A stretch of DNA of 64,000 bases from Massilia soli (lineage in GTDB: Bacteria; Pseudomonadota; Gammaproteobacteria; Burkholderiales; Burkholderiaceae_D). Shown here piece after piece: positions 1-64,000 of this stretch. The notes under the pieces were generated by a model that saw only the letters and a program-made list of their open reading frames with translations, was not told where the DNA came from and searched no databases. Within the stretch, counting starts at the first letter, position 1; every line of letters starts with the position of its first letter. Where the stretch lies: the NCBI RefSeq assembly GCF_016809835.1, contig NZ_JAFBIL020000004.1, positions 62,001-126,000 on the forward strand. The letters run 5' to 3'. Made by a program: the position numbers and the translations under genes.

Positions 1-2
1 AA

Positions 3-102
3 GCCTATGCCGATCCGCTCACCGTCGAGAATTTTCACGCTGTGGACGCCGACACCTGTAAACAGACGATGGCCGAATCACAGCTCGACTACTCGATTGA
101 TA
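3..102 (+). pseudogene. 5' part of a small gene interrupted by the IS3 element (start lies outside the window)
   Basis: The frame beginning at base 3 is open and reads in plausible coding style up to the insertion sequence; its residues just before the junction are LDYSID. After the insertion (from base 1298) the reading frame resumes and ends at 1414. Joining the two sides through the repeated TATG gives GAT ATG GGC GGC with no frame change, so this is one gene split by transposition. I do not recognise the product. The real start is upstream of the window. Confidence 0.5.
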
Positions 103-116
103 TGGTAATCCCCCCA
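103..116 (+). repeat. Left terminal inverted repeat of the IS3-family element
   Basis: TGGTAATCCCCCCA, exactly the reverse complement of bases 1283-1296. Confidence 0.9.
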
Positions 117-171
117 CATAAAGAGCGCGTTCAGAAGTAGAATTTTCTACTTAAGAAACAGAAAGCTCTAC

Positions 172-438
172 ATGAAGACCTCCCGTTTTACCGACAGCCA
201 GATCATCGCCATTCTCAAGCAAGCCGAAGCCGGCAGCCCGGTACCGGAGCTGTGCCGCGAGCACGGCATCAGCAACGCTACGTTCTACAAGTGGCGCTCC
301 AAGTTCGGCGGCATCGATGCCTCGCTGATGGCACGCATGAAGGAGCTGGAGGAGGAGAACCGACGCCTCAAGAAGATGTACGTCGAAGAGCGCCTTAAAG
401 CCGAGATCGTTGCGGAGGCGCTCACAAAAAAATGGTAG
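172..438 (+). CDS. IS3-family transposase OrfA (DNA-binding subunit)
   Basis: This 88-residue protein has an HTH_8-type helix-turn-helix (roughly residues 5-45, with [17 protein letters not shown]) followed by a leucine-zipper-like coiled coil (about 52-75), the usual OrfA layout. It binds the element ends and, fused to OrfB, forms the transposase. The gene ends in a run of seven A (426-432) read in frame as A AAA AAA, a classic slippery heptamer for programmed -1 frameshifting into orfB. Both frames overlap exactly there. Confidence 0.93.
426..432 (+). promoter_or_regulatory. A7 slippery site for -1 frameshift between orfA and orfB
   Basis: Seven consecutive A lie in the zero frame as A AAA AAA, seven bases before the orfA stop. 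A -1 slip enters the orfB frame, giving the OrfAB fusion that is the working transposase of IS3-family elements. The slip itself is inferred from the family. Confidence 0.7.
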
Positions 439-1256
439 CGCCTCAGCGGCGGGAGATGGCGCAATGGGCCGTGTTGGAGCGATCAGCCACGGTCAAGCTG
501 GCATGTCAGGCGTTCGGCATCAGTCAGACCTGCTACCGGTACAAGGCCAAGCTGGACGCGGAAAACGGCCTCATTGCCGACTGGCTGGTGAGGCTGACGA
601 ACAACCAGCGCAACTGGGGCTTCGGGCTGTGCTTCCTGTACCTGCGCAACGTGAAAGGCTTCAAATGGAACCACAAGCGCGTCTACCGGATTTACCGTGA
701 ACTCGAGCTGAACCTGCGGATCAAGCCGCGCCATCGCCTGGTGCGCGAAAAACCGTTGCCGCTGGCGGTGCCGGCCGCGATCAACCAGAGCTGGTCGATG
801 GACTTCATGCACGATCAGCTCGCCGATGGGCGCAGCATCCGGCTGTTCAATGTGATCGACGACTTCAACCGCGAAGGCCTGGGGATCGAAGTCGATTTCT
901 CGCTACCGTCCGAACGCGTGATCCGCTCGCTCGACCGCATCATCGAATGGCGTGGCAAGCCCGAAGCGATCCGCTGCGACAACGGTCCTGAATACATCAG
1001 CGCAGTGACCCTGGGGTGGGCTGCAAAGCGCGGCATCCGCATCGATTTCATCCAGCCCGGCCAGCCGCAGCAGAACGCTTACGTCGAGCGTTACAACAGG
1101 ACGGTTCGCTACGACTGGCTTGCCCATCACCTGTTCGAGACGCTCGACGAAATCCAGGAATTTGCCACCAACTGGTTGTGGACCTACAATCACGACCGGC
1201 CCAACATGGCACTCGGCGGAATTACGCCAAAACAGAAATTGGCCCTTGCCGCTTAA
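432..1256 (+). CDS. IS3-family transposase OrfB (DDE integrase catalytic subunit)
   Basis: A protein of 274 residues with an HTH_21-like N-terminal part and an rve integrase core. The catalytic triad is visible: Asp in WSMDFMHD (about residue 120), Asp in IRCDNGPEY (about 182) and Glu in [10 protein letters not shown] (about 218). The C-terminal part [11 protein letters not shown] is the usual IS3 signature. It cuts and joins DNA ends during copy-paste transposition. It is probably made mainly as the OrfAB frameshift product; the ATG at 432 would give OrfB alone. No frameshift or stop interrupts it. Confidence 0.94.
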
Positions 1257-1282
1257 CCTCTACTTTTAGCATGCTCTAAAAA

Positions 1283-1296
1283 TGGGGGGATTACCA
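1283..1296 (-). repeat. Right terminal inverted repeat of the IS3-family element
   Basis: TGGGGGGATTACCA, the exact reverse complement of the left end at 103-116. Confidence 0.9.
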
Positions 1297-1297
1297 T

Positions 1298-1414
1298 ATG
1301 GGCGGCTTCACGCTCCATCATGGTATCCGCCACGGCGCACCCATCCTCATCGCCGAGCACCACGACCAGCAGGCCGACGAGCTGTCCGGCGTCTGGTTTG
1401 ATGACGGCCAGTGA
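1298..1414 (+). pseudogene. 3' part of the small gene interrupted by the IS3 element
   Basis: From the codon ATG at 1298 the frame reads MGGFTLHHGIRHGAPILIAE and ends with a TGA at 1412-1414, 38 residues after the junction. It continues the frame seen at 3-102. The stop codon overlaps a GTG that could start the next gene, so the interrupted gene and the following two appear to have been one compact operon. Function not recognised. It could also be translated alone from the ATG at the junction. Confidence 0.45.
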
Positions 1415-1428
1415 CGAAGCGAGCGACC

Positions 1429-1764
1429 ATGCGGAATATCAAATTCTCCAACCTCGACCCGACCACTAAGCACGCCGTGTTCTGGCTTGCCGATGAAGCT
1501 GAAACTCTGACGGCAGTCGTCACCGCCGCCGCTTATCACATTGGCGAAATCTTCGAGGCCGCCGCGTTCCTGAAAGAGTTCCCGAAAGGGACCGAGGCGC
1601 ATACCGCACTGGCCGAACGACTGCGACTTGGCGGCACCAGCGGGGAAAGTATCCTGGACTGCATCAAGCGTGTAGTGCCTGTCTATCTGTGCCTGGGCGA
1701 GAGCACAGACGCCGCGCTTGACGAATTGCTGGTGGAACTCAAGAACCGGTCTGCGGCCTCCTGA
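1429..1764 (+). CDS. Unrecognised 111-residue protein in an accessory operon
   Basis: A mostly helical, slightly acidic soluble protein without a signal peptide or membrane segment that I can see. I chose the ATG at 1429, preceded by an AG-rich stretch (gaagcgag); a GTG at 1411 that overlaps the previous stop would add six residues. Its stop overlaps the next start (TGATG at 1762-1766), which indicates translational coupling with the following gene. No family recognised; the setting beside an IS element and a defence-like gene points to a mobile cargo gene. Confidence 0.6.
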   Translation: MRNIKFSNLDPTTKHAVFWLADEAETLTAVVTAAAYHIGEIFEAAAFLKEFPKGTEAHTALAERLRLGGTSGESILDCIKRVVPVYLCLGESTDAALDELLVELKNRSAAS

Positions 1765-2480
1765 TGCAACGGGATGCACCAGCAGCCGCCGAACGATCGG
1801 CAACGACATACACGCCGTTCTCGTCTCTGTGGAACGCGGTCACGCCTGATGCCTTGGACGAAGCGCGGCGGAGGGTGACGAAACTCGGCAGGGCCGACCT
1901 GATCCGGCGATACCGTACGGCATTTACGGACGGGAGGCGGCTGACTGCCTACGTCCTCGCGGGGGAGTTGGTAGAGCGCGGCGTCCCGCCATGCTTTTGG
2001 CATGAAATGCTGGCGCTGGATAGGTGCAGCGTCAACCAGCGCGCTGACCTCGCGTTCACCGACTTGGCTTGGTTGCGCCGCTGGCACCCCGGTCATGCAA
2101 GCGCCGTGCGATATCAACGAGGTAAGGCGCTATTGATCGGCACAGATGCCGTATTTCACCGTGAAGCTGGGTTCGCTATCTTCGAAGGCAAGCGCCCAGC
2201 TTGGAAGATCGTCGGTTCACTAAGCATGACGGAGCGCCAGCAGTGGGAATCGGCATATCTGCGCTCGACGCCCACCAAAAGTGAGGCTGAAGCCACAGCC
2301 ATCCTTAGCGAGCGGGTGCAACTGGCATTGCTTGACGACCTGCGAACGACCCGCCGAACAGCAACGTTTGGTGAGGCCGAGTCGGCGACAACCCTTGCCC
2401 GCCGCCACGCACTGTGGCGCTGCTCCCGCATGGTTAGTATAAAAGTCCGACCGAGATTGCAGCACGCTACCATCAAATGA
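1764..2480 (+). CDS. Unrecognised protein, C-terminus apparently frameshifted
   Basis: A 238-residue frame coupled to the previous gene. I do not recognise a domain. The last part reads as Arg-rich nonsense after codon AAA at 2441-2443. One extra A in that run would continue the frame to 2572 and add SPTEIAARYHQMTG, then PITRQAAAKQLKKV, which looks like a helix-turn-helix. So the gene has probably lost one base (or the sequence has an error) and a DNA-binding C-terminus is cut off. Base composition is between that of the island and the core genome. Confidence 0.55.
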   Translation: MQRDAPAAAERSATTYTPFSSLWNAVTPDALDEARRRVTKLGRADLIRRYRTAFTDGRRLTAYVLAGELVERGVPPCFWHEMLALDRCSVNQRADLAFTDLAWLRRWHPGHASAVRYQRGKALLIGTDAVFHREAGFAIFEGKRPAWKIVGSLSMTERQQWESAYLRSTPTKSEAEATAILSERVQLALLDDLRTTRRTATFGEAESATTLARRHALWRCSRMVSIKVRPRLQHATIK

Positions 2481-2572
2481 CTGGCACACCGATCACTCGA
2501 CAGGCTGCCGCAAAACAGCTCAAAAAAGTGCGGTCCGTGCTGAGCAAAAAAGGAGATGACTTTATGATTTAA

Positions 2573-3277
2573 AAAGAAGACGACTTGGGTGGGACGTGTC
2601 CTTTTTCCAAAGCGTTAGCTTTGGATTGCCCTGGTTACCCATCAAACTCTGCGCCACGCCCGGAGAATAAACGCCGTTGAGGGGTGACCAAACGAGGTGA
2701 GTCCGACCGGTGACGAAAATGCCCAATCGTCGCCCCTCAAACGCGAATTGTGGTCACCCGATAGTTGCACCTGGCGAGAAATAACGCTTAACCCGCGCGG
2801 TCCAGTTCTATCCTCTTCAGCCAGGGCCAATCGTCACACCCGGATCAACCACAGACTGAACGAAAGCAACGTGGAAACCTATTGGTTGAACATGTTTCCG
2901 TGTGCACAATCTGAGAATCAGCCCATCGACAGCAGTTTTCTGCAAGCACTGACCACAGGTAGCTTGACGCGTTTGCAACAATCATCGCACCTCCCATCCT
3001 CCGCCTAATCCCTTATTGTCCACCTCCATCCTGCTCCTAATACTTCAATCCAACGCGCTCATGCGAGTGCCAAATCGCTGAGCATCCCTAACCCGATGCG
3101 ACAATCAGGAAAACGAACGCTCCGCTTCCGCCCTAACTTTGCCAACTAGTGTACCCATGACTGGTAGAATGTTCGCTGATGGGAAAGCGCCCCTCGCGGC
3201 GATCTCATAATATACTCGTCGGGAGGTTTCTGTAGTATTCGCGGCGGTAGAATCTAATTTCGCCAACTGGAGTTCTA
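2573..3277. other. 700-bp stretch without a convincing gene, upstream of the SIR2-STAND gene
   Basis: Open frames here (for example 2697-3008) have no ribosome-binding site and an amino-acid composition typical of chance frames. The right part (3120-3277) is AT-rich and must hold the promoter of the SIR2-like gene, but I see no good pair of -35 and -10 boxes with normal spacing. A GGAG ribosome-binding site lies at about 3267-3270. Confidence 0.5.
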
Positions 3278-5731
3278 ATGTTAGATGCCGAAACCGCTAG
3301 CCGGGTCCGAGACGCACTGTTCGCTCAAAAATACAATTTGCTGCTTGGGGCTGGTGTTTCACTTGACTCGAATGACCGCAATAATGACCCAATAATGGGG
3401 GCTGAGGCGCTCAGGACTAGCCTCTGCGAACTGACCGGCTCTCGCGCTAGTTCGCCACTGTGGCGCGTTGCAGGGCATCTAACGCCTGAACAGGTCGAAA
3501 CGCATCTTAGAAAACCCTTTCATGGTTGCAAGGGCGGTCCTACGGTTCGCGCAATTACCAAGTTCTCTTGGAAAACTGCGTTTACGCTAAACATTGACGA
3601 TGCCCTTGAAAACGCATACGAAACCGAGCCAGGCCGCCTACAATCTATAGTTTCAGTGAACTATACGCGGGAATACGAGATTTTCCGTAATCCGCAAGAG
3701 TTACCGTTAGTTCATCTCCATGGGTTTGTAAGAAAACCTGAAGATAAATTCATTTTTTCGCTACAGGAATATGCAACCCTACAGCGCGGCCTAAATCCCT
3801 GGGTGCAGGTACTTTCAGGACTCATAGTGTCGGAGCCCTTTATAATCGCTGGTACTGCGCTGTTTGAACCTGACCTCGAATACTTTTTTGCGCATCGCCC
3901 CAGCAATGCGGAGGTACTCGCCCGCGCACCATCCATACTTGTCGAACCCTACCCTGATACCGGCACGCGTAAGGATTGCGAACGGCTGCGCTTAGTGCTT
4001 GTTGAGGCGACTTTGGAGGATTTTCTCGCGTGGCTTACTGCCGAATATGGCCCACCTCCGACTCCCCTGGCGCTGCGAGAGCCGCAAGTAAGACCGCGAG
4101 TCGTGGGCGGCACACCAGTTTTCACTAGTACGGCATTTTGGTCTGAATTCGACTTCGTACAGCCGTCGCAGGCCGAATCAAGCACACCGCCAGACAAGCC
4201 TAGCAGCTTTATGTTCGGCCGCCCACCAGATTGGGATGATATCGCGCAGAAGCGGGATGTACCGTTGCACTCACAACTTCGGCTAATAGATGAGGTTCGC
4301 AGATGGCAGGCAAGCAGTGAACAGAATCAGGTTCTATGTTTGGCCGGCCGCGCGGGGGCAGGGAAAACCACAACAATTCGAAGGGTAGCAGTTGAGTTAG
4401 CGAGTCATGGGATACAGGTCTTTCACCTAAAGGCTCGCGGCGGTATTGATACCGATTCTGCGGTTCGCTTCTTGTCTACTGTAGCCGATCCTATTCTATT
4501 GACAACAGATTCATTCGCGGAACACGGCGAGCAACTGCTCGACATTATTGCGGAAATGGGGGGCACCAAACGAATCTGTATTTTGGCGGAGGAGCGTCAA
4601 TACAGAATGCGGCTAGTGAAGGATATTCTTGAGGGTATTCCAAATCGGATTATTCCTGATGAACAATGGCGAATTGAAGAGAGTGTGGAACTTATCCGCC
4701 GTTACTCCGATTTGGGGCTGATAGGTAACGCGGCGGCAGTCACTGATCCACGTTCTTTTGCCAATCAACTCGCAGAAAACACTGCTGCAGAAAGTGTGTG
4801 CCGGATTCTAAATGATTTTAGACCACTTCGAGCGATAGTTCGATCCCTATGGAACGATACAATTGCAACTGGACGTCCTGCTCTATTGGCAACCGCTGTC
4901 GCCTATTACTGTCATCCAGTTGGCGTGCACCGCGAGATTATTCTCGCGATGGCCAGCGATGATCTACTCAAAGATTTGAATGCGGCTGATGCCCCACTGC
5001 GGGTGGTTGAGCATCCGGACAATAGCGATTACCTGTTGCCCGCCAATGGATCAATTGCCGCTTTGTTAGTCGAAGAAATGGCGAGCAAAAAATCCTCCCG
5101 TCTACTGGAGATTGTTGTTGAGCTTGCCAACGAGCTAGCTCCCTTTGTCACTCGCGCTACGATCAAACAGCGTTCGCCAGAAGCACGGCTAGCTGGACGA
5201 CTCTTCGATGCAGACGGATTAATGCCTGAACTTTTGAAGGCAAATGTGGATAAGTTCTACGAGCTAACCCACGAGAAATGGAAATGGAATAGCCGCTACT
5301 GGGAGCAACGTGCGCTTTTCATCAGCGACCGGGACAGAGTGCTCTCGATCCAGCACGCTCGATACGCTGTCGCAATCGAACACCACCCTTTCCCGATGAC
5401 CACGCTTGCAAAAGTCTTGTTTTCGAGTATTAAAGAGGGAGTAGGTGATCGACAAGCTTACTTCAATGAAGCATTAGACTTGATGGAAGAAACATTAAGA
5501 ATTGAAGCAACGTGGGAACGCGGACGATCCAAGAAAGCATATTGGACCACGATAGAAGGGGTTAGCGCCTATGTGAATTCCGGAGGGGTTTTAACTCTTC
5601 GTCAAACTCAATTTGTAGAAAAAACCATTATCAATATAAGAAAAACTTTTGATGATGATACTGACTTGCACGACCGCGCCGCACAACTTGCTGATCGCAT
5701 TATTCAAACAAACGGCGGAACTGAAAAATAA
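3278..5731 (+). CDS. SIR2-like domain fused to a P-loop (STAND-like) NTPase; candidate anti-phage NADase (Avs5-like layout)
   Basis: An 817-residue protein. Residues about 1-255 look like a SIR2 domain: GAGVS at 24-28, TLNIDD at 103-108 (Asn105, Asp107) and HLHG at 146-149 (candidate catalytic His148). After a linker, residues about 330-520 hold a P-loop NTPase with GRAGAGKTT (357-365, Lys363) and a hydrophobic strand ending in Asp411. The C-terminal 300 residues look helical, the place where related proteins sense phage proteins. Known SIR2-STAND proteins assemble on recognising a phage product and destroy NAD+, killing the infected cell; that activity is inferred here. Start: ATG after GGAG. 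The gene is clearly AT-richer than the core genome and stands alone on its strand in an island with an IS and an HNH remnant, which suggests horizontal transfer. Confidence 0.85.
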   Translation: MLDAETASRVRDALFAQKYNLLLGAGVSLDSNDRNNDPIMGAEALRTSLCELTGSRASSPLWRVAGHLTPEQVETHLRKPFHGCKGGPTVRAITKFSWKTAFTLNIDDALENAYETEPGRLQSIVSVNYTREYEIFRNPQELPLVHLHGFVRKPEDKFIFSLQEYATLQRGLNPWVQVLSGLIVSEPFIIAGTALFEPDLEYFFAHRPSNAEVLARAPSILVEPYPDTGTRKDCERLRLVLVEATLEDFLAWLTAEYGPPPTPLALREPQVRPRVVGGTPVFTSTAFWSEFDFVQPSQAESSTPPDKPSSFMFGRPPDWDDIAQKRDVPLHSQLRLIDEVRRWQASSEQNQVLCLAGRAGAGKTTTIRRVAVELASHGIQVFHLKARGGIDTDSAVRFLSTVADPILLTTDSFAEHGEQLLDIIAEMGGTKRICILAEERQYRMRLVKDILEGIPNRIIPDEQWRIEESVELIRRYSDLGLIGNAAAVTDPRSFANQLAENTAAESVCRILNDFRPLRAIVRSLWNDTIATGRPALLATAVAYYCHPVGVHREIILAMASDDLLKDLNAADAPLRVVEHPDNSDYLLPANGSIAALLVEEMASKKSSRLLEIVVELANELAPFVTRATIKQRSPEARLAGRLFDADGLMPELLKANVDKFYELTHEKWKWNSRYWEQRALFISDRDRVLSIQHARYAVAIEHHPFPMTTLAKVLFSSIKEGVGDRQAYFNEALDLMEETLRIEATWERGRSKKAYWTTIEGVSAYVNSGGVLTLRQTQFVEKTIINIRKTFDDDTDLHDRAAQLADRIIQTNGGTEK

Positions 5732-5882
5732 ACGAAGAATCTTTATTTCGCCCAATATGAAATAAATATAATCGATGATGGAAAGTTAAATTTTATCAAA
5801 ATCGTTCCCGCAACTTTCCGGTTCTAGAGATAGCCATTTATCGATCGCTTGTTGTTAAAAAAGGTAGGTCGTAGCAGAAAGA

Positions 5883-6029
5883 ATGAGGTTAAAGCCTGAA
5901 CTGAGTGTTATCGGAAATCTGCTTGAGATTACTACGATAGTAGACTTTGCGTACACCGCCTTCAAAGTGAAAGTCTTAGAATATAAGGATTACCGCGATG
6001 GCGTAGCGTTCATCAACTTTGGAGTTTAA
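5883..6029 (+). CDS. Possible small protein of 48 residues in the AT-rich island
   Basis: An open frame from ATG 5883 to TAA 6027-6029 beginning [20 protein letters not shown]. It has no clear ribosome-binding site (only agaaag) and no recognised family. It overlaps the start of the HNH remnant in another frame. It may be a real small gene, part of a decayed gene, or chance. Confidence 0.22.
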
Positions 6030-6234
6030 CCCGTCTAACCTTATACGTCGGAAAGGTGGCTCTGGCCAGGCGTTGACGGGTAAAATCCTCAACAACCGGG
6101 ACTGCAGCATCGCCTTCAAAATTGAAGAGATGGAGGCAGACCACATCACGCGGTGGCACGAAGGCGGCAAGACTGAAGCGGAAAATTGTCAGATGCTCTG
6201 TATCGAGGACAACCGAAAAAAAGGCGGTAAATGA
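6019..6234 (+). pseudogene. Remnant of an HNH endonuclease (C-terminal HNH motif)
   Basis: The last 35 residues read [20 protein letters not shown] followed by [14 protein letters not shown]. This is the C-terminal half of an HNH nuclease motif (Asp-His, then two Asn), as found at the end of DUF262-HNH proteins related to GmrSD-type restriction enzymes. The N-terminal part of the motif (the usual Cys pair) and any upstream domain are missing; the frame opens only at a TTG after a stop at 6004-6006. The likely meaning is a decayed restriction or defence gene left beside the SIR2 gene. A free-standing small HNH protein is less likely because the fold is incomplete. Confidence 0.6.
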
Positions 6235-6745
6235 CGGGGTCCAACCAATCGGCGCAACGGAAGGGCCTTTCGGGGCCTGCCGATGATCGCGCGCTGAACG
6301 TCTGCTCCCTAAGCGCGAAAGACGACATCGGGACATAAGCGACCTGTCGTGCTAGTCGCGCTACCCAGCCGGGGCGGCACCGGCCCCATCCCGGATCTCG
6401 GCGTGTTGTAAACCACCAACAGCATAAAAAAGCGTATATCGAACTTGAAGTGAGCCTAGTGCCGTTGGTCGGGAATCGCAATGCTCACACTGCAAAAATA
6501 TTTGACGGTACCGTTGACGGTATCGCGGCAGGCAAAATCATCAACACCCAGCATCCATGCGGGTTTCAAGACTTTATTCAGTTCCACCTATCACCAAGAA
6601 CATGTCCCTGGCTTCCAGGGACTTACAGAAACCCGCATCTCTCCTCGAGAGAATGCGGGTTTTTTGTTTTGCATGCGCCTTCCGCAAGCACTGCTGGCTG
6701 GAGGTCGAGTGCGCTTCGCATATCCGCACGGACCTCCTTTTCCCA
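6235..6745. other. Gene-free right edge of the accessory island
   Basis: About 500 bases with no convincing coding frame on either strand. It contains a strong plus-strand terminator hairpin at 6629-6666 although no intact plus-strand gene precedes it, and the 10-mer ATGCGGGTTT occurs twice (6557-6566 and 6653-6662). GC content rises to chromosomal level at the end. It may be the junction between island and chromosome. Confidence 0.5.
6629..6666 (+). terminator. Rho-independent terminator, no intact gene upstream
   Basis: The arms AAACCCGCAT (6629-6638) and ATGCGGGTTT (6653-6662) pair perfectly, the inner bases CTCTC and GAGAG extend the stem, and a T-run follows. It points along the plus strand and faces the end of ftsZ on the minus strand, so it probably belonged to a gene lost from the island edge. 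Confidence 0.75.
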
Positions 6746-7963
6746 CTACCTCTTCATGTCCGCCGTCAACGAATGCGGGGAATCCTCACTGACGTTCGAG
6801 GCAGGCTGACGCGGCGTCATGCCTGGCCGCAGCGCCTGATCAGCCGAGGCCGCCTGCACAGCTGCCTGGAACGCATTCCTGCGCTGGATCGATTGTGGCG
6901 GTGGCGTCTCCCTCAGCACGCCGCTGCGGAACTGGCCTGGCGAGCCCGGACCCGGGCCGGCACCTAGCGCTGAGCGCGTCATTGGCGATTGCGCCGCGGT
7001 AGCAGCCACCTCAACGGGCCGGTTCAAGCCGGTGGCCACCACCGTCACGCGCATGGCATCGCCAAGGGTATCGTCGAAGACCGCACCAAACTTGATAATG
7101 GCGTCTTCGCTGGTTTGCGCGCAAATCACGTTCATCACCAGCTTGGTTTCGCGCAGTTTCAGTGTTTCTTCGGATGCCGCGATGTTGACTAGCAGTCCGC
7201 GCGCGGTATGCAGGTTCGAACCATCGAGCAATGGGCAGGAAATTGCCTCCTCAGCTGCCTTGACGGCACGGTCGTCGCCGGCGTGCTGGGCCGAACCCAT
7301 CATGGCCGTGCCGGTCTGGCGCATCACGGTGCGAACGTCTTCGAAGTCGACGTTGATCATGCCTGGCACGGTGATGATTTCCGCGATGCCGGACACCGCC
7401 TTGCTCAACACCTCGTCGGCGGCAGCGAATGCCTGCTTTTGCGTGATGTCGTCGCCCAGCACTTCCTCGAGACGGCTATTGAGGACGATGACGAGCGAAT
7501 CGACCGACTTCGCCAGCATGGCGATACCCTCGTCCGCAACGCGCATGCGGCGCGCGCCTTCGAACTCGAAAGGCTTCGACACGATACCGACGGTGAGGAT
7601 GCCCATTTCGCGCGCCACTTCGGCCACCACGGGAGCGGCGCCGGTGCCGGTGCCGCCACCCATGCCGGCGGTGAGGAACACCATGTTGGCGCCCTTGAGC
7701 GCGTCGGCGATGATGGTGCGTTCACGAATCGCGGCTTCGCGCCCGATGATCGGGTCGCTGCCCGCCCCAAGTCCGCTTTCGCCGAGCTGGATCCGTTTTT
7801 CGGTCAGGGTATTCGCGAGCGCCTGCGCGTCGGTATTGGCGCAGATGAATTCGATGTCCAGCAGGCCGGAGGAAGCCATATGGTTAACGGCATTGCCGCC
7901 GGCGCCGCCGACGCCGATGACTTTGATGATGGTCTCGGGTTGAGCTTTATTTGTGTCGAACAA
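6746..7963 (-). CDS. ftsZ: Cell-division GTPase FtsZ, second-type paralogue lacking the C-terminal conserved peptide
   Basis: A tubulin-like GTPase of 405 residues. Visible motifs are the N-terminal GVGGAGGNAVNHM (17-29), the tubulin signature GGGTGTGA (102-109) and the T7 loop NVDFEDV (204-210), all expected in a polymerising FtsZ. The C-terminal linker is Pro/Gln-rich and ends SLTADMKR; the usual tail DIPAFLR-like, which binds FtsA, ZipA and others, is absent. The gene is not in a division-and-cell-wall cluster (no ftsA, ftsQ or lpxC beside it), so the normal ftsZ is probably elsewhere. Start: TTG at 7963 with AGGAG six bases upstream; no ATG fits. It may modulate the Z-ring or be a redundant copy. 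Confidence 0.93.
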   Translation of the reverse strand: MFDTNKAQPETIIKVIGVGGAGGNAVNHMASSGLLDIEFICANTDAQALANTLTEKRIQLGESGLGAGSDPIIGREAAIRERTIIADALKGANMVFLTAGMGGGTGTGAAPVVAEVAREMGILTVGIVSKPFEFEGARRMRVADEGIAMLAKSVDSLVIVLNSRLEEVLGDDITQKQAFAAADEVLSKAVSGIAEIITVPGMINVDFEDVRTVMRQTGTAMMGSAQHAGDDRAVKAAEEAISCPLLDGSNLHTARGLLVNIAASEETLKLRETKLVMNVICAQTSEDAIIKFGAVFDDTLGDAMRVTVVATGLNRPVEVAATAAQSPMTRSALGAGPGPGSPGQFRSGVLRETPPPQSIQRRNAFQAAVQAASADQALRPGMTPRQPASNVSEDSPHSLTADMKR

Positions 7964-8233
7964 GGGAGACTCCTATTGATGAATTTGGCTCGGCCAGACG
8001 GGCGTCCTTCAGCACATAGGGTTGCCGCCACGCTCAGGTTAAGGGGGCGCATTAACTCCGGGAAAGCACTGTTTCCAAGGAGAAGCCCAAGCTGTGCTTA
8101 CTGGTGCCGAGGCCAATAGACTACCTTGCCCGGGCGCGCACACGAATGGGGAAAAACGATTTAATCGAAAGCATTTGTAACACCGCGTGCAATTGCTCTG
8201 TGACATTGGCGACATACCGCCAGCATCGCGAAT

Positions 8234-8974
8234 CTACAGCCCGAGTTCAGCCAGGATGGCATCTTTCAAGGTCTGCAGTTCCGGGCTCGACAATTTGCGC
8301 GGATGCGACTGCGGCACCGCGAAACTCGCCTGGATCACGGTCGGCCGTGGTGACAGCACGATAATCCGGTCGGCCAGGTACAGCGCCTCTTCCACATCGT
8401 GCGTAATGAGCAGCACGGTATGCCGCTCTTCCTGCAAAATCCGCAGCAGTTCGGTGCGCATGCGCAGGTTCATCAGCGCGTCGAGTGCCGAGAACGGCTC
8501 ATCCATGTACAGGATCTCGGGCTTTACCACGAGAGCCCGCGCGATCTCCACACGCTTGAGCATGCCGCCTGACAGTTCGCGCGGATAACTGTTCTCGAAC
8601 CCTTTCAGCCCCACCATGGCCGCGTAGTGGTCGGCCAGCGCCGCCTTGTCGCCATGGCCGTCGCCATTCAATCCGAACATCAGGTTTTCCTGCACGGTCA
8701 GCCACGGAAACACCGACCCATGCTGCGAGATCACAATGCCCTTCGGGCTCGGCCGCAGCAATGGCACGCCGTCGATCAGTACCTGCCCCTCGTCGGCCCG
8801 CTCGAAGCCCGACACGATCTTCATCAAGGTCGACTTGCCGCAGCCGGACGGCCCGACAATGGCGACAAACTCGCCATCGGCCACGCTCAGGCTGACGCCG
8901 CCCACCACCGGCAGCGACTGCTTGCCGGACCTGAAGTGCTTCTTGACGCCGCTGACGACGATCTTATCGGCCAT
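8234..8974 (-). CDS. ABC transporter ATP-binding protein (nitrate/sulfonate/taurine family, SsuB/TauB/NrtD-like)
   Basis: A 246-residue ABC ATPase. Walker A is GPSGCGKST (41-49), the signature LSGGM (134-138), Walker B ILYMDEP (154-160), and the switch His is in LLITHD. The Q-loop reads VISQHGSVFPW, as in NrtC/SsuB-type ATPases. It powers import through the permease encoded just upstream (overlap with 8964-9722). It is the last gene of a five-gene minus-strand operon: binding protein, SCO, cupredoxin-like, permease, ATPase. The substrate cannot be read from the sequence. Confidence 0.92.
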   Translation of the reverse strand: MADKIVVSGVKKHFRSGKQSLPVVGGVSLSVADGEFVAIVGPSGCGKSTLMKIVSGFERADEGQVLIDGVPLLRPSPKGIVISQHGSVFPWLTVQENLMFGLNGDGHGDKAALADHYAAMVGLKGFENSYPRELSGGMLKRVEIARALVVKPEILYMDEPFSALDALMNLRMRTELLRILQEERHTVLLITHDVEEALYLADRIIVLSPRPTVIQASFAVPQSHPRKLSSPELQTLKDAILAELGL

Positions 8975-9722
8975 AACGCCACCTTACCGAGTTGAGTCCT
9001 TCGAGCAGGCGCATCAGGCCATCCAGAAGCAGGCCGATCAGGCCGATGATGATCATCCCGGCGATCACCAGGTCGTAGCGGTTGCCGGCGTTGCGCGAGT
9101 CGATGATCAGGTAGCCAAGTCCGGAGCGCGGCGCGATCATCTCGGCCGCCACCACTACCAGCCAGGCAACGCCAAGCGTGATGCGCATGCCGGTCACCAC
9201 TTCGGGCAGCACCGCCGGAATGACAACCCGGCGAAACAGCATGGCGCGCGAGACGCCGAAGTTTTCCGCCGCGTCCAGGTAGCGCCGCTCGATGGTGTGC
9301 ACGCCGGCGGCAGTCTGCACGATCATCGGAAACACCGAGGCGATAAAGATCAGGAAGATAGGCGAGGTGTTGCCAACGCCGAACCAGAGAATCGACAGCG
9401 GAATCCAGGCAATCGGCGAGATCGGCCGCAGTATCTGGAACAAGGGGTTAACGGTGCGGAACACGCCGTCGATGCGCCCCATCCATAAGCCCATCGGCAC
9501 CGCGACCAGCACGGCCACCAGGAAACCGCAGCCTACCCGGAAAAGCGAACTGCCGATGTGATCCCACAGTGTGCCGTCTTCCACCAGCTCGAGCGTGCCG
9601 GTCAGTACTTGCAATGGCGTCGGGAAAATCACGCTAGCGCTTTGCACCACCACGATCCACCAGATGGCCAGCACCGCCGTGATGAGCGCGGCAGGCGCCA
9701 TAACCTGCTTCAATTTTTCCAC
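8964..9722 (-). CDS. ABC transporter permease (SsuC/TauC/NrtB-like)
   Basis: A 252-residue inner-membrane protein with about six hydrophobic segments and the BPD_transp_1 signature around EVVTGMRITLGVAWLVVVAAE, the loop that docks on the ATPase. Start: GTG at 9722, overlapping the end of the cupredoxin-like gene, so the two are translationally coupled; its own end overlaps the ATPase gene. It forms the channel of the importer. The family carries nitrate, sulfonates, taurine, pyrimidine precursors and similar small molecules. Confidence 0.92.
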   Translation of the reverse strand: MEKLKQVMAPAALITAVLAIWWIVVVQSASVIFPTPLQVLTGTLELVEDGTLWDHIGSSLFRVGCGFLVAVLVAVPMGLWMGRIDGVFRTVNPLFQILRPISPIAWIPLSILWFGVGNTSPIFLIFIASVFPMIVQTAAGVHTIERRYLDAAENFGVSRAMLFRRVVIPAVLPEVVTGMRITLGVAWLVVVAAEMIAPRSGLGYLIIDSRNAGNRYDLVIAGMIIIGLIGLLLDGLMRLLEGLNSVRWRYGR

Positions 9723-10168
9723 GAGTGTCCTTTAAATAATTCGCCAAGTGCCGCGAGGCGCCACTTCAAGCGGCCAAGGCCAGGATCGGGGAAAGCCACC
9801 ACCGACACCGTCATCTGGCCGCTCGAATGCGCGGTGCAGGCAAACTGGTTTTCCGACACCTGCTCGAACGGCAGCCGGAAATCCTGGCCGGGCATGATCA
9901 GCACCGGACCGAACTGCTGCGGCACGGTATCGCTGTTGCGCAGCAGGAGCACGTCCTGCACGCCCAGCGTCAATTGCACTACCGACGGCAGGATCTCGAC
10001 CTGGTCGCCCGCCATACGGCGCTCCCAGGTGCCCTTGGGAATCTCAAACAGCAGGTCGCGCGAAGCGGCGTAGGGCGGCGCCAGCGCGGCCCAGGCCAGC
10101 GCCAGCAGCAGGCACAGGGCCACCGCCCATGCCAGTCGATAACGCCGCAAGCTGTGCATCATCGCCAT
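9710..10168 (-). CDS. Membrane-anchored cupredoxin-like protein with an incomplete type-1 copper site
   Basis: A 152-residue protein with a hydrophobic N-terminal segment (about 12-31) and a beta-rich domain. Near its C-terminus C111, H114 and M119 (CTAHSSGQM) have the exact spacing of the Cys-His-Met ligands of plastocyanin-type copper sites. The other usual His, normally in a VPH motif after Asn-x-Asp, is Gln here (SDTVPQQF, Gln84). So it probably folds as a cupredoxin but may bind copper weakly or differently. It sits directly after a SCO copper chaperone and before an ABC permease, which suggests a periplasmic redox or metal role. Confidence in the fold is moderate. Confidence 0.6.
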   Translation of the reverse strand: MAMMHSLRRYRLAWAVALCLLLALAWAALAPPYAASRDLLFEIPKGTWERRMAGDQVEILPSVVQLTLGVQDVLLLRNSDTVPQQFGPVLIMPGQDFRLPFEQVSENQFACTAHSSGQMTVSVVAFPDPGLGRLKWRLAALGELFKGHSWKN

Positions 10169-10753
10169 CTAGTTGCGCAGCAAAAGCTGGACGTCATGGG
10201 CGATGTCCGCCGCTGGCCGGCCGAACGGCATCAGGGCGCGCAGCATGCCGCCCTTGTCGACAAAGTACAGGTAGGACGAGTGCGACATCATGTAGCCGGC
10301 ATCGCTGTCGCCCATGGTGCGCTTGGTGGCCACGATGCCATAGCCCTTCAGCACCGCATCGACCTGGGCCTGGCTGCCGGTAACGCCGATGAACCCGGGG
10401 TCGAAATGGGCGAGGTAACCCTTCAGGCGGGCCAGCGTGTCGCGCGCAGGGTCGACTGTAATGAACACGACCTGCAGCTTTGCCGCATCCGCGCCCAGCA
10501 GCTTGCGCGCCTGCGCCAGCGCCATCAGAGAGACCGGGCAGACTTCGGTGCAATGGGTGTAGCCAAATTCGAGCACCACTACCTTGCCGCGGTACCTGGA
10601 CAGGTCGAATGCGCTGCCGTCGGTCGCCTGCAGGCTGATCGCCGGTGCGGCGCGCGGTGGCTCGAACGCGCCGGACTTCAGCCCGGCAATCGGCGCGGTT
10701 GCGGCGCCGCCGGAGCACATCAGGGCCGCAAGGACGAATATCAATTTAAACAT
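10169..10753 (-). CDS. SCO1/SenC family copper chaperone / thioredoxin-like protein
   Basis: A thioredoxin-fold protein of about 194 residues with an N-terminal signal sequence. The SCO metal site is complete: Cys-x3-Cys in THCTEVCP (about C68 and C72) and the distant His in MMSHSSYLYF (about H158). SCO proteins deliver Cu to the CuA site of cytochrome oxidases or act as thiol reductases in the periplasm. No oxidase gene is nearby; instead it lies in an ABC importer operon beside a cupredoxin-like gene. I chose ATG 10753; GTG at 10762 is an alternative that abuts the preceding stop codon. Confidence 0.9.
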   Translation of the reverse strand: MFKLIFVLAALMCSGGAATAPIAGLKSGAFEPPRAAPAISLQATDGSAFDLSRYRGKVVVLEFGYTHCTEVCPVSLMALAQARKLLGADAAKLQVVFITVDPARDTLARLKGYLAHFDPGFIGVTGSQAQVDAVLKGYGIVATKRTMGDSDAGYMMSHSSYLYFVDKGGMLRALMPFGRPAADIAHDVQLLLRN

Positions 10754-10762
10754 GGGCGGCAC

Positions 10763-11881
10763 TCACAGCGGGATGGCGACAGGTTTCAGGTTCTTCACGA
10801 AGCGCTCGTCGACATAGCGGTCGAAGGCGATTGGGCGCTTCAGGGTTTTCGCCTCCACCGACAGCTTCATCAGGTCGTCGAATTCCGGGCGCAGCATGCG
10901 CAGGTCGCCGTAGGTGACGCGGTCGTGCGGATTGTCCATCACGAAGCGCAGGATCTTCGGGTTCTGATTGAAGAACTTGCGCTGGGCGGCGATCTGGATC
11001 GCCTTCTCGCGGTTGACGGCGCCGGCGTCGAGCCAGCTGCCGGACGCCTGCACGTAGTTCACCAGGTCCTGCACGACCGGCTGCTGGTCGCGGATCAGGT
11101 CCTCGCGTACCGTCAGCACGCAGCAAATGTAGTTGCGCCACTGGTCGCGCGTCATCGCCAGCGGGCGTGCGTAGCCGGCGCGCTGGGCCGCGGCGCCGAA
11201 CGGCTCGCCGGTGCAGTAGGCGTCGATGGTGCGGGTGTACAGCGCAGCCGGCATGTCGGGCGGCGGCATTTCGATGATCTCGATGTCTTTCGCCGTCATG
11301 CCCGCGCTGGCGAGCATTTTGCGAAGGAACAGGTAGTCGACCGCGAAGCGGCTCGGAATGGCGATCAGCTTGCCGCGCAGGTCGCTGAACGAGCGGTAGG
11401 CCGAATTGGTGTGCACCATGATCACCGCGCCGGAGCGGTGGCCGAGCGATACGATCTTCAGCGGAATCTTGTAGTCGACCAGGTCCATCACCAGCGGCGC
11501 CAGCATGTAGGCCGCCTGGATGCGCCCGGTCATCAGCGATTCCTTGATCTCCGCCCAGCCGCTGTACTTCGCGTACTCGAAGCCGACCGGCTGGCCGCCG
11601 CCCTTGACCAGCGCTGTTGCCTTGGCCACGCAGGCAACCGGGAGCGTCAGGTTGCAGGTCACCGGCAGCCCGCCAACCACCAGCGGCGCTGGCGCCGCGC
11701 CACGCGCCAGCGACGGCACAGCCAGAGGCAGCGTGGCGGCGAGTGCAGCGCGCATGACCTGGCGCCGGCGCAGCAGGCCGGATTGAGAGTTGGAGGAATT
11801 GATAGTACGCCTGCCCGATGGATGTGAGTCGATGACCGTACGGCAACAAAAAAAGGATTGTACAGCGGAGTTGACGGTCAT
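10763..11881 (-). CDS. ABC transporter substrate-binding protein (NrtA/CmpA/SsuA-like)
   Basis: A periplasmic binding protein of about 372 residues of the NMT1/NrtA type. The N-terminus has a Tat-like signal (LLRRRQVMRAALAATLP, then ending near SLARGAA). The mature part contains features of nitrate/bicarbonate-type binding proteins, such as GLPVTCNLTLP at the start and the central AALYTRTIDAYCTGEPF. It captures the ligand for the permease and ATPase encoded downstream. The start is uncertain: ATG 11881 has no good ribosome-binding site, and the frame is open further upstream into the neighbouring PEP-CTERM gene. First gene of the operon. Confidence 0.88.
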   Translation of the reverse strand: MTVNSAVQSFFCCRTVIDSHPSGRRTINSSNSQSGLLRRRQVMRAALAATLPLAVPSLARGAAPAPLVVGGLPVTCNLTLPVACVAKATALVKGGGQPVGFEYAKYSGWAEIKESLMTGRIQAAYMLAPLVMDLVDYKIPLKIVSLGHRSGAVIMVHTNSAYRSFSDLRGKLIAIPSRFAVDYLFLRKMLASAGMTAKDIEIIEMPPPDMPAALYTRTIDAYCTGEPFGAAAQRAGYARPLAMTRDQWRNYICCVLTVREDLIRDQQPVVQDLVNYVQASGSWLDAGAVNREKAIQIAAQRKFFNQNPKILRFVMDNPHDRVTYGDLRMLRPEFDDLMKLSVEAKTLKRPIAFDRYVDERFVKNLKPVAIPL

Positions 11882-12002
11882 GGCCGTCGTCTTTTTTGAC
11901 AGTGTCGATAAAAAATAGCTTGCAGTGAGCCCAACGCCTTGATTGCGAAGTCCTTTTCTGACGGGCATGTTTCGTGCAGTATTTGAACTGTTAATACATT
12001 TC

Positions 12003-12599
12003 ATGGATACGAACATGCGCTACCTGACTGCTGCTTGTCTTTTGTGGGCTTTTTCCGGCATCGCCTCGGCGGGTGTCGTCTACCAGTGGCAGACAACCGA
12101 GGTCTCTCCCACGATCCAGTCGGCGGTCGGCCGGATCGAGATCACCAGGCAGGCCCAGGCCGACAAGGGCGGCAGCTACAGCGCGCCGGCCAACTGCGAG
12201 TTCGATGACCCCGATTGTGTGAATGGCGATCCGGGCAGCCCGGTCCTGAAATTCGCATTCCGCGCCAATGCACCCGCACCGACGCCGGCGGACATCAACT
12301 TCGACCTGGTCAGCGGCACCGGCCTGCACACGCCGGTCAGCGACTGGTTCATCGCCGACTTCACGATCAGCGGCCGCGTCCTCACGCTGAACGCGTTCGC
12401 CAATAGCGGCGCCACCACCCTGTTCATGGATAACAACCTGATCTCATGGTTCAGCAGCGATACGTCCTACTTCGGCGCCGACTGCGAATACGACTGCGGC
12501 GGCGCGAGCGGGCAATGGGTGCAGGTGCCGGAACCAGGGCCGCTGGCCCTGCTCGGCATTGGCCTTGTCGCCGCGCTGTTCGCCCGCCGCCGCCTCTAG
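12003..12599 (+). CDS. PEP-CTERM sorting-domain protein
   Basis: A secreted protein of 198 residues: signal peptide (about 1-24), a beta-rich middle part with paired Cys residues (CEFDDPDC, CEYDC), and a C-terminal sorting signal VPEPGPLALLGIGLVAALFA followed by three Arg. PEP-CTERM signals are cut by the exosortase EpsH/XrtA and usually mark surface or matrix proteins. No exosortase gene is in the window. Start may be ATG 12003 or ATG 12015; neither has a clear ribosome-binding site. It converges on the cyanophycinase gene with a four-base overlap. The central domain is not recognised. Confidence 0.85.
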   Translation: MDTNMRYLTAACLLWAFSGIASAGVVYQWQTTEVSPTIQSAVGRIEITRQAQADKGGSYSAPANCEFDDPDCVNGDPGSPVLKFAFRANAPAPTPADINFDLVSGTGLHTPVSDWFIADFTISGRVLTLNAFANSGATTLFMDNNLISWFSSDTSYFGADCEYDCGGASGQWVQVPEPGPLALLGIGLVAALFARRRL

Positions 12600-13810
12600 C
12601 GATAGTCGTACTGCGGCCAGCCGAGCGCGATCGGGCGCACGTCGAGCCGCAGGCGGTACACCGAATACGCTTCCGATGTCGCCGACGCATAGCCGATGGT
12701 GTCGGCGGTACGGCTGAAGCGGAACTCGAAGCCCGCCTTGCCCGCGGCGGCTGGCGGGCCGCCAAAGGCCAGGCCCAGCGCCTGCGTCTGGTCGCTGTCG
12801 ACCAGTTTCGCCATCACGTCCACCACCGTCGTATTGCCAAGGATGTCCGCCGTGTACACCGCGCCGAAATTGGCAGGGCGCGCGGGATCGACCTTGCCGT
12901 CGGCCTTGTCGCCGGACGGCAGCAAAGCGCCGCTGGCGAGGTCGAGCCGGTCGCCATGATCGAGGTAGCTGATGGCGACGTTCGATACGTTGAAGGCTGT
13001 TTGCTGCCTGTCGACGGTCGCGCGCGCCAGGTCGAGCAGCAGCGCGCCCTTGTAGCCGATCACTTCCAGCTGCCGGTCCGGCCCCACGACCGCAGCGGTG
13101 TTCTCGTCGATGCCGAGCCCCAGCCGGTAGCCCTTCTTGACCATCACCGGCAGCATCCGCGCAAAACGGCCGCGGATCAGCAGGTGCTGATCGATGAACA
13201 GCTCGTTGCCGACAAAGCCCAGCCCGGGCGCGATCTCGCGGCCATCTTCAACGCCGTTTTGCAAGGTGGCCAGTACCGAACCGGCTTCGTAGAACATGGT
13301 GCTGCTCATGATCGCTGCGCCCGCGCTGGTGCCGGCGATCACGCCGCCGCGCCGGTACATTTCCCACACCGCGTCGAGCACCAGCGAGTTGCTGCCATCG
13401 GGGTTGCGCAGCGCTTGCGTGATGCGGCCCTGGTCGCCGCCGCTGAAATAGACGCCGCCGGCCGACCGCACCGCCGCAGCGAGCGCTGGATCGTTGGCGG
13501 CTTTGCGCACGTCGCCCGGCAGGCGCGGCGCTACCGGCAGCACGAACGCGGCCGCGCCGTAACGGCTCAGGGTCTGCACCAGCTGCTTGCCCGACCTTTC
13601 CGGGTTGCCCGCCGCCGCAGGGATGACCGCGATGCGCGCGCCCTGCCCGCCCGCCAGCGCGACGATGCGCTGCCACACCACCGCGTTATCGGCGCGCAGC
13701 GCGCCGCCGGCGATCACCAATGATCCCTTGGCGGCGGCTTGGGCACTGACGGCCACAAGCAGCAGGAAAAAGCCGGCCAGCCTGCCCAGCATGAAGGAAT
13801 AATGACGCAT
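12596..13810 (-). CDS. cphE: Exported cyanophycinase (peptidase S51, CphE-like)
   Basis: A 404-residue protein with a cleavable signal peptide (MLGRLAGFFLLLVAVSAQA region), so it acts outside the cytoplasm. The S51 fold is shown by YFSGGDQGRI (about 122-131) and the nucleophile motif GTSAGAA (Ser162), and by GLGIDENTA. Cyanophycinases cut the storage polymer multi-L-arginyl-poly-L-aspartate into beta-Asp-Arg dipeptides. The C-terminal 130 residues are an extra domain seen in secreted types. Start: ATG 13810 with GGAG nearby. It lies downstream of a TonB receptor gene, behind a terminator-like hairpin, in a locus that looks dedicated to using external cyanophycin. Confidence 0.9.
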   Translation of the reverse strand: MRHYSFMLGRLAGFFLLLVAVSAQAAAKGSLVIAGGALRADNAVVWQRIVALAGGQGARIAVIPAAAGNPERSGKQLVQTLSRYGAAAFVLPVAPRLPGDVRKAANDPALAAAVRSAGGVYFSGGDQGRITQALRNPDGSNSLVLDAVWEMYRRGGVIAGTSAGAAIMSSTMFYEAGSVLATLQNGVEDGREIAPGLGFVGNELFIDQHLLIRGRFARMLPVMVKKGYRLGLGIDENTAAVVGPDRQLEVIGYKGALLLDLARATVDRQQTAFNVSNVAISYLDHGDRLDLASGALLPSGDKADGKVDPARPANFGAVYTADILGNTTVVDVMAKLVDSDQTQALGLAFGGPPAAAGKAGFEFRFSRTADTIGYASATSEAYSVYRLRLDVRPIALGWPQYDYR

Positions 13811-13821
13811 ACAAGCTCCAT

Positions 13822-13856
13822 GAAAAATGGGGCAGGCCATCACAGCCTGCCCCATT
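13822..13856 (-). terminator. Terminator or attenuator between the TonB receptor and cyanophycinase genes
   Basis: A perfect 12-bp stem (13826-13837 with 13845-13856, loop of seven) is followed on the minus strand by a run of five T. It lies after the TonB receptor stop and just before the ribosome-binding site of the cyanophycinase gene, so it could set a lower level of the second gene by partial readthrough. Confidence 0.75.
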
Positions 13857-13873
13857 CGTTGGTTCACCAGGTT

Positions 13874-16621
13874 TTACCGGAACGAATAATTTACGCTAGC
13901 AAATGCGCTGCGGCCGCGCGGGTCCGTGTACGTTGGATCATATCCTGCCAGGAAGTAATACGCCTGGTTGGAAAACGGCGGCGCCGTGTCGGCCAGGTTC
14001 AGTACGCCGGCGCGCAGTTTCAGCTGCTTGGTGATGGCGTAGCTGCCGGTCAGGTCCCACAGCGAGTAGGCCTTGACCTTGCGCGACGGCAGCAAGGTGT
14101 TGGCGACCGGGTCGTAGGTGGTGTTCTGGTCGGTGTAGCCGGACGAGTATTGGTTCGCCAGGGTCAGGCTGACCGGACCGGCATCCCAGTCGAAGCTGAT
14201 GCGATGGCGCCATTTCTGGATCACCTGGTCGTTCAGGAACAGGCCCAGGTTGCTGCGCGCCGTTTCGAGCGGGCCGAACTGGCGGTCGTACTTCAGCACC
14301 CGGGTGCCGGTCATGCTGACGCCGAAGCGGCCAGCGCCGGTGCGGGCGCCGCGGTAATCGACGCCGATGTCGATACCCGAGGTCTCCAGCCGGCCCTGGT
14401 TTTCCTTCTGCAGCAGGATATTGCTGATGTAGCCGTCACCATCGCGCTGGATGTAGGTGCCGTTGTACTTGGACGGATTGTCGACGATGATCTGCTCGCC
14501 CAGCGTGCTGATGACATCGGTCTTGCGAATGCTCCAGTAGTCCAGCGTCAGGTTGGTCTGCTTGCTCGCTTCGAATACCGCGCCGAGCGAAAACTGGCGC
14601 GATTTTTCCGGCTTCAGGTCGGGGTTGGAACGGCGCTCGACCGGATACTGGTCGGTACAGCCGTCGATCGTGTCCAGCCCGGTCGAGACGCACTGCGGAT
14701 CGGTCAGGAAGCTGGCCGCGCTGCCGAAGGTGGTCGGGCGCTTCAGGTCCGACAGCGATGGCGCGCGGAAGCCGGTGCCGGCCGAGCCGCGCAGCACCAG
14801 CGCCTTCACAGGCTGCCAGCGCACGCCGATCTTTGGATTCGTGGTCGAGCCAACTTCGCTGTAGCGGTCGTGGCGCAGCGCTGCCTGCAGTTCGAGTTCC
14901 TTGGTCAGCGGCGCGTTGATCTCGGTGAACACCGAGGTCACGCGGCGGCTGTCGTCGGTGGCGCGCAGGTCGACCGGGTCGCCCGCTGCCAGGCCCGAGT
15001 CGCGGTCGCCGGCGATGTTATTCGACAGCAGCAGCGCCGACGGGGTGAAGGTCATGTGCTCGCGGCGCGCTTCGGCGCCGACCGCAATCGCCAGGTCGCC
15101 GCCGGCCAGGGTCATCAAGGACTTCGACATCTTGCCGTCGATCGAGGTCGACACGCCTTTCGACTTGCGCGCTTCATCATTGACCTTGATGCCGTTGATC
15201 AGGTCCTGGCCGGCGCTTGACGATGGGCCAAACGGATTGATGGCGCCCGAGCGGACACCCGCGTCGAACTGGTCGAACAAGACGTAGCCATCGACATACT
15301 TGTCGACCGCGCGGTTCTCGGCGCGGGCCACGCCGACGTCGTAGTCCCAGCCGGCGACGATGCCGTTGGCGCCCAACACCAGGCGCTGCGCGGTGCTGGT
15401 CACTTCATTGGTGCGGTTGCCCGCTTCCGTCATGCGGTAGCGGATACCGCTGAAGGTGGTTGGCAGGCCTGGCGCCGACAGCGCGGCGCGGTAAGGCTGC
15501 GGCAGCAGCGCCACCGGCAGGTTGCGGATGCGCTGCGGGTTCGGGCTGAGCACGTAGCGGCTCTCGGCGCGCGACTGCACCAGCTCGGCGAAGACCTGGG
15601 TGTCCGGGTTGACCTGGAATGTGGCGCGGCCGACGAAGCCGATCTTGCTCGCTTCCGGATACAGCTCGGTGTCTTCCATGTAGTCGTAGCTGCAGCCAAG
15701 CGGGCCGCCCGGGCCCTGCGGCGCGTAGACGGTGGCGGGCGGATTGCAGTTCGGCGCCGACGGGTTGATGCGGGTGCGGGTGGTCCCGGCCGGCAGCACG
15801 CCGGCCGCGATCAGCGCATTGCGCTGGGCGCTGGAGATGTCGATATTGGCCGGGAAGGTATTGCTCGACATGAGCGCCGGCAGCGTGGTCGCCAGCGGGC
15901 GCTCCTTGATGAAGTCGCGCTGGGTCGAACGCAGCGATCCGAGCTTCTGCACGTCGAGCGCGCCGAACACGTTGAAGCCATCGGTGCTCAGGCTGCCGTG
16001 GCCGGCGCTGATGCTGGCGGTCTTCTTGCCGGCGCCGCCGTGCTGGGTGCCCGCCACCGAGGCGTTCATGTCGACGCCGGTGTAGTCCTTGCGGGTGATG
16101 AAGTTGATCACGCCGCCGATCGCATCGGTGCCGTAGATCGCCGAGGCGCCGTCCTTGAGGATCTCGACCCGCGCGATGGCGCCGGCCGGGATGTTGTTCA
16201 GGTCGACGCCCGCGTTGTCGCCGGGCGAAGCGAAGTTGGCCAGGCGGCGGCCATTGAGCAGCACCAGCGTGGACGACACGCCGATTCCGCGCAGGTTGGC
16301 GCCGTTGAAGCCGCGCTGGCCCGAGGTGCCGTCGGTGATGCTGGCGCCGTCCGACAGCGGCGCGGTGTTGGCGCTGATGTTCTTGAGCAGTTCGGCGGCG
16401 GTGGTGACGCCGCTCTTGTCGATGTCCTCGCGGCGCAGCACCTGCACCGGCAGCGCGGTCTCGGCGTCGATCCGCTTGATCGATGATCCGGTGATCTCGA
16501 CCCGCTGGATTTTTTCGTCCGCCTGCTGCGCCAGTGCCGGCTGCGCGCCAACTGCGAATGCGCCTGCCAGCGCGAGGGCCAATGCCGTGTGTGCCGGCAG
16601 TGTGGTGGTGTGCTGTCTCAT
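13874..16621 (-). CDS. TonB-dependent outer-membrane receptor, probably for cyanophycin products
   Basis: A 915-residue outer-membrane receptor: signal peptide (to about residue 31), TonB-box and plug domain (about 40-175, with ALPVQVLRREDIDKSG and VEILKDGASAIYGTDAIGGV), then a long beta-barrel ending in an aromatic strand (ASVNYSFR). Such receptors use TonB energy to import compounds too large for porins. Its genes for cyanophycinase (downstream), RpiR regulator (upstream) and the divergent hydrolase and permease suggest that it takes up cyanophycin fragments; this substrate is inferred. The similar subclass that begins GSSIKRIDAETALPVQV is common for peptides and sugars in Burkholderiales and Xanthomonadales. 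Confidence 0.93.
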   Translation of the reverse strand: MRQHTTTLPAHTALALALAGAFAVGAQPALAQQADEKIQRVEITGSSIKRIDAETALPVQVLRREDIDKSGVTTAAELLKNISANTAPLSDGASITDGTSGQRGFNGANLRGIGVSSTLVLLNGRRLANFASPGDNAGVDLNNIPAGAIARVEILKDGASAIYGTDAIGGVINFITRKDYTGVDMNASVAGTQHGGAGKKTASISAGHGSLSTDGFNVFGALDVQKLGSLRSTQRDFIKERPLATTLPALMSSNTFPANIDISSAQRNALIAAGVLPAGTTRTRINPSAPNCNPPATVYAPQGPGGPLGCSYDYMEDTELYPEASKIGFVGRATFQVNPDTQVFAELVQSRAESRYVLSPNPQRIRNLPVALLPQPYRAALSAPGLPTTFSGIRYRMTEAGNRTNEVTSTAQRLVLGANGIVAGWDYDVGVARAENRAVDKYVDGYVLFDQFDAGVRSGAINPFGPSSSAGQDLINGIKVNDEARKSKGVSTSIDGKMSKSLMTLAGGDLAIAVGAEARREHMTFTPSALLLSNNIAGDRDSGLAAGDPVDLRATDDSRRVTSVFTEINAPLTKELELQAALRHDRYSEVGSTTNPKIGVRWQPVKALVLRGSAGTGFRAPSLSDLKRPTTFGSAASFLTDPQCVSTGLDTIDGCTDQYPVERRSNPDLKPEKSRQFSLGAVFEASKQTNLTLDYWSIRKTDVISTLGEQIIVDNPSKYNGTYIQRDGDGYISNILLQKENQGRLETSGIDIGVDYRGARTGAGRFGVSMTGTRVLKYDRQFGPLETARSNLGLFLNDQVIQKWRHRISFDWDAGPVSLTLANQYSSGYTDQNTTYDPVANTLLPSRKVKAYSLWDLTGSYAITKQLKLRAGVLNLADTAPPFSNQAYYFLAGYDPTYTDPRGRSAFASVNYSFR

Positions 16622-16643
16622 CTATCCTGCTCCCTTGAGTGAA

Positions 16644-17639
16644 CTACGTGTTGTTGTTCTTGGTGCGCGGGCGGCGCGCGGCGCCTTTTCCTGGCGCGGC
16701 CGCGCTGGCGTCGGCGCCGACCAGGTAGGCGGAAATGGCCTCGGTCAGGCGCGCCGCCTTGGCGACGTTGTCTTTGTTGGAGGCCATCAGCGACACCGCC
16801 AGCGCCTCGATCACCGCCACGGCGGCGGTAGCGCTGCTCGGCAAAATCGGGTGGCTGCTCTCGGCGTACAGCACGTGGTCGCCCAGTGCCGCCAGCGGCG
16901 ACGCCGGGGCGTCGGTGATCGACACGATGCAGGCGCCATGGTCGCGCGCGAAATTGGTCAGGCGGATGACGTCGAGCGCATAGCGCGGAAACGACAGCAC
17001 CACCAGCACGTCGCGCTCGGTGATGTTGGCCAGGTGGCCTGCGGCCACCTCGGTACCGCCGTGCCCGGCCACCTCGACGACCTGCTGGCAGAACGGCTGC
17101 AGGTGCATCACCAGCATGCCGGCCAGGTGCGACGACAGGCCGAAGCCCAGTACATAAACGGCGCGCGCGCGGGTCAGCTTCTTGACCACCGCGTTGATGT
17201 CGTTGGAAGCGAGCGCCATCGCGGTGGCGCCGATGTTGGCGCCGGCGTAGGCCAGGCTTTCGCTGGCAGGGGTGCCGGCGTCCTGGCGGCGCGCGATATT
17301 GTTGCGCAGCTTTTCAACCGGCTGCAGCACCGACTGCAGCGTCTGCGCCACCGCCGTGCGCATCGCGGCGTAGTTCTTGAAGCCGATGTCGCGTGCGAAA
17401 CGGCTGATGGTGGCAGTCGATACCTTGCAGCCTTCGGCCAGTTCTTCGATGCCCAGCGCGGTCACGCGCACCTGGTTGCGCAGCAAATAATCGGCGATGG
17501 TCTTGTGCGATGAAGAGCCGTCGGCCAGCACCCCGCGCAAGGTCGCGCCAAGCGCCGAGCCGGCGAATGCCACTTCCGGCGAGCGCGATTCGCTGTTGCC
17601 GCTGCTTGCTTCTTTGGTGTCGGTTGTCGATTTTTTCAT
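16644..17639 (-). CDS. RpiR-family transcriptional regulator (HTH + SIS domain)
   Basis: A 331-residue regulator. Residues about 30-110 form the HTH_6 domain (GIEELAEGCKVSTATISRFA), and 140-270 a SIS domain that normally binds a phosphorylated sugar. It sits 22 bases upstream of the TonB receptor and divergently from the hydrolase-permease pair, so it most likely controls both arms from the 17,640-17,775 region. The effector is unknown; if the locus handles cyanophycin, the ligand would not be a sugar, which would be unusual for this family. C-terminal 20 residues are basic and low-complexity. Confidence 0.92.
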   Translation of the reverse strand: MKKSTTDTKEASSGNSESRSPEVAFAGSALGATLRGVLADGSSSHKTIADYLLRNQVRVTALGIEELAEGCKVSTATISRFARDIGFKNYAAMRTAVAQTLQSVLQPVEKLRNNIARRQDAGTPASESLAYAGANIGATAMALASNDINAVVKKLTRARAVYVLGFGLSSHLAGMLVMHLQPFCQQVVEVAGHGGTEVAAGHLANITERDVLVVLSFPRYALDVIRLTNFARDHGACIVSITDAPASPLAALGDHVLYAESSHPILPSSATAAVAVIEALAVSLMASNKDNVAKAARLTEAISAYLVGADASAAAPGKGAARRPRTKNNNT

Positions 17640-17775
17640 GCTTCCAATGTACCCATATCAAAAACAAAACTCAACACATTTATGTAAAAAAATTTCCAAA
17701 GATGTACTTCGTGAAAAAATTGATACATAATTGGCTGCACCAAAATATGCCTCGTCAATTCACAGATCGGCCGCC
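17640..17775. promoter_or_regulatory. Divergent promoter region of the cyanophycin locus
   Basis: A 136-bp very AT-rich gap between the RpiR gene (minus) and the hydrolase gene (plus), embedded in GC-rich DNA. Two similar A/T tracts lie about 29 bp apart, TGTAAAAAAATT at 17683-17694 and TGAAAAAATT at 17712-17721, and could be regulator sites on one DNA face. Assignment as operator is inference. Confidence 0.4.
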
Positions 17776-18891
17776 ATGCAAGTTCAAAAACACGACATCT
17801 GCCCGTCCGGCAGCAGCACCTCCCACCACCTGACCAGCCTCCATTTCGGCACGCCCGGCGCCGGCAAGAAGGCTTACCTGCAGGCCGCGCTGCACGCCGA
17901 CGAAGTGCCCGGCATGCTGGTGGCCCAGTTCCTGCGCAATGAACTGCTGGCGCTGGAAGCGGCCGGCAGCATCCGCGGCGAAGTCGTGCTGGTCCCCGCC
18001 GCCAACCCGCTCGGGCTGGCGCAGGCGATCCACGGCGCGCCGTTCGGCCGCTTCGACCTGACCACTGGCACCAACTTCAACCGCGCCTACAAGCACGTCG
18101 CCGATGAACTGAAGGCGACCCTGGCTGGCCGGCTCGGCGCGGATGCTGCGGCCAACGTTGCGCTGATCCGCCGCCACGCGCGCAGCGCGGTCGGCGACTG
18201 GGCGCCGCGCACCGATGCGGAGACGCTCAAGAAGGTGTTGCTCGGCATGGCGATCGACGCCGACATCGTGCTCGACCTGCACTGCGATAACGAGGCGGTC
18301 ATGCATATCTATGCGGGCACCCCGCTGGCGCAGGCAGTGGCGCCGCTGGCCGCGCTGCTTGGTGCGCGCGCGCTGCTGGTGGCCTTGGAAGCGGGCGAAG
18401 AGCCGTTCGACGAAGCCTGCAGCCGCTTGTGGTGGGACCTGGCCGCCCATTTCGGCGAGGCGGCGATTCCGCCGGCCTGCGTGGCGGCCACCGTCGAACT
18501 CCGCGGCGAGATGGAAGTGGACTACGACCTGGCGCGCAGCGACGCCACGGCGATCCTGCGCTTCCTCGCACATCAGGGGGTCATCGATGCGGAGGTGGGA
18601 CAGCTGCCCGCGGCCACCTGTGCGGCCACGCCGCTTGAAGCGGTCGAACCGGTCGCCGCGCCGCATGCCGGGGTGCTGGTGTTCCGCAAGCGGCTGGGCG
18701 AGCAGGTGGCGGCCGGCGAGGCGCTGGCCGACCTGATCGACCCGGTGTCGGGCGCCACCACCGAGCTGCGCGCCGGCGTGGCCGGTGTATTCTTTGCGCG
18801 CACCGCGCACCGCTATGTGTTGCGTGGCATGGCAGTCGGCAAGGTCGCCGGCACCGTGGCATTCCGTGCTGGTAAACTGCTGAGCCAATAA
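17776..18891 (+). CDS. Zinc hydrolase of the succinylglutamate desuccinylase/aspartoacylase (M14-like) family
   Basis: A 371-residue cytoplasmic metal hydrolase. Zinc ligands expected in the family are visible: His40 and Glu43 in ALHADEVPG and His169 in VLDLHCDNE; Glu in VELRGEMEVD is the likely general base. The C-terminal 70 residues form a beta-barrel with lipoyl-like look. Family members remove acyl or peptide groups from amino acids (AstE, aspartoacylase). Here, with a cyanophycinase and an amino-acid permease, it could act on beta-Asp-Arg or a related compound; that is inference. Start: ATG 17776, more likely than a TTG 45 bases upstream. The permease gene follows after three bases. Confidence 0.85.
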   Translation: MQVQKHDICPSGSSTSHHLTSLHFGTPGAGKKAYLQAALHADEVPGMLVAQFLRNELLALEAAGSIRGEVVLVPAANPLGLAQAIHGAPFGRFDLTTGTNFNRAYKHVADELKATLAGRLGADAAANVALIRRHARSAVGDWAPRTDAETLKKVLLGMAIDADIVLDLHCDNEAVMHIYAGTPLAQAVAPLAALLGARALLVALEAGEEPFDEACSRLWWDLAAHFGEAAIPPACVAATVELRGEMEVDYDLARSDATAILRFLAHQGVIDAEVGQLPAATCAATPLEAVEPVAAPHAGVLVFRKRLGEQVAAGEALADLIDPVSGATTELRAGVAGVFFARTAHRYVLRGMAVGKVAGTVAFRAGKLLSQ

Positions 18892-18894
18892 ACC

Positions 18895-20283
18895 ATGAAG
18901 AACTTCAAACTTCCCAACACCTTCGTACTGCTGTTTGCCATCCTGGTGATGATCATGGTCGCCACCTGGCTGGTCCCGGGCGGCAAATACGAAACCCGGC
19001 TGGTCGACGGCAAGCAAATGGTCGACCCGGCCTCGTTCCACCTGATCGCCAGCAATCCGCAGGGGCTCGACGCGCTGATGATGGCGCCGATCAAGGGCTT
19101 CGTCGAGTCGGCGCTGATCATCGGCTTCGTGCTGATCGTCGGCGGCGCCTTCGCGGTGCTGCAGAAAACCGAGGCGATCGATTCGCTGATCAAGAAGATC
19201 GCCCTCGCCCATGCCAGCTCGCCGCTGGTGCGCGCCAGCCTGATTCCGCTGTTCGTCACCATGTTCTCGCTCGGCGGCGCCACCTTCGGCATGAACGAGG
19301 AAGCCATTCCGTTCATCCTGATCTTCATTCCGCTGGCACTGGCGCTTGGATACGATTCGATCGTCGGCGTGGCGATTCCGTTCGTCGGCACCCAGGTTGG
19401 CTTTGCCGCCGCCTTCCTCAACCCGTTCAATGTCGGCATTGCGCAGGGCATCGCCGGGGTACCGCTGTTTTCCGGGATCGGCTACCGGCTGATCGTATGG
19501 TCCATCGCCACCGCCGTCACCGTCGCCTTCCTGATGTGGTACGCCGCGCGCGTCAAGCGCGACCCGTCGCGCAGCCCCACCTTCGCGCTCGATAACGAGC
19601 GCCGCCTGGAGAAGGTCGATACGCTGCAAGGGTTTACCGGATTAAGCGGGCGTCACCAGGCGGTGCTGTGGATGTTTGCCGCCACGCTCGGCATCATGGT
19701 GTTCGGCGTGGTCAAGTTCAACTGGTTCATCGAGGAGATCGCCGCGCTGTTCCTAATCATGGCGATTGGCGTGGGCATCGTCGGCCGCCTCGATTCGGAT
19801 GAATTCGTGGCCGCCTTCACCCAGGGTGCGCGCGACCTGATCGGCACCGCGCTGGTACTGGCGCTGGCGCGCGCCACCGTCATCCTGGCGCGCGACGCGC
19901 ATATCATCGACACCATGCTGCACGCGCTCACGCCGCTGGTGCAGTCGTCCAGCCCCGTGTTCGCCGCGCACAAGATGTTCCTGATCCAGTCGGTGATTAA
20001 CTTCTTCATCCACTCGGGCAGTGGCCAGGCGGCGCTGACCATGCCGATCATGGCGCCGCTGGCCGACCTGGTTGGCGTGACGCGCCAGACCGCCATCCTG
20101 GCGTTCCAGTTCGGCGAGTTCTCGACGCCGATGATCCCGACCTCGGGCATCACGGTGGGCGTGCTGGCGCTGGCGCGCATACCCTGGCTGACCTGGGCGA
20201 AATGGATGATCCCGCTGCAGCTGGCCTACCTGGTGCTGGCGCTGGTGCTGCTGGTGCCGCCAAGCCTGATGGCCTGGCAGTAG
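18895..20283 (+). CDS. YfcC/ArcD-type membrane transporter for basic amino acids or dipeptides
   Basis: A 462-residue inner-membrane protein with about 11-12 hydrophobic segments and the conserved YfcC-family stretches GGATFGMNEEAIPF and INFFIHSGSGQAALTMP. Members of this family (also called C4-dicarboxylate anaerobic carrier-like or arginine/ornithine antiporter-like) move amino acids or peptides. It is cotranscribed with the M14-like hydrolase (gap three bases), so it probably imports the product that the hydrolase cleaves, possibly beta-Asp-Arg or arginine. The gene ends three bases before the convergent histidine-kinase gene. Confidence 0.88.
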   Translation: MKNFKLPNTFVLLFAILVMIMVATWLVPGGKYETRLVDGKQMVDPASFHLIASNPQGLDALMMAPIKGFVESALIIGFVLIVGGAFAVLQKTEAIDSLIKKIALAHASSPLVRASLIPLFVTMFSLGGATFGMNEEAIPFILIFIPLALALGYDSIVGVAIPFVGTQVGFAAAFLNPFNVGIAQGIAGVPLFSGIGYRLIVWSIATAVTVAFLMWYAARVKRDPSRSPTFALDNERRLEKVDTLQGFTGLSGRHQAVLWMFAATLGIMVFGVVKFNWFIEEIAALFLIMAIGVGIVGRLDSDEFVAAFTQGARDLIGTALVLALARATVILARDAHIIDTMLHALTPLVQSSSPVFAAHKMFLIQSVINFFIHSGSGQAALTMPIMAPLADLVGVTRQTAILAFQFGEFSTPMIPTSGITVGVLALARIPWLTWAKWMIPLQLAYLVLALVLLVPPSLMAWQ

Positions 20284-20286
20284 CCG

Positions 20287-21633
20287 TTAGCGGGCGCTGC
20301 TGGCGCCGATGGCCGTCAGCAGCGCGGTCAGGCTGACCGGTTTGACCAGGTAAGCGTCGAAGCCGGCCTCGATGGCGCGTGCGCGGTCCTCGTCCTGGCC
20401 ATAGCCAGACAAGGCGATTGCATAGGGCTGGCGCGCCGCCCCCGAGCCGCGCAGTTCGGCGATCAGCGCGAAGCCATCCTTGCCGGGCAGGCCGATGTCG
20501 CAAACCAGCACGTCGAAGCTGCCCTGCAGCGCCGCTGCCAGTCCTGCCAACCCGTCGTGCGCCGCACTGACGGTGTGGCCTTCGGTCTCAAGGAACGACG
20601 CCAGCGTCGTGCAGGCGTCGACATTGTCCTCCACCAGCAGCACGCTGCAGCTGCCTGCACCGTCCTCCGGCATCGCGTCCGCAGTCGCCGCCAATGTGCG
20701 TTGGGCCGACAGCGGCAAGGTAACGATAAATTCGCTGCCCTTGCCGATGCCTTCGCTGCGCGCGACCACGCTGCCGCCGTGCATGGTGATCAGGTTGCGC
20801 ACCACGTTAAGGCCGACGCCGAGGCCGCCCTCGGAGCGCGCAAGCGAACGCGGGCCCTGCGTAAACAGGTCGAAGATATGCGGAATGACATCGGGCGCGA
20901 TGCCGGTGCCGTTGTCGACTACCCTGATGACCACGGCGCCATCGACCTGCGCCGCTTTCATGCTGATCTGGCCGCGCTCGCCGGTGTACTTCGACGCGTT
21001 GCCAAGCAGGTTGGAGAACGACTGGATCAGGCGCACGTGGTCGCCGTCGATGATCAGGCCGGGATCGGGCAGTTCGACCGTGAGGGTCTGGTGGCGCTCG
21101 GCGACGCGCGGCTCGACCGTCTCCACCGCTTGCGCCAGCACGTCGGCCAGCGACAGCGGCTGGACCGACAACGTGATCTTGCCGCTGCTGATGCGCGCGG
21201 CGTCGAGCAGGTCGTCGAGCAGGTGGGCCATGTGGTCGACCTGGCGGCCGATCACCTGGGTCAGGTTGAGCAGTTGCGGGGTGGCCGCGGGAATGCGTTC
21301 TAGCAGTGCGGCGGCCATGCTGATGGGTGCCAGCGGGTTGCGCAGCTCATGGGCCAGCATCGCCAGGAATTCATTCTGGCGCCGGTTGGCCGCCTCGGCG
21401 TCGTCGCGCAGGCTTTGCGCGTTGAGGGTGGCGAAGACCAGGTTCTCGTTGGCTTCGCGCAGCTGCGTGACCATGCCTTCCAGTGCGGCGCGCTCGTGCA
21501 GCGCCTCGCGCAGCGACTCGACTTCCTGCTTCAGCGCCGCGATCTGCGCCTGGGCGTCGATGCCGGATGCCTGCGCGCTGCCCTGGGGGGAGCGCTGTTG
21601 TGAGCCAGAGCTTGCATCTGTTGGCGCTCCCAT
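20287..21633 (-). CDS. Soluble hybrid histidine kinase with C-terminal receiver domain
   Basis: A 448-residue protein. A coiled coil (about 28-85) leads into HisKA with His95 (FLAMLAHELRNPL), HATPase_c with N212, VVDNGTGI and the G-box GGLGVGL, and a receiver domain (about 328-445) with phospho-acceptor Asp379 (VLVCDIGLPGKDG). No membrane segment or PAS domain, so the input must come from a partner. It follows the KaiC-like gene by eight bases in the same operon, the usual link between KaiC-like ATPases and kinases of this type in proteobacteria. No output domain; the receiver likely passes phosphate on or inhibits the kinase. Confidence 0.92.
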   Translation of the reverse strand: MGAPTDASSGSQQRSPQGSAQASGIDAQAQIAALKQEVESLREALHERAALEGMVTQLREANENLVFATLNAQSLRDDAEAANRRQNEFLAMLAHELRNPLAPISMAAALLERIPAATPQLLNLTQVIGRQVDHMAHLLDDLLDAARISSGKITLSVQPLSLADVLAQAVETVEPRVAERHQTLTVELPDPGLIIDGDHVRLIQSFSNLLGNASKYTGERGQISMKAAQVDGAVVIRVVDNGTGIAPDVIPHIFDLFTQGPRSLARSEGGLGVGLNVVRNLITMHGGSVVARSEGIGKGSEFIVTLPLSAQRTLAATADAMPEDGAGSCSVLLVEDNVDACTTLASFLETEGHTVSAAHDGLAGLAAALQGSFDVLVCDIGLPGKDGFALIAELRGSGAARQPYAIALSGYGQDEDRARAIEAGFDAYLVKPVSLTALLTAIGASSAR

Positions 21634-21641
21634 ATCGATCC

Positions 21642-23111
21642 CTACCCTCGCGGCTGTTGTCGGGTCGGACGACCGGACAGCAGGCCGTCGAACTGCATCG
21701 GCGTACTGTCGATCTCGAGGCCGGCATCGGTGATGCGGTATTCCCGCAAATCTGTGCTGTGGCCGCTGCCGCGTACCTTGATCACGGAAATCAGCTTGGC
21801 GATGCGGCTGTCGGCCTCCGCATAGCGCATCGCGACAATTGCGTCGGTCAGGAAGGCGATGTCCGCTTCGCTGAAGCGCAACTCGGTGTAGCGGTCGTCC
21901 ATGCCGATAGTCACGAGCACCGTTACGCCGCGCTGCGCCAGGCTCGACAGGATGCGGAACACGGCCGAGCGCAGGTCCTGGCGGAATTCCGGCGCGACAT
22001 ACAGTCCAAATTCGGACAGCGAGTCGATCACCACGCGCGTGGCATGGGTGCGGTCGATCGCCTGGTTTAAATTGTCCAGCAACTCTTCGACGGTCAAGTC
22101 GAGCGAGCGGCTCTCGATGGTGACGACACTGCCAGCCTTGACCATCTTTGCCAGCGCGGCATTGCGCAGGCGCGAGGTGCCTTTTTGGAAGAACACCGCC
22201 ACGCCCGTTTCGCCGTTGCGTTCGCCTTCCTGCAGGAAGCGGGTGCCGAGGATGGTCTTGCCGGAGCCGGAAGGTCCGACCACCAGCACCGAATGCCCCT
22301 GCGGCAGGCCGCCATGCAGCATGGCGTCGAGTTCCGGGGTGCCGGTTGACAAGCGGGGCACCTCTGCAGGCTCATCGCGCTCTTCGGCCAGCGATTCGGC
22401 GATCGGCGGCAGCAGGCGCGGATACACGCGCAGCCCGTCGCCGGTGATACGGAAAGTATGCGAGCCGGCCATATGGGCCTGGCCACGCATCTTGACGACA
22501 CGAATTTTGCGCACGACGGAATTCTGCTCATGGGCCTGGCCCAGCGCCAGCATGCCGTCGGCCACCGTCATGATCGGATTGGCTTCCTGGTCGGCGTGCG
22601 CGTACTCGCCGATCAGGAATGTGGTGGCTTGCCAGCTGGTCATCCGCGTGCCCAGCTCCTGGATGAAGAACTGCAGGTCGGCCACGCCCTCGTAGCCGCT
22701 CTTGGCGGTCTGGGCGACCGAACGGAAGGAATCGACAAACACCAGGCTCGGCGAAAACGCTTCGACTTCCTTCATGATGCGTTCGAGCACATGGCTGAAG
22801 TCGCCGGCGCGCAAGTCTTCGGCAAGGTTGACGTAGCGAATCGACTCGCCCACCTTGTCGAGCTCGAAGAACGAGTATTGCTGCTGGTAGCGCAGCATCT
22901 TCAGGGGCGGCTCGCCCAGCACGGTAAAGAACAGCGCCTTGCGCGACGGGTTGGCGAGCGCGAACATCATCTGGTGCGCCAGGGTGGTCTTGCCGCTGCC
23001 GGGGGCGCCGGCGATCAGGTTGAACGAAAACTCGCTCAAGCCGCCGCCGAGAAGAATGTCCAGCCCTGGAACGCCGGTGGATAACGTTCCCAGGGTAACT
23101 TTATCGGTCAT
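21642..23111 (-). CDS. KaiC-like two-domain RecA-fold ATPase
   Basis: A 489-residue protein with two tandem KaiC/RadA domains. Walker A motifs are GAPGSGKT (35-42) and GPSGSGKT (279-286); Walker B strands end in FVDS (125-128) and VVIDS. The catalytic Glu pair that follows the P-loop strand in cyanobacterial KaiC is only partly kept in the first domain (VLGEPP) and lost in the second (FFQKGT at 307-312), so the second half may bind but not hydrolyse ATP. No kaiA or kaiB is nearby. With the kinase behind it, it probably forms a non-clock signalling pair, as suggested for other proteobacterial KaiC homologues in stress response. Confidence 0.9.
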   Translation of the reverse strand: MTDKVTLGTLSTGVPGLDILLGGGLSEFSFNLIAGAPGSGKTTLAHQMMFALANPSRKALFFTVLGEPPLKMLRYQQQYSFFELDKVGESIRYVNLAEDLRAGDFSHVLERIMKEVEAFSPSLVFVDSFRSVAQTAKSGYEGVADLQFFIQELGTRMTSWQATTFLIGEYAHADQEANPIMTVADGMLALGQAHEQNSVVRKIRVVKMRGQAHMAGSHTFRITGDGLRVYPRLLPPIAESLAEERDEPAEVPRLSTGTPELDAMLHGGLPQGHSVLVVGPSGSGKTILGTRFLQEGERNGETGVAVFFQKGTSRLRNAALAKMVKAGSVVTIESRSLDLTVEELLDNLNQAIDRTHATRVVIDSLSEFGLYVAPEFRQDLRSAVFRILSSLAQRGVTVLVTIGMDDRYTELRFSEADIAFLTDAIVAMRYAEADSRIAKLISVIKVRGSGHSTDLREYRITDAGLEIDSTPMQFDGLLSGRPTRQQPRG

Positions 23112-23518
23112 TACTTGTGCTCCTGTACATGCTTTTGCTCGGTAGGTTCCGAAGCGAGAAGCCGATTCGTAAGCGCTTCGCCGATTAAGGCGGTCAGCAG
23201 CTTGGTAAAGGTTGTAAATAAAGCCGTGTTGCCGGCGTCGGCGGTACCGCTATCGACGGAAGTCAGGTCGCTTCGCAAGTTGTCGAGCAGTACCGTGGTG
23301 GAGGTGCAGGACTTGCTGGTGTTCAGCCATCCAAAACTGGGCAAAACCAGGCGCACGGCGCGACTGTACAAGGCGCAAAAGCCGCGCTCGCCCACAAGGG
23401 GCGTCAGTTTCTCGGCCAGCCAATGCCAGCGTTGCAGCAGGCGCTCGACAGTGCCCGGAGCGCTCTCGCTGATTGCCACATCCAGCAATGAGGGCCGCTT
23501 GTCTTCGTATTTTTCCAT
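23111..23518 (-). CDS. Small protein encoded just before the KaiC-like gene
   Basis: A 135-residue mostly helical protein (for example LLQRWHWLAEKLTPLVGERG) with no signal peptide. Its stop overlaps the start of the KaiC-like gene by one base, so the two are coupled. I do not recognise a family with certainty; position suggests a partner or input protein of the KaiC-like ATPase and histidine kinase. Confidence 0.75.
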   Translation of the reverse strand: MEKYEDKRPSLLDVAISESAPGTVERLLQRWHWLAEKLTPLVGERGFCALYSRAVRLVLPSFGWLNTSKSCTSTTVLLDNLRSDLTSVDSGTADAGNTALFTTFTKLLTALIGEALTNRLLASEPTEQKHVQEHK

Positions 23519-23659
23519 GCAGGCTGGTTTTCGTTATAGATGGGTTCTGAGAAGGTGGAACGGCGCTAGCCCCGCAACTTATCAGATGCCGAGGCAATTA
23601 TATCCGGTTTGTTAAATGTAACTTGTGTCAAACCCATCAGATGTGTCGCCGCTGACCAG

Positions 23660-24928
23660 CTAGCGCATCAGCGTGGCCAGGTGCGAGACGAGATACAGCA
23701 GCACGCCGATCATCCCCCCCACGATGGTTCCGTTAATCCGGATGAACTGCAAGTCCTTGCCAATGTTGAGCTCTACCTGCGCCGACATGTCGCCGCTGTC
23801 CCAGTTCTTGACCGTGTCGGCGATATGCCGGGTCAGGAACTGGGCGAACTCTGGGCCGGCGCCGCGCGCAGCGCTTTCGAGATGGGCGTTGAGCGAGGCG
23901 CGCAGGCGCTCATCCTCCTGCAGCACCTTGCCAACCCAGGCGCCGGCCCCGGCCACGCGGCGGTGCAGCACCGAGTCTTCGCTGTGCAGGTCCTTGCGGA
24001 TCCACTCGCGCAGCTCGTCCCACAGCGCGCCGATATAGGTGTTCATGCTCTCGTCGTCGAGCAGGTGGCGCTTGATCTCCTCGCCCTTGTCGACAAACTC
24101 CGGGTCGGCCTGCAGGCGCTCGATGAACTCGGCGGTGAAACGGTTGAAGTTGATCCGCACCGGGTGCTCGGGATCGTTGTGGATATCGTTGATGATGCGG
24201 TTGGCGGTGGCCACCGCCACTTCAGCGCCCTTGCGCCCCAGCCAGTCGGACGGCAGCACCTTTTCGGCGAACGGATATGCGTCTTTCATCCAGTTGACGA
24301 TGCCGTCGGCGATATAGCCCTGGGTCTCCTCGTTGCTCATTACCGCGGCCAGCTGGCCGATGCCGGCATCGAGCAGCGCCTGGTGGCGGCCGTCGCGGGT
24401 AAGCGCTTCGAGCACCACGCCGGCGCTGCGCGACAGGTCGACCGTGCCGATCGCCGAACGGACCGCGCGGCTGATAAAGGCGCGCACCGGGGCGTCGTCG
24501 ATGAAGTCGAGCATCCCGGAGGCCAGTTTGACGAGGTAGGCGCCCAGCTGCTGCGTGTGTTCGGGCAGCGCCAGCCAGGCCGCCACCTTGGCGGCGGGGT
24601 CGTGGCGCCGCACCAGGCCGACGATCGATTCGGTATCGAGGAACTTCTCGCGCACGAACAGCGCCAGGTTGTCGGCAATTTTCTCTTTATTCTTGGGGAT
24701 GATGGCGGTATGGCGCGACACCAGCGGTATCGGCACGCGCCGGAACAGCGCCACCACCGCAAACCAGTCGGCCAGCGCGCCCACCATCGCCGCTTCGGAA
24801 AACGCTGCCAGCAGCTCGGCCCACCACACGCGCGGCAAGAACAGCGTCAGCACGAACAGCCCTGCCGCCCCGAGCAGGAAGGCCAGCGCCAGCCGCTTGG
24901 CCTTGCGCAGTTCGAGTTCCTTGGTCAT
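23660..24928 (-). CDS. DUF445 family membrane protein (YjiN-like)
   Basis: A 422-residue protein with two N-terminal hydrophobic segments (about 10-32 and 35-55), a long alpha-helical, charged middle part and one C-terminal membrane helix (IVGGMIGVLLYLVSHLATLM). The family includes E. coli YjiN; its function is unknown. Start: ATG 24928, which overlaps the stop of the DUF2007 gene (ATGA). The frame is open far upstream, but that extension is Arg/Pro-rich and translates the antisense of nothing useful, so it is excluded. Confidence 0.88.
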   Translation of the reverse strand: MTKELELRKAKRLALAFLLGAAGLFVLTLFLPRVWWAELLAAFSEAAMVGALADWFAVVALFRRVPIPLVSRHTAIIPKNKEKIADNLALFVREKFLDTESIVGLVRRHDPAAKVAAWLALPEHTQQLGAYLVKLASGMLDFIDDAPVRAFISRAVRSAIGTVDLSRSAGVVLEALTRDGRHQALLDAGIGQLAAVMSNEETQGYIADGIVNWMKDAYPFAEKVLPSDWLGRKGAEVAVATANRIINDIHNDPEHPVRINFNRFTAEFIERLQADPEFVDKGEEIKRHLLDDESMNTYIGALWDELREWIRKDLHSEDSVLHRRVAGAGAWVGKVLQEDERLRASLNAHLESAARGAGPEFAQFLTRHIADTVKNWDSGDMSAQVELNIGKDLQFIRINGTIVGGMIGVLLYLVSHLATLMR

Positions 24929-25254
24929 TCGGGCTGGCCGACGTCGGCGTCGTCGCCCAGCGCAAAGGCGCCGCGCTCGAAATCGTCGAGCACGCGCAGC
25001 GCATCGTCGATGTGCTCGGCCGGAACCAGGATGCGCACGCCGCCCAGCGCCGGCGCGATCAAGAGGTCGGCCTGCACGTGGTTGGCGTCGGCCACGACCG
25101 CCGGTATGCCGGAGGCCATCAGGCAGCCCTGGATCACGAAGGCGTCGGTCGGCACCAGGCATTTGGCGACCGCGAACAGGTCGCGACCGGGCATCGCGTC
25201 GGCCTCGCGCTGGCCCGCGTGGGCGGCCGGGTGTATACGCATCAGTCCATCCAT
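24925..25254 (-). CDS. DUF2007 family putative signal-transducing protein
   Basis: A 109-residue cytoplasmic protein. The central part TDAFVIQGCLMASGIPAVVADANHV and the C-terminal ALGGVRILVPAEHIDDALRVL form the alpha/beta DUF2007 fold (GlnB-like). Function unknown. Start: ATG 25254 behind a G-rich ribosome-binding site (ggggg, four bases before). It is coupled to the DUF445 gene through a four-base overlap. Confidence 0.85.
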   Translation of the reverse strand: MDGLMRIHPAAHAGQREADAMPGRDLFAVAKCLVPTDAFVIQGCLMASGIPAVVADANHVQADLLIAPALGGVRILVPAEHIDDALRVLDDFERGAFALGDDADVGQPE

Positions 25255-25360
25255 GTGACCCCCTTCGATATGCCTGGGTTGACAAAGACTTATGTTTAGC
25301 ACAACTTGATGCCAAGCTCCAAGCGTGCGCGCCTCATCCGGCCCGGATTGTGGGTTTTGG

Positions 25361-26515
25361 TCAGCCGATGACCTGGCGCGCGCGCAGCGCGGCGACGGCC
25401 TCGCCGCTCCAGCCCCAGTCGGCCAGGATATCGCCGCCATGCTGTCCCGGCGCCGCTGGCGGCAAGCCAAGTTCGGGCGCCGTGCGGCTAAAGCGCGGCG
25501 CAGGCGCAGGCTGGATGACGCCGTCGACCTCGGCGAAGGTGGCGCGCGCGCGGTTGTGCGGGTGCTGCGGCGCTTCGTCCATGTCGAGCACCGGCGCGAA
25601 GCACACGTCGGTTCCTTCCATCAGCGCGCACCACGCGTCGCGCGTACGGCTCTTGAACAGCGCGGCGAACTTGTGCTTCAGCGACGGCCATTCGGCGCGC
25701 GCCATCTGGTCGTCGAACGCGGGGTCGGCAACCCCGGCCAGGCGCAGCAGCAGCGCGTAGAACTGCGGCTCGATCGAACCGATCGACACGAACCTGCCGT
25801 CGGCGCAGGCATAGGTGTCGTAAAACGGCGCACCGCCATCGAGCAGGTTGGCTTCGCGTTCGAGGTCCCACGAGCCATAGGCGCGAAAACCGTACATCAT
25901 CGCCCCCAGCAGGGCGGCGCCGTCGGTCATCGCGGCATCGACCACCTGCCCTTGCCCGGACTTGCGCGCTTCAAGCACCGCGCACACCACGCCGAAAGCG
26001 AGCATCATGGCGCCGCCGCCGAAGTCGCCGACCAGGTTCAGTGGCGGCGCCGGCGGCTCGTCCTTGCGGCCCATCGCCTGCAGCATGCCGGTCAGCGCGA
26101 TGTAGTTCAGGTCATGGCCGGCCGCCTGCGCCAGCGGGCCGTCCTGGCCCCAGCCGGTAACGCGGCCGTAGACCAGCTTTGGATTGCGCGCATGGCAGGC
26201 TTCGGGGCCCGCGCCGAGCCGCTCCATCACGCCGGGGCGGAAGCCTTCGATGATCACGTCGGCCTTGCCGGCCAGTTCGAGCAGCACCTGGATGCCTTCC
26301 GGGCTTTTGAGGTCGAGCGCCAGCGAGCGGCGCCCGCGCGCCATCACGTCGAATTTCGTGCCCAGCATCGGGAACGGGTTGGCGGCGCCTGGCGCCGCCT
26401 TGCGGTCGATGCGGATCACCTCGGCGCCCATATCGGCCAACATCATGGCGGCGAAGGGGCACGGCCCCAGCCCAACCATCTCGACAACCCTTACGCCAGC
26501 CAGCGGTCCTGCCAT
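25361..26515 (-). CDS. Alpha-methylacyl-CoA racemase / CaiB-BaiF CoA-transferase family
   Basis: A 384-residue family III CoA-transferase-fold protein. It has GHDLNY (His134) and GDFGGG (Asp164), the same spacing as the catalytic His126 and Asp156 of Mycobacterium tuberculosis alpha-methylacyl-CoA racemase, so racemase activity on 2-methyl-acyl-CoA is more likely than CoA transfer. It allows branched or methylated acyl-CoA to enter beta-oxidation. It follows acyl-CoA dehydrogenase and an SCP2-type thiolase genes on the same strand, forming a catabolic operon opposite a TetR regulator. Confidence 0.9.
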
Positions 26516-26526
26516 GCGATGTGCTC

Positions 26527-27669
26527 CTACAGTGAACGTGCGATGATTTCTTTCATGATCTCATTGGCGCCGCCGTAGATGCGCTGGACGCGCGCGTCCA
26601 CGTACATCTGGGCGATCGGATACTCGAGCATGTAGCCGTAGCCGCCGAACAGCTGCACGCACTGGTCGATGACCTTGCACTGCAGGTCGGAGATCCAGTA
26701 CTTCGCCATCGACGCCTGCACGGTGTCGATGCGGCCGTTGATCATGTCGTCGATGCAGCGGTCGATGAAGATGCGGGCGATGGTCGCCTCGGTCTTGATC
26801 TCGGCCAGCACGAAACGGGTGTTCTGCATCTCGAACAGCGCCTGGCCAAAGGCCTTGCGCTCCTTGGTATGTTCGACCGTCAGCTTCAAGGCGCGTTCGA
26901 TGGCGGCGACCCCGGACACCCCGAGGATGGTGCGCTCGTAGGGCAGCTCGGTCATCAGCTGGGCGAAGCCTTTGCCTTCGGCGCCGCCCAGCACATTCCC
27001 GAGCGGGACGTGGGCGTCGTCGAAGAACAGCTCGCAGGTGTCCTGCCCCTTCTGGCCGACTTTTTCGAGGATGCGGCCGACCCGGAAGCCCGGGTTGTCC
27101 TTCGTTTCGAGCAGCAGCAGCGAGACGCCCTTGGCGCCGGCGGCCGGATCGGTCTTGACCACGACCAGGATCAGGTCGGCCAGGTAGCCGTTCGAGATGA
27201 AGGTCTTCGAGCCGTTGACCTTGTAGCCATCGGCCCCGGCGACCGCGGTGCTGCGGATGCCTTTCAGGTCGGACCCGGCGCCCGGCTCGGACATCGCAAT
27301 GGCGCCGACCATCTCGCCGCTGGCCAGCTTCGGCAGGTACTTGCGCTTCTGCTCCTCGGTGCCCTGATTGAGGATGTAGTGCGCGACGATCGCATGCACG
27401 TGGATGCCGAAGGCCATGTCGCCGGCGTACCCAAGCTCCTCGAACACCACCGACTGGTGGGCGAAGGTGCCGCCCGAGCCGCCGTATTCTTCGGGAATGT
27501 CGGCAAGCAGGATCCCCATCTCGCCGCCCTTCTCCCATACCCGGCGGCCGACGTGCTGCTGCTTGCGCCAGTGCTCCTGGTTGGGTACGACTTCGGTATC
27601 GACAAAGCGGCGTACCGCATCGCGGAAGCCTTCCAGCTCCGCGTTCATCCAGGGCGAGGTGTATTCCAT
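26527..27669 (-). CDS. Acyl-CoA dehydrogenase
   Basis: A 380-residue FAD enzyme with the three standard domains. Visible signatures are [16 protein letters not shown] (FAD/substrate loop), [13 protein letters not shown] and the C-terminal [16 protein letters not shown]. The usual MCAD-type catalytic Glu position near the end is Gly, as in long-chain and isovaleryl types, whose base is instead in a helix like AAIERAL here. It oxidises acyl-CoA to enoyl-CoA with ETF as electron acceptor. I chose ATG 27669; upstream extension overlaps the thiolase gene and is not protein-like. Gap to the thiolase is five bases. Confidence 0.93.
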
Positions 27670-27674
27670 GGTGC

Positions 27675-28859
27675 TCACGCCGCGCGGTACATGGTGACGA
27701 CGCAGGCGCCGCCGAGGCCCAGGTTGTGCTGCAGCGCGGTGCGCGCACCGTCGACCTGGCGCGCGCCGGCGCTGCCGCGCAGCTGGTGGGTCAGCTCGTA
27801 GCACTGCGCCAGCCCGGTCGCCCCGAGCGGATGGCCTTTCGACAGCAGTCCGCCCGACGGGTTGGTGACTACCTTGCCGCCGTAGGTGTTGTCGCCGTCG
27901 TTGATGAATTTGTCGGCGCCGCCTTCAGGGCACAGGCCAAGCGCTTCGTAGGTAATCAGTTCGTTATGGGCGAAGCAGTCATGCAGTTCGACGACGTCAA
28001 GGTCGTCAGGGCCGATGCCGGCCTGCGCGTAGACTTTTTGTGCGGCCTCGCGGCTCATGTCGTAGCCGACCACGCGCATCATGTCGTTCGAATCGAACGT
28101 GCCCGGGCGGTCGGTCGTCATGGCCTGGGCAGCGATGTAGACGTCGGCTTTCAGGCCGCGCTTTTTCGCGAAGTCTTCCGACACCAGCACCGCGGCGGCG
28201 GCGCCGCAGGTCGGCGGGCATGCCATCAGGCGCGTCATCACGCCCGGCCAGATGGCCGGCGAATCGAGCACGTCTTGCGGCGTCACGACTTTTTTGAACA
28301 GCGCCAGCGGATTGTTGGCCGCGTGGCGGCTGGCCTTGGCGCGGATCTTCGCGAAGGCGTCGAACGGCGTGCCGTATTTGTTCATGTGCGACAGGCCGGC
28401 GCCGCCGAAGTAGCGCAGCGCCAGCGGGATGTCCGGCATGCCGACCAGTTCATCGGTCACCGCGTCGAACGGGTCGAACGGGCTGGGGCGGTCGTTGAAC
28501 ACCGAGCCGAGCGCGCCGGGGCTCATCTGCTCGAAGCCCAGCACCAGCACGCAGTCGCACGCGCCGCTGGCGATCGCCTGGCGCGCCAGGAACAGCGCGG
28601 TCGAGCCGGTGGAACAGTTGTTGTTGACGTTGACGACCGGGATGCCGGTCATGCCGACCTTGTACAAGGCCTTCTGGCCGCTGGTCGAATCGCCGTAGAC
28701 GTAGCCGGCGTAGGCCTGCTCGATATCGTCGTAGGACAGGCCGGCGTCGTCCAGTGCCTGGCGGACGGCCAGCGCGCCCATCTCGTCGTACGGGGCGCTG
28801 GCGCCTGGCTTGGCGAACGGGATCATGCCCACACCGGTTACATAAACGTTGCGGCTCAT
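27675..28859 (-). CDS. SCP2-type thiolase (lipid-transfer protein / acetyl-CoA acetyltransferase family)
   Basis: A 394-residue thiolase-fold protein with nucleophile Cys82 (VNNNCSTGS), the HDCFAHNE loop and GHPLGATG near the C-terminus. The missing typical CxGGG end and the HDCFA motif place it in the SCP-x/nonspecific lipid-transfer type, which often cleaves branched 3-ketoacyl-CoA. It is the first gene of a three-gene operon with acyl-CoA dehydrogenase and methylacyl-CoA racemase. It diverges from the TetR gene, with a palindromic operator candidate between them. Confidence 0.92.
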   Translation of the reverse strand: MSRNVYVTGVGMIPFAKPGASAPYDEMGALAVRQALDDAGLSYDDIEQAYAGYVYGDSTSGQKALYKVGMTGIPVVNVNNNCSTGSTALFLARQAIASGACDCVLVLGFEQMSPGALGSVFNDRPSPFDPFDAVTDELVGMPDIPLALRYFGGAGLSHMNKYGTPFDAFAKIRAKASRHAANNPLALFKKVVTPQDVLDSPAIWPGVMTRLMACPPTCGAAAAVLVSEDFAKKRGLKADVYIAAQAMTTDRPGTFDSNDMMRVVGYDMSREAAQKVYAQAGIGPDDLDVVELHDCFAHNELITYEALGLCPEGGADKFINDGDNTYGGKVVTNPSGGLLSKGHPLGATGLAQCYELTHQLRGSAGARQVDGARTALQHNLGLGGACVVTMYRAA

Positions 28860-28882
28860 CGAAGTCTCCTGAATGAATGGAT

Positions 28883-28898
28883 TAGGTCGCGCGACCTA
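28883..28898. promoter_or_regulatory. 16-bp perfect palindrome, probable operator of the TetR regulator
   Basis: TAGGTCGCGCGACCTA is a perfect palindrome in the 97-bp gap between the divergent thiolase and TetR genes, the expected length and place for a TetR-family site. The half-site TAGGTC repeats at 28911-28916. It probably serves both directions. Confidence 0.7.
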
Positions 28899-28956
28899 TC
28901 GCGACGATTATAGGTCAGTCGTACTATTTTTCCAAGCAGCATGCGATAATCCGCCC

Positions 28957-29592
28957 ATGCCCGCCTCCCTCGCTACCGCACTCAAGCACAAGCCGTCGAA
29001 CACGACCGGCAAGGGGCTGGGGCGCGCGCACGAAATCTTGCAGGCGGCGCGCACCGTGCTGGCCGCGGAAGGCCATGCCGGGCTGTCGATGCGCCGGGTG
29101 GCGGGCGAAGTCGGCATCAGCCTGTCCAATGTACAGCACTATTACCAGAGCAAGGACGCCTTGCTCGAAGCGGTGCTGCTGTACACGATGGATGTGTTCC
29201 AGGCCAAGATCGACGCCATTTCGGCGGCCATGGGGGAAGAGTCGCCGATCGACCGTTTTTTGTCGACGGTCGACATGTTCCTCGACGAGCTCACCGACCC
29301 GGTCACGCACGCGATCTTCTTTGAAATCTGGGCGCTGGCCTCGCGCAACGCGTTTGCCTCGAAGCTGATGGACAAGATGATGGCGCGCGAACGCAAAACC
29401 ATCTATCACCTGATCCGCGGGCTGGCCCCTGGCCTGAGCGACGACGACACCATGCAGCGCGCGATCCTGATCGTCGCGCAGGTCGAAGGGCTGATGCTGT
29501 TCCGCCTCGACCGCAACGCGCGTCCCGACGAATTCTTGCTGGTGCGCGCCTCGGTGCGCAAGGCGCTGGCCGCGCTCGCGACCATTCCCTAG
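28957..29592 (+). CDS. TetR-family transcriptional regulator
   Basis: A 211-residue protein with an N-terminal TetR HTH (about 20-75: ILQAARTVLAAEGHAGLSMR, then VGISLSNVQHYYQSKDAL). The C-terminal part is a helical ligand-binding domain. It diverges from the fatty-acid operon and probably represses it until an acyl-CoA or similar inducer binds. Start: ATG 28957; an upstream in-frame ATG at 28873 would cover the operator and is unlikely. Confidence 0.92.
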   Translation: MPASLATALKHKPSNTTGKGLGRAHEILQAARTVLAAEGHAGLSMRRVAGEVGISLSNVQHYYQSKDALLEAVLLYTMDVFQAKIDAISAAMGEESPIDRFLSTVDMFLDELTDPVTHAIFFEIWALASRNAFASKLMDKMMARERKTIYHLIRGLAPGLSDDDTMQRAILIVAQVEGLMLFRLDRNARPDEFLLVRASVRKALAALATIP

Positions 29593-29663
29593 CTAAAAAA
29601 TATCGGGCACAGCGCTGGCGCTTATACTTGACCTTCAAGTGACGCGCACGAGGAACTGCCTGC

Positions 29664-31367
29664 ATGCCCCACAACATCACCCTGATCACCACCATCGCGG
29701 CCGCGCTCGGCTTCGGACTCATTTTCGGCATGATCGCCGTGCGCTTCAAGTTGCCCGCGCTGGTGGGCTACCTGGCAGCCGGCATCGTGATCGGCCCGGC
29801 GACGCCAGGCTTTGTCGCCGACATTGAACTGGCCAGCCAGCTGGCGGAAATTGGCGTGATGCTGCTGATGTTTGGCGTCGGGCTGCACTTCTCGCTGAAA
29901 GACCTGCTGGAGGTAAAGAAGATCGCGGTGCCTGGCGCGATCCTGCAGATTGCCGCGGCCACCGGCATGGGCATCGGACTGGCAAGCATGTGGGGCTGGA
30001 GCATCGGCGCCGGCCTCGTGTTCGGCCTGGCGCTATCGGTGGCCAGCACCGTGGTACTGCTGAGGGCGCTGGAAGACAGGGGCATCGTCGACTCGATCAA
30101 TGGCCGCATCGCGGTCGGCTGGCTGGTGGTCGAAGACCTTGTCACCGTGCTGATGCTGGTGCTGCTGCCGGCCATCGCCGGCTCGCTCGGCGGCACGGCG
30201 GCGCCCGGAGGCGACGGCAATTTCTGGACGGCGCTGGCAATCACGCTGGGCCAGGTGGCGGCTTTCATCGCCTTCATGATGCTGATCGGGCGCAAGCTGT
30301 TTCCGTGGTTTCTGTGGCGCGTGGCGGCCACCGGATCGCGCGAACTGTTCACGCTGGCCGTGGTTGCCACCGCGGTCGGGATCGCCTACGGATCATCGGA
30401 ATTGTTCGGCGTGTCGTTCGCGCTGGGCGCGTTCTTTGCCGGCATGGTGCTGCGCGAATCCGAGCTGAGCCACCGCGCCGCGCAGGAATCGCTGCCGCTA
30501 CGGGACGCGTTCTCGGTGCTGTTTTTTGTCTCGGTGGGCATGCTGTTCGACCCGATGGTGCTGGTGGAGAGCCCGGGCCGGGTCGCGCTGGTGGTGGCCG
30601 TCATCATGTTCGGCAAGTCGCTGGCCGCTTTCCTGCTGGTGATCGCGCTGCGCTACCCGCTCAATACGGCGCTGACGGTGTCGGCCAGCCTCGCGCAGAT
30701 CGGCGAATTCTCGTTCATCCTGGCGGCGCTGGGCATGTCGCTCGGCTTGCTGTCGGCGGAAGGGCAAAGCCTGATCCTGGCTGGCGCCATCATTTCAATC
30801 GCGCTCAATCCGCTGATCTTCAAGGCGATCGCGCCGCTGCAGAGCTGGTTGCGAAGCAAGTCGCACCTGTCGCGGAAGCTGGAGCGCTCGACCGACCCGC
30901 TGGCCGAGCTGCCGATGACGGTCGAGCAACACAAGCTCAGTGGCCAGGTTGTGCTGGTCGGATACGGGCAGGTCGGGCGCAAGATTGCCGAGGCGCTCGA
31001 AGCGAACGGCGTGCACTACGTAGTGGCAGAACAGAACCGCGAACTGGTCGACCAGCTACGCAAGCGCAACATTCCCGCGGTTGCCGGCAACGCTGGCGAG
31101 CCGGCGGTGATGATCCAGGCCCACATCGCGCGCGCCGGCACCTTGGTCATCGCGACGCCGGACACCTTCCACGTGCGGGCGATGTGCGAGACCGCGCGCG
31201 CGCTCAATCCGCAGATACGCATCGTAATCCGGACCCACAACGAAGAAGAAGCTCAGTTGCTGCGCGAAGAAACGTCGGGCAAGACCTTCCTCGGCGAAAC
31301 CGAGCTCGCCGCCAGCATGGCGCGCCATGTGCTTGAAGGCCTGAGAGATACCGACGCCGGTCGCTAA
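29664..31367 (+). CDS. CPA2 cation:proton antiporter with TrkA-N domain (KefB/YbaL-like)
   Basis: A 567-residue protein: about 12 membrane segments (to about 390) of the Na+/H+ exchanger type, a short linker, and a cytoplasmic RCK/TrkA-N domain with the dinucleotide motif GYGQVGRKIAEAL (about 432-444). It exchanges K+ or Na+ for H+ and may be gated by nucleotides or glutathione adducts. No ancillary flavoprotein (KefF/G) gene is nearby, so YbaL-like is closer than KefB/C proper. Ribosome-binding site GAGGA before ATG 29664. Confidence 0.92.
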   Translation: MPHNITLITTIAAALGFGLIFGMIAVRFKLPALVGYLAAGIVIGPATPGFVADIELASQLAEIGVMLLMFGVGLHFSLKDLLEVKKIAVPGAILQIAAATGMGIGLASMWGWSIGAGLVFGLALSVASTVVLLRALEDRGIVDSINGRIAVGWLVVEDLVTVLMLVLLPAIAGSLGGTAAPGGDGNFWTALAITLGQVAAFIAFMMLIGRKLFPWFLWRVAATGSRELFTLAVVATAVGIAYGSSELFGVSFALGAFFAGMVLRESELSHRAAQESLPLRDAFSVLFFVSVGMLFDPMVLVESPGRVALVVAVIMFGKSLAAFLLVIALRYPLNTALTVSASLAQIGEFSFILAALGMSLGLLSAEGQSLILAGAIISIALNPLIFKAIAPLQSWLRSKSHLSRKLERSTDPLAELPMTVEQHKLSGQVVLVGYGQVGRKIAEALEANGVHYVVAEQNRELVDQLRKRNIPAVAGNAGEPAVMIQAHIARAGTLVIATPDTFHVRAMCETARALNPQIRIVIRTHNEEEAQLLREETSGKTFLGETELAASMARHVLEGLRDTDAGR

Positions 31368-31398
31368 GCAACGTTCGAAATCGCCTCAAAAAGTGACA

Positions 31399-31466
31399 AT
31401 TCCAAAATCGGGGACAGACCACCATTTTAGAAGATTCTAAAATGGTGGTCTGTCCCCGATTTTGGA
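31399..31466. repeat. Perfect inverted repeat with 33-bp arms (REP/BIME-like)
   Basis: Left arm 31399-31431 and right arm 31434-31466 are exact reverse complements with a 2-base loop; the core reads GGTGGTCTGTCCCCGATTTT. The arms would form a very stable hairpin between the convergent antiporter and FtsH-like genes and may terminate both. Arms of this kind occur as dispersed repeats in some Betaproteobacteria; whether this one is repeated in this genome cannot be seen here. Confidence 0.85.
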
Positions 31467-31490
31467 ACGTTTGGTCGTTGGCGGATGGCC

Positions 31491-33455
31491 TTAGGCGGCG
31501 GTGCCTTCGGTGCAGAGCTTCAGGCCGCCAACGCGCGGGACGTGGATGTGCGCCATCAGCAGTTCGCGGCGCTCTTCGAGCAGCGCAAACACCGCGTCTT
31601 TCGACAGCACGTACTGGTCCAGCAAGGTGTCTTTCAGCGATTCAATCACCGCCTTGTAGTCGCGGATCGCGCCGAGCGTGTAGCTGTAAAGCTCGTCCGA
31701 TTTTTCTTCCACCTGGCGGATCGTCGGGTTGTCGCTGCCTTCTTGCTTGAGCTGCGAGTAGTCGATCTTCGAGCGCGAGTACATCGACAGGCGGTTGACC
31801 ATCAGGTTCAGCATCTTGGTGGCTTTTTCGATGTCGTTTTGGCTGCCAACCGAAATGCCGCGCGCGCCGTAGAACAGTTCTTCGGCCGCTACACCACCGT
31901 AGAGCTGGATCACGTCGCGCTCAAGTTCTTCCAGCGTGCGCAGCGATACGTCGTCGCCCGATTGCAGCACGTAGCCGAGCGCGCCCAGCTTCGACACCGA
32001 TTCGGTGCTGATCTTGAGCAGGTGCGACTTTTCCTTGACCTCGGCCAAGGTCATGCCGGCGCGCAGGTAGGGGTCGATCTGCATGAAGAAGTGGCCCAGC
32101 TCGTGCAGCGCAACGCGTTCGCGCTGCTTGTCTTTCTCTGCCGTGGTGGCGCGGTCGGTCAGGCCCAGGGTCGAGCGCTCGAAAGCACGGAACATCAGGT
32201 CGGTGTCGATGATCGCTTTTTCCTGGATCGAAATCATGCTGGCGCGCTCGACCACGGTCTCCAGCAGCGCCGGACTGAGGTTGGCGGTCATCTCGGCCAC
32301 CTGGTCGAGGTCGAGGTTGTTCCAGTCGACCAGGCCTTCTTTCTTGCGCTTCAGGAAGCTGCGCAGCAGTTCGGTGCGCTCGCTCTTGTTGGGCAGGCGG
32401 AAGTTGATCTTGACCGAGAAGCGGCGCAGCATCGCTTCGTCCATCTCGGACGAGGCGTCGTCGAAGTTGGAGGCCACCACCCAGATGACGTTGGCGCCCT
32501 TGTCGCTCTTGACGCCGTCAAGCAGGCCGAGCAGCGTGTTGGCGGTGTCGTCTTCCCATTTCTTTTCGCCGCGGCCGCGCGGCGTGAACAGGGTTTGTGC
32601 TTCGTCAAGGAAGATGATGCAGCTGCCTTGCTTGCAGGCTTTGCGGTACAGCGCGTTGAGCGCCTTGGAGCCGCCGCCGACATAGCCCGATTCCAGCGCC
32701 GATCCCGAGGCCTGGATCAGCGGCACGTTGAGGCGCTTGGCCAGGTAGCCGACCAGCTTGGTCTTGCCGGTGCCGGCAGGCCCGGTCAGCATCACGTTGA
32801 ACGGCTTGTCGATGTTGTGCGACTTGTATTCGGCGCGGTTGCGGATCATGTCTTCCAGGTGCAAGACTTCCTGCTTGATGTCTTCCATGCCGATCAGGTC
32901 GTCCATGCTGCCCTTGAGCTTGTCCGGGCTGAGCACGTTGGCGCTGACGCCCATGCCGGGAATGCCAAACTTGAGCACATAGATCAGCAGCAGGATGATG
33001 GTGATGTCGAGCGCGTGGCGCTTGAGGAAGGCCAGCGCTTCGGCGCTGGTCGAGTCTTGCCCTTCGTCGAGCAGTACCGCCTTGTGCGATGCCAGGTAGT
33101 CATCCTTGGCAATCGAATACGGGATGGCGTTCTTGAGCAGCACTTCGCGTTCCAGGCTCAGGTGCGAGGTGCTCGGTACCTTGACCACGTGCAGTTGCTC
33201 GGCATTCTTGAACTTGTAGATATAGCGCGGCGTTTCCGACAGCGGCTGGGCCACCATCAGGTACTCGAGCTTGCCTTTCTGGGCAGCCAGGCCGGTGATC
33301 TCGGAAATGTTCTGCGAGTACACGATCGGGCTGGTCGTTTGCGGCACGTCATTCTTGTAGACCGCCAGCGCGATCACCGTGGCAAGCAGGATACCGGCGC
33401 TGATGCGCACATAAACATTCTTGAAGGCTATCTGGAGTTTGGCGAGATTAGGCAT
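31491..33455 (-). CDS. FtsH-like membrane AAA+ zinc protease, divergent paralogue
   Basis: A protein of about 654 residues with two N-terminal membrane segments (about 15-32 and 149-164) framing a periplasmic domain, as in FtsH. AAA+ motifs: Walker A GPAGTGKT (225-232), Walker B IIFLDEAQ, and the second-region Arg in AMLRRF. The protease part has HELGH (451-455) as zinc site and a later Asp in GSQNDIEKAT. Differences from housekeeping FtsH (HEAGH, longer C-terminus, operon with rlmE) show a second, specialised copy. FtsH proteases degrade membrane and regulatory proteins. Start: ATG 33455; ribosome-binding site not obvious. Confidence 0.88.
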   Translation of the reverse strand: MPNLAKLQIAFKNVYVRISAGILLATVIALAVYKNDVPQTTSPIVYSQNISEITGLAAQKGKLEYLMVAQPLSETPRYIYKFKNAEQLHVVKVPSTSHLSLEREVLLKNAIPYSIAKDDYLASHKAVLLDEGQDSTSAEALAFLKRHALDITIILLLIYVLKFGIPGMGVSANVLSPDKLKGSMDDLIGMEDIKQEVLHLEDMIRNRAEYKSHNIDKPFNVMLTGPAGTGKTKLVGYLAKRLNVPLIQASGSALESGYVGGGSKALNALYRKACKQGSCIIFLDEAQTLFTPRGRGEKKWEDDTANTLLGLLDGVKSDKGANVIWVVASNFDDASSEMDEAMLRRFSVKINFRLPNKSERTELLRSFLKRKKEGLVDWNNLDLDQVAEMTANLSPALLETVVERASMISIQEKAIIDTDLMFRAFERSTLGLTDRATTAEKDKQRERVALHELGHFFMQIDPYLRAGMTLAEVKEKSHLLKISTESVSKLGALGYVLQSGDDVSLRTLEELERDVIQLYGGVAAEELFYGARGISVGSQNDIEKATKMLNLMVNRLSMYSRSKIDYSQLKQEGSDNPTIRQVEEKSDELYSYTLGAIRDYKAVIESLKDTLLDQYVLSKDAVFALLEERRELLMAHIHVPRVGGLKLCTEGTAA

Positions 33456-34231
33456 GGTGTACTTTTGTGAATAGTGGACGCAGCAACCGCAACATCGTAA
33501 AAAGTTCTGTTTCAACGCGCAGTCGTCGGGCGCGGTAGCGACAGCAACGCTCGATATTGGTTCATCAACGTCGCTATACAGATCACGCTAATGACAGGAA
33601 GGTTTTGCCTGTCGTGATCATTTGCCATCAAATTAGTGCTTGGAGGCAAGAGGGATATGGAGACTATACCCCCAATAAAAAGGCGCACGCAAACAGTTTT
33701 CGCAAAAAAATTGCGCGTCGCAACACCTCATGGCAAGGTGCTAATTGAATGCGTTATGAAGGTGGCAAACTTCGTTGGCGAACCGATAAAATTGACGCCA
33801 TTCGTAACACTCTGTTTCAGCAGTTGATGAGTTGGCAATGACGTTTCATCATGCTTGAAACTACCTCGTGGACGATTGTCATGATTTACTTTCTCGCCTT
33901 TTTTCAACGCTTGTTTGGCACACCAATTTCCACGAAGGAAGACCATCTGGGCGGGCCGATCGACTTGTCGGACATCCCCTACTGCCTCGGCTTGTTGACC
34001 CGGGATAGCGAGTAACGCTGCCGTGATTTTTCCCGTGAATCATCGATGCGCGTGGCGTAAAAATTCCGCTCGCAAACTCTGACGAAAAATCGTCGGATTC
34101 AATCGAATCGCCGTAGGAGAACCAGAAACCCTATGGTTAAATACGACGAAGAAAAGACACGCGATTTCGGTATTTTTCGCTGCGTCGCACCATGCGTGGC
34201 GCGCGACCAAGATCAACAAGAGGTAGTCATC
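33456..34231. other. Long, relatively AT-rich intergenic stretch between FtsH-like and PEP-CTERM genes
   Basis: About 775 bases. Open frames at 33557-33827 and on the minus strand at 33728-33946 lack ribosome-binding sites and look like chance. The best small candidate is 33851-34015 (listed separately). The divergent promoters for the flanking genes must lie here. Confidence 0.5.
33851..34015 (+). CDS. Possible small membrane protein of 54 residues
   Basis: ATG 33851 to TAA 34013-34015 reads MLETTSWTIVMIYFLAFFQR followed by a polar tail ending GLLTRDSE. One hydrophobic N-terminal segment could be a membrane anchor. No clear ribosome-binding site and no recognised family, so it may be chance. 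Confidence 0.28.
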   Translation: MLETTSWTIVMIYFLAFFQRLFGTPISTKEDHLGGPIDLSDIPYCLGLLTRDSE

Positions 34232-34501
34232 GTGAAAAACTTCGCCCTTTGTCTTGCATTGGCTGCAGGCCTCACCGGCACCGCCCAGGCCGCCCTTGTC
34301 GAATTCGAGCGCACCACCGTCACCGCCGCGCCGATCGCCGGCGTCGCCTCGCGGGCCGACCTGATGGTTGCCGGCGGCGCTGTCGCTGCGCCGGGCCAGA
34401 TGTCGGAACTTCCCGAGCCGGAAGTGTTCGCGATGATGCTGCTGGGACTGGTGCTGATCGGCTGGCGCGCCAGCAGGCACAGCGATGAAAAATTCGAATA
34501 G
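34232..34501 (+). CDS. Very small PEP-CTERM protein
   Basis: An 89-residue protein: signal peptide (MKNFALCLALAAGLTGTAQA), about 35 residues of mature region, then the sorting signal ELPEPEVFAMMLLGLVLIGW and a short charged end. So it is little more than the two targeting signals. Start: GTG 34232 with AGAGG ahead; an upstream in-frame ATG at 34133 would bury the signal peptide. A terminator follows directly. Surface or matrix role inferred from the family. Confidence 0.8.
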   Translation: MKNFALCLALAAGLTGTAQAALVEFERTTVTAAPIAGVASRADLMVAGGAVAAPGQMSELPEPEVFAMMLLGLVLIGWRASRHSDEKFE

Positions 34502-34510
34502 CCAGAACGA

Positions 34511-34544
34511 AAAAAATCCCGCTGCCAGAGCGGGATTGTTATTT
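34511..34544. terminator. Bidirectional Rho-independent terminator
   Basis: AATCCCGCT (34515-34523) pairs with AGCGGGATT (34529-34537) around a five-base loop, with an A-run on the left and T-rich bases on the right. It serves the small PEP-CTERM gene (plus) and the metallo-beta-lactamase gene (minus). Confidence 0.85.
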
Positions 34545-34555
34545 GTGCGGCTGGG

Positions 34556-35407
34556 TTACTCGTAATACTTCGGTGCATGCCGGATCTTGGCGTTCTGTTC
34601 CAGGTCATGCTGGATCCACAGGGTTGCCTTGTTCGCCCTCATGAACTGCGCCTGCTCTTCCATCGCCTTCACCGACAATTCCTTGTCAAAGTTAAAGCTT
34701 GGCACCCGGCGGTTGTTCCAGTTCTTGGTGAAGTGCGCCAGGTCGCCCGACAGCAGGATGTTGCCGGTCTTCGGCAGCTTGACGAACAGCGCCTGGTGTC
34801 CCGGCGTGTGGCCGATGGCGCGCTTGATGACCACGCTGCCGTCGCCGAACACGTCATGGTCGCCCGACAGCTTGGTCACCGGGTTGGCCGCCAGGGTCGG
34901 GTAAGTCTTCGGGTCGTTGCCGAACTTGGCGCTGTCGGGACCGAAGGCGGCCGCATGTTCTTCGGTCTGCATCAGCAGGGTCGCCTTGGGGAACAGGCTG
35001 ACGTTGCCGATATGGTCGAAGTGCATGTGCGACAGCCCGAGGTAGGTCACCGCGTCCGGGGCGTAGCCGGCTTCCTTGAGCTGCTGCGCCAGCGGCTTGC
35101 GCAGGCGCACATGGAAGGCATCGTCGAGCTTCTTGCCGCCTTTTTCCTTGGCGATCTCGTCAGGCAGGCCAGCATCCCACATCAGCGTGCCTTTCGGATG
35201 CGCCACCAGGTAGCACGAATCGGTCAGCGTTTTTTTCTTGCCCTTGTCGATACCCGGGCTGAACAAGGAGATGTCCGTCACGTTGATGGTGCCGCAATCA
35301 AACACGTACAGGCGCAGCGATGAGACCGCCGGATTGGTGTCGGCCGCGATCGCGGTGGATGCAAACATGGCAAGGCTGGCGCACAGGGCGCGAAGTTTCA
35401 GTGACAT
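34556..35407 (-). CDS. Exported metallo-beta-lactamase-fold hydrolase (AHL-lactonase-like)
   Basis: A 283-residue protein with a signal peptide ending near STAIAADTN. The metal motif HMHFDH (127-132), the later His in GDHD and IGHTPGHQ and Asp in LLSGDLAH form the binuclear zinc site of the family. The closest group I recognise is the N-acyl homoserine lactonase family, but exported members have various substrates, so quorum quenching is only a possibility. Start: ATG 35407 with GGAGA upstream; the open frame further up is not protein-like. Confidence 0.85.
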   Translation of the reverse strand: MSLKLRALCASLAMFASTAIAADTNPAVSSLRLYVFDCGTINVTDISLFSPGIDKGKKKTLTDSCYLVAHPKGTLMWDAGLPDEIAKEKGGKKLDDAFHVRLRKPLAQQLKEAGYAPDAVTYLGLSHMHFDHIGNVSLFPKATLLMQTEEHAAAFGPDSAKFGNDPKTYPTLAANPVTKLSGDHDVFGDGSVVIKRAIGHTPGHQALFVKLPKTGNILLSGDLAHFTKNWNNRRVPSFNFDKELSVKAMEEQAQFMRANKATLWIQHDLEQNAKIRHAPKYYE

Positions 35408-35436
35408 CTCAGGTGCTCTCCTTCGGGTTGGAATCA

Positions 35437-36045
35437 TCATTTGTTCAGGCCTTCGTCGCTCAAGGCTTGCTGGACGGCTGGACGCATGCCGACACGGGCG
35501 TGGAAAGCGTGCAGCACCGGCCACTGCGCCAGGTCGACATTGGTGAAGCCGCACCAGCCCAGTACGGTAAACAAATAGGCGTCGGCGACCGTGAAGCGCT
35601 CGCCCATCAGGTAGTCGCGCCCTTCCAGCGAACGCGCCAGGAAATCGAAGCGGGTTGCCAGCACGGCGATCGCCGCCTCGCGCGTGTCCTGGCTGGCGGC
35701 ACGGTTGAACAGCGGGCTGAAGCTCTTGTGTACTTCGGTGCCGATGTAATTGAGCCATTCAGCCAGGCGATAGCGCTCGAACGACCCGGCCACCGGCGCC
35801 AGGTTTTTTTCCGGGACCAGGTCAGCCAGGAACTGGATGATCGCCGGGCCTTCGGTCAGCACCGCGCCATCCTTGAGCATTAGCGCCGGGACCACCCCTT
35901 TCGGATTGACCAGCCGATAATCGGCGCCCCCGGCGGTCTGCTTGGTACGCAGGTCGACTTGCTCGGTGCTGAAGTCGAGGCCAGCTTCACGCAGGACGAT
36001 ACGGGGCGACAGCGAACAGGCGCCAGGGCTGAAATACAGTTTCAT
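35437..36045 (-). CDS. gstA: Glutathione S-transferase, beta class
   Basis: A 202-residue cytosolic enzyme. The N-terminal thioredoxin-like half has Cys10 in SPGACSLSPRI, the beta-class catalytic residue, and NPKGVVPAL with the cis-Pro that binds glutathione; EGPAIIQFL follows. The C-terminal half is helical with FTVADAYLF. It conjugates glutathione to electrophiles. It lies 29 bases upstream of the metallo-beta-lactamase gene and may be cotranscribed with it. Confidence 0.93.
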   Translation of the reverse strand: MKLYFSPGACSLSPRIVLREAGLDFSTEQVDLRTKQTAGGADYRLVNPKGVVPALMLKDGAVLTEGPAIIQFLADLVPEKNLAPVAGSFERYRLAEWLNYIGTEVHKSFSPLFNRAASQDTREAAIAVLATRFDFLARSLEGRDYLMGERFTVADAYLFTVLGWCGFTNVDLAQWPVLHAFHARVGMRPAVQQALSDEGLNK

Positions 36046-36181
36046 GATGGTCCTTTGACAGAAGGTTGTGCGGGGCGATCGCGAAATGCCGAGAATACAA
36101 CAAAACCGCGACGGTCACTTACGCCGCCTCAAATAGCCCATCAGGTCGATGGTAGTATTGAAACTTCACTTGGAGAAATTG

Positions 36182-36517
36182 ATGAGCGTCGCGTACCAGC
36201 ACCAAGCGTTGGCCGAGTTACGGCCCGGAATGATTCTCTATGATGAGCTGCTAGACGAGCAGGGCCACGTTCTGCTGCCGCACGGCACCGTGCTGACGGC
36301 GGCGAGCATCGCCCAGTTGCTGCGCCACGGAATCGAATCGGTATCCGTGCAAGTGGCCGGCGGCGCCGAGGAGCCCGAGGCCGACCTGGCGGCGGTCGAG
36401 CAGCGCCTGGCGCACCTGTTCCGCAAGAACGACATCGACGACCAGAACGACTGGGCGACCGGCATCCTGCGCCGCTATGTCGAAGACTACCGCCTGAAAC
36501 GGGGAGTGGAAGAATGA
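36182..36517 (+). CDS. Small partner of the HDOD protein, unknown function
   Basis: A 111-residue soluble protein. Residues 15-60 (RPGMILYDELLDEQGHVLLP) resemble the DUF3391-like start of cyclic-di-GMP phosphodiesterases, which sits before HD-GYP domains. Here the metal-dependent domain is missing and the next gene encodes an HDOD protein instead. Start: ATG 36182 with GGAG. The stop overlaps the HDOD start by four bases, so both are coupled. Confidence 0.8.
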   Translation: MSVAYQHQALAELRPGMILYDELLDEQGHVLLPHGTVLTAASIAQLLRHGIESVSVQVAGGAEEPEADLAAVEQRLAHLFRKNDIDDQNDWATGILRRYVEDYRLKRGVEE

Positions 36518-37356
36518 CCGCCTTATCGATCGACGACGTGGTGCGCAACCTGCTTGAGCTGCCGTCGCTGCCCGATGTGGTCATGGAGCTGCTCAGCAGC
36601 ATCGACGCCGAGGACGTGGATATCTCGGTGCTCGCCCGGAAAGTCTCGCATGACCAGGCGCTGATGGCCAAGACCTTGCGGCTGGCCAATTCGCCGGTGT
36701 ATGGGCTCCAAGTCAAGGTCACCACGCTGACCCAGGCCATCACCTTCCTCGGCTTCCAGGCCACGCGCAACCTGATCATCGCCGCCGCGGTGACCGGCTG
36801 CTTCGCCGAAGGCAAGTGCGCCGGCTTCGACTTCAAGGGATTCTGGCGCCATTCGATCGCTACCGCGGCGTGCGCCAAGGTGCTGGCGCGGCGCATGAAG
36901 TTCAACCAGGATTACGCGTTTACCGCCGGGCTGCTGCACGACATCGGCAGGCTGGTGCTGGTCACCAGTTTCCCCGAGCTGTACGCGCAGGCGCTGGCGC
37001 TGCGCAAGGAACGCGACTGCGAATTGATCGAGGCGGAGCGGGAAGTGCTGGGGGTCGACCATGTGGCGGCGGGAATCGCCTTGGCCGGACACTGGAATTT
37101 CTCCGATACCATGCGGCTGGCCATTGCCCACCACCATGATCCAGAAGAGCCCGGCGCGGGCTTTCTTGCCACGATCGTTCACGTGGCGAATGCGATCGTC
37201 CATGCACTGGACCTCGCACGCGACGAGGATGAACTCGTCCCCGCAGTCTCATCGGTCGCCTGGACCGCGCTGGGGTTGACTGAAGAGTCTTACCTGCACG
37301 CGTTTCGCGAAACGGAAATGCAGTTTGAAGAAATTTCTGCTGTCCTGATGGGCTGA
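36514..37356 (+). CDS. HDOD domain protein
   Basis: A 280-residue signalling protein. The HDOD domain covers about residues 12-210, with NLLELPSLPDVVMEL at its start and AGLLHDIGRLVL in the middle. It keeps the HD pair and lacks the GYP motif, so it is probably not a cyclic-di-GMP phosphodiesterase but a protein-interaction module, as other HDOD proteins. It overlaps the preceding small gene by four bases. Confidence 0.9.
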   Translation: MTALSIDDVVRNLLELPSLPDVVMELLSSIDAEDVDISVLARKVSHDQALMAKTLRLANSPVYGLQVKVTTLTQAITFLGFQATRNLIIAAAVTGCFAEGKCAGFDFKGFWRHSIATAACAKVLARRMKFNQDYAFTAGLLHDIGRLVLVTSFPELYAQALALRKERDCELIEAEREVLGVDHVAAGIALAGHWNFSDTMRLAIAHHHDPEEPGAGFLATIVHVANAIVHALDLARDEDELVPAVSSVAWTALGLTEESYLHAFRETEMQFEEISAVLMG

Positions 37357-37481
37357 GCGCCTGGCGAGCGCCGGCGCATTGCACCAGCAATCAGGCGCCG
37401 GCAACACCCGTCGCAGCATGCGGCGGGCCGTCGCCGGCACGGTCCGAAGGCATGACTGCGATCGCGGTCACGCCAACGGCG

Positions 37482-37835
37482 TCAGTGCGCATAATTGCCA
37501 GGTGTTTGCTGCTGTTGCTGTGCTGCCGCTTCTGCCGCCGCCTTGTCTTCTGGCTTCGGACGACCTTGCGCGTCGGACAGACGATACTTGGTCCGGCGAT
37601 CGCCCATCAGGTCGCGCAGGTCGCGGATGCTCATCCCGGTGACTTCGTGCATACGGATCAGCAGCGAGGCGCCGACCGGCAAGCGGTGGTGGCGGATCTT
37701 GCTGATGACCGGCGGCGCGACTTCCAGCATGCGCGACAGCGCTGCGTCGTTTTTCAGCTGCATCTTACCCAGCAGAATATCGAGCAGGTGGTTGGGGTTG
37801 TAGCTTTCTTGTGATGCCAGAGCATGGTGTGCCAT
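37482..37835 (-). CDS. Small HTH DNA-binding protein
   Basis: A 117-residue protein with an HTH region (about 12-75), containing DAALSRMLEVAPPVISKIRH, related in look to the Cro/CI fold. The tail is Ala/Gln-rich. It has only one HTH and no other domain, so it may act as a dimeric regulator of an unknown target. It is divergent from phoH with a long gap between. Confidence 0.8.
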   Translation of the reverse strand: MAHHALASQESYNPNHLLDILLGKMQLKNDAALSRMLEVAPPVISKIRHHRLPVGASLLIRMHEVTGMSIRDLRDLMGDRRTKYRLSDAQGRPKPEDKAAAEAAAQQQQQTPGNYAH

Positions 37836-38438
37836 GATTTACCTCGTGAGTGTGGTTGAAATGATTCCGTTACGAACTTTGCTAAAGACCTTGATTCGCC
37901 CATAGAAGTTCCCGGAAAACGCCCTTCAACGTGATTAACAGAACAAGTCCGATCATCCGTCCAAGCAACGCGACCGGTTCGTAGGCTCCCTGCGCTACGC
38001 GCCTTCCAACGACCACTTGTAATTCAAACAAATTATCAGACTCATACGCCATCAGTACATCCGACCAGCGCATAACCGTCATTGTTTGAAATCAAGCTAA
38101 CGTGCGGAAAGCTTGTCACATAATTATTTCAACACATGAATCAGATTTGTGTCGCACAGAAGAAATAAATTTGATTCACTCACGACCTGACGATTCTTTC
38201 GGAACTCATTGATTTGCAACAGGAAATACTTAGTTCACAATCCATTGAATGTTAATCTTTTCATATGGCAATATGCAACTAAAGGTGACGAGCAATTAAT
38301 ATTTTCAAATGGAAATAACGCGAATGCTCACGCACGTGTTTATTGCCGTCTCGGCCTCGAAAAAGGATTTGCGGTAAACTGGCCCAACGCATTGTCAAAT
38401 CATCTATTTACGTAGACAACACCATCCGTCAGGCACCG
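37836..38438. other. 600-bp AT-rich divergent intergenic region upstream of phoH
   Basis: A stretch clearly richer in A/T than its surroundings. A minus-strand open frame at 37882-38052 is listed as a weak candidate; otherwise I see no gene. It should hold the promoters of the HTH gene and phoH. High A/T content makes it a plausible target for the H-NS-like protein encoded at 52.5 kb (inference). Confidence 0.45.
37882..38052 (-). CDS. Possible small protein of 56 residues
   Basis: MAYESDNLFELQVVVGRRVA followed by a hydrophobic segment (LLGRMIGLVLLITL) and a short polar end. It has no strong ribosome-binding site and no recognised family. It may be a small membrane protein or chance. Confidence 0.28.
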   Translation of the reverse strand: MAYESDNLFELQVVVGRRVAQGAYEPVALLGRMIGLVLLITLKGVFRELLWANQGL

Positions 38439-39488
38439 TTGAAAACCAAGACTCCTATCCAGCCCGAATACTTTGTCCCCGAGCCGCTCGACAACACGCG
38501 GCTGGCCCACCTGTGCGGGCCGCTCGACGAGAACCTGCGCCAGATCTCGGCCGCGCTCGACGTCACCATCTTCCGGCGCGGCGAAAAATTCATCGTCAGC
38601 GGCGCCAACGCCGCCCGCGCGGTCGAGATTCTCGAGCGCTTCTACGCGGTGGCCAACAAGGTGGTGCCGATCGAGGAAGTGCAGCTGGCCCTGGTCGAGC
38701 AGCGCAGCGGCCTGCGCCCGTCGACGCCGGAATCCGAACCGGCCGACATCCTGCCCGAGATTGAAATCAACAGCCCGGTCCTCAAGACCCGCCGCACCGA
38801 CCTGCGCGGCCGCACGCCCCACCAGATCCAGTACCTGCGCGCCATCCTCGAGCACGACATCAGCTTCGGGGTTGGCCCTGCCGGTACCGGCAAGACCTAC
38901 CTGGCAGTAGCCTGCGCGGTCGACGCGCTCGAACGCGACGCCGTCAAGCGCATCGTGCTGACCCGCCCCGCCGTCGAAGCCGGCGAGCGCCTCGGCTTCC
39001 TGCCGGGCGACCTGGCGCAGAAGGTCGATCCCTACCTGCGCCCGCTGTATGACGCGCTGTACGACCTGCTCGGCTTCGACCGCACCCAGAAGATGTTCGA
39101 GAAACAGGTGATCGAGATCGCGCCGCTGGCCTACATGCGCGGGCGCACCCTGAACCACGCGTTCGTCATCCTCGACGAAGCGCAGAACACGACGGTCGAG
39201 CAGATGAAGATGTTCCTGACCCGGATCGGCTTTGGCAGCAAGGCCGTGGTCACCGGCGACGTCACCCAGGTCGACCTGCACAAGACCTTGCGCAGCGGCC
39301 TGGTCGACGCGGCCCACGTCCTGAAAGACGTGCGCGGCATCGCCTTTACCCATTTCTCCAGTGCCGACGTGGTGCGCCATCCGCTGGTGGCGCGCATCGT
39401 CGACGCCTATGAATCGGCCGCGTCGATTGACGACCTGGCCGCCGTCCTCCCGAAACGTCCCGCCGCTAAAAATGTCCGAAAAAAATAA
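38439..39488 (+). CDS. phoH: PhoH-family ATPase
   Basis: A protein of about 349 residues. The C-terminal PhoH domain has Walker A GPAGTGKT (near residue 150) and VILDEAQN as Walker B; the N-terminus is KH-like. PhoH-like (YbeZ) proteins work with YbeY in rRNA handling. Its end overlaps the start of ybeY by 17 bases. I chose the TTG at 38439, giving the [11 protein letters not shown] start common to this group; the frame remains open to a TTG at 38343, and no ATG is available. Confidence 0.92.
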
Positions 39489-39936
39489 ACTCGACCTCGA
39501 GGTCCAGTACCCCGACGAACGCCTCGAAAAGACCATCACCCCCGAGCTGGTCGAACGCTGGGTGCATGGCGCCCTGTTCGCGCCGGCCGAACTGACGGTG
39601 CGCTTCGTCGGCGAAGAAGAAGGCCGCACCCTGAACCGCGAGTACCGCGCCAAGGACTACGCCACCAACGTGCTGACCTTCGCCTACAACGAAGGCGAGA
39701 CCATCGCCGACGACGAGCCGACCCGCGCCGATATCGTGCTGTGCATCGACGTGCTGGAACGCGAAGCGGCCGAGCAGGAAAAGACCGTCGAGGAACATGC
39801 CGCCCACCTGGTGGTGCACGGCGTGCTGCACGCGCAAGGGTACGACCACGAGCACGACGAGGACGCCGACGAGATGGAGCAGCTGGAACGCGACATCATG
39901 GAAGCGCTCGGCTACCCCGACCCCTACCCCGAATAA
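39472..39936 (+). CDS. ybeY: Endoribonuclease YbeY (rRNA maturation factor)
   Basis: A 154-residue metalloenzyme with the zinc motif HGVLHAQGYDH, three His ligands. It helps finish the 3' end of 16S rRNA and ribosome quality control. Central operon gene between phoH and corC. Start: ATG 39472 inside the end of phoH. Insert EHDEDADEMEQLE after the motif is usual for this family. Confidence 0.96.
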   Translation: MSEKNKLDLEVQYPDERLEKTITPELVERWVHGALFAPAELTVRFVGEEEGRTLNREYRAKDYATNVLTFAYNEGETIADDEPTRADIVLCIDVLEREAAEQEKTVEEHAAHLVVHGVLHAQGYDHEHDEDADEMEQLERDIMEALGYPDPYPE

Positions 39937-40031
39937 GCCGCCGGCCCCTGTCCACGGCACGCGAGTGCGTGCTTAAAAAACAGGCAATCCGGCTTTTGGT
40001 GTATCCTACACCCCATCGTAACAACGGCGTC

Positions 40032-40919
40032 ATGCCAACTATGCCAGAGCATCCTACTGACGTCCGCCCGGACGCCAAACCCCACCGGTCACTGTTTGAA
40101 CGCCTGACCGCACTGATTTCCCCTGAGCCCGAGAACCGCATCGAGCTGCTTGAGGTGCTGCACGAAGCCCACGGACGCAACCTGATCGACGCCGACGCGC
40201 TGTCGATGATCGAAGGCGTGTTCCAGGTGTCCGACCTGTCCGCCCGCGACATCATGGTGCCGCGCTCGCAGATGGATGTCATCGACATCTCCAAGCCGAT
40301 CGAAGACTGGATGCCGAATGTGCTCGAAACAGCCCACTCGCGCTTCCCTGCCGTCGAGGGCGACCGCGACCGCGTGGTCGGCATCCTTCTGGCCAAAGAC
40401 CTGTTGCGCTACTACGCCGAAGAATCGTTCGACGTGCGCGACATGCTGCGCCCGGCGGTGTTCATCCCTGAGTCCAAGCGCCTCAATGTGCTGCTGCGCG
40501 ATTTCCGCGCCAACCACAATCACATGGCGATCGTGGTCGACGAATACAGCGGCGTGGCCGGCCTGATCACCATCGAGGACGTACTCGAGCAAATCGTTGG
40601 CGACATCGAGGACGAATACGACTTCGACGAAGAAGAAGACAACATCCTGTCGATCAAGGAAGGCCAGCTTGGCCCGCGCTGGCGCGTCAAGGCCTTGACC
40701 GAGATCGAACAGTTCAACGAGGAACTGGGCACCTCGCTGCCCGACACCGACGCCGACACCATCGGCGGCCTGGTGGCAAGCCAGCTCGGACGCATGCCGC
40801 ACAAGGGCGACGTCATCGACATCGCCCACCTGCGCTTCGAAGTGCTGCGCGCCGATGCGCGCCAGGTCCATGTGGTGCTGGTGGAAAAACTGCCTCCGGC
40901 CGAAGACGACAAGGACTGA
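40032..40919 (+). CDS. corC: CorC/YbeX family CBS-domain protein
   Basis: A 295-residue cytoplasmic protein with two CBS domains (about 70-195, including IMVPRSQMDVID and VVDEYSGVAGLITIEDVLE) and a C-terminal CorC_HlyC domain. It lacks a membrane region. Members are linked to Mg/Co efflux and, in the ybeZYX operon, to ribosome function. Start: ATG 40032; another ATG lies nine bases on. Its stop overlaps the lnt start (TGATG). Confidence 0.94.
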   Translation: MPTMPEHPTDVRPDAKPHRSLFERLTALISPEPENRIELLEVLHEAHGRNLIDADALSMIEGVFQVSDLSARDIMVPRSQMDVIDISKPIEDWMPNVLETAHSRFPAVEGDRDRVVGILLAKDLLRYYAEESFDVRDMLRPAVFIPESKRLNVLLRDFRANHNHMAIVVDEYSGVAGLITIEDVLEQIVGDIEDEYDFDEEEDNILSIKEGQLGPRWRVKALTEIEQFNEELGTSLPDTDADTIGGLVASQLGRMPHKGDVIDIAHLRFEVLRADARQVHVVLVEKLPPAEDDKD

Positions 40920-42493
40920 TGTTGCGTCGCCGCGCCACCCCGCAAGGCCAGGCCGCGGCCCCGGCCAGCCGTACCCGGCGCGCCACCGCGCTGCCGATGC
41001 TGGCCGCCGCGCTGGCCGGTTTCAGCAGCCTGCTCTCGTTCGAACCGTTCGCCTGGTGGCCGGTAGGGATCCTTGCGCTGGCCTGGCTGTTCTACCAGGT
41101 GGGCATGGACACCTCGGCCAGGCGCAGCTTGCTGGTTGGCTGGGGCTTCGGCTTCGGCTGGTCGGTCGCCGGCATGCACTGGCTGTATGTCGCCATCACC
41201 GTGCATGGCGGCATGCCAGCGCCGGTCGCGGCCCTCGCCATCGCCCTGCTGGCAGTCTACATGGGCATGTTCTCCGCCTTAGCCACCGGCGCCGCCACCT
41301 GGCTGCGCCGCCGCTGGTCGCTGCCGGTGCCGGCCTTCCTGCTGCTCGTGCTGCCGGCCTGCTGGGGCTTGTCGGAGTGGACGCGCGGCTGGCTGTTTAC
41401 CGGCTTCCCGTGGGCCTCGTCCGGCTACGCGCACAACATCAGCCCCCTGGCCGGCTACGCGCCGATCGTCGGCGTGTTCGGCATCGGCGTGCTGGTCGCG
41501 GTGTGCGCCGCCTGCCTGGTGATGCTGACCCAGCGCGCGCGCCTGCCGGCGCTCGGCATGCTGGCCGCGATCATGGCCGCCGGCTTCGGCCTGACCTACG
41601 TCGACTGGACCCGCCCCAACGGCGCCCCGATCACGGTGCGCCTGCTGCAGGGCGACGTCGCCCAGGACGAGAAATTCAGCCCGGCCCATATCGACCGCGC
41701 CCTCACGCTCTATGACGGCATGATCCGCGCAGCGCCGGCCGACCTGATCGCGACGCCGGAAACGGCGATCGTGCTGTTTCCGCAGCAGCTTCCGCCCGGC
41801 TACCTCGACGGCCTGGCCGCATTCTCGCGCGACACCGGCAGCCACCTGATCTACGGTATACCGCTGGCCGACAGCCCGACCCAGTACGCCAACAGCGTCG
41901 CCGGCGTTGCGCCGGACGGCCGCACCTACCGCTACGACAAGCAGCACCTGGTGCCGTTCGGCGAATTCGTCCCGGCAGGCTTCCGCTGGTTCGTCGACCT
42001 GATGTCGATCCCGCTGGGCGACTTCACCCGCGGCGCCAAGGTACAGGCGCCGTTCGCCGTCAAGGACCAGATGGTGCTGCCGAACGTCTGCTACGAAGAC
42101 GCGTTTGGCGAAGAGATCGCGCTGCAGCTGCGCTCCTCGCCGACGCCGGCCACCATGCTGCTCAACGTGTCGAACCTGGCGTGGTACGGCAAATCGGTCG
42201 CGATCCCGCAGCACCTGCAGATTTCGCAAATGCGGTCGCTCGAAACCGGGCGTCCGATGCTGCGCTCGACGAACAACGGCGCCACCGCCGTCATCGATGC
42301 CAAGGGCCGCGTGAGCGCCAGCCTGCCGACCCACAGCCGCGGCACCCTGTCCGCCACGGTCCAGGGCATGCAGGGTGCCACCCCGTATATCCGCTTTGGT
42401 AACGCGCTGTTCCTGGCGTGGTGCGCGCTGGCGGCGGGCGCGGCCTGGCTGATGGGCAGAAAATACCGCCAAACCCGTTCGCAGGCGGCTTAA
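40919..42493 (+). CDS. lnt: Apolipoprotein N-acyltransferase
   Basis: A 524-residue inner-membrane enzyme: about seven membrane segments (to about 215), a periplasmic nitrilase-like domain, and a final segment. The catalytic triad is seen as Glu in ATPETAIV, Lys in YDKQHLVPFGEF and Cys in PNVCYEDAF. It adds the third acyl chain to lipoproteins so that they can be sent to the outer membrane. Coupled to corC by overlap. Confidence 0.96.
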   Translation: MLRRRATPQGQAAAPASRTRRATALPMLAAALAGFSSLLSFEPFAWWPVGILALAWLFYQVGMDTSARRSLLVGWGFGFGWSVAGMHWLYVAITVHGGMPAPVAALAIALLAVYMGMFSALATGAATWLRRRWSLPVPAFLLLVLPACWGLSEWTRGWLFTGFPWASSGYAHNISPLAGYAPIVGVFGIGVLVAVCAACLVMLTQRARLPALGMLAAIMAAGFGLTYVDWTRPNGAPITVRLLQGDVAQDEKFSPAHIDRALTLYDGMIRAAPADLIATPETAIVLFPQQLPPGYLDGLAAFSRDTGSHLIYGIPLADSPTQYANSVAGVAPDGRTYRYDKQHLVPFGEFVPAGFRWFVDLMSIPLGDFTRGAKVQAPFAVKDQMVLPNVCYEDAFGEEIALQLRSSPTPATMLLNVSNLAWYGKSVAIPQHLQISQMRSLETGRPMLRSTNNGATAVIDAKGRVSASLPTHSRGTLSATVQGMQGATPYIRFGNALFLAWCALAAGAAWLMGRKYRQTRSQAA

Positions 42494-42601
42494 AAGTGAC
42501 TTCGTCGCCACAACGCCCCCAGTCCCCGCTCAAAACCCGCTAAAATTGGTCTTTTGGCAAACCTCACAATCGTTCGCGCCCCGGCGTGACGGCCACTCAC
42601 G

Positions 42602-43516
42602 ATGCTCACATTTCAACAAATTATCCTGACCCTGCAGTCCTACTGGGACAAGCAGGGCTGCGCACTGCTCCAGCCCTACGACATGGAAGTGGGCGCCGGC
42701 ACCTTCCACACCGGTACCTTCCTGCGCGCGATCGGGCCGGAGCCCTGGCGCGCCGCCTATGTGCAGCCATCGCGCCGCCCGAAGGATGGCCGCTACGGCG
42801 AGAACCCGAACCGCCTGCAGCACTATTATCAGTACCAGGTGGTGCTCAAGCCGGCCCCGGAAAACATCCTCGACCTGTACCTCGGATCGCTCGAAGCGCT
42901 GGGCCTGGACCTGAAGCAGAACGACGTGCGCTTCGTCGAGGACGACTGGGAAAGCCCGACCCTGGGCGCCTGGGGCCTGGGCTGGGAAGTCTGGCTGAAC
43001 GGGATGGAAGTGACCCAGTTCACCTACTTCCAGCAGGTCGGCGGCCTTGACTGCAAGCCGGTGCTGGGCGAGATCACCTACGGCATCGAACGCCTCGCGA
43101 TGTACCTGCAGGGCGTCGAGAACGTGTACGACCTGGTGTGGACCGAGTGGGAAGAACAGGGCGTGAAAAAATCGCTGTCGTACGGCGACGTCTTCCACCA
43201 GAACGAAGTCGAGCAGTCGACCTACAACTTCGAGCACGCCAACACCGAGCTGCTGTTCGCGCAGTTCGCCAACCACGAAGCCGAGGCCAAGCGCCTGGTC
43301 GAACTGGCGCTGACCCTGCCGGCCTACGAGCAGATCATGAAGGCGTCGCACAGCTTCAACATGCTCGACGCGCGCGGTGCCATTTCGGTGACCGAACGCG
43401 CCGCCTACATCGGCCGCGTGCGCACGCTCTCGCGCCTGGTCGCCCAGGCCTACTACGACTCGCGCGAAAAGCTCGGCTTCCCGATGGCCCCGAAGGCGCT
43501 CGACGCCGCCGCCTGA
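42602..43516 (+). CDS. glyQ: Glycyl-tRNA synthetase alpha subunit
   Basis: A 304-residue class II synthetase subunit. [20 protein letters not shown] at the start and [19 protein letters not shown] are highly conserved glyQ regions. It forms the alpha2beta2 enzyme with GlyS, encoded 17 bases downstream, and charges tRNA-Gly. Full length. Confidence 0.98.
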
Positions 43517-43533
43517 ACGACAAGAAAAGAACC

Positions 43534-45621
43534 ATGAACCAGACATTACTAGTCGAACTGCTGACCGAAGAACTGCCGCCGAAGGCCCTCGTCAAACTGG
43601 GCGACGCCTTCGCCGCCGCCATCGTCAACGGCCTCAAGTCGCGCGATTTCCTCGATGACGGCAGCGCCGCCACCACCTACGCCACCCCGCGCCGCCTGGC
43701 GGTATCGATCACCAACGTGCGCGCCACCTCGCCCGACAAGTCGATCCGCGACAAGGTGCTGCCGGTCAGCGTCGCGCTCGACGCCGACGGCAACCCGACT
43801 GCGCCGCTGGCCAAGAAGCTCGCCGCGATGGGCTTTGCCGACGTTACCGTCGAGCGTCTCGAGCGCGCCGTCGACGGCAAGGCCGAGAGCTTCTTCTACA
43901 CCCACACCGCGCAGGGCAGCGCGCTGGCGACCGGCTTGCAGGCCGCGCTGACCGATGCCCTGGCCAAGCTGCCGATCCCTAAGCTGATGAGCTACCAGCG
44001 GCCCAACGGCGATACCGTGCAGTTCGTGCGCCCGGCGCATAAACTGGTCGCGCTGCATGGCGACCAGGTGATCGCGCTGAGCGCCCTCGGCCTGTCGGCA
44101 TCGAACATCACGCTCGGCCACCGCTTCCTGACCGACGGCAGCGACATCGCCATCGCGCACGCACAGCACTACGAAGCGACGCTCGAGACCGAAGGCCGCG
44201 TCATCGCCAGCCCGGCCGCGCGCAAGGACCGCATCCGCGCCTCGCTGCTTGAAAAAGCCGGCGCCGACAAGGTCTTGATGCCTGAATCGCTGCTCGACGA
44301 AGTGGCCGCGCTGGTCGAATGGCCGGTGGTCTACGAATGCCGTTTCGAAGACGAGTTCCTGGCGGTGCCGCAGGAATGCCTGATCCTGACGATGCAGACC
44401 AATCAGAAGTACTTCGCGCTGACCGACGCGGCAGGCAAGCTGCGCTCGCGCTTCCTGATCGTCTCGAACATCGCCACCGACTCGCCGCAGCACATCATCG
44501 GCGGCAACGAGCGCGTGGTGCGCCCGCGCCTGGCCGACGCCAAGTTCTTCTTCGAGCAGGATAAGAAGAAGACCCTGGAAGCGCGCCTGCCGCTGCTGGC
44601 CAACGTCGTCTATCACAACAAGCTGGGCACGCAGGCCGAACGCACCATGCGCCTGGCAGCGCTGGCCGGCGCCATCGCCAGGCGCCTCGGCTACGACATG
44701 CTGCTGGCCGAACGCGGCGCCATGCTGGCCAAGGCCGACCTGCTGACCGACATGGTGGGCGAATTCCCTGAGCTGCAAGGCATCATGGGCAGCTACTACG
44801 CGCGCCACGACGGCGAGCACGAGGAAGTCGCACTGGCCGCCTCCGAACACTACCAGCCGCGCTTTGCCGGCGACGCGCTGCCCGCGACCCGGACCGGCAC
44901 CGCCGTCGCGCTGGCCGACAAGCTCGAGACCCTGGTCGGCATCTGGAGCATCGGCTTGCAGCCAACCGGCGACAAGGACCCGTTCGCACTGCGCCGCCAC
45001 GCCCTCGGCGTGCTGCGCATGATGATCGAGAAGCGCCTGCCGGTCGGCATCAGCGAACTGCTGGCGTTCGCCGCCGCCCAGTTCGAGACCCGGGCCGGCT
45101 TCAAGGACCCGTCGCAGGAAGTGAGCGCCTTTATCATCGACCGCCTGCGCGGCATCCTGCGCGAGCGCGGCTTCACGCCGAACGAAGTGGAAGCGGTGCT
45201 GGCGCAGAACCCGGACCGCCTCGACGACATCGTCCAGCGCCTCGAAGCGGTGCAGGCGTTTGCCGCGCTGCCGGAGAGCGCCTCGCTGGCCGCCGCCAAC
45301 AAGCGCATCACCAACATCCTCAAGAAGACCGACGCCGCCATCGGCGCCGTGTCGGAAGACCTTCTCAAGGAAGAAGCGGAGCGCAAGCTGTTCGGCGCGA
45401 TCAGCCGCGTGCGTCCGGACGTCGAGGCCGCCTTTGCCGCCGGCGACTTCACCGGCACGCTCAAGACGCTGGCGCGCCTGCGCGACGACGTCGACGCGTT
45501 CTTCCTCGACGTGATGGTGATGGACGAGGACCTGGCGCTGCGCAATAACCGCCTGGCCTTGCTGTCGTCGCTGCACGGCATGATGAACCGCGTAGCCGAC
45601 ATTTCGAAACTGGCATCGTGA
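43534..45621 (+). CDS. glyS: Glycyl-tRNA synthetase beta subunit
   Basis: A 695-residue tRNA-binding subunit beginning [20 protein letters not shown], the typical GlyS N-terminus; the C-terminal DALR-like anticodon domain (about 580-690) is present. It partners with GlyQ. Start: ATG 43534 after an AAGAAAAG stretch. The gmhB gene starts 11 bases after its stop. Confidence 0.98.
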
Positions 45622-45632
45622 TTGGAGCAGTC

Positions 45633-46190
45633 ATGAAGATGGTCATCCTCGACCGCGACGGCGTCATCAACCATGACTCGCCCGACTTCATCAAGTCGCC
45701 TGCCGAATGGATTCCGATCCCCGGCTCGCTCGAAGCGATCGCGCGCCTGAACCAGGCCGGCTACCGCGTGGTGATCGCATCGAACCAGTCGGGCATCGCG
45801 CGCGAGCTGTTCGACATGTCGATCCTGAACGCCATCCACCACAAGCTGCACAGCTGCGCGCAGCAGGTCGGCGCCGACGTCGACGCGATCTTCTTCTGCC
45901 CGCACGCGGCGATCGACAACTGCGACTGCCGCAAGCCCAAGCCCGGCATGTTCGAAGAGATCTCGAAACGCTTCAAGGTCAGCCTGAAGGGCATGCCGAC
46001 GGTGGGCGACTCGCTGCGCGACCTGCAGGCCGGCTACATCAGCGGCTGCGCGCCTTACCTGGTCCTGACCGGCAAAGGCCAGAAGACGCTGGAGACCGGC
46101 GGCCTGCCGCCGGGCACCCAGGTCTTCCCCGACCTGGCCGCCATGGTCGACGCCTTCCTCAAGGCGGCACCTGACGCCAGCGCCGTATAA
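45633..46190 (+). CDS. gmhB: D-glycero-beta-D-manno-heptose-1,7-bisphosphate 7-phosphatase
   Basis: A 185-residue HAD phosphatase. The nucleophile motif ILDRDGVIN (Asp) lies at the N-terminus, then SNQSGIAR, a Cys-rich zinc loop (CPHAAIDNCDCRKPKPGMF) and GDSLRDLQAG. It makes heptose-1-phosphate for the LPS inner core, linking to waaC and waaA further along. Start: ATG 45633 after GGAG rather than the GTG 15 bases earlier. Confidence 0.95.
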   Translation: MKMVILDRDGVINHDSPDFIKSPAEWIPIPGSLEAIARLNQAGYRVVIASNQSGIARELFDMSILNAIHHKLHSCAQQVGADVDAIFFCPHAAIDNCDCRKPKPGMFEEISKRFKVSLKGMPTVGDSLRDLQAGYISGCAPYLVLTGKGQKTLETGGLPPGTQVFPDLAAMVDAFLKAAPDASAV

Positions 46191-46214
46191 CAACATAAAA
46201 AGTCCGGAGATATT

Positions 46215-46955
46215 TTGCGTAACTTCACCCTGTTCCTGCGTTCCCTGCTGTTCACCGTCGTGATGGTGCTGGCCACCGTCATCTGGGTATGGGTCTGCAT
46301 GCTGGCCGCCCCCCTTCCCTATGCCAAACGGTTCTGGGTCACCTCGCGCTGGAATGTGTTCGTGGTCTGGTGCGCCAAGGTCATTTGCGGCATCCGCTAT
46401 CAATTCAAAGGCTACGAGAACCTGCCCGACGCGCCAGCCATCGTGCTGTCGAAGCACCAGTCGGCATGGGAGACCATCGCGCTGCTTCCGAGCCTGACAC
46501 GCCCGCTGGTCTACGTCTTCAAGAAAGAGATCTTGTATATACCTTTCTTCGGCTGGGGCATGGCGCTGCTGCGCATGATCCCGATCGACCGCAGCCAGGG
46601 AAAAAACGCCTTCAAACATGTTGTAACTCAGGGCAAACGCAGGCTGGCGGACGGCCAATGGATTATCATGTTCCCCGAGGGGACACGGATACCGGTTGGC
46701 CAGAAGGGCAAGTACAAGAGCGGCGGCACCCGCCTCGCCATCGAAACCGGCACGGTTGTCATTCCGATCGCGCATAATTCTGGCGAGTGCTGGCCGAAGA
46801 ACTCCTTCATCAAGCGGCCCGGCCTCATCACGGTATCGATCGGAAAACCAATATCTCCGGATGGCCACACGGCCGACAGCATGATGGAAGAGGTGGAAAA
46901 TTGGATAGAATCAGAAATGCGCGTCATTTCACCCCACGTCTACAACGCTGGCTAA
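46215..46955 (+). CDS. plsC: 1-acyl-sn-glycerol-3-phosphate acyltransferase
   Basis: A 246-residue membrane-associated acyltransferase. One N-terminal membrane segment (about 8-32), the motif SKHQSAWET (His then Glu four apart, a variant of the usual H-x4-D) and FPEGTRIP. It adds the second acyl chain to make phosphatidic acid. Start: TTG 46215 with GGAGA upstream. It follows gmhB in the operon. Confidence 0.93.
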   Translation: MRNFTLFLRSLLFTVVMVLATVIWVWVCMLAAPLPYAKRFWVTSRWNVFVVWCAKVICGIRYQFKGYENLPDAPAIVLSKHQSAWETIALLPSLTRPLVYVFKKEILYIPFFGWGMALLRMIPIDRSQGKNAFKHVVTQGKRRLADGQWIIMFPEGTRIPVGQKGKYKSGGTRLAIETGTVVIPIAHNSGECWPKNSFIKRPGLITVSIGKPISPDGHTADSMMEEVENWIESEMRVISPHVYNAG

Positions 46956-46960
46956 GCGAG

Positions 46961-47902
46961 ATGGGCGCCCTGATCCGCGCATCGGCACCGCAGCAGAACA
47001 CGGCGTCACCAAAGATCAACGGCCACCAACTCGAATTATTTGCGCAGGATTTTTTCGCGTCGCTTGAACCGGCCGCGAAAAACCCGCCTACGCCGCCGCA
47101 ACCGCTGTTCAAGGCGCCGCCAGTTCCGCCGCGGCCAGCCATTCCCACGCCGCCGCGCGATCCAGCAGGGCCGCCGCTGCGCCGTATCCAGCTTGGCGCC
47201 CACACCCTCGAATTCGAACTGCGCCGCTCCACGCGCCGCTCGATCGGCTTCATGATCGACGATAACGGCCTGCGCGTCACCGCGCCGCGCCGCATCACGC
47301 TGGCCGAAATCGACACCGCCATCCGCGCCAAGCAGCGCTGGATCCTGAACAAGCTGCACGAACGCGGCGAGCGCCGCGCCACCCGCGAAGAGCGCCCGCC
47401 AGTGCAATGGATCGACGGCGCCCAGCTGCCTTACCTGGGCGCCGACATCACCCTGCGCATCGAAGACGCCGCGCGCAGCCACTGCGTCTTCGATGCCGAG
47501 GCGCGCGAATTGCGCATTGGCGTGGTGCCAGGCCTTTCCGAATGGCAGCTCAAGGAGCGCGTCAAGATCTGGTACCAGGGCGAAGCGAAGCGGCTGTTTG
47601 CCGAGCGCCTCGACCTGTACGCTGCCCGGCTCGGGGTGCGCTACAGCGCAATGAGCTTGTCGTCGGCGGGCACGCGCTGGGGCTCATGCACGGTTGACGG
47701 CGCGATCCGCCTGAACTGGCGCCTGGTGCACTACGCGCTGCCGCTGGTCGATTATGTGGTTGCGCACGAACTGGCGCACCTGCTTGAAATGAACCATAGC
47801 CCGCGCTTCTGGGCGCAGGTCGGTTCCGTGTATCCGGACTATGACGGCGCCCGCGCGGCGCTGCGCCAGCGCTCGCAGGAGCTGCCGGTGCTGTTCGATT
47901 AA
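46961..47902 (+). CDS. YgjP/WLM-like zinc metalloprotease (DUF45)
   Basis: A 313-residue protein. The N-terminal 75 residues are Pro-rich and unstructured; the C-terminal DUF45 domain has RWGSCTVDGAIRLNWRL and the zinc motif VVAHELAHLLEMNHSPRFW. The fold is that of SprT/WLM-type peptidases; substrates are unknown. Start: ATG 46961, five bases after the acyltransferase stop. It overlaps the convergent YcxB-like gene by four bases. Confidence 0.9.
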   Translation: MGALIRASAPQQNTASPKINGHQLELFAQDFFASLEPAAKNPPTPPQPLFKAPPVPPRPAIPTPPRDPAGPPLRRIQLGAHTLEFELRRSTRRSIGFMIDDNGLRVTAPRRITLAEIDTAIRAKQRWILNKLHERGERRATREERPPVQWIDGAQLPYLGADITLRIEDAARSHCVFDAEARELRIGVVPGLSEWQLKERVKIWYQGEAKRLFAERLDLYAARLGVRYSAMSLSSAGTRWGSCTVDGAIRLNWRLVHYALPLVDYVVAHELAHLLEMNHSPRFWAQVGSVYPDYDGARAALRQRSQELPVLFD

Positions 47903-48468
47903 GCCGGGGCGCCCGTCAGGGCGTGCCCCGCTTGCGCCGCGATCTTCAGCATCTCGGTGTAGCGCTCCATCCCGGCGCGCTCGGCGTCGCCAAGGCAGCG
48001 GTAAGGAATCGGCAGGGTGCCGCGCTTGAGCACCATCAGGTAGCCGCGCCGGTAGCGGCGGATCCGCACCACGTCGTCCCACGATATCAGGGTCACGCCG
48101 CGCGCGCAGCTGCGCACGATGCCATGGTCGTCGATGGTGAATTCATAGGTCAGCTTGCCGCGGCCGGCCGCCGCGAAATGCAGCGCCGCCGAACCGGTGG
48201 TCTTGAGCAGCATCAGGTAGGTGCGCAGCATGCCGAGGCGGCGGCGCCGAATCAGGTAGCCGCCATGCTCCCACATGAAACCCGAGTACTCCATCAGTGA
48301 GTAGCGGACCGTGAAGATCATCGGCGCGCGCGCAGGATCGTCATGCAGAATGGGTAGGCAAGCGTCAGGTTCCTGGAGCGCCGGCATCGCAATGTGAAGC
48401 GCGCCGCGCGGTTCGGCCACTGTCATCGGCTCGGCGCCCGCCATTTTGGATTGGTTGTACCCTAACAT
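47899..48468 (-). CDS. YcxB-like domain protein
   Basis: A 189-residue protein. The C-terminal half (about 115-185: DDHGIVRSCARGVTLISWDD, then YRRGYLMVLKRGTLPIPYRCL) matches the pattern of YcxB-like C-terminal domains. The usual pair of membrane segments before it is not clear here. Function unknown. It is the last gene of the minus-strand group downstream of waaA. Confidence 0.7.
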   Translation of the reverse strand: MLGYNQSKMAGAEPMTVAEPRGALHIAMPALQEPDACLPILHDDPARAPMIFTVRYSLMEYSGFMWEHGGYLIRRRRLGMLRTYLMLLKTTGSAALHFAAAGRGKLTYEFTIDDHGIVRSCARGVTLISWDDVVRIRRYRRGYLMVLKRGTLPIPYRCLGDAERAGMERYTEMLKIAAQAGHALTGAPA

Positions 48469-48510
48469 GAACTTCCCCTGCTTTTCTTATGGGGACATGG
48501 TAACAAATTG

Positions 48511-49779
48511 TTAGTGAATTAACGGCATCACGAGTTCAAGCGTGCGCAGGGTCGCACCCTTGTGCGCCCCTGCGAAGGCTGCGGCGCGTTGTCCCATCGT
48601 GGCGCGCGCGCCACGGTCTTGCAGCAATCGCGCGCCTTGTTCGAGCATCTGCGCCGCGTCGCGCACGCGCAATGCGCCGCCGGCGGCGATCGCCTCGTCG
48701 GTCGCCTGTGAAAAGTTGAAGGTGTGCAGCCCGACCAGTACCGGTCGCGCCAGCGCGCAGGCTTCGATCAGGTTCTGCCCGCCCAGCGGAAGCAGGCTGC
48801 CGCCGATGAAGGCGCAGTCGCACGCCGCGTAGTAGGCGAACATCTCGCCCATCGAATCGCCCAGCAGCACGTCGGCGCTGACTTCCGCCTCGCCGAGCTG
48901 CGAGCGGCGCTGCAGCGACAGGCCACGGGCGCCGACCAACGCGGCCACTTCGTCGAAGCGCTGAGGGTGGCGCGGCACGATCGCCAGCAGCATGCCTTCG
49001 GGACGCGACGCCATCGCCTGCCAGGCGTCGAGGATCAGCGCCTCCTCGCCTTCGCGGGTGCTGGCGCACAGCAGCATCGGGCGCTCGCCGGCGCGCGTGC
49101 GCAGCCATGCGCCGGTATCGAGCGCCGCCTGCGGCACCACCACGTCGAACTTGATGCTGCCGGTGACGGCCACCTCGGTGGCGCCAAGCGCGCGCACGCG
49201 CTGCGCGTCCTCGTCGGTCTGAGCGGCCACCAGCGTGATGGCGCGCGCCGCTTCCGTCATCAGGCCGCCGAAGCGCTGGCCGCGCCGCAGCGAGCGTTCG
49301 GACAGGCGTGCGTTGACCAGTGCTACCGGCACCTGCTGCCGCCGGCAGGCTGCGACCATGTTCGGCCACACCTCGGTCTCCATCAGGATGCAGATGCGCG
49401 GCGCGAAAAAGCGCAGGAAGCGCCGCACCAGCCATTCGAGATCGTAAGGAAGGTAGCTTTGCACCAGCCGCGCGCCATGCTTGGCGTACAGCGCCTTGCC
49501 GGTGGCGCGGCCGGTCGGCGTCATGTGGGTCAGGACAATGCGGCTGTCCGGGTAGGCCTTCATCAGCGCGTCGATCAGGGGTTCGGCGGCGCGCGTTTCC
49601 CCAACCGATACCGCGTGCACCCACAGCGTGTGCCAGCCGGCGTCGCGGTGGCCATACATGCCGAGGCGCTCGCCGAGGTGCTGGCGGTAGCCTGGCTCGC
49701 GCAGGCCGCGCCACCAAAGGCGCCCGAGCACCACCGGCAGCGCCAGCAGCCACAGCGCGGAATACACGCCGCGCGTCAA
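48511..49779 (-). CDS. waaA: 3-deoxy-D-manno-octulosonic acid (Kdo) transferase
   Basis: A 422-residue GT-B glycosyltransferase anchored at the inner membrane by its N-terminus. Conserved parts include HAVSVGETRAAEPLI, LTHMTPTGRATG and LPLGGQNLIEACALARPVL. It puts Kdo on lipid A. Start: TTG 49779, overlapping the waaC stop by one base or more, so both are coupled; no ATG fits. Confidence 0.96.
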   Translation of the reverse strand: MTRGVYSALWLLALPVVLGRLWWRGLREPGYRQHLGERLGMYGHRDAGWHTLWVHAVSVGETRAAEPLIDALMKAYPDSRIVLTHMTPTGRATGKALYAKHGARLVQSYLPYDLEWLVRRFLRFFAPRICILMETEVWPNMVAACRRQQVPVALVNARLSERSLRRGQRFGGLMTEAARAITLVAAQTDEDAQRVRALGATEVAVTGSIKFDVVVPQAALDTGAWLRTRAGERPMLLCASTREGEEALILDAWQAMASRPEGMLLAIVPRHPQRFDEVAALVGARGLSLQRRSQLGEAEVSADVLLGDSMGEMFAYYAACDCAFIGGSLLPLGGQNLIEACALARPVLVGLHTFNFSQATDEAIAAGGALRVRDAAQMLEQGARLLQDRGARATMGQRAAAFAGAHKGATLRTLELVMPLIH

Positions 49780-50762
49780 GGCTGGCCCTTCAGGCGCGCC
49801 ACCGCAGCCAATACCTCGGCCACCTGCGGCGGGTCATTCTTGTCACCCAGGTTAATGATGCGCGGCGACCAGTTGCCTTCGGTCTTCCACTTCGGCGAGT
49901 CGCAGTACAGTTCGATGGTCGGGCGCACGAAGGCGGCCGCGATGTGCGTCAGGCCGGTGTCGACGCCGATCGCCAGGCCAGCATTCCGCGCCAGTGCGAT
50001 CGCTTCATCCATCGACAGCTTCGGCAGCACCACCGCGTTCGGCGCGCCGGCGGCGATCGCCTCGGCCTCGCGCTGTTCGTTGGGCGAGCCCCATGCCAGC
50101 AATACCGGCATCGGGGCCAGTGCATTGGCGGTGGCGATCCAGTGCGCGGTCGGCCACTTCTTGGCCTCGCGCGCAGTCCCGTGGAAGAACACCGCGTAAT
50201 CCTGCGCCGGCATCCAGTGCGGACGGTTGGCGGTGTCGGGCCCCGGCAGTCCGAAGTCGGGCGCCGTATCGACCGGGTATCCGAGTGCCGCGCCGGCGAC
50301 CAGCCGGCCGCGCGCTACCGCATGGGTGCGCTGGTCGAGCGGGACGCTCCTGGTGTGAAACAGGCGCGAGACTCCCTCGTAGCCGGAGCCTTCGCTGCCG
50401 TTGGCAAGGCCCACTTTCTGCCCGCCCCGGCCGATGCGCGCCGCCCCCATGATGATGCCGGTCTTGAGCAGGCCCTGGGTATCGAACACGTAGTCGTAGC
50501 GCTGTTCGCGCAGCTGCGCGAAGAAGGCCCGGATCTCGGCGCGCGTGGCCTGGTCGCCCAGGCTCTTGCGCCAGCGCCGCAGCGCAAACGGGATGATCTT
50601 GCGCACCCGCGGGTTCAGGCGCACCAGGCTGACGTAGCCCTCCTCCACCACCCAGTCGACGTTGGCGTCGGGGTGGCGGCGCAGGATGTCGGCCACCATC
50701 GGCAGGTTATGCAGGACGTCGCCCAGCGACGACACCCGCACCAGAAGGATATTCAACGCCAC
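49776..50762 (-). CDS. waaC: LPS heptosyltransferase I
   Basis: A 328-residue GT9-family transferase with the WaaC N-terminus ILLVRVSSLGDVLHNLPMV and later FFHGTAREAKKWP and GVDTGLTHIAAA. It adds the first heptose to Kdo2-lipid A; the heptose is made by the pathway of GmhB. Start: GTG 50762. Gap to the upstream phosphohexomutase gene is seven bases. Confidence 0.96.
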   Translation of the reverse strand: MALNILLVRVSSLGDVLHNLPMVADILRRHPDANVDWVVEEGYVSLVRLNPRVRKIIPFALRRWRKSLGDQATRAEIRAFFAQLREQRYDYVFDTQGLLKTGIIMGAARIGRGGQKVGLANGSEGSGYEGVSRLFHTRSVPLDQRTHAVARGRLVAGAALGYPVDTAPDFGLPGPDTANRPHWMPAQDYAVFFHGTAREAKKWPTAHWIATANALAPMPVLLAWGSPNEQREAEAIAAGAPNAVVLPKLSMDEAIALARNAGLAIGVDTGLTHIAAAFVRPTIELYCDSPKWKTEGNWSPRIINLGDKNDPPQVAEVLAAVARLKGQP

Positions 50763-50769
50763 GCTGCGC

Positions 50770-52152
50770 TCAGAACGGCAATTGCGCGTCTGGCTTGGCG
50801 GCCACGATCACGCGGCGGAACTCGGCCTGGATGCGGTCCAGCGCTTGCGGCGACTCCGCCTCGAAACGCATGACCACGACCGGGGTCGTGTTCGACGAAC
50901 GCGCCAGGCCGAAGCCGTCGGCGTATTCCACGCGCAGGCCGTCGATGGTGATGATGCGCTCGGCGCCGGTGAAGGTCGCGCCGGTGCGCAGTTTTTCGAT
51001 CAGCTCGACGTTCTCGCCTTCCGCCAGGTGCAGGTGCAGCTCGGGCGTGCTGTCCGACTGCGGCAGTGCGTTCATCAAGGCCGAAGGATCGGCCACGCGG
51101 GTCAACAGCTCGAGCAGGCGCGCGCCCGAATACAGGCCGTCATCGAAGCCGTACCAGCGGTCCTTGAAGAAGATATGGCCGCTCATTTCGCCGCCCAGCG
51201 GTGCGCCGGTTTCACGCAGCTTGGCCTTGACCAGCGAATGGCCGGTCTTCCACATCAGCGGACGGCCGCCGTGCTGCTCGATCCACGGGGCCAGGTGGCG
51301 CGTGCATTTGACGTCGTACAGGATCTCGGCGCCAGGATTGCGCTCCAGGACATCGGCCGCGAACAGCATCATCTGGCGGTCCGGATAAATAATCTGGCCG
51401 TCCTTGGTGACCACGCCGAGGCGGTCGCCATCGCCATCGAAGGCCAGCCCGATTTCGGCGTCGCTCTCCTGCAGCTTCTTGACCAGGTCCTGCAGGTTTT
51501 CCGGATGGGCCGGATCGGGATGGTGGTTCGGGAAGGTGCCATCGACCTCGCAGAACATCTCGATCACCTCGCAACCCATACCGCGATACAGGTCGCCGGC
51601 GAAGGCGCCAGCGACGCCGTTGCCGCAGTCGACCGCGATTTTCATCGGGCGCGCCAGCTTGACGTCGGACAGGATGCGCTCGATGTAGGCGGCGCTGATG
51701 TCATGCGTGCTGTAGCTGCCCGGGGCGTCGGCCGCCGAAGCGTCGCCGCTGTCGATGCTGGTGTACAGGGCGCCAATGGTGTCGCCATGGATCGCTTCGC
51801 CGGCCAGCACCATCTTGAAGCCGTTGTAGTCCGGCGGGTTGTGGCTGCCCGTGACCATGATGCCCGAGGCCGCGCCGAGCACATTGGTGCCGAAGTAGAC
51901 CATCGGGGTGGCGACCATGCCCAGGTCGATGACATCGACGCCGGCATGCTGCAGGCCCTGGGCCAGTGCCGCCGACAGTTCCGGCCCCGACAGGCGGCCG
52001 TCGCGCCCGATGACCACCTTGCGCTCGCCCTTGGCCAGCGCCGCCTTGCCGAAGGCGATGCCGATGCGGCGCGCGATGCCGGCGTCGAGCGTGCTGCCGA
52101 TGACACCGCGGATGTCATAGGCTTTGAAGATAGTCTTGGAAAGAGAAACCAT
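50770..52152 (-). CDS. Phosphomannomutase/phosphoglucomutase (AlgC/ManB type)
   Basis: A 460-residue phosphohexomutase. The phospho-Ser loop is MVTGSHNPPDYNG, the metal loop AFDGDGDRLG, and GGEMSGHIFF binds the sugar. It converts 6-phospho to 1-phospho mannose or glucose, feeding LPS and, through glucose-1-phosphate, the dTDP-rhamnose genes at 54-57 kb. It is upstream of waaC and waaA. Dual specificity is inferred from the group. Confidence 0.93.
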   Translation of the reverse strand: MVSLSKTIFKAYDIRGVIGSTLDAGIARRIGIAFGKAALAKGERKVVIGRDGRLSGPELSAALAQGLQHAGVDVIDLGMVATPMVYFGTNVLGAASGIMVTGSHNPPDYNGFKMVLAGEAIHGDTIGALYTSIDSGDASAADAPGSYSTHDISAAYIERILSDVKLARPMKIAVDCGNGVAGAFAGDLYRGMGCEVIEMFCEVDGTFPNHHPDPAHPENLQDLVKKLQESDAEIGLAFDGDGDRLGVVTKDGQIIYPDRQMMLFAADVLERNPGAEILYDVKCTRHLAPWIEQHGGRPLMWKTGHSLVKAKLRETGAPLGGEMSGHIFFKDRWYGFDDGLYSGARLLELLTRVADPSALMNALPQSDSTPELHLHLAEGENVELIEKLRTGATFTGAERIITIDGLRVEYADGFGLARSSNTTPVVVMRFEAESPQALDRIQAEFRRVIVAAKPDAQLPF

Positions 52153-52340
52153 GGTTTGTTTTTACCTTTGAAATAAGCGCGGCGCGCGGACCCTGCGCGG
52201 GCCGGCTCAATCGCGGGCGCTACTGCAAGGGAAACCGTCGGAAGCTATGGGAATTAGATTGATCAGAACACATCATATTGTAGCGGCAAGCGGGGCGCTT
52301 GGGAAATGCGCCCGCGGATCGTGCCGCTACCGGGGAATGC

Positions 52341-52655
52341 TTAAACGCGCAGCTTGTCCAGCGATTTGCCGCCTTCAACCCATTCCTTGACCCACTTCGG
52401 CTGGCGGCCGCGGCCGGTCCACTGCTGGGCCGAATTGTCAGGGTGGCGATAACGCACCGCGACACTGCCGGTTTTACCACCGCGGGTGCCGGTACCGATC
52501 AGGTCTTTCAAAGGTACGCCGACGCTTTGCGCGATCGCCATGATTTGTTCGCGGGCCTTCGCAACTTCCTGGTGCTCGCGTTTCTTCATTTCCTGTTTGA
52601 TTTGATCCTGCAGGTTGCGCAAATCACCAACGGACATATTTGACAGATCCATCAT
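52341..52655 (-). CDS. H-NS family nucleoid protein
   Basis: A 104-residue protein with an N-terminal coiled-coil dimerisation part (about 3-45) and a C-terminal DNA-binding motif QQWTGRGRQPKWVKEWV, as in H-NS/BpH3-type proteins of Burkholderiales. It binds AT-rich DNA and silences acquired genes; the AT-rich island at the start of the window would be a natural target (inference). AGGA ribosome-binding site before ATG 52655. Confidence 0.95.
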   Translation of the reverse strand: MMDLSNMSVGDLRNLQDQIKQEMKKREHQEVAKAREQIMAIAQSVGVPLKDLIGTGTRGGKTGSVAVRYRHPDNSAQQWTGRGRQPKWVKEWVEGGKSLDKLRV

Positions 52656-52731
52656 GGTTCCTTAGTTGTGGTTTGAACGAATAAGTGAAATATCACCAAT
52701 TGTCGCAATATACTACAATTTGGGATGAAAG

Positions 52732-53829
52732 CTAGTCCTTCTTGGACATTATCAGCCAGCGCGGTGACTTGAATCGAACAATACGCGCATACAACCAAAT
52801 GTAGCTGATTATGAACAATAAACAGAAACAAATAAGAATCGCCGTGTGGCGCCAGAAAACAGTCGCCGGAATAACCGCCATCAGCGAGAAAGTCCACAGG
52901 TAAGGCGATGTTAGCGAATTGCGGCGCATCAGGGCGCGCGCTTCTTTTCTGCCCACCGCCCATTGCACAATGCGCCGGAAAATCAGGCTGTGCAGATGTA
53001 TTCCATCGGGCATAGCGGGAGATTTGCCGCGCAAAAACATCCGGCGATAAGCCGAGAATAAGGTTTCAAACGCGGGATAAATCAGCAGCAGCGCCGCATA
53101 CCAGGTCGATACCTGCGGGTTGCGCATCACCAGCAGCAAAGCGAGCTCGCCCAGCATGAATCCGATGAAATACGCGCCGCCATCGCCGAGGAAAATCAAC
53201 CCCACCGGATAATTCCAGATCAGGAAACCGGCCGTGGCCCCGGCCACCATCAGCGCGGCCACCAGCACAAACACGTCGCCCACCTGGAATGCCACATAGG
53301 CGAGCGAAATCAGCATGCAGATCGTGACCACGCTGGCCAGGCCATTGAAGCCGTCGATGATATTGACGGCATTCGCGATCCCGGCGACCGCCAGCAAGGT
53401 GAATGGCAGCGCCAGCCAGACATAGTCGAACGCCAGGTAGCCGCCGAACGGCAAATCAATGTGCGCCAGCCTGGCGTCGAGCAGAAAATAACCGAGCAGC
53501 GCCGCGACCATCGTCAATACCAGGCGGCGCGATGCGCTGACATTGCCGGTATAGTCTTCGACGATACCGGCAACAAAGGCCACCGACCCGCATAACAACA
53601 GGCTGAGCAGCCATGCCGACATTTCCGGCACGCGCCAGATCGAAATCGCCGCGCTGGTAATTACCGCCAGAAAAATCGGCAAACCGCCAATCCGCGCGAC
53701 TTCGTGCGAATGGACTTTTTGAACACCCAGGAAATCGGTATCGAGCGCGCGCCCGTGCAGCTTCACCTGCTTAATCACCAGCAGGGTCAGGAGCGCCGAA
53801 GCAACGAAACTCACGAGGAAAGAAAACAT
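52732..53829 (-). CDS. WecA/MraY-type undecaprenyl-phosphate glycosyl-1-phosphate transferase
   Basis: A 365-residue membrane enzyme with about 10-11 segments. The family motifs are NAVNIIDGFNGL, FLGDGGAYFIGF and the cytoplasmic HLHSLIFRR. The usual Asp pair near the N-terminus is Glu-Asp here (GIVEDYTGN). It starts polysaccharide chains by moving a sugar-1-phosphate to the lipid carrier. Just downstream of the rhamnose genes, so it probably starts an O-antigen or capsule unit. Confidence 0.9.
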   Translation of the reverse strand: MFSFLVSFVASALLTLLVIKQVKLHGRALDTDFLGVQKVHSHEVARIGGLPIFLAVITSAAISIWRVPEMSAWLLSLLLCGSVAFVAGIVEDYTGNVSASRRLVLTMVAALLGYFLLDARLAHIDLPFGGYLAFDYVWLALPFTLLAVAGIANAVNIIDGFNGLASVVTICMLISLAYVAFQVGDVFVLVAALMVAGATAGFLIWNYPVGLIFLGDGGAYFIGFMLGELALLLVMRNPQVSTWYAALLLIYPAFETLFSAYRRMFLRGKSPAMPDGIHLHSLIFRRIVQWAVGRKEARALMRRNSLTSPYLWTFSLMAVIPATVFWRHTAILICFCLLFIISYIWLYARIVRFKSPRWLIMSKKD

Positions 53830-54075
53830 TATTGATTTTATTATTCTATAAGAACGGGCACCCGGAAAGCGCGCAAGCGGCCCGCTCAGTTAATCGCGCC
53901 GCCACCGAAAATCCCGTGATTGTACCGGATGTGGAAGCGCTGTCTTGACAGTTCAACAAACTCTTTTATTGACCAATCGGCAAGTGCCATTCAATAAAGC
54001 ACCGAGATTGTGCGTGCTGCGTTGAATATATCCGAGCAGAGTTACATTTCGACATACTGAATTTCCCCGCGCGCG

Positions 54076-54930
54076 TCATTTCAGGCATAAGGCAAGCGCG
54101 TCGCGCCAATCCGGCAGCGCGCACAGCGTGGCCAGACGCGCGCAGTCGAGCACCGAGTTTTGCGGCCGGCGTGCCGCCGTCGGGTACTCCGCGGACGTGA
54201 TCGGCACGACGTTGCAACCCATCTGCTGCTGGGCCATGATTTCTTCGGTGAAACCGGCCCAGGTCGTCTGGCCGCTGCTGCCCAGGTGGTACAGGCCGCC
54301 GTGTTGCTGCCACCAGCTTCCACCACCCTGCTGCGCGCGCGCCAGCAACACGGCGGTGGTGTCGGCGACGGTGCGGCTCCAGGTCGGCGCGCCGTGCTGG
54401 TCGGACACCACGCGCAGCTCGTCGCGCTCCCTGGCCAGGCGCATCATGGTGAGCAAGAAATTCTTTCCACGCATGCCATATACCCAGCTGGTGCGCAGGA
54501 TCAGGTGGTCGATCCCGGCCGCGGCGACCGCTTGCTCGCCTTCGAGCTTGGTTTGCCCGTAGACATTGAGCGGGTTGGGCCGGTCGGTTTCGGTATAGGC
54601 GCCGGCCTTGCTGCCATCGAATACGTAATCGGTCGAATAATGCACCATCGCCGCACCCAGCTTGCGTGCCTCCTGCGCCATCACGTCGGGCGCCTCGGCA
54701 TTGATGCGGCGCGCCAGCGCGGGTTCGGATTCGGCCAGGTCCACCGCCGTGTACGCGGCGGCGTTGACGATCAGGTCGGGCTTGAGCGCGCGGATCACGT
54801 CGCGCACCTGGTCCAGCTTGGCCAGGTCCATGCGCGCGCGGCCCAGCGCCGTCACCTGCCCGAGCCCCTGCAGGCTGCGTTCGAGCTCGTAGCCGACTTG
54901 GCCGGCTGCTCCGGTCAGTAAAATTCTCAT
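54076..54930 (-). CDS. rfbD: dTDP-4-dehydrorhamnose reductase
   Basis: A 284-residue short-chain dehydrogenase with LLTGAAGQVGYEL at the N-terminus and YSTDYVFDGSKAGAYTE in the active-site region. It makes dTDP-L-rhamnose in the last step. The active-site Tyr-x3-Lys appears as YGQTKLEGE. Overlaps rfbC by four bases. Confidence 0.97.
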   Translation of the reverse strand: MRILLTGAAGQVGYELERSLQGLGQVTALGRARMDLAKLDQVRDVIRALKPDLIVNAAAYTAVDLAESEPALARRINAEAPDVMAQEARKLGAAMVHYSTDYVFDGSKAGAYTETDRPNPLNVYGQTKLEGEQAVAAAGIDHLILRTSWVYGMRGKNFLLTMMRLARERDELRVVSDQHGAPTWSRTVADTTAVLLARAQQGGGSWWQQHGGLYHLGSSGQTTWAGFTEEIMAQQQMGCNVVPITSAEYPTAARRPQNSVLDCARLATLCALPDWRDALALCLK

Positions 54931-55472
54931 GGGAAGATGTCTGCGTCGGCCAGCAACTTGCCCTGGCTGTCCTTACCGGACAGCATGGGTTCGCTGCTCA
55001 GCGGCCACTCGATCGCCAGCGCCGGATCGTTCCACAGGATCGAGCGTTCATACTCCGGCGACCAGTAATCGGTCGTCTTGTACAGGCATTCGGCGCTGTC
55101 GCTGGTGACCACGAAGCCGTGCGCGAAACCGGGCGGCACCCACAGCTGTCGGCGATTCTCGGCCGACAGCTCGACGCCGACCCAGCGCCCGAAAAACGGC
55201 GAGCTGGCGCGGATATCGACGACGACGTCGAATATCGATCCCGAAATCACCCGCACCAGTTTGCCCTGCGGCTGGCGGATCTGGTAATGCAGGCCGCGCA
55301 GCACATTTTTGGCCGAACGCGAATGGTTATCCTGCACAAAATTGACCTGCAGGCCCGTGACCTGCGAGAACGCCCGGGCATTGAAGCTCTCATAGAAAAA
55401 GCCGCGGTCATCGCCGAAGACGGTCGGCTCGAATACCAGGACTTCGGGCATGGAGGTGGGTGTCACTTTCAT
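54927..55472 (-). CDS. rfbC: dTDP-4-dehydrorhamnose 3,5-epimerase
   Basis: A 181-residue cupin-fold enzyme. His in [19 protein letters not shown] and VPPGFAHGF, with [12 protein letters not shown] later, are the expected active-site regions. It is third in the pathway. It overlaps rfbA by four bases. Confidence 0.97.
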
Positions 55473-56356
55473 CGCAATACCTTATCGTTAAGCACGCGCA
55501 GCAAATACTGGCCGTAGCCGTTTTTTTTCAGTGGATCGGCCAGCTTTTCAAGCGCCGCCTCGTCGATATAGCCTTTGCGGAAGGCAATCTCTTCCGGAAC
55601 CGCGACCTTCAGGCCCTGGCGCTTTTCAAGCGTCGCGATAAATTGCGACGCCTCCAGCAGCGATTCATGGGTGCCGGTGTCGAGCCAGGCCATGCCGCGG
55701 CCCATGACTTCGACCTCCAGTTTTCCGGCATCCAGGTAAGCCTGGTTGATATCGGTGATTTCAAGTTCGCCACGTGCCGAGGGCCGGATGCCATTGGCGA
55801 TCTCGCACACCTGGCTGTCGTAAAAATACAGGCCGGTCACCGCATAATTCGACTTCGGGCGTTGGGGCTTTTCTTCGATCGACACGGCGCGCTTGGCCGC
55901 GTCGAATTCAACCACGCCGTATCGTTCCGGATCGGTCACGTGATAGGCGAACACGGTGGCGCCATCGCGGCTTTTGTTGGCCATGTACAGTTTCTGGTCG
56001 AGACCGTGGCCATAGTAGATATTGTCGCCGAGGATCAGCGCCGACTCGCTGCCGCCGATGAAGTCGCGGCCGATGATAAACGCCTGGGCGATGCCTTTCG
56101 GCTCCGGCTGCACCGCATAACGCAGGCTGATGCCCCATTGCGCGCCGTCGCCCAGCAATTCCTGGAAGCGCGGCGTATCCTGCGGCGTCGAAATAATCAG
56201 GATGTCGCGTATCCCGGCCAGCATCAGCGTGGTCAGCGGATAATAAATCATCGGCTTGTCATAAACCGGCAGCAATTGCTTCGACACGCTCAAGGTCACC
56301 GGATACAAACGGGTGCCCGAGCCGCCTGCGAGGATAATGCCCTTGCGTGATATCAA
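55469..56356 (-). CDS. rfbA: Glucose-1-phosphate thymidylyltransferase
   Basis: A 295-residue nucleotidyltransferase with [16 protein letters not shown] at the N-terminus, [17 protein letters not shown] and the Asp in [11 protein letters not shown]. It activates glucose-1-phosphate with dTTP and starts the pathway. Start: TTG 56356 overlapping the rfbB stop, with GGGAGG seven bases ahead; longer upstream frame lies inside rfbB and is excluded. Confidence 0.97.
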
Positions 56357-57420
56357 ACGACCTCCCGGTTGGCGTAATTTTGTTCGACCCACGACAGGTA
56401 GGCGCCCGACTGCACATGCGCCACCCATGCCTGGTGATCGAGATACCATTGCACAGTTTTGCGGATGCCGGTATCGAATGTCTCAACCGGCTTCCACCCC
56501 AGCTCGCGCTGGATTTTGCCGGCATCGACCGCATAGCGGCGGTCATGTCCGGGACGATCGGGAACCAAGGCGATCTGCCCGGCATAACTGCCGGCCGCCT
56601 TGGGCGCGGCCTGGTCAAGAATATCGCACAAGGTATGAACCACATCGATATTGCGCATTTCATTCCAGCCGCCGACGTTATACACCTCGCCCGGACGGCC
56701 CGCCTCCAGCGCGCGCCGGACCGCGGCGCAATGGTCGCTGACATACAGCCAGTCGCGGATCTGGCCGCCGTCGCCGTAAATCGGCAGCGGCTTGCCGGCC
56801 AGCGCATTGGCCATCACCAGCGGAATCAGCTTTTCAGGGAATTGGTAGGGACCGTAATTGTTTGAACAATTGGTCGTCACCGTCGGCAGCCCGTAGGTAT
56901 GGAAATATGCCCTTACCAGATGGTCGGATGCCGCTTTGGATGCCGAATACGGGCTGTTCGGCGCATATGCGGTCGTCTCCACGAATGGCGCGCCATGCTC
57001 GCCGAGCGAGCCATAGACCTCGTCGGTGGAGATATGCACGAAGCGGAAATCATCTTTTTCAGCGCCCGCCAGCGCGCTCCAATAAGCGCGCGCCGCTTCC
57101 AGCAAGGCAAACGTGCCGTTCACATTGGTGGCGATAAACTCGGCGGGTCCGTGGATCGAGCGGTCGACATGGCTTTCGGCGGCAAAATGCACGATCGCGC
57201 GCGGCCGGTGCTGGTTGAGCAGCGCCAGCACCAGCGCACCGTCGCAGATATCGCCGCGCACGAACAGATGGCGCGGGTCATCTTGCAGCGACGCCAGGTT
57301 GTCCAGGTTGCCGGCATAGGTCAGTTTATCGAGGTTGACGACGCCTTCATCGGATTGCCCAAGCCAGTCGAGGACGAAGTTCGAGCCGATGAAACCCGCG
57401 CCGCCGGTAACGAAAATCAT
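56353..57420 (-). CDS. rfbB: dTDP-glucose 4,6-dehydratase
   Basis: A 355-residue NAD-dependent enzyme: [14 protein letters not shown] binds [14 protein letters not shown] holds the Asp-Glu pair and [15 protein letters not shown] the Tyr-x3-Lys. First gene of the rfbBACD operon; all neighbours overlap by a few bases, so the cluster is one transcription unit. Confidence 0.97.
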
Positions 57421-57532
57421 GAAGTGTCCTGCCTGGGTTATTGATCCGAAGGCATAATTCTATGCGAAACTTGCGCACTTCTTGGTAATTTCATCATCTC
57501 CGCAAACGCGGACCGGCATTGGGCAAACAGGA

Positions 57533-58381
57533 ATGAAGACTTACGCCATCGGCGATTTGCAGGGTTGCGCCCATGAGGCGCAGCTGCTGCTGGACCAGAT
57601 ACACGCCGACGCGCAGGGCGACGCCGGCATTCTCTTCGTCGGCGACCTGATCAACCGCGGCCCCGACTCGCTCGGCGCGCTGCGCCAGGTGCGCGCGCTG
57701 CAGCTGGCCGGCGGCGGACGGGTCGAAGCCCTGCTCGGCAATCACGACCTGCACCTGCTGGCCGTGGCCGCCGGCGCGCAGTCGCTGGCGCGCTCCGACA
57801 CGCTCGACGCCATCCTGGCCGCTCCCGACCGCGAGGAGCTGATCGGCTGGCTGCGCCAGCGGCCACTGGCCCTGCGCTCCGGCCGCTGCCTGCTGGTGCA
57901 TGCCGGCGTGCTGCCGCAATGGAGCGCCGACCAGGTGATGGCGCTGGCCGCGGAAGTCCAGGCCGCGCTGCGCGGCGACGGCTGGCGCGAATTTCTCGCC
58001 CAGATGTATGGCAACGAGCCCGATCGCTGGGATGAATCGCTGACCGGCATCGCACGCCTGCGCTGCATCGTCAACGCGCTGACCCGCATGCGCCTGTGCA
58101 CGCCGGACGGCGTGATGGACTTCCAGCAGAAAGAAAGTGCCGGCGCGCCGCCAGGGTCGGGCTTGATGCCGTGGTTCGACCTGGAACAACGCATGACCAA
58201 GGATGTCACCGTGGTGTTCGGCCACTGGTCGGCGCTGGGATTGCTGATGCGCGATGACGTGATTGGCCTCGACAGCGGCTGCGTCTGGGGCGGCAAGCTG
58301 ACCGCGGTGTGCCTCGACGACCGCCGCCTGCTGCAAGTCGACTGCCCCGAGTATCGCGCCATTGGCGGCAAGCAGAAGTAA
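57533..58381 (+). CDS. apaH: Symmetrical diadenosine tetraphosphatase
   Basis: A 282-residue metallophosphatase with the three motifs [16 protein letters not shown] and LLGNHD at the N-terminus, then HAGVLP. It cleaves Ap4A to two ADP and removes NpnN caps from RNA. Start: ATG 57533 behind CAGGA. It converges directly on the acyltransferase gene with no gap. Confidence 0.97.
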
Positions 58382-59122
58382 TCAGGCGGCGCCGGCGCCC
58401 AGCGCGCCCTGGATCGCGTCATGCGCCTGCTCGGCGAGTTGGCGCCGGTGCGCGCCGGCGGCGTCGATCGGCGGCAGGCGAACCAGCTCGGCGCGGATCG
58501 CGCCCGACGCCAGGACCGTCATCACGCTCTGCGCAAAGCTCATGTCGCCGATGAAGTCGACCGCCGGATGCAACGCGCCGGCGGCGTCCAGGTACCTGAG
58601 CGCGTAAGGCTGCACCTGCACCTTGGCATCCACCGCCGCCTCGAACAGGTTGGCATGGAACGGCAGCACCGTGCCTTGGCGGGCCGTCGTCCCCTCGGGG
58701 AAGAACGCAACCCGCGCGCCCATCTGGAGCGCCGCCACGATACCCTTGAAGACATGGCGCAAGTCGCGCCGGCTGCCGCGCGCGATGAACACGGTGCCGG
58801 CCTGCTCGGTCAGCCAGCCAAGCACCTTCCACTCGCGAATTTCGGCCTTGGCGACGAAGCGGCAAGGATGCACCGCGTTGATCACGAAGATGTCGAGCCA
58901 CGACACGTGGTTGGCGACCACCAGCGCGTGATGCAGGGCCGGCGCGCCGGAAGGCGCGGCGACGGTGACGCCGCAGATCGCCAGCAAGCGGCGCGACCAG
59001 TTCTGGATGCGCGCGTTGCGGCGACCGCTACCGACCCAGGGGAAGATGATCGCGCAAGTCGCCAGCCCTTCCGCCAGATGCAGCAGGATACGGGCCAGGC
59101 GTAGCGTCAGTCGAAGATTCAA
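58382..59122 (-). CDS. Lysophospholipid acyltransferase family protein
   Basis: A 246-residue acyltransferase with NHVSWLDIFV (H-x4-D, His about 71) and FFPEGTTARQGTVLPF. An N-terminal membrane segment is likely. It is the last gene of the pyrimidine operon strand, 100 bases after pyrC', with an inverted repeat between. It may be a second PlsC or act on ornithine lipids (OlsA-like). Start: TTG 59122, which has no good ribosome-binding site, so the N-terminus is uncertain. Confidence 0.88.
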   Translation of the reverse strand: MNLRLTLRLARILLHLAEGLATCAIIFPWVGSGRRNARIQNWSRRLLAICGVTVAAPSGAPALHHALVVANHVSWLDIFVINAVHPCRFVAKAEIREWKVLGWLTEQAGTVFIARGSRRDLRHVFKGIVAALQMGARVAFFPEGTTARQGTVLPFHANLFEAAVDAKVQVQPYALRYLDAAGALHPAVDFIGDMSFAQSVMTVLASGAIRAELVRLPPIDAAGAHRRQLAEQAHDAIQGALGAGAA

Positions 59123-59143
59123 GGAGGACCACTATCAGATTTC

Positions 59144-59222
59144 CGTCGTTCCCGCGAATGCGGGAACCCATGCTGAGCGTGACGGTACGCGGGCACAGGT
59201 TCCCGCATTCGCGGGGGCGACG
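59144..59222. repeat. Inverted repeat pair, REP-like (25-bp arms)
   Basis: Bases 59144-59168 and 59198-59222 are reverse complements except for two positions; each arm also contains its own small dyad (TTCCCGCGAATGCGGGAA). Such GCGGGAA repeats with CGTCGTTCCCGCGAA starts occur as dispersed elements in many proteobacteria. It separates pyrC' from the acyltransferase gene and may act as a terminator or mRNA 3' end stabiliser. Confidence 0.75.
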
Positions 59223-59225
59223 TGG

Positions 59226-60539
59226 TTAGGACAACTTGCGTTCGTAAGCGATATGGCCGGCGACGATGGTCGCGCGCACCTGCCCGGTCAGCTCGTAGCC
59301 GACAAACGGCGTGTGCTTGCCCTGGCTGGCCAGCGCGGCAGCTTCGACCTTCCAGCGCGCGCCGGCATCGAACAGCACCACGTCGGCGACCGCGCCGGCC
59401 GACAAGGTGCCGGCCTTCAGTCCCGCCACGCGCGCCGCATCGACCGTGATCCGCGCAATCGCGCGCGACAGCGGCGAGGGCGCGCCGGCCTGGGCATGCT
59501 GGCCGGCGGCGTAATCGTCGGCCCACTTCAGCGCCAGCGACAGCAGCAGCTCCAGCCCGGTGGCGCCAGGCGAGGCCTCGGCGAACGGCAGCAGCTTTTC
59601 ATCGTCGTCGACCGGTGTGTGGTCCGAGCACATCGCGTCGACGGTGCCGTCGAACAGCCCGGCGCGGATCGCTTCGCGGTCGCGCTGGCTGCGGAACGGC
59701 GGCGACACCCGCGCTTTCGAATCGAAGAAGCCGATGTCGGCATCGGTCATGTGCACGTGGTGGGCGCCAACGTCGCAGGTGACAGGCAAGCCTTCCTTTT
59801 TCGCCGCGCGGATCAGCTCCAGCCCTGCCGCCGACGAAATCCGGCACAGGTGGACGCGCGCGCCGGTGGAACGCACCAGCTCGAAAATCGTGTGCAGCGC
59901 GATCGTCTCGGACATCACCGGCACGCCGGAGAGGCCGAGGCGCGAAGCCAGGGGGCCGCTGTGGGCGATGCCGCCGCGGCCGATGTGCGCGTCCTGGGGA
60001 CGCAGCCAGACCGTGTACTCGAACGTCTTTGCATACTGCATGGCGCGCAGCAGCACGTTGGTGTCCGCGATCGCTTCCTCGGCCTGGGCGAAGCCGATGC
60101 AGCCCGCTTCGGTCAGCTCGGCCATCTCGGTCAGCGCCACGCCCTTCAGGCCCATCGTCAGCGCGCCCAGCGGATGCACGTGCGCCTGGTTCAGGTTGCG
60201 CGCGCGGTACTTGAGCATTTCGACCAGGCCCGGCTCGTCCAGCACCGGATCGGTGTCGGGTGGGCAGATCAGGCTGGTCACGCCGCCCTGCACCGCGGCC
60301 TGCATTTCCGATTCCAGCGTCGCCTTGTATTCGTAGCCCGGCTCGCGCAGGCGGGCCGACAGGTCGACCAGGCCGGGCGCGACCACCAGGCCGCTGGCGT
60401 CGATGACGCGGTCGGCCGTGAAGCCGGCCGGCGCGGCGCCGGTGGCGGCGACCACGCCGCCGTCGATGAACAAATCGCTTACGCCATCGATACCGTTTGC
60501 CGGGTCGATCAATCGGCCATTCTTGATATGTAATTTCAT
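59226..60539 (-). CDS. pyrC: Inactive dihydroorotase-like subunit (PyrC')
   Basis: A 437-residue amidohydrolase-fold protein. The metal-binding His-x-His of active dihydroorotases is replaced: [11 protein letters not shown] (59-68) has Ser61 and Arg63 where the two His should be. Later metal positions are also lost (RISSAA with Arg instead of His near 233; Ala where an Asp follows GF at 150), while Asp306 remains in CSDHTP. So it is most likely catalytically dead, like PyrC' of Pseudomonas, which is needed as structural partner of aspartate transcarbamoylase. It follows pyrB with a four-base overlap. An active dihydroorotase must be elsewhere. Confidence 0.93.
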
Positions 60540-61501
60540 GCGTGTGTGCCTGCCAAAATACTCATTACCGCCATCCGTACCGCGATCCCGAAAGTCACCT
60601 GCGGCAAAATCACCGCCTGCGCGCCATCCGCCACCGCCGAATCGATCTCGACGCCGCGGTTCATCGGCCCCGGATGCATCACGATCGCATCCGGCCTGGC
60701 CAGCGCCAGCCGCTCCGGCGTCAGGCCGTAGCTCTTGAAGTACTCCTGCGCCGACGGCAGCAGCGCGCCCGTCATGCGTTCGCTCTGCAGGCGCAGCATG
60801 ATGATCACGTCGACGTCCTTCAGGCCTTCTTCCATGCTGGTGAAGACGCGCACGCCCATCTGCTCAAGACCGCCCGGCAGCAGCGTGTGCGGGCCGATCG
60901 CGCGCACTTCCGGCACGCCCAGCGTGGTCAAGGCGTGGATGTCGGAGCGCGCCACGCGGCTGTGCAAAATGTCGCCGACGATCGCCACGCGCAGGTTGGT
61001 GAAGTCCTTCTTGTAGTGGCGGATCGTGTACATGTCGAGCAGGCCCTGGGTCGGGTGCGCATGGCGCCCGTCGCCGGCGTTGACCACGTGGCAGTGGCCC
61101 TGCTTGGTGTCGTTCAGGTGCTTGGCGATCAGGTAAGGCGCGCCCGACTGCGCGTGGCGCACCACGAACATGTCGGCGCTCATCGCCGCCAGGTTGTCGA
61201 TCGTGTCGAGCAGCGACTCGCCCTTGCTGGCCGACGAGGCCTGGATGTTCAGGTTGATCACGTCGGCCGACAGCCGCTTCGAGGCAATTTCGAAGGTGGT
61301 GCGGGTGCGGGTGGAGTTTTCGAAGAACAGGTTGAACACGCTCTTGCCGCGCATGAGCGGCACCTTCTTCACTTCGCGGTCGGAGATGCCGACGAAGCTC
61401 GACGCGGTGTCGAGGATATGGTTGACGATGGACTTCGGCAGGCCCTCGATCGTCAGCAGGTGTTGCAGTTCGCCGTTCTTGTTCAGTTGCGGGTTAAGCA
61501 T
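60536..61501 (-). CDS. pyrB: Aspartate carbamoyltransferase catalytic chain
   Basis: A 321-residue enzyme with the carbamoyl-phosphate motif [18 protein letters not shown] and [13 protein letters not shown]. It joins carbamoyl phosphate and aspartate in pyrimidine synthesis. No pyrI gene is present; as in Pseudomonas, it likely forms a complex with PyrC'. It overlaps pyrR by eight bases. Confidence 0.97.
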
Positions 61502-62015
61502 TGTCGTCTTCGATGGTCAGGGTAAGTTTGCCGTCTGCGCCGCGCGCCAGCGACAGCGAGCGATTATCGCCCAGCTTGACGGTGGTAGCGATAAAATCCG
61601 CCGCCACCGGCAGTTCGCGCCCGCCGCGGTCGGCCAGCGCCGCCAGCGCGATGCGCGCCGGGCGGCCATAGTCGAACAGCACATTGATCGCCGCGCGCGT
61701 GGTGCGGCCGGTGTAGAGCACGTCGTCCACCAGCAGGATGGTCGCGCTGTCGACCGAAAAACCGATCTGGGTCGGCTTGACGTCCGGGTGCAGGCCTTTT
61801 TTGGCATAGTCGTCGCGGTAGAACGAGACGTCGATGAAGCCCAGCCGGTCCTTGATGCCGAGGTCCTCGGCCAGCCGTTCGGCCAGCCAGGCGCCGCCGG
61901 AATGGATGCCGACGATGGCCAGGTTGGGCAGGCCGGGCATGGCGGCGCGCACCTGTTGCAGCAGCTCGCGGTACAGTGCTTCCGCGTCGAACTGTTCAGT
62001 GGTTGTGGTTGGCAT
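61494..62015 (-). CDS. pyrR: PyrR: pyrimidine operon regulator / uracil phosphoribosyltransferase
   Basis: A 173-residue PRTase-fold protein with the PRPP motif [17 protein letters not shown]. In Gram-positives PyrR controls attenuation; in Pseudomonas-type operons its homologue acts differently, and I see no clear attenuator here. Start: ATG 62015; a TTG at 62024 is an alternative. Overlaps ruvX by 20 bases. Confidence 0.95.
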
Positions 62016-62394
62016 GATCGTCAAAGTATTGTTGCAAAATGATGGAGGCAGCTTTCGCGTCGATGATCTCGCCGCGTCTGGACGCGATCACGGCCGACGA
62101 ATAGCGTTCGTCGACCAGTTCGACCGGCAGGTTGAAGCGGCCATGCAGCTGGTTGGCGAAGCGGCGGCAGCGCAGGGTCATCTCGTGCTCGGCGCCGTCG
62201 GGGTGGCGCGGCTCGCCGACGATCAGGCGGGCCGGGCGCCATTCGGCGATCAGGTCGCCGATCTGCTGGAAGCGGGCGGCATTGTCGATCGCCTTGATGA
62301 CGGCCAGCGGCTGCGCCTGTCCCGTCAGGGTGTTGCCCATCGCCATGCCAATGCGCTTGATGCCGAAGTCAAATCCGAAAACAAGCTCAACCAT
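61996..62394 (-). CDS. ruvX: RuvX/YqgF: Holliday-junction resolvase-like, pre-16S rRNA nuclease
   Basis: A 132-residue RNase H-fold protein with FGFDFGIKRIGMAMGN at the N-terminus (metal Asp) and ELVDERYSSAVI later. It is essential in many bacteria and finishes the 5' end of 16S rRNA. Its start overlaps the yqgE stop. Confidence 0.96.
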   Translation of the reverse strand: MVELVFGFDFGIKRIGMAMGNTLTGQAQPLAVIKAIDNAARFQQIGDLIAEWRPARLIVGEPRHPDGAEHEMTLRCRRFANQLHGRFNLPVELVDERYSSAVIASRRGEIIDAKAASIILQQYFDDHANHNH

Positions 62395-62969
62395 TACGCA
62401 TGGCCGGCCTCGGAGGCGAGCATCAGTGGGTCGATGCCCAGCAGTTTGATGGCGGCGGTGTAGCGCTGCTCGATCGGCAGGTCGAACATGACGTCGGCGC
62501 TGGCGCCCACGGTCAGCCAGCCGTTGCGGCTGATCTCGTCCTCGAGCTGGCCCGGGCTCCAGCCGGCGTAGCCGATCGATACCAGCAGGCGCTGCGGGCC
62601 GTCGCCGGACGCAACCGCCTCGAGCACGTCGATCGAGGTGGTGAACGCCACCTCGTCGGTGACCGACAGCGACGACGAGAAGCGCCCGCCAGGCGTATGC
62701 AGCACGAAGCCGCGGTCGTCCTGCACAGGACCGCCGAACATGATCGGTTCGCTGGCTACCCGATCCTGCACGCTGTCGTCGACCTTCAGGTCGATCCGCT
62801 CGAACAGCACATCCATTGTCATGTCGGTCGGCTTGTTGATGACCACGCCGAGCACGCCCTTTTCGTTGTGCTCGCAGACGTACACGACAGCGCCGCCGAA
62901 GACCGGATCCTGCATCGATGGCATGGCAATGAGAAAATGATTAGCAAGGTTGAGCGTCGATGGCGCCAT
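62394..62969 (-). CDS. yqgE: YqgE/AlgH family protein (UPF0301)
   Basis: A 191-residue protein with the family start LNLANHFLIAMPSMQDPVFG and GVVINKPTDMTM, PIMFGGPVQDDRGFVLH. Function is not known with certainty; AlgH affects alginate in Pseudomonas. First gene of the yqgE-ruvX-pyrR-pyrB-pyrC' operon. I chose ATG 62969, with GAGGAG ahead and the usual family length; ATG 63056 with GGAGAG ahead would add 29 residues and is a real alternative. Confidence 0.93.
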   Translation of the reverse strand: MAPSTLNLANHFLIAMPSMQDPVFGGAVVYVCEHNEKGVLGVVINKPTDMTMDVLFERIDLKVDDSVQDRVASEPIMFGGPVQDDRGFVLHTPGGRFSSSLSVTDEVAFTTSIDVLEAVASGDGPQRLLVSIGYAGWSPGQLEDEISRNGWLTVGASADVMFDLPIEQRYTAAIKLLGIDPLMLASEAGHA

Positions 62970-63211
62970 CGCTGTATGCTCCTCGTCGACGGATGCATGT
63001 TGCGCAAGCCCATGGATGGGCAGAGATTTGCCGACTTTGCTCTTCTTCATACGCATCACTCTCTCCAGGCTCAATCTCTGGTGTTTATTGCAACAAACGG
63101 GCTACAACCATGCTCTTTTCGATAGTTTACACTGAATTGCGCCGCTCACCACCGGAAGCGCCCAGCCTCGCGCGCCGAAAACAGCAAAACCTTGACCCTG
63201 CACACTATTAA

Positions 63212-64000
63212 ATGACCCTGAAATCATCCCTAGTCTGGTTCCGGCGCGACTTGCGCGCCTACGATCATGCCGCTCTGCATCATGCACTGAGCTCGTCCGC
63301 ACAGGTGTATTGCGTGTTTGTCTATGATTCGGCGATCCTGGCGCCGCTGCCGCGCGCCGACCGCCGTGTCAATTTCATCCATGCAAGCATTGCCGCCCTG
63401 GATGCCGAACTGCGCGAGATGGGGGGCGCGCTGCTGGTGCGCCATGCCGATGCCGTCGATGCGATCCCGGCGCTCGCTGCCGAGCTGGGCGTCGACGCGG
63501 TGTTCGCCAACCGCGACTACGAGCCGGGCGCGATCGCGCGCGACGCCGACGTGGCCGCGCGCCTGCAGGCCGCCGGCCGCGCCTTCCACGACTTCAAGGA
63601 CCAGGTCATCTTTGAAAAAGACGAGGTGCTGACCCTGTCGGCCCAGCCGTTCTCGGTATTTACGCCGTATAAAAACGCCTGGCTCAAGCGCCTGGCCGCC
63701 CACCCGGCCAGCCTCGCCCCGTACGAGATCGCGCCGTGGGCCAGCCGGCTCGCCGCGCCGCTCGCGCATGCCCCGCTGCCGACCCTGGCGGAACTCGGTT
63801 TCGACGAGGCCGACCCGCAGGTCGCCACCGGCATGGCGGGCGCCGCCGCCATGTTCGACGGCTTCCTGGAGCGCATCGAGCAGTACGCGACGGCGCGCGA
63901 TTTCCCGGCCGTGCACGGCACATCGGGCCTGTCGGTGCACCTGCGCTTCGGCACCATCTCGATCCGCCACCTGGTGCGCACCGTCCAGGCGATGCTGGGC
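63212..64000 (+). CDS. phrB: Deoxyribodipyrimidine photolyase, N-terminal part (cut by window end)
   Basis: Open from ATG 63212 to the window end, 263 residues seen. LVWFRRDLRAYDHAALHHAL is the typical photolyase start; ANRDYEPGAIARDADVA and SVFTPYKNAWLKRL follow in the antenna-binding domain, and LSVHLRFGTISIRHLV begins the FAD domain. It repairs UV pyrimidine dimers with blue light. Divergent from yqgE. Confidence 0.96.
   Translation, partial: MTLKSSLVWFRRDLRAYDHAALHHALSSSAQVYCVFVYDSAILAPLPRADRRVNFIHASIAALDAELREMGGALLVRHADAVDAIPALAAELGVDAVFANRDYEPGAIARDADVAARLQAAGRAFHDFKDQVIFEKDEVLTLSAQPFSVFTPYKNAWLKRLAAHPASLAPYEIAPWASRLAAPLAHAPLPTLAELGFDEADPQVATGMAGAAAMFDGFLERIEQYATARDFPAVHGTSGLSVHLRFGTISIRHLVRTVQAMLG

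Follow-up and report, generated by a model that had tools for sequence, protein, structure and literature searches.

The window, a 64,000-nucleotide stretch of the Massilia soli genome (contig NZ_JAFBIL020000004.1, positions 62,001 to 126,000), encodes a protein whose sequence identifies it as an Avs5-like SIR2-STAND protein of a distant branch, and not as Avs5 by curated profiles. We consider it probable (roughly 80%) that this protein works alone as a phage-triggered, NAD+-depleting SIR2-STAND (Avs5-like) immune receptor. It has three domains with intact catalytic-type and Walker residues and a predicted fold like those of Avs5 and SAMD9, and its gene stands in a single-gene setting within a genomic island. 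NADase activity, oligomerisation, a phage trigger and protection are what we infer from Avs5 homologues.

Domain organization and key residues

The gene and the parts of its product lie in the window as follows:

3278-5731, + strand: SIR2-STAND gene, intact open reading frame from ATG to stop, 817 aa
3278-4048, + strand: SIR2_2 domain (residues ~1-257), placed by PF13289 at residues 100-230, the VIA-align rows and conservation
4205-4615, + strand: STAND NTPase domain nSTAND_NTPase5 (residues 310-446), PF25199 at 8e-22, including D411 and R440
4346-4369, + strand: Walker A GRAGAGKT (residues 357-364), read from the sequence, with the conserved lysine
4952-5728, + strand: TPR-like helical array at the C-terminus (residues 559-817), a putative sensor that contains Y661, W675 and Q677

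The protein contains the motifs GAGVS (residues 24-28), TLNIDD (103-108), HLHG (146-149) and GRAGAGKTT (357-365), from which the original prediction had read a SIR2-like domain and a P-loop NTPase, placed in that order before a helical C-terminus. Profile searches agree with this reading. SIR2_2 (PF13289) scores 36.8 bits against a Pfam cut-off of 24.5, and nSTAND_NTPase5 (PF25199) scores 78.1 bits against 34. These scores indicate that the motifs are more than chance, and the domain order holds in both the Pfam matches and the model fold.

In PaAvs5-1, N110, D112 and E202 are required, N153 of the NG motif matters, Walker A lies at 357-364, R438 contributes, and Y661, W675 and Q677 are conserved, according to the portion of PMC12931631 that deals with these residues. 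Counterparts in our protein lie at an offset of -5 in the SIR2 domain and then at 357-364, 440, 661, 675 and 677; this correspondence comes from published residue numbers and motifs, not from a sequence alignment. The SIR2_2 domain contains the catalytic-type residues N105, D107, H148-G149 and E197. The published pattern of GAGxS, TTNxD, HG or NG, and an acidic equivalent of E202 thus appears here as GAGVS, TLNID (with L replacing the second T), HG at 148-149, and E197. The STAND part has its Walker A with K363 and the conserved arginine R440, and the helical repeats contain Tyr661, Trp675 and Gln677, again matched by published numbers.

Conservation was counted over 54 aligned sequences (alignment A3). 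G149 and G192 are kept in all 54, and N105 and D107 in 53, the remaining row, which has a gap there, being by our reading the frame-changed Neoroseomonas ORF lacking its N-terminus. K363, the Walker A lysine, is kept in 51 and R440 in 50, followed by Q677 (47), Y661 (45) and W675 (43). At position 197, 42 sequences have E and 11 have D; at position 148, 30 have H and 24 have N. The HG and NG forms at the latter position are strongly clustered on the tree, with 3 changes compared with 17.9 in shuffles.

Sequence features of Avs5 in the broad sense (SIR2-STAND, PMC12931631) are thus all present except for a match above the nSTAND3 cut-off. This family (PF20720), annotated for PaAvs5, scores 22.1 of the 27.2 bits set by Pfam, and it is matched by 6 of the 54 aligned sequences at E 1e-5. 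The NCBIfam Avs5 equivalog NF041814 gives 13.8 bits against a threshold of 1000, and PADLOC Avs5 (PDLC02170) is absent among the 10 families matched at E up to 1. The PADLOC matches of the protein are partial and lead to ThsA, Argonaute-SIR2 and P-loop proteins.

Predicted fold and comparison with Avs5

The predicted model aligns with solved Avs5 (EfAvs5) and human SAMD9 along nearly the full length. We note a low Foldseek TM-score to EfAvs5 (0.30) and a large VIA-align rmsd (27.2 Å for EfAvs5 and 7.9 Å for SAMD9); the placement of the domains therefore differs. The C-terminal part, which had been called unrecognisable from the sequence, is by its predicted fold a TPR-like helical array and aligns with EfAvs5 579-847 and SAMD9 941-1308. 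When solved structures were searched with the single protein, ThsA alone was found at E under 0.001-0.01, and Avs5 was not found. A search with a 5-row clade profile reaches AVAST5 (1.9e-8) and EfAvs5 (7.7e-7), in each case over one domain. The protein is thus homologous to Avs5 at the profile level and, judging by every structural sign examined, would work like Avs5. The "Avs5-like" label in the original prediction stands for the fold; by the curated NCBIfam and PADLOC profiles the protein is not Avs5.

Compared with Avs5/AVAST type 5 (EfAvs5, 9jap; the AVAST5 filament, 9nc9; PaAvs5-1 to -3), the protein has the same order of SIR2, STAND NTPase and helical repeats and the same length class. 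Both also share the catalytic-type and Walker residues, the Y/W/Q set of the repeat domain, and alignment of the model over the whole length. However, our protein falls below the NCBIfam, PADLOC and nSTAND3 thresholds and has nSTAND_NTPase5 instead, it forms part of a separate deep clade, and it has HG where PaAvs5-1 has NG. The bacterial SIR2 rows among the 50 VIA-align rows listed are ThsA, KomC, DSR2, EfAvs5, AVAST5, SPARSA and SIR2/HerA. The match to ThsA (Thoeris), DSR2, KomC and SIR2/HerA is mainly confined to the SIR2 domain, and the rows of ThsA, KomC and DSR2 cover residues ~1-260. These systems have other triggers or partners.

The same layout could also serve a SIR2 chemistry other than bulk NAD+ loss, such as a nucleotide signal or protein ADP-ribosylation, or a role in host stress or cell death that is not directed against phages. 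Two of the SIR2-bearing fold matches, SAMD9 and FAM118B, are human proteins. All the bacterial SIR2 rows among the 50 fold matches listed are phage- or plasmid-defence proteins, and the catalytic-type N, D and H are kept, which makes this alternative unlikely even though SIR2-like domains have several chemistries, as stated in part of PMC12700824.

A deep and sparse clade

Among the genomes searched, matches at E 0.001 occur in 4 of 17 of the genus, 15 of 392 of the family and 5 of 369 of the class, including the genome of origin, and all but one are limited to the SIR2 and/or STAND parts or to a short stretch. A protein search of this 4.99-Mb genome at E 0.001 finds no second copy and matches the gene itself alone. 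The named-genome alignment scan gave 93 relatives among 256 stretches, 80 of which were kept, and 5 of 10 stretches from viral contigs gave relatives. Four relatives are near end-to-end, at 31-34% identity, and come from Sphingomonas, Sphingopyxis, Neoroseomonas and a metagenome-assembled genome (MAG). The nearest relative, 37% identical over an N-terminal piece, is found in a genome of the same genus (G560), where the gene is cut by an insertion sequence; a second transposase copy of this element nearby matches Tn5-type transposases.

A tree was built from residues 1-600 of 55 rows, comprising the 54 aligned sequences of A3 plus the piece from G560 and no published Avs5 sequence. The window protein groups with G560, Neoroseomonas, Sphingomonas, Sphingopyxis and the MAG with a support of 100/100, and the stem of this group measures 1.3 changes per column. 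With six sequences seen, the clade is, by this sequence comparison, deep and sparse. Identity of the C-terminus (601-817) to the window protein is 28-36% in 4 clade rows and 9-17% in the other 49 rows. Because this divergent C-terminus is the part that would sense phage, a clade-specific phage trigger is plausible.

Several features of the relatives were also observed. In Neoroseomonas terrae (L039:7777-8180) the N-terminus lies in another frame, with a short repeated stretch at the change, which could be real or an assembly error. In G560 a TIR-like gene (L028:5809-6684, + strand; PF13676 25.6 bits, just below the cut-off of 28; no NCBIfam match) lies ~140 bases away from the C-terminal part of the interrupted homologue, and the two may possibly form a defence cluster. 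Longer homologues of ~1010-1050 aa (A5: L009, L033, L035, L061, L063, L069, L071, L081, L082, L085, L091, L097 and L119) carry additional TPR repeats (TPR_19 in all 13) and finish with a cold-shock/OB-like part (CSD in 6 of 13, E 0.01). Their order, SIR2-STAND-TPR-OB, is that of the SAMD9 core, but the best 60 PDB rows found with their profile do not include SAMD9. Ten of them make up one side of the tree (support 100/99). Long forms also occur on plasmids, near vapB/vapC in Vibrio pectenicida (L009:4950-8096), beside a recombinase and a PIN-domain gene in Acinetobacter (L010:4959-8063), and in pieces in Acinetobacter baumannii (L011).

Gene neighbourhood and genomic island

Of the 814 mechanical ORFs within 6 kb of the homologues from named genomes and viral contigs, six families recur in at least 3 loci, the level from which families were counted and then named by reading, not by family search. 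A serine recombinase recurs in 7 loci, an IS transposase in 6, and two integrase-type recombinases in 3 each; the remaining two, each in 3 loci, are ordinary families that look like chance. No partner gene recurs in these 6-kb flanks, in keeping with the single-gene system first proposed, as far as the setting goes. Several close homologues lie amid ordinary chromosomal genes, as the ORFs were read.

The gene is the largest intact one in an island of ~8.4 kb with 54.1% G+C at a tRNA-Met gene. The island and its surroundings contain the following features (C34 coordinates refer to the contig, others to the window):

On this contig, to the left of the window: miaA (TIGR00174)
C34:60097-60173, 1.8 kb left of the window: tRNA-Met, partner of the right-end repeat
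C34:60297-61600: broken tyrosine integrase after tRNA-Met, two open pieces, at least 1 frame change and 1 stop
103-1297 (ends approximate), + strand: IS3-family element within the island, with transposase ORFs at 172-438 and 432-1256
1411-1764, + strand: island ORF, 117 aa, no family found
1764-2480, + strand: island ORF, 238 aa, no family found
6010-6234, + strand: HNH nuclease remnant that keeps the C-terminal end only and shows no start, PF01844 3.6e-10 (6010-6231)
6583-6596, + strand: right island end, copy of the tRNA-Met 3' end TCCACCTATCACCA
6749-7963, - strand: ftsZ-type gene, right flank outside the island, TIGR00065 363.7 bits

The extent of ~8.4 kb is set by the recurrence of the tRNA-Met 3' end at 6583-6596, and the tRNA end together with the DNA that follows it is matched at 72% by 6577-6662. 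Two of five relatives have an empty site, with the matches to tRNA-Met and to the right flank 146 (G420) and 164 (G379) bases apart, and in these two the ftsZ-type gene adjoins tRNA-Met; in the remaining three, the stretch compared did not show the right flank. Relatives of the integrase (75-88% identity, catalytic piece) are found at miaA/tRNA loci of other genomes of the genus (L133, L139 and L140, partial in L148), so the tRNA-Met site seems to have been used repeatedly. The SIR2-STAND gene has 50.2% G+C. In 110 overlapping stretches as long as the gene, all taken right of position 7000, the mean is 64.2% (sd 3.0) and no stretch is as low. The IS3 transposase scores 210.6 bits with NCBIfam transpos_IS3, and the ORFs of 117 and 238 aa, the two neighbouring genes compared with PADLOC, have no Pfam, NCBIfam or PADLOC family. 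An acquired island, AT-richer than the core and with an IS element and an HNH remnant around the gene, had been predicted from the window sequence; the terminal repeat, the empty sites, the low G+C and the two family matches confirm each part of this description.

The island shows signs of decay, and the gene might be a relic with an open frame that has ceased to be expressed or useful. A frame change and a stop disrupt the integrase, an IS3 element has inserted, the HNH gene is a remnant, and the nearest relative in the genus is itself cut. A scan for sigma-70-type sites alone found 5 promoter-like sites, compared with 3.3 expected, none of them upstream of the gene. However, 817 codons run without a stop, all key residues are kept, and a plausible ribosome-binding stretch, as read from the sequence, precedes the ATG. 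We regard the relic as quite improbable.

Relation to SAMD9

The core of human SAMD9/SAMD9L and the bacterial SAMD9 family have the same order and fold of SIR2-like, STAND P-loop and TPR parts, as described in sections of PMC5445408. According to the same sections, the bacterial relatives described in 2017 have AlbA_2 and OB parts and have lost the Walker lysine; in the family the Walker A lysine is replaced by glycine, and AlbA_2 is lost in some members. In our protein, by contrast, no AlbA_2, SAM or OB part was found, neither AlbA_2 nor OB being among its best 25 Pfam rows, and the Walker lysine K363 is present; membership of the SAMD9 family was rejected on the Pfam rows and the lysine. A SAMD9-like protein halting infection via RNA or translation, not NAD+, is very improbable: the fold match is as long as that to EfAvs5 and the core order is shared, but the Walker lysine is intact, AlbA_2 and OB are missing from those Pfam rows, and SAMD9 is absent among the best 60 PDB rows for the own-clade profile.

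Proposed mechanism and implications

As an NAD+-depleting SIR2-STAND receptor, the protein would be held at rest by its TPR-like C-terminus, which would keep the STAND module closed. Binding of a phage protein to the C-terminal array would then open the STAND module in an ATP-dependent step, in which the module would bind or exchange ATP, and the protein would oligomerise. Filaments are reported for EfAvs5 and AVAST5 in PDB titles and in part of PMC12700824. Oligomerisation would switch on the SIR2 domains and lead to NAD+ hydrolysis. Since the protein stands in a separate deep clade, what triggers it may not be the same as the trigger known for other Avs5 clades. The clade could represent a separate SIR2-STAND branch outside the Avs5 clades tested so far, with a C-terminal array that recognises a non-JADA phage protein, and we see the odds for this proposal as even. 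If this is true, the NAD+-depleting receptors would gain a new sensing specificity.

The depth of the clade and its different C-terminus make it a good candidate for responding to a new phage trigger. As the curated Avs5 profiles miss this protein, defence surveys using them would omit SIR2-STAND receptors of its branch. The wider family ties bacterial antiphage NADases to the human SAMD9 core, in forms with an intact Walker lysine and SIR2 site.
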